A DNA stretch of 13,836 bases from contig BNVG01000048.1 of the NCBI GenBank assembly GCA_025997935.1, positions 1-13,836 of the forward strand, given 5' to 3'. Under the pieces are notes generated by a model, which searched no databases, was not told the origin of the DNA, and was given only the letters and a program-made list of their open reading frames with translations. The stretch comes from Synergistales bacterium (GTDB lineage: Bacteria; Synergistota; Synergistia; Synergistales; Aminobacteriaceae). The position numbers and the translations under genes are program-made. This document shows positions 1-13,836 of the stretch, in pieces (positions within the stretch are counted from its first letter, which is position 1; each line of letters opens with the position of its first letter).

Positions 1-1471
1 TACCCTCGGCTGTGGACGCTTTCTGAATGGCCTCGCGGTAGGCAACCTGCGGACGACCTACCTTGACGTCTACGCCAAACTCTCTTTTGAGTCTGTCCAC
101 GATAATCTCCAAGTGCAACTCGCCCATGCCGGAGATAATGGTCTGCCCGCTCTCCTCGTCGGTCTTGACGCGGAAAGTGGGGTCTTCGTCAGCGAGCGCG
201 ATCAATCCCTTGGACAGCTTCATTTTGTCGGCCTGGGTGGCCGGTTCTACGGAAAGAGATATGACCGACTCCGGAAAAACAAGATTCTCTAAGACAATTT
301 GCGCGTTTTCGGCGCACAGGGTATCGCCGGTCTTTGTGTCCTTGAGGCTCGGAACCGCCACTATCATGCCGGCCTCCATCGCGTCGATGTCCTCGCGCTT
401 GTTGGAGTGCATACGCATAATACGCCCGATTCGCTCGCGCTTGCCGGAGCTGGCGTTGTAAATTGTGTTGCCTTTCTCTAAAACGCCTGAATAAACGCGA
501 AGGAAGATAAGTTTGCCCAAAAATGAATCTACCGCGACCTTGAACGCCAGCGCGGTGAAAGGCTCCTTTGGATCGTTGTGACGCTCGACCGAGCTTTCCG
601 GCTCGTCGGGACGCGTACCGTGAATTGGAGGCAAATCTATGGGCGAGGGAAGATAATCAAGAACCGAATCAAGCAACATCTCGACGCCTTTGTTCTTAAA
701 CGCCGTTCCGCAGATTACAGGGACGAGTTTGAGCTCTATCGTGGCTTTGCGAAGAGCGGCTTTGAGCAAGTCGCTACCGACTTCTTTGCCATCCAAGAAA
801 AGCGTCATAACGTCATCGTCAAAATCGGATACGGACTCTACGATATAATCACGCCCCGCCTTGGCGGCCTCGGCAAGCGAAGCCGGAACAGGCGCCGCGA
901 CGGGCGGCTGAGTAAGTTCTCCGCTACACAAAAGCGCTTTCTGCTCTATCAAATCTATGACGCCTGCGAAATCTTCCTCGGCGCCTATCGGCATCTGAAT
1001 CGGTACGGCGTGAGCGCCGAGCCTGTCTCTCATAGCCGCGACAACAGCGTCGAAGTCCGCTCCGATTCTGTCCATTTTATTTACAAACGCGACTCGCGGG
1101 ACGTGATATTTATCGGCCTGACGCCAAACGGTCTCCGACTGAGGCTCGACGCCGCCCACCGCGCAGAAGACCGCAACCGCGCCGTCAAGCACACGCAGAG
1201 AACGCTCCACCTCCACAGTGAAGTCCACGTGGCCGGGCGTATCAATCAAATTGATAGTGTACCCCTTCCACATACAAGTCGTGGCGGCGGAGGTGATAGT
1301 AATACCACGCTCCTTCTCTTGCTCCATCCAGTCCATAGTGGCCGCACCCTCATGCACCTCACCGACTTTGTAGTTTCTGCCGGTGTAGTAGAGTATGCGC
1401 TCGCTGGTGGTTGTTTTTCCGGCGTCAATATGCGCCGCTATACCTATATTTCTAAGCTTTGTAATATCCAT
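1..1471 (-). CDS. fusA: Elongation factor G, N-terminal ~490 residues (3' end beyond window)
   Basis: EF-G is the ribosomal translocase GTPase. The frame reads open from an ATG at 1471 to the left edge, about 490 of the usual ~690 residues, so domains I to III and the start of IV are present. Visible motifs are G1 AHIDAGKT (residues 13-20), switch I RGITI (55-59), G3 DTPGH (77-81) and G4 NKMD (131-134). Near the left edge the conserved stretch [20 protein letters not shown] is readable. It is the last visible gene of the L7Ae-rpsL-rpsG-fusA operon. Its SD (GGAGAG, 1490-1485) overlaps the rpsG stop codon and sits about 13 bases from the ATG, which is a little long and suggests coupling to rpsG translation. 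In many bacteria tuf follows; that would lie outside the window. No frameshift was seen. Confidence 0.97.
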
Positions 1472-1489
1472 TAGTTAATTCTTTCTCTC

Positions 1490-1960
1490 CTACCAACGAT
1501 AATGGGCAAACGCGCGGTTGGCCTCGGCCATCTTGTGCGTGTCTTCACGTTTTTTAATGGAGCTGCCCTCGTTTTTGTAAGCGTCCATCAGCTCCCGCAT
1601 CAGACGGTCAGCCATAGGCATACCCTTCTTTGCGCGGGCGTATGAGAGAATCCAACGAATGGACAGGAGCTGCCCTCTCTCAGGCGTAACCTCCACGGGA
1701 ACCTGATACGTCGCTCCGCCAACGCGGCGCGGACGAACCTCGGTCTGGGGCGCTACGTTGCCCATAGCTTTCTCAAAAACCTCAAACGGCTCTGTGCCAA
1801 GTTTCTCAGCTGCGTTGTCAAGCGCGGTGTAGAGAATCCTCTCGGCGATGCTCTTTTTGCCGCCCTTCATAAGGCTAGCGATAAACTTCGCCACAGCGGC
1901 GTTGCCAAAACGCGTATCCGGCGTCGGCACTCTTTTTCTTACGTGACCCTTGCGAGGCAT
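1490..1960 (-). CDS. rpsG: 30S ribosomal protein S7
   Basis: S7 is a primary 16S rRNA-binding protein that nucleates assembly of the 30S head and contributes to the E site. The 156 residues match the usual bacterial length. The protein opens with MPRKGHVRKRV and contains the typical FIASLMKGGKK, VGGATYQVPVEV and ANRAFAHYRW stretches, the last forming the C-terminus. A strong SD (AGGGGGAGG) precedes the ATG at 1960. The gene starts 15 bases after the rpsL stop, and its own stop runs into the fusA SD, so translation of the three genes is probably coupled. In E. coli S7 represses the str operon by binding the rpsL-rpsG spacer; here the spacer is only 15 bases and has no room for that structure. 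Confidence 0.98.
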   Translation of the reverse strand: MPRKGHVRKRVPTPDTRFGNAAVAKFIASLMKGGKKSIAERILYTALDNAAEKLGTEPFEVFEKAMGNVAPQTEVRPRRVGGATYQVPVEVTPERGQLLSIRWILSYARAKKGMPMADRLMRELMDAYKNEGSSIKKREDTHKMAEANRAFAHYRW

Positions 1961-1975
1961 AACGAAATCCTCCCC

Positions 1976-2350
1976 CTAACTCTTCGGCTTGCGCGCGCCG
2001 TACTTGGAACGACTACGCATTCTTTTTTCCACTCCGCCGCAGTCCAATGTGCCGCGCACGATGTGATAACGAACGCCGGGAAGGTCTTTCACACGTCCCC
2101 CTCGGACAAGAACCACCGAGTGCTCCTGCAAGTTGTGCCCGATACCCGGAATGTAGGACGTTACCTCTATTCCGTTTGTCAGGCGCACACGCGCCACCTT
2201 ACGCAAAGCCGAGTTGGGCTTCTTGGGCGTAACGGTATAAACCCTTGTGCAGACGCCTCTCCTTGCCGGATTGCCCTGCAACGCCGGAGAATTGCTCTTG
2301 GTGCGTTTCTCCGAGCGCCCCTGACGTACAAGCTGATTAATTGTTGGCAC
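1976..2350 (-). CDS. rpsL: 30S ribosomal protein S12
   Basis: S12 is the decoding-centre protein that influences accuracy and streptomycin response. I place the start at a GTG at 2350: it lies 7 bases after a GGGAGG SD (2363-2358) and yields the standard N-terminus (M)[11 protein letters not shown] and 124 residues, the normal family length. An upstream in-frame ATG at 2401 would add 17 unconserved residues. The decoding loop reads [12 protein letters not shown] with Lys43 intact, and [14 protein letters not shown] has Lys88 intact, so neither classic streptomycin-resistance position is altered. Asp89, the methylthiolation site known in E. coli S12, is also present. It is second in the operon, after the L7Ae-family gene. 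Confidence 0.98.
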
Positions 2351-2357
2351 AGAATCT

Positions 2358-2363
2358 CCTCCC
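2358..2363 (-). promoter_or_regulatory. Shine-Dalgarno that fixes the rpsL GTG start
   Basis: GGGAGG on the minus strand lies 7 bases before the GTG at 2350. No other start in this frame has an SD this well placed, so it decides the non-ATG start of S12. Confidence 0.85.
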
Positions 2364-2414
2364 AAACACAAATTAAAATTAAGTAGAACATCATAAAACA
2401 ACCGAGTTATAGCT

Positions 2415-2696
2415 CTATGCGCGTTTCAATCCCGCTATGGAAGCCGGGCGGTCAATAGCGCAAGCGCGCCCCAATTCAAGCCGGGAAGCAACTTTTTCAA
2501 CCTCAATACCCGCGCCTTCCGCCGCTTTTATAACGTCGTCAAGCATTTTGGCGCCGCCGCGCGCGCGTCTTTGCTTTTGAGGAAGTTCATCGTTATCCGC
2601 GACGAATATCTTTCGGAGAAGATTTGAAGCCATAGCGCGGCGCACTTCTCTCTCGCCCACAACCCGCTCCGGCACGGCCAACTCGCTCAAAGACAC
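2415..2696 (-). CDS. L7Ae/L30e-family RNA-binding ribosomal protein (YbxF-like)
   Basis: Small basic protein, 93 residues from the chosen start. L7Ae-family proteins bind kink-turn RNA; bacterial relatives such as YbxF and YlxQ associate with the ribosome. The C-terminal half fits the family: [21 protein letters not shown] (73-93) resembles the usual LG-x-ACG segment and hydrophobic tail, after a helix ([19 protein letters not shown], 51-69). A basic linker, QKQRRARGG, sits at 40-48. The start is a GTG at 2696, 7 bases after GGAGG (2708-2704). A longer frame from an ATG at 2795 would place the promoter inside the gene and is rejected. First gene of the str operon, as in many Gram-positive bacteria. 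The family call rests on the C-terminal motif, size and position, because the N-terminal half is divergent. Confidence 0.8.
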
Positions 2697-2732
2697 AACA
2701 ATACCTCCGCAGCGCACAAAAGCGCAAAGGTA

Positions 2733-2762
2733 ATAATACCAAAAGAAAGCCTCATCTGTCAA
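2733..2762 (-). promoter_or_regulatory. Sigma-70-type promoter of the L7Ae-rpsL-rpsG-fusA operon
   Basis: On the minus strand a perfect -35 TTGACA (2762-2757) is followed after 18 bases by -10 TATTAT (2738-2733), one mismatch from TATAAT and preceded by an extended -10 TG (2741-2740). Initiation would fall near 2726, leaving a leader of about 30 bases before the GTG at 2696. That suits a highly expressed ribosomal operon and leaves little room for a leader regulatory structure. Confidence 0.8.
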
Positions 2763-2800
2763 TGAAGGAAATGAAAAAGAAGCGAAAATTTGCATGAAAT

Positions 2801-2833
2801 GAAAAAATGAAAATGAAAAAATGAAAATGAAAA
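2801..2833. repeat. 14-bp AT-rich tandem repeat in a divergent spacer
   Basis: The unit GAAAAAATGAAAAT occurs at 2801-2814 and again exactly at 2815-2828, with a partial third copy (GAAAA) from 2829. Related GAAATGAA-type words extend a little to the left. The A-tracts recur every 14 bases, not in phase with the helix. The repeat lies between the str operon promoter and the divergent transporter gene. The rest of 2763-2964 is AT-rich, with several TATAA-like words around 2892-2915 on both strands but no convincing -35/-10 pair. Confidence 0.75.
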
Positions 2834-2950
2834 ATTTTATTTTGATTTTTTTATTTCAGTTTTCGCGAAATTTATTTTTATATCCTATTATTATAAGAAG
2901 TATAAAATTATTATAGCAACATAAACGATCAAACTTGAAATCATACAGCC

Positions 2951-2955
2951 GGGAG
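2951..2955 (+). promoter_or_regulatory. Shine-Dalgarno pointing to a TTG start of the MFS gene
   Basis: GGGAG at 2951-2955 lies 9 bases before a TTG at 2965. The ATG at 2956 abuts it with zero spacing, and an upstream in-frame TTG at 2935 has no SD at all. The spacing therefore favours the TTG at 2965. Confidence 0.6.
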
Positions 2956-2964
2956 ATGACCTAT

Positions 2965-4251
2965 TTGCAAAACCGAAATCAATTCGCTCTTTTTCGCACT
3001 AAGCGGTTTTTGCCGCTTTTCCTTACGCAGTTTCTTGGCGCGTTCAACGACAACTTTTTCAAAAGCGCTATGGTGATGCTCATAACCTACCGCATAGCCG
3101 ACAAGGCAGGGTATGACCCCCGCATTTTGGTCAACGTCGCGGGGGGCGTCTTTATCCTGCCGTTCTTTCTTTTTTCCGCGACGGCGGGACAATTGGCCGA
3201 CAAGTACGAGCGTTCCCGTCTCGTACAGTTCACAAAACTCGCGGAGATTGTCGTGATGGGCGCAGCCGCCGTTGGATTTTACATTGAGGACGTTCATCTG
3301 CTGATGGTCGTTTTGTTTTTGATGGGGGCGCAGTCCACTTTTTTCGGACCGCTGAAATACAGCATCCTGCCTCAGCATCTCGATGAGGATGAGCTTATAG
3401 CCGGAAACGGACTGATACAGATGGGGACTTTCTTATCCATACTTACGGGCACAATTTTCGGCGGGCTTTCTATTTTAAGCGACGGCGGAGTTCACTTAGT
3501 CAGTTTCTTGGTAGTAGGCATAGCAACGACGGGATGGTGGGCCAGCCGTCACATCCCCACAACAAACCCTGTAGCGCCGGGCCTGAAGCTCTCGGTCAAC
3601 TTTGTCAAAGATACGGTAAAAATAGTGGCCAAAGTCGTCCCCTATCGGGACATTTTTCTTTCTATCCTGGGCATATCCTGGTTCTGGTTTGTGGGCACGA
3701 CGTTTCTTTCGCAATTTCCGACCTACGCCAAGCTCGTAATAGGCGCGGACGAGCAAGTCGCGACGCTGTTTCTCGCCACCTTTTCGTTTGGCATCGGTCT
3801 CGGTTCTATGGCCTGTAACAGCGTCCTGAAAGGTAAGGTCTCTCTTGTTCATGTCCCCTGGACTGCTGTCGCCATTTCAGTCGCCTGTACCTGTCTCTTC
3901 CTCGTAAGCCAGCGTCCCCCTTTAGAAAGCAGCGTACCCGAGATGGGACTGCTCGCGTTTTTATCAAACGCTCAGAACCTGGCGATCCTTGCTTGTCTTT
4001 TCGCAATATCTTTTTCGGGAGGGCTTTATATCGTGCCGCTTTACGCGTTCATTCAAAACCGCGCCGACGAGGCTCACATGGCAGGCGTCATAGCCTGCGC
4101 CAACATCACGGACTCGCTCTTTATGGTTCTATCCGCCGTACTGACAAGCGTCTTGCTGATGACAGGGTTCTCTATTCCTCACATCTTCCTCGTCACGGCC
4201 ATCCTGACAGTCGTCGCGGCCGTCATTATAAGGAAGGCTGTCCGGGGGTGA
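2965..4251 (+). CDS. MFS transporter, LplT/Aas-like (lysophospholipid transporter group)
   Basis: Integral inner-membrane carrier of 428 residues from the TTG at 2965 (438 from the TTG at 2935, 431 from the ATG at 2956; the SD decides for 2965). Hydrophobic stretches run almost throughout and fit the usual 12 membrane helices. After a short N-terminus come QFLGAFNDNFFKSA (22-35), an MFS loop 2-3 motif GQLADKYERSR (75-85) and FFGPLKYSILPQHL, features I associate with LplT and with the transporter half of fused LplT-Aas proteins. E. coli LplT flips lysophosphatidylethanolamine inward for re-acylation by Aas. No acyltransferase or acyl-ACP synthetase is fused or adjacent here, though plsY is close. 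It appears monocistronic. The last 26 bases overlap the end of the opposing ankyrin gene. The MFS assignment is firm; the substrate is inferred. Confidence 0.85.
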   Translation: MQNRNQFALFRTKRFLPLFLTQFLGAFNDNFFKSAMVMLITYRIADKAGYDPRILVNVAGGVFILPFFLFSATAGQLADKYERSRLVQFTKLAEIVVMGAAAVGFYIEDVHLLMVVLFLMGAQSTFFGPLKYSILPQHLDEDELIAGNGLIQMGTFLSILTGTIFGGLSILSDGGVHLVSFLVVGIATTGWWASRHIPTTNPVAPGLKLSVNFVKDTVKIVAKVVPYRDIFLSILGISWFWFVGTTFLSQFPTYAKLVIGADEQVATLFLATFSFGIGLGSMACNSVLKGKVSLVHVPWTAVAISVACTCLFLVSQRPPLESSVPEMGLLAFLSNAQNLAILACLFAISFSGGLYIVPLYAFIQNRADEAHMAGVIACANITDSLFMVLSAVLTSVLLMTGFSIPHIFLVTAILTVVAAVIIRKAVRG

Positions 4252-5185
4252 GGGACTCATTGGCCGCTAACGCGTTAGATAACATGGATATTAGCACGTT
4301 TCGGTTTTTGCGTTGCGCTATGGCAAGGGCGGTCTCGCCTTCGCGGGAAAGAAGACTCGGGTCAGCCCCAAGCTCCAGAAGCATAGACACCATGTCCGGT
4401 CTACCTAAGGCCGCCGCCGCCATTAAGGGCGTATCGCCATATTTGTCGCGCCCGTTCACGTCAGCTCCGGCGTTTATGAGGTCGCGCGCTATGGCGACGT
4501 TGTTTCTGGAGATTGTATAGCTCAAAAGCGTACACCCGTTTTTGTCGAGTTTACTCAGGTTTTTCGCCTCTTTCAAAAACTCGCGCACCACATCGGGTCT
4601 GTTTTGCACTATGGCGTATGTCAGAGTGGAGTTGTCGGAGCGGAGGATAAGGCTTTCTTCGGCCAGTTGCGTAAAATGACGGATAACGTCAACTCTGTTT
4701 AGCGCTATGGCGGCTTTCATGGCGCTAATGCCTGCGTCGTCCGGCGCGTTTATGTCCGCGCCCTCCGACACGAGACGCAAGACATCGTCATCTCTACCCT
4801 TTCGGACGGCCTCTATAAGCTCGATATTCCGCATAGAGACCGGGCTTGGCGCCAAGTCGGGGTCAGGCACATGTACGGGACGCAGGAAAAATATCCCAAG
4901 ACTCGCGCCAAACGCCAAAAACAACGTCACGCCCGCTATGGCCAAAGCGGCTACGCGCTTTTTCGATGGTTTTTTGCCATCTTTTTTGTCATCCGATCGC
5001 CCTCCGCTTAGGGTGGCGATTTCCGGTTTTACGAACGCGGCGTCGGTGAGCTCAGCGCTCAGCGAATCCGCGCTTTCATCCGTAGCCGTGTCAGCATTCG
5101 CGGTGCTTTCTTCGGGCTTGCGTCTTTTGAAAATTCCGGCGAGCTTCGCGAAAAAACCGGTCAAGATTATCTTAAAGCTATTCAT
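4226..5185 (-). CDS. Membrane-anchored ankyrin-repeat protein
   Basis: 319 residues of unknown role. Residues 1-23 form a short amphipathic, basic-ended stretch (FKIILTGFFAKLAGIFKRRK). Residues 24-66 are acidic and low in complexity, then comes a lysine-rich patch (67-77) and one membrane helix (78-101, VAALAIAGVTLFLAFGASLG). From about 119 to 310 are roughly six ankyrin-type repeats, for example DKYGDTPLMAAAALGRPDMVSMLLELGADPS, given here as DKYGDTPLMAAA plus MVSMLLELGADP. The positive patch before the helix predicts N-terminus in, ankyrin domain outside the cytoplasm. Its SD GAGGAG overlaps the plsY stop codon (TGAGGAG), so the two genes are cotranscribed and probably coupled. The 3' end overlaps the opposing transporter gene by 26 bp. 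Ankyrin domains bind proteins; the partner cannot be read from sequence. Confidence 0.85.
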   Translation of the reverse strand: MNSFKIILTGFFAKLAGIFKRRKPEESTANADTATDESADSLSAELTDAAFVKPEIATLSGGRSDDKKDGKKPSKKRVAALAIAGVTLFLAFGASLGIFFLRPVHVPDPDLAPSPVSMRNIELIEAVRKGRDDDVLRLVSEGADINAPDDAGISAMKAAIALNRVDVIRHFTQLAEESLILRSDNSTLTYAIVQNRPDVVREFLKEAKNLSKLDKNGCTLLSYTISRNNVAIARDLINAGADVNGRDKYGDTPLMAAAALGRPDMVSMLLELGADPSLLSREGETALAIAQRKNRNVLISMLSNALAANESLTPGQPSL

Positions 5186-5197
5186 AATTCTAACTCC

Positions 5198-5806
5198 TCA
5201 AATCTTATTTTCTTTCCCGTGGGTCAGCCGCTCTATGTTGCTTTTGTGGCGGAATATGGCAAAAACAGCCAAAACAAAAGAAACAACAACGAAGGAGCAA
5301 GGCGCGTCCAGCATCTCGAAAAATATGGGTATGGACAACAACGAGAATATCGAGGCCAACGATACGTAGTGCGTAGAGGTCATGACCGCGTACCATATCG
5401 CGCCGCTCATCAGGGCCACAGCGAAAGATTCGTATGGCCACAGGAAAAACACCACGCCGTAGGTGGTGGCGACGCCTTTACCGCCCTTGAACTTCAGCCA
5501 TATCGGAAAGTTATGACCTAATACGGCAGCGAAGCCCGAGAGCGAAAGATGTACAGGAGCGACGCCGACGGAGGCCACGGTAAACAGGAGCGCCAACGCG
5601 CCCTTCAGCATGTCCACAGCCGTCACGAAGATGCCCCATTTGTTCCCCATGACGCGCCTGACGTTTGTCGCGCCCGTGCCGCCGGAGCCGACCGTACGAA
5701 TATCAACTCCTTTGAAAAGGCGTACCAACAAATATCCTGTCGGGAACGACCCAACGAAATAAGAAATTATCATCCACAGTATTGCGCTTCTAATCATGTG
5801 TCTCAT
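5198..5806 (-). CDS. plsY: Acyl-phosphate:glycerol-3-phosphate acyltransferase PlsY
   Basis: PlsY transfers an acyl group from acyl-phosphate (made by PlsX) to sn-glycerol 3-phosphate, giving lysophosphatidic acid, the first step of phospholipid synthesis. It is a polytopic inner-membrane enzyme; 202 residues is the normal size. All three conserved loops are visible: GSGGTGATNVRR (40-51), GHNFPIWLKFKGGKGVATT (97-115) and RHKSNIERLTHGKE (186-199). Loop 1 has GG where GSGN is usual; the catalytic-loop residues otherwise look intact. A perfect SD, AGGAGG, lies only 3 bases from the ATG at 5806 and 12 from a second ATG at 5797 (Met4), so either start is possible. The ankyrin gene follows directly. 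TATAAT words at 5890-5885 and 5870-5865 (minus strand) are candidate -10 boxes without a clear -35. Confidence 0.95.
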   Translation of the reverse strand: MRHMIRSAILWMIISYFVGSFPTGYLLVRLFKGVDIRTVGSGGTGATNVRRVMGNKWGIFVTAVDMLKGALALLFTVASVGVAPVHLSLSGFAAVLGHNFPIWLKFKGGKGVATTYGVVFFLWPYESFAVALMSGAIWYAVMTSTHYVSLASIFSLLSIPIFFEMLDAPCSFVVVSFVLAVFAIFRHKSNIERLTHGKENKI

Positions 5807-5949
5807 GCACCTCCTGTGTGTTTTTCCGTAAATTTATCAAATATCCAAAATCATTAACTGGTAGATTATAAGAGATACTGAGTTATTATAACAGAATAAT
5901 CAAAAAAGATTCTCTAACGCGCTTAATATTGAGAAAGGAGACAGTGAAG

Positions 5950-6246
5950 ATGAAAAAATTTGACGCTCATCGCGTGGCCAAAAACGATAACGTGGCGGTG
6001 GTTGTGCGGGATGTGAAGGCGGGGGAGGCGCTAACAATTCACAGCGACGGCGCTGAGCCGTTGTTTATTGTGTCCGCGTCCGATATTCCCGCGGGGCACA
6101 AGATAGCGTTGGCCGACGTTAAAAACGGCGGCGATATTTTGAAGTACGGCGAGATTATTGGCGCGGCGACGGCGGACATAGCTAAAGGAGAATATGTGCA
6201 TATTCATAATTTGGAAGGCAAAAGAGGCAGGGGGGACAGGGCGTGA
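5950..6246 (+). CDS. UxaA-family hydro-lyase, small (SAF-domain) subunit
   Basis: 98 residues, the typical size of the separate small subunit in the altronate dehydratase / galactarate dehydratase / sulfolactate sulfo-lyase family. Conserved features run in order: KNDNVAVVVRDVKAGE, ASDIPAGHKIALADV (the SAF-domain core), ILKYGEIIGAATADIAKGEYVH and a C-terminal HNLEGKRGRGD. In the family this domain works with the large subunit on sugar acids or sulfolactate; it is cytosolic. I chose the ATG at 5950, 9 bases after GGAG (5937-5940), over an in-frame TTG at 5929 that would contain that SD. The stop overlaps the large-subunit GTG by 4 bases. No regulator, transporter or sugar-acid gene is adjacent, so the substrate is unknown. 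Confidence 0.9.
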   Translation: MKKFDAHRVAKNDNVAVVVRDVKAGEALTIHSDGAEPLFIVSASDIPAGHKIALADVKNGGDILKYGEIIGAATADIAKGEYVHIHNLEGKRGRGDRA

Positions 6247-7415
6247 ATAATACATTTATGGGATATGTCAGGCCAGACGGAAGTGTCGGGGTCAGGAATC
6301 ACTTGCTGGTTTTGCCATCTGTGGTCTGCGCGACCGACACGGCTTCCCGTATAGCTTTTCAACTGAACGGCGCGGTGAGCGTCACGCACCAGCACGGCTG
6401 CGCGCAGCTTCCGGCTGACTCCGCCCAGACGGCGCGTACGCTCGCCGGCTTCGGCGCAAACCCGAACGTCGCGGCATGTATCGTGGTTGGCCTCGGCTGC
6501 GAAACGATAAGCGCGCGCGACTTAGTTTCCGACATCGAGAGACTCGCGCCTGGCAAGCCCGTCATATCTTTGGTCATTCAGGACGAGGGCGGTACGCTTA
6601 ACACGATAAACAAGGGCGTCAAAATCGGGCGCGAAATGCTCTCCGCCATATCGGGAATAACGCGTGAGGAGCAGCCCGTTTCAAAACTGACCTTGGGGCT
6701 CGAGTGCGGCGGGTCGGACGCCTGGTCGGGCTTGTCGGCAAACCCCGTAGCGGGCAGCGCGTCGGACAGGCTTATAGCGGCGGGCGGAGCGTCTATTTTG
6801 TCGGAGACGCAGGAGATTATAGGCGCTGAGCATATTCTGGCGAAACGCGCCATCAATAAAGACATAGCGGAACGCCTTGTGGCTATCGTGCGCAGGGCGG
6901 AGGAGGGCGCGCTTTCGGGAGGCGTAGATATAAGGCTCGCCAACCCTACGCCGGGCAACAGACAGGGCGGCCTTTCCACACTCGAGGAAAAATCCCTCGG
7001 ATGTATCAGCAAGGCGGGCCTTGTCGCGCCGATTTTAGAGGTCTTGGACTTCGCGGAACGCCCGACGCAACGCGGCCTTGTGGTCATGGATACGCCGGGG
7101 CACGACATCGAGTCCATAACAGGTATGGTCGCGGGCGGCGCTCAGGTTATCTTTTTCACCACGGGACGCGGCACATGCACGGGCTGTCCCATAGCTCCCG
7201 TTATAAAGATATGCTCGAACACGGAGAGGTTCGAGCATATGCGCGACAATATGGATGTCGACGCCGGAGCGGTCATAACCGGCGATAAAACAATATCCGA
7301 CATAGGCGAAGAGCTTTTCGAGGAGATGAAGCGCGTGGCAAGCGGCAAATCGACCAAGAGCGAGGATCTTGGCTATGGCAGCTTCGCGATAAACCGCATA
7401 GGGCCGACGCAGTAG
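6243..7415 (+). CDS. UxaA-family hydro-lyase, large catalytic subunit
   Basis: 390 residues from a GTG at 6243 that overlaps the small-subunit stop (GTGA) and follows a G-rich SD at about 6230-6235. An ATG at 6258 is an alternative. Family hallmarks appear in order: GYVRPDGSVGVRN (7-19), Cys29, HQHGCAQLPADS (49-60), VVGLGCET (81-88), GLECGGSDAWSGLSANP (152-168), GAEHILAKRA, NPTPGN, LSTLEEKSLGC, MDTPGHDIES and GRGTCTGCP (308-316). Several cysteines (29, 53, 86, 155, 312, 315) are candidates for the metal or iron-sulfur site. Relatives dehydrate D-altronate or galactarate, or split sulfolactate (SuyB). The sequence alone does not tell which, and no pathway neighbours help. A 12-bp perfect inverted repeat begins at its stop codon. 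Confidence 0.92.
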   Translation: MNNTFMGYVRPDGSVGVRNHLLVLPSVVCATDTASRIAFQLNGAVSVTHQHGCAQLPADSAQTARTLAGFGANPNVAACIVVGLGCETISARDLVSDIERLAPGKPVISLVIQDEGGTLNTINKGVKIGREMLSAISGITREEQPVSKLTLGLECGGSDAWSGLSANPVAGSASDRLIAAGGASILSETQEIIGAEHILAKRAINKDIAERLVAIVRRAEEGALSGGVDIRLANPTPGNRQGGLSTLEEKSLGCISKAGLVAPILEVLDFAERPTQRGLVVMDTPGHDIESITGMVAGGAQVIFFTTGRGTCTGCPIAPVIKICSNTERFEHMRDNMDVDAGAVITGDKTISDIGEELFEEMKRVASGKSTKSEDLGYGSFAINRIGPTQ

Positions 7416-7445
7416 AAAAGAAACGCCTGCATTTTTCTTTTCTAC
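7412..7445 (+). terminator. Inverted repeat at the end of the UxaA operon, terminator-like
   Basis: GTAGAAAAGAAA (7412-7423, containing the TAG stop) is exactly complementary to TTTCTTTTCTAC (7434-7445), with a 10-base loop. The stem is AT-rich and followed only by GTAATTTTA, so termination may be weak. It is nevertheless the only structure separating the UxaA genes from the groESL promoter. Confidence 0.45.
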
Positions 7446-7458
7446 GTAATTTTACGTA

Positions 7459-7486
7459 TTGATTTCTATTCTCAAGCGGCTATTAT
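7459..7486 (+). promoter_or_regulatory. Sigma-A/sigma-70 promoter of groESL
   Basis: A -35 TTGATT (7459-7464) and -10 TATTAT (7481-7486) are separated by 16 bases. Initiation would be near 7493, just upstream of the CIRCE element, which is the usual layout for HrcA-repressed chaperone operons. Confidence 0.75.
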
Positions 7487-7501
7487 GTCACATGGAAGCA
7501 A

Positions 7502-7528
7502 TTAGCACTCCTCTGAGAGGACTGCTAA
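7502..7528. promoter_or_regulatory. CIRCE operator (HrcA-binding site) of groESL
   Basis: TTAGCACTC, 9 bases, then GACTGCTAA. The left arm matches the CIRCE consensus exactly; the right arm differs at one base (C at 7522 where GAGTGCTAA has G). It lies between the promoter and the groES SD, so HrcA would block transcription of both genes until heat shock titrates it. The 9-base spacer is itself self-complementary (CTCTGAGAG), which makes the whole element almost one continuous palindrome. Confidence 0.93.
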
Positions 7529-7555
7529 TATAAAAATAAGAGGGAGTTGTTTTAT

Positions 7556-7849
7556 ATGAATCTGAGACCACTTGGAGACAGGATCGTTGTGAAGGTTCTC
7601 ACCCGCGAGGAGAAGACCAAAGGCGGTATCGTTTTGCCGGATACGGCGAAAGAGAAGCCGACCGAGGGAGAGGTTTTGGCCGTAGGTTCCGGCAAAGTTT
7701 TGGACAACGGACAGAAGTTGCCCGTCGAGGTCAAAGTCGGAGACCGCATTATCTTCAGCAAGTACGCCGGCACAGAGGTCAAATTGGACGGCGACGAGCT
7801 TGTCATCTTCAGCGAGCGCGACGTTCTCGCCATCGTTGATCAGAAGTAG
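7556..7849 (+). CDS. groES: Co-chaperonin GroES
   Basis: 97 residues, the normal size. GroES is the heptameric lid that closes the GroEL folding chamber in the cytoplasm. Recognisable are [15 protein letters not shown] at the N-terminus, the mobile loop [18 protein letters not shown] (about residues 18-35), [28 protein letters not shown] and the C-terminal ERDVLAIVD. The ATG at 7556 follows an AGGGAG SD (7541-7546) by 9 bases; an in-frame TTG at 7547 directly abuts that SD and is rejected. First gene of the CIRCE-controlled operon, with groEL 65 bases downstream. Confidence 0.98.
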
Positions 7850-7856
7850 AAACAGT

Positions 7857-7873
7857 TAGACGTTCGCGTTCTA
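7857..7873 (+). other. Short hairpin between groES and groEL, possible attenuator or processing site
   Basis: TAGACG, a TTCG loop, then CGTTCTA pair with one bulged T. The hairpin is followed by a T-rich run (TTTTCATTATTTTTTTA). It looks like a weak intrinsic terminator inside the operon and might adjust the GroES:GroEL ratio, but it is short and could be chance. Confidence 0.3.
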
Positions 7874-7902
7874 TTTTCATTATTTTTTTACTTACAAATT
7901 AG

Positions 7903-9555
<1,653 letters not shown>

Positions 9556-9587
9556 AGCTCGAACCGCAATATGTAATGGGTAATTGC

Positions 9588-9613
9588 AAGGGCACGGCGC
9601 GCGCCGTGCCCTT
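9588..9613 (+). terminator. GC-rich palindrome after groEL, likely intrinsic terminator
   Basis: A perfect 26-bp palindrome with half-site AAGGGCACGGCGC, 33 bases after the groEL stop. Folded, it gives an 11-bp stem with a GCGC loop, very stable. The following T run is short (CTTTAG), so it may act as a terminator of modest efficiency or as an mRNA-stabilising end. Confidence 0.65.
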
Positions 9614-9618
9614 TAGTG

Positions 9619-9624
9619 TATAAT
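9619..9624 (+). promoter_or_regulatory. Isolated consensus -10 box before the D-Ala gene cluster
   Basis: TATAAT, exact, lies 5 bases after the palindrome and 40 bases before the ATG at 9665. No good -35 is found 16-18 bases upstream, because that interval falls inside the palindrome. It is the only visible candidate promoter for the four-gene plus-strand run that follows. Confidence 0.35.
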
Positions 9625-9664
9625 CAAAATCGTATGTCGTTGTTCCGCGCGGGGGGTGGCCTTA

Positions 9665-10315
9665 ATGAAAACAAACGTCAGCGTGGCGGGAGTCCTCAAG
9701 CAGGGAGCCCCGGATGATTTTGTCTATATAGATGAATATATTGAGGATTGTGTTATTGACGTGAAATACTGGGGGACCGATAATTTTGTCGGTCGCCCGA
9801 TTGACGGCTACGACCGCCCTCTTGTTATGCTTGGTAAAAAGGCCGCCGAGGCTTGCGTTCAGGCGGCTGGTATTCTGCGCAGAAGGGGGCTTCTCATGAA
9901 AATATTCGACGGATACCGCCCGCAGTGCGCCGTCGACGACATAGTTCAATGGCTCTCAGATGAATGGGACATTCGCCGCAAGCCGATTCATTACCCCAAC
10001 GTAGACAAAAAAGATTTTCTGCGATTGGGGTATATCATGCCAAAATCCGTACACTCGCGCGGAAACGCCGTAGACCTCACCCTCGTTGACGAAAAAACCA
10101 AACACGAGCTTGATATGGGAACCATATTTGACTTCATGGACCCGCGTTCTTATATAACGACGAGAGCCATTACGCCCGCTCAAAAGCAAAACCGCGAGTG
10201 TCTGAGGAACGCCATGTGCGCTTCGGGATTCGCCGAATATCTCAGTGAGTGGTGGCATTATTCGCTCGTGCGAGAGCCTCACCCCGATTCATATTTTAAC
10301 TTTCCCGTTCGTTGA
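9665..10315 (+). CDS. D-alanyl-D-alanine dipeptidase, VanX/DdpX family (peptidase M15D)
   Basis: 216 residues. VanX-type enzymes are zinc dipeptidases that hydrolyse free D-Ala-D-Ala, in van clusters to remove the normal precursor and in E. coli DdpX for nutrition. The zinc and catalytic signature is complete: SVHSRGNAVD gives Ser128, His130 and Asp137, and SEWWHYSL gives the base Glu195 and ligand His198. FDGYRP (81-86) carries the conserved arginine, and DMGTIFDF (150-157) is the family's post-ligand loop. No signal peptide, so cytoplasmic like VanX. I chose the ATG at 9665, 5 bases after a GGGGGGTGG SD, over the GTG at 9656 lying inside it. First of four same-strand genes; the hydrolase starts 16 bases after its stop. 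It sits with Ddl, whose product it should destroy. Confidence 0.92.
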   Translation: MKTNVSVAGVLKQGAPDDFVYIDEYIEDCVIDVKYWGTDNFVGRPIDGYDRPLVMLGKKAAEACVQAAGILRRRGLLMKIFDGYRPQCAVDDIVQWLSDEWDIRRKPIHYPNVDKKDFLRLGYIMPKSVHSRGNAVDLTLVDEKTKHELDMGTIFDFMDPRSYITTRAITPAQKQNRECLRNAMCASGFAEYLSEWWHYSLVREPHPDSYFNFPVR

Positions 10316-10331
10316 CCGGAGGAAACACATA

Positions 10332-11147
10332 ATGAATATAGACAATATAAATATAAAAATAAACGGAATTAACATAAACTACTGCGACGCCCGCGAAACC
10401 GGAGCGCGCAACGGTCTGGCCGTAGTTTTTTTGCACGGTTGGGGCGTGGATTTTTCTTATTTTTTGCCGGTTATGGAGCGACTTAAAGAATCGATGCGCG
10501 TATGCGCCCTTGATTTACCGGGCTTTGGGGGCAGTGACGAACCGCCCGTCGCTTGGGGCGTCGATGACTACGCCGATTTCGTGCGCGCTTTTTTGACTGA
10601 CATAGGCGCTATGCGCGCGGTTTTGATAGGGCACTCCTTCGGCGGGCGCATAGCGATAAAACTGACCGCCCGCCGCGAGGCCGACAGGGCCGGGCTTGAA
10701 ATACCCAGGATAATTCTGATTGACAGCGCCGGCATTCGCCCCAAAAAAACGCTTACGCGCAAAATTAAAAATATTTTCTATAAAATCGTCAGGCGAATCT
10801 TATCAATAGATATCATCCAAAAAAAATACCCTGACATTATTGAGAGATGGCGCGTAAAAAACGGTTCCGCCGATTATCGGAACGCGAGTCCTCGTATGCG
10901 CGAATCTCTTGTAAAGGTCGTGTCCGAGGACTTGACTCCCTGCCTGCCTCTTGTGTCCTGCCCGGCCCTTTTGGTGTGGGGGGAAAACGACAAGGCGACG
11001 CCTCTACGCGACGCGCGCGTTATGGAAAGTCTTATCCCGGACGCCGGGCTTGTCGTCTTACGCGGGGCGGGGCATTATTCATTTATCGAGCAAAGCGGGA
11101 TTTTCAACCGCGTACTGGATTCTTTTTTGAATATCGAGAGGTCGTGA
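10332..11147 (+). CDS. Alpha/beta-fold hydrolase of unknown substrate
   Basis: 271 residues from an ATG at 10332, 9 bases after GGAGG (10318-10322). The classical fold landmarks are visible: oxyanion HGWG (35-38), DLPGFGGSD (61-69), nucleophile elbow GHSFGG with Ser102, acid Asp220 in WGENDKATPL (216-225), and His248 in GAGHYSF. A basic cap region lies between about 136 and 190 (KKTLTRKIKNIFYKIVRR). There is no signal peptide. It could be an esterase, lipase or amidase; the family is too broad to say. It lies 16 bases after the dipeptidase and 7 bases before the MurF-like gene, so it is probably part of the same envelope-related operon, but whether it acts on peptidoglycan precursors, lipids or antibiotics cannot be read here. 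Confidence 0.85.
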   Translation: MNIDNINIKINGININYCDARETGARNGLAVVFLHGWGVDFSYFLPVMERLKESMRVCALDLPGFGGSDEPPVAWGVDDYADFVRAFLTDIGAMRAVLIGHSFGGRIAIKLTARREADRAGLEIPRIILIDSAGIRPKKTLTRKIKNIFYKIVRRILSIDIIQKKYPDIIERWRVKNGSADYRNASPRMRESLVKVVSEDLTPCLPLVSCPALLVWGENDKATPLRDARVMESLIPDAGLVVLRGAGHYSFIEQSGIFNRVLDSFLNIERS

Positions 11148-11154
11148 TTCGGTT

Positions 11155-12639
11155 ATGACGCTCGCGACGTTTTTGATTATCGTATTCCTTTTGTGCCACG
11201 CGGCCATATCGCTACGCAATTATCATATTTTCCAGCTCAATTCTTATAAACCTGACGTCCAGTTCTCATGGCTTTTGCGTAGCCCCGCAAGCGCTTGGTC
11301 GGTCTATCCGCGCAAGGCGAAGAAGCCTATGGTATGTACGCCCCGTATGTTGCGTATGTTCGCAACTCACCTTGTCGTCCTGCTCGCTGTAATGACTATC
11401 GCTTTTTATTTTAACGCCCCCTGCCGGGTCATTTTCGCCGCCGCGCTGGCGCTCTCGGCTCCTCTTTTCCCGCACTTGACAAGGCTCCTGAACGCTCCAA
11501 TTGAACGCGCCATAAACCGATGGTATATCGAGGACGCCAAGAGGATACTGAATAGCAACTCACGCCTCCGCGTCATAGGCGTCACGGGAAGCTACGGCAA
11601 AACGAGCGTCAAGAACTTTCTGCAAAGGATACTCGCTTCAAAGTTCAATTGCTTGATGACGCCCGAAAGCTACAACACTACGCTCGGCGTCGTGAGGACG
11701 ATACGCTCGTCTCTGAGAAGCGCGCACGATATTTTTATATGTGAGATGGGGGCGAGAAATCAGGGCGACATCAAAGAGATATGCGATATTGTAAACCCTG
11801 GCCTCGGCGTTATTACATCCATAGGAGAGCAGCATTTGGAGTCTTTTAAGTCCCTCTCCAATATCGTAAAGACGAAGTTCGAGCTGGCCGACGCGCTGCC
11901 CCGCGACGGAGTTCTTTTTTTGAACGCCGACAACGAATCTATACAAGAACGCCTCGGCGATAGTTCTTGCCGTCTTCCACAGACAATTGTAAAGTGGTCG
12001 ATGTCGGAAGGGCGCGCAAACGGAGACGAAAGTATATACAGAGCTTTTGACTTGTCCGTATCGGTGAAGGGCTCCGCCTTTAAGGTGAGTTTCCCCGACG
12101 GAGAAGAACGGGTTTTCGAGACGCCGCTGATAGGCGTTCCAAACGTCATGAATATCTTGGCCGCCATAACCGTAGCGGACAGTTTGGGCGTAGAGCGCAC
12201 GGATATAGCGCTTGGCGTATCGAGGCTCGAACCTGTCCCGCACAGGCTTCAGCTACTCCGCAACTCTTCGCTCCCCATAATCGACGACGCCTATAACTCG
12301 AACCCAAACGGCGCGGCGGCGGCCCTGTCCGCGCTTGCCATGTTCGACGGGTATTTCAAGATTTTAGTGACGCCCGGCATGGTGGAGTTGGGAGAGAAAC
12401 AGGACGAGCTGAACGGGCGTTTCGGCGCAGCGGCGGCTGAGGTCTGCGACTTTGTTATTCTTATGGGAGAACGCCAGACTAAAGGCATTTTGGCCGGTTT
12501 GCGCGGCGCGGGGTATGAGGCGAGAAAAATATTTGTGACGGAGAGCTTGTCTTCGGCTTTTGAAAAGATAAATTCAATAGACGCGGGGGCGCGGCCAAAA
12601 ATAGTTTTGCTTGAGAACGATTTGCCGGACAATTATTAA
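11155..12639 (+). CDS. MurF-like Mur ligase with N-terminal membrane domain
   Basis: 494 residues. Mur ligases use ATP to join amino acids or peptides to UDP-MurNAc; MurF adds D-Ala-D-Ala. The central and C-terminal domains are clear: P-loop GVTGSYGKTS (142-151, Lys149), TPESYNTTLGVVRTI (169-183), EMGARNQGDI (197-206), LNADN (256-260), GVPNVMNILAA (327-337), HRLQ (363-366), the MurF-type DDAYNSNPNGA (377-387), TPGMVELGEKQ and a C-terminal ENDLPDNY. The N-terminal ~138 residues are unusual: hydrophobic segments at about 2-20, 70-87 and 89-106 stand where canonical MurF has its UDP-MurNAc-tripeptide-binding domain, and the P-loop lies some 35 residues later than usual. The ATG at 11155 follows the hydrolase stop by 7 bases, with a GAGAGG SD inside the hydrolase end. 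Likely anchored at the inner face of the membrane; substrate unproven. Confidence 0.85.
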   Translation: MTLATFLIIVFLLCHAAISLRNYHIFQLNSYKPDVQFSWLLRSPASAWSVYPRKAKKPMVCTPRMLRMFATHLVVLLAVMTIAFYFNAPCRVIFAAALALSAPLFPHLTRLLNAPIERAINRWYIEDAKRILNSNSRLRVIGVTGSYGKTSVKNFLQRILASKFNCLMTPESYNTTLGVVRTIRSSLRSAHDIFICEMGARNQGDIKEICDIVNPGLGVITSIGEQHLESFKSLSNIVKTKFELADALPRDGVLFLNADNESIQERLGDSSCRLPQTIVKWSMSEGRANGDESIYRAFDLSVSVKGSAFKVSFPDGEERVFETPLIGVPNVMNILAAITVADSLGVERTDIALGVSRLEPVPHRLQLLRNSSLPIIDDAYNSNPNGAAAALSALAMFDGYFKILVTPGMVELGEKQDELNGRFGAAAAEVCDFVILMGERQTKGILAGLRGAGYEARKIFVTESLSSAFEKINSIDAGARPKIVLLENDLPDNY

Positions 12640-12656
12640 ATATTAAATTATTAAAT
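12634..12656. repeat. Short TATTAAA direct repeats between the MurF-like gene and ddl
   Basis: TATTAAA occurs at 12634, 12641 and 12649; the first copy contains the TAA stop of the MurF-like gene. They form a 23-base AT-rich spacer before the ddl SD (GGGGTGA). Probably only an AT-rich, unstructured ribosome loading zone. Confidence 0.5.
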
Positions 12657-12668
12657 GGGGTGATCCGC

Positions 12669-13836
12669 ATGACAATCAGTGTAGGTGTGTTTTTTGGCGG
12701 AGGGAGCGTAGAGCACGAGGTCTCCGTAATATCCGCGCTTCAGGCGCTCCATAATTTCGACAGGACAAAATACGACGCCTTCCCGGTCTATATATCCAAA
12801 GACTGGAGGATGTACGTGGGCGACTCGCTTTCTGAAATAAGGGAATACCGCGACATACCGTCTCTTCTAAAGAAAAGCGTCAGGGTGACGGCCGTCAGGG
12901 AAAACGGCCGGGTTTTGTTTACGCGGTATCCCGTGAAAAAATTCGGCTCAAGCGTAGTTCGTTCGATTGACGTGGCGTTCCCCGTCGGACATGGAACCAG
13001 CATGGAGGACGGGGTGTTGCAGGGGTACCTGAGGAGTCTGTACCTCCCGTTTGCGGGGTGCGATGTAACGGCTTCGGCGGTCGGGATGGACAAATACATA
13101 ACGAAGGTTTTGCTCCGCGACGCCGGGCTTCCCGTCTTAGATTGCCACAAAATAACCGCCCGCGCTTTCTTCAAGGATAAAGCTCAAGCCATAAAGGATA
13201 TTTCGCTCGCGCTGAAATTTCCCGTCGTCGTCAAGCCCGTCAACCTCGGCTCGAGCGTCGGCATATCGGCGGCGAATAACGAATCAGAGCTCAAAGACGG
13301 GTTGGAAGGGGTTTTTTATTATACGAACACGGCGCTCGTCGAGCCTGCCGTTCAAAACCTCAGAGAGATAAACTGCGCCGCGCTCGGCGACTCGGAATCC
13401 GTCATGGCCTCCGAGTGCGAGGAACCCATATTGAGCCACGCCGTTTTAGGCTACGACGACAAATACTCGGGCGGTTCCAAGGACGAAGGTTCCAAGGGTA
13501 TGGCGGGCGCCAAAAGAAAGCTGCCGGCGGATATAACCCAGGCGCAACGGGACGCAATCCGCGACCTCGCCGTGAGGGCCTTTCAGGCTTTGGGGTGCTG
13601 CGGCGCGGCGCGGGTGGATTTTCTGATGGACGGCTTGACCGGCGATATTTTTATCAACGAGCTAAACACGATTCCGGGGTCTCTTTCGTTTTATCTGTGG
13701 GAGGCCGTCGGGATACAGTATAAAGAGCTTCTCGACATGATGATCGAAATAGCCTTGAAGCGTGAGCGCGACGAGGCCGGTGTGACGCATTCTTTTGACA
13801 CAAATCTTCTGTCGGACTTCAGCGGCGGGGTTAAGG
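12669..13836 (+). CDS. ddl: D-alanine--D-alanine ligase (C-terminus beyond window)
   Basis: Ddl joins two D-alanines with ATP to supply MurF. 389 residues are visible and the frame is still open at the right edge, longer than the 306-370 usual for Ddl. Start is an ATG at 12669 after a GGGGTGA SD. The ATP-grasp plan is complete: FFGGGSVEHEVSVISAL (8-24), HGTSMEDGVLQGYL (108-121), GMDKYITK, PVVVKPVNLGSSVGIS, the omega loop GYDDKYSGG with Tyr266, GAARVDF, and the Mg-binding NELNTIPGS (330-338, Glu331 and Asn333). A tyrosine in the omega loop is what D-Ala-D-Ala ligases have, and argues against D-lactate specificity. That loop carries a Gly/Ser/Lys-rich extension (267-284). Last visible gene of the D-Ala cluster, 29 bases after the MurF-like gene. 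Confidence 0.95.
   Translation, partial: MTISVGVFFGGGSVEHEVSVISALQALHNFDRTKYDAFPVYISKDWRMYVGDSLSEIREYRDIPSLLKKSVRVTAVRENGRVLFTRYPVKKFGSSVVRSIDVAFPVGHGTSMEDGVLQGYLRSLYLPFAGCDVTASAVGMDKYITKVLLRDAGLPVLDCHKITARAFFKDKAQAIKDISLALKFPVVVKPVNLGSSVGISAANNESELKDGLEGVFYYTNTALVEPAVQNLREINCAALGDSESVMASECEEPILSHAVLGYDDKYSGGSKDEGSKGMAGAKRKLPADITQAQRDAIRDLAVRAFQALGCCGAARVDFLMDGLTGDIFINELNTIPGSLSFYLWEAVGIQYKELLDMMIEIALKRERDEAGVTHSFDTNLLSDFSGGVK

Follow-up and report, generated by a model that had tools for sequence, protein, structure and literature searches.

A membrane-type MurF encoded beside an alpha/beta hydrolase appears to take the place of standard MurF in some gut-type bacteria

Judging from their genomes, certain gut-type bacteria, drawn from several phyla, seem to have exchanged standard MurF for a membrane-type MurF (MurF-TM), a Mur ligase that carries membrane helices in place of the UDP-binding domain, is encoded next to an alpha/beta hydrolase (ABH) and is usually followed by a Ddl gene. 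MurF is an essential drug-target enzyme and is regarded as a soluble, three-domain protein that uses a UDP-linked precursor. The genes were analyzed in a window of 13,836 nucleotides from a Synergistales bacterium, which is an entire contig (BNVG01000048.1) of a 2.25 Mb assembly (333 contigs, 70.5% complete); the majority of the genomes compared with it are also incomplete assemblies.

On the forward strand of the window, where all features given below also lie, four genes form one run: a VanX-type dipeptidase (9665-10315, from an ATG, with a GTG at 9656 also possible), ABH (10332-11147), a MurF-like Mur ligase of 494 aa (11155-12639) and Ddl (12660..13835, from a GTG, with an ATG at 12669), the last remaining open at the contig end (13835) with few residues missing. 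Pfam families confirmed the four identities, and neighbouring genes are separated by 16, 7 and 20 (or 29) bases; both the gene assignments and the single tight run of the preliminary description were borne out. Between groEL and the cassette, a GC-rich inverted repeat with a T-containing stretch after it (9589..9610) is likely, from its sequence, the groEL terminator; the terminator-like site at 9596-9610 is weak evidence alone, since 13 such sites were found in the scanned region against 6.0 expected. A reading of the run as a defence system was rejected, as none of the four proteins had a PADLOC match at E <= 0.001. The order ABH-MurF-Ddl is not due to chance, because relatives belonging to other genera and phyla share it; on the test of conserved order, the preliminary description therefore survives for these three genes and fails for VanX.

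In Pfam, the MurF-like protein matched Mur_ligase_M (128.4 bits) and Mur_ligase_C (45.3 bits), and a Mur N-terminal domain was not listed. Its score fell below the NCBIfam murF cut-off (221.3 vs 288.6 bits), with the match spanning positions 68-367 of the 418 in the profile (TIGR01143). The five top NCBIfam models, scoring 221.3 to 108 bits, were all MurF or MurF fusions, with pMurC (71.6 bits) and MurE (71.3 bits) next, and the best sequence and fold matches were likewise MurF, within a structure-match list filled by ligase domains. The central ATPase and C-terminal domains of MurF are present with MurF-type motifs (11581..12636; P-loop TGSYGKTS, K241 and DDAYNSNP). Because the catalytic residues are kept and this essential step would otherwise be missing, we infer that MurF-TM performs the MurF reaction, adding D-Ala-D-Ala to the muramoyl tripeptide.

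The UDP-binding N-terminal domain of MurF is absent, and residues 1-134 (11155..11556), which stand there instead, are helical and mostly hydrophobic (helices 3-28, 63-83, 88-100 and 102-133). Two to five strongly hydrophobic segments were found within the first 150 residues of 46 of 47 relatives, only L039 lying below the hydrophobicity threshold, whereas none of 16 canonical MurFs had strongly hydrophobic N-terminal segments. Two motifs of this membrane domain are conserved and lie on the expected cytosolic side. HIFQLNSYK (residues 24-32; 11224..11250) follows the first membrane helix, and its pattern occurs in 40 of 48 sequences, where start-site choice may explain some of the misses. KKPMVCTPR (residues 56-64; 11320..11346; consensus KKPLVYTxR) precedes the next membrane helix and is matched in 45 of 48. 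T62, R64 and R67 are invariant across 84 sequences.

The genome of the window yielded no MurF, canonical or otherwise, besides MurF-TM, two weaker matches being MurD and MurC. Among 59 Synergistaceae genomes, 13 encode the membrane type, and canonical MurF was present in none of the 13, which speaks against a paralogue beside a canonical murF. Among 63 genomes of a Clostridia family, 25 have the membrane type, 34 the canonical type and none both; where no sequence was fetched, the MurF type was read from the profile start position. The two types occur together in 3 of 35 Clostridia-type genomes, and in these three MurF-TM can have another role. Contamination as the cause of the exception G027 was not supported, the dcw proteins of this genome being nearest to those of its genus mates. 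In membrane-type genomes, murE and mraY were within reach in 11 dcw clusters, every one of which lacked murF; this count leaves out the genome of the window (mraY at a contig end), L037 and L038. In a wider search for this form, 7,970 of 8,000 scored candidates reached E <= 1e-20; the best 120 were listed, the membrane domain was checked in part of them, and a Treponema primitia protein was among the matches listed.

The most constant partner of MurF-TM is ABH, whose gene immediately precedes that of MurF-TM in 46 of 50 loci. It was found in 13/13 membrane-type Synergistaceae genomes vs 1/46 others, and in 24/25 membrane-type genomes of the Clostridia family vs 0/38 others. In G009 (L075), no ABH was recognisable in the 350 bases upstream of MurF, and ABH lies on another contig. 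Besides ABH, MurF, Ddl and VanX, no recurrent neighbour appeared in more than 4 of the 50 loci. In Synergistaceae, 7 of 12 genomes have Ddl on a separate contig, and for this reason the constant core comprises ABH and MurF only. ABH itself matched Abhydrolase_1 (88.7 bits), and its triad, assigned by position (S102, D220, H248), is invariant in 43 sequences. The predicted structure (AF2 pLDDT 94.8) has an alpha/beta hydrolase fold, no NCBIfam model reached its own cut-off among the matches listed (25 of 30), and the fold search returned general esterases, lactonases and a membrane phospholipase A (6i8w), which does not fix the substrate. The preliminary description had named an uncharacterised hydrolase and a MurF-like ligase; the membrane nature of the latter and the constancy of the former as its partner had been overlooked.

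Ddl has both Pfam domains (Dala_Dala_lig_N, 85.7 bits; Dala_Dala_lig_C, 159 bits) and exceeds the cut-off of the DdlA-like subfamily NF002528 (293.2 vs 262 bits). It retains the D-Ala-D-Ala ligase residues E15, S150, E187 and Y216 (E. coli DdlB numbering), and H244 of VanA is absent. Among the matches listed, NCBIfam models of D-Lac and D-Ser ligases gave 135-202 bits against cut-offs of 495-775. The omega loop is remodelled by a Gly/Lys/Ser-rich extension (13467..13517) that ends in the family motif KGMxxxxRxxPA, and the acceptor-side loop, from DdlB 282 onward, is shorter by four residues. A second ddl had been thought possible; no second full Ddl was found in the genome of the window, where the only other PF07478 match (23.1 bits, or 24.1 with neighbours, just above the cut-off) lies inside a 1318-residue frame.

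The VanX-type protein has no hydrophobic N-terminal segment, passes PF01427 (139.6 vs 27 bits) and falls below the VanX equivalog NF033115 (207.9 vs 320 bits). It aligned with VanX 1r44 (E 1.4e-47) and keeps HSRGxAxDLT, EWWHY and DGYRP, in which we take HxxxxxxD, E and H to be the metal and catalytic residues. VanX adjoins the module only in the window, L037, L038 and G010; in Clostridia, L046 (upstream and divergent) and L061 (after Ddl) show a looser association, at 36% and 29% identity. PF01427 was found in 42 of 59 Synergistaceae genomes, comprising 5/13 with membrane-type MurF and 37/46 without. By this distribution VanX is a local addition outside the conserved core. The van-like make-and-break module proposed previously thus stands as to gene identities and the tight run, and a link between Ddl, MurF and the D,D-dipeptidase is accepted as possible; membership of VanX in the core and, on the features tested, likeness to a van cluster were not upheld.

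Could the run nevertheless serve antibiotic evasion, the ligase making another D-Ala-D-X product that MurF-TM prefers while VanX destroys D-Ala-D-Ala? The adjacent VanX genes and the altered Ddl loops are in keeping with such a role, as are the MurF-like genes beside vanHAX in Actinobacteria described in passages of PMC8698665. We nonetheless consider it unlikely, and rejected a van cluster as the main reading, on the Ddl residues and the VanX distribution: most module loci have no adjacent VanX, which is commoner where the module is absent. In addition, the listed models of D-Lac and D-Ser ligases score far under their cut-offs, and the reading frames of the window include none recognised as VanH, VanR or VanS. 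It is more improbable still that MurF-TM is a tailoring ligase that puts the dipeptide on another membrane-bound acceptor, canonical murF being missing only through assembly gaps. The three genomes with both MurF types would suit this idea; against it, canonical murF is present in 0/13 and 0/25 membrane-type genomes of two families, and in none of the dcw clusters counted.

A stronger contender, which we rate at somewhat less than an even chance, is that MurF-TM carries out the usual reaction on UDP-MurNAc-tripeptide and that its membrane domain simply ties it to the MraY/MurG machinery, with ABH as a bystander in a long-lived operon. The fully kept catalytic domains agree with this, as does MraY, which carries no type-specific change common to both phyla. 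However, the UDP-binding domain is gone, the conserved membrane-domain motifs exceed the needs of an anchor, and ABH co-occurs almost without exception in two phyla.

We favour the reading of the run as a relocated, horizontally spread peptidoglycan module, in which Ddl would make D-Ala-D-Ala, and membrane-embedded MurF-TM, acting with the ABH serine hydrolase, would couple it to MurNAc-tripeptide on the inner side of the cytoplasmic membrane, using ATP. The module would have displaced the murF of dcw and, within Synergistaceae, the short DdlB-type ligase as well; VanX, which shares the run in this small clade and in G010, would be an ordinary D,D-dipeptidase of the cytosol that keeps the D-Ala-D-Ala pool in check or recycles it. 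Gene order, domain swap, mutual exclusion, dcw clusters lacking murF and ABH co-occurrence are directly evident at the sequence level, and that Ddl, MurF-TM and ABH stand in place of MurF and Ddl is, apart from any lipid-linked step, quite probable.

By analogy with MurT, which acts on lipid II, the membrane domain may place MurF-TM at the site of an acceptor that is lipid-linked or becomes so. A lipid-linked tripeptide (lipid I or II) is a plausible acceptor, if a little short of evenly balanced, and UDP-MurNAc-tripeptide docked in a new way is a possibility of similar weight. Addition of D-Ala-D-Ala after the lipid step would require MraY to accept the tripeptide precursor; we tentatively suggest that MraY transfers this precursor and that MurF-TM and the hydrolase complete the pentapeptide on lipid I or II. 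In a comparison of 13 membrane-type and 30 canonical MraY proteins (one further canonical protein was not recovered), no residue marked the membrane type in both phyla while missing from the canonical type. The best column (268 in G021) separates the MurF types within each phylum by different residues (L in 8/8 vs mostly I/M in one; A in 5/5 vs G in 10/10 in the other), a split that relatedness could explain. The leading candidate role for ABH, speculative and rated well below an even chance, is esterase activity at the membrane for editing or clean-up, for example against misformed esters like D-Ala-D-lactate.

Were the lipid-linked order true, Synergistota, many Clostridia, Treponema and others would carry out the last cytoplasmic peptidoglycan steps in a different sequence. 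Whether D-Ala-D-Ala addition precedes or follows the lipid step becomes directly testable. A widespread second form of MurF lacking the UDP-binding domain means that textbook steps may fail for many gut-type bacteria, in which inhibitors directed at the UDP site may not work. Its combination with a companion hydrolase suggests that a late cell-wall step may run differently, and the near-absolute pairing connects a so far unassigned enzyme with cell-wall synthesis. No description of membrane-type MurF was recognised in the literature searched, which consisted of listings, abstract starts and passages (including those of PMC12786226, PMC6085368, PMC11915815, PMC8698665, PMC8871954 and PMC2650404) and covered few subscription papers.

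Compared with known systems, MurF-TM shares with the MurFs of T. maritima (3zl8) and E. coli (1gg4) the central ATPase and C-terminal domains and the positions of the P-loop, lysine and DDxYNxNP. It differs in having membrane helices rather than the UDP-binding N-terminal domain, in lying outside dcw, in its pairing with ABH and in a conserved C-terminus, LLENDLPDNY. MurT, which with GatD forms the lipid II isoglutaminyl synthase that acts on lipid II (passages of PMC6085368), also belongs among the relatives of Mur ligases, begins its chain at the central domain and has the product of another gene as its partner. However, the NCBIfam MurT model gave only 28.1 bits (cut-off 800), the partner of MurT is a glutaminase whereas the constant neighbour of MurF-TM is an alpha/beta hydrolase, and MurF-TM, unlike MurT, has the MurF-type dipeptide-site motif. 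Ddl resembles the DdlA-like D-Ala-D-Ala ligases in passing their subfamily cut-off and keeping the catalytic residues, and differs from Enterobacter DdlA and E. coli DdlB, the ligases compared, in its omega-loop extension and shorter acceptor loop. With vanHAX clusters the run has in common a VanX-type dipeptidase beside a Ddl-family ligase, but here the ligase is without D-Lac ligase residues and VanX is not conserved with the module.

The window is an entire contig of 13,836 bases from an incomplete genome (2.25 Mb in 333 contigs). Behind groES-groEL and a GC-rich hairpin it carries, as the preliminary description had it, a same-strand run of four genes encoding, in order, a dipeptidase of VanX type (9665-10315), the alpha/beta hydrolase ABH (10332-11147), a MurF-like ligase (11155-12639) and, from 12660 up to where the contig stops, Ddl. 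The ligase is of a membrane type, with N-terminal membrane helices in place of the UDP-binding domain, and its best named matches are from the Synergistales bacteria L037 (75%) and L038 (73%). Elsewhere in the window, an MFS transporter gene (2935-4251), related to LplT and acyltransferase-linked transporters, is convergent with an ankyrin-repeat gene (4226-5185, minus strand; hydrophobic segment at approximately residues 76-106) that plsY (5198-5806) adjoins, and a galactarate dehydratase family member occupies two frames (5929-7415), small N-terminal and separate large, overlapping by 4 bases.

Membrane-type MurF appears to replace the standard enzyme. When 59 Synergistaceae genomes were searched with the murF model (E <= 1e-30), 13 gave a match beginning at profile positions 58-75 (membrane type), and in 42 the match began at position 1 or 2 (a fragment in one case); one genome was of unclear type and three had no match, and none held both kinds. 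The unclear case, the single-contig genome G005, has a sole match spanning positions 131-416 (137 bits). A second survey covered 63 genomes in the family of G079 (source of locus L059, titled Oscillospiraceae; E <= 1e-45) and found 25 membrane-type, 34 canonical and four neither, again with no genome holding both; matches were partial in G110, G114 and G140 (canonical) and in G146 and G148 (membrane-type), and G137 had two matches, by range neither membrane-type. Genomes without a match at the cut-off used (G006, G019 and G041 in Synergistaceae; G133, G135, G142 and G144 in the family of G079) may be incomplete or carry a further variant. All 35 genomes behind the named loci had membrane-type MurF. 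The preliminary description had left room for a canonical murF elsewhere; none was found in the membrane-type genomes of the two surveys, the window's own included. Three of the 35 (L052, L053 and L055, the related Oscillospiraceae G072, G073 and G075) carry a canonical MurF over the cut-off in addition to the membrane-MurF module, and in these the second copy may serve a different function. Weaker full-length matches in the other named-locus genomes (<=144 bits) were MurE in the seven cases examined.

Within dcw clusters, murE was followed directly by mraY, without murF, in 6/6 Synergistaceae membrane-type clusters with the two genes in reach (G029, G018, G016, G001, G010, G035) and in all five Bacillota membrane-type pieces holding both genes (two more contain murE only and fall outside this count), while murF adjoined mraY in 5/5 canonical controls (L105, L166, L169, L177, L178). 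The genome G027 retains murF in its dcw cluster, has a short Ddl and lacks ABH, whereas G035 and G016 of the same genus carry the membrane-MurF module; MurF and Ddl type thus vary inside one genus, providing a natural near-isogenic comparison of both systems. A foreign origin of the G027 dcw contig is not supported, because six of the dcw proteins of G027 are closest to G035 (73-81%; MurE ties with G016).

ABH is the constant partner of membrane-type MurF, being found at 47 of 50 loci. At 46 of these it immediately precedes MurF, and at L064 a fragment of a broken MurF frame separates the two. The L054 and L074 sequences start inside MurF. No recognisable ABH was detected in the 350 bases upstream of MurF in L075 (G009), where ABH sits at the end of a different contig, reflecting either an assembly break or a real rearrangement. 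Across Synergistaceae, ABH relatives (E <= 1e-20) were present in 13/13 membrane-type genomes versus 1/46 others (G037; 34% identity, E 2e-21), and the corresponding counts for the G079 family (E <= 1e-15) were 24/25 versus 0/38, the miss being G146, whose MurF is at a contig edge (Fisher tests, uncorrected for relatedness: 3.5e-12 and 1.6e-16, respectively). The Ser-Asp-His positions are invariant across 43 sequences. The predicted ABH model (pLDDT 94.8) resembles esterases, lactonases, C-C hydrolases and a membrane phospholipase A, matches that do not single out a substrate; with low confidence, ABH could be an editing esterase at the membrane.

Ddl type tracks MurF type in Synergistaceae. 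Window-type Ddl was identified in 12 of the 13 membrane-type genomes (own included; the other 11 are 57-62% identical) and not found in G035. It lies next to MurF on the same contig in five of the 12 and on a different contig in seven, whereas among the other 46 genomes 37 had only 25-35% matches and nine none at 1e-10. The cassette Ddl retains the D-Ala-D-Ala ligase residues E15, S150, E187 and Y216 (numbered as in E. coli DdlB) and lacks VanA H244; its acceptor-side loop is shorter by four residues, and its omega loop bears a Gly/Lys/Ser-rich extension of variable length. Its product is likely D-Ala-D-Ala, with another acceptor possible. The low-complexity omega-loop extension (13467-13517; Gly/Lys/Ala/Ser-rich) also occurs, at very variable length, in the Ddls of L042-L067; several of these Ddls also have a C-terminal Gly-Lys-rich tail.

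The VanX-type protein aligns with VanX (1r44) over almost its full length. The four genes had been proposed to form one van-like run making and breaking D-Ala-D-Ala; in relatives the ABH-MurF order is widely kept, but VanX is adjacent in only a few: it adjoins the module in L037, L038 and G010, as it does in the window, and is found divergently oriented in L046 and downstream of Ddl in L061. PF01427 occurs in 42/59 Synergistaceae genomes (5/13 with the module, 37/46 without). We read the role of VanX as trimming or recycling D-Ala-D-Ala, and expressing it together with Ddl would not necessarily be wasteful if it targets excess or imported dipeptide.

A quick tree built from 65 proteins (short search, rooted on canonical MurFs) placed sequences from Synergistota, Spirochaetota and one Deltaproteobacterium in a single clade (SH-aLRT 99) nested in Bacillota sequences, suggesting that membrane-type MurF was acquired from that phylum; some of the Bacillota branches are long, and one row bears the title Bacteroidales. 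L068, a Bacteroidales-titled contig bearing the ABH-MurF-Ddl module, may represent transfer or misbinning. The MurF-type label requires three changes on a GroEL tree covering 50 genomes, among them 12/13 of the membrane type (no GroEL was matched in G009), which is consistent with repeated swaps or with a single gain and later losses.

In the proposed mechanism, Ddl would produce D-Ala-D-Ala and membrane-type MurF would attach this dipeptide to the tripeptide on the inner face of the membrane. Loss of the UDP-binding domain together with gain of a conserved membrane domain suggests an acceptor bound through something other than UDP, and lipid-linked and UDP-linked acceptors appear about equally likely. 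Counting against a lipid-linked acceptor, the membrane-type genomes of the two phyla share no type-specific MraY residue; the best MraY column splits MurF types inside each phylum, but by different residues. Membrane-type MurF was not recognised in the literature searched, and among the matches listed such proteins are named MurF, UDP-N-acetylmuramyl peptide synthase or Mur ligase. A lipid-stage order, if shown, would make the membrane-type MurF system categorically new.
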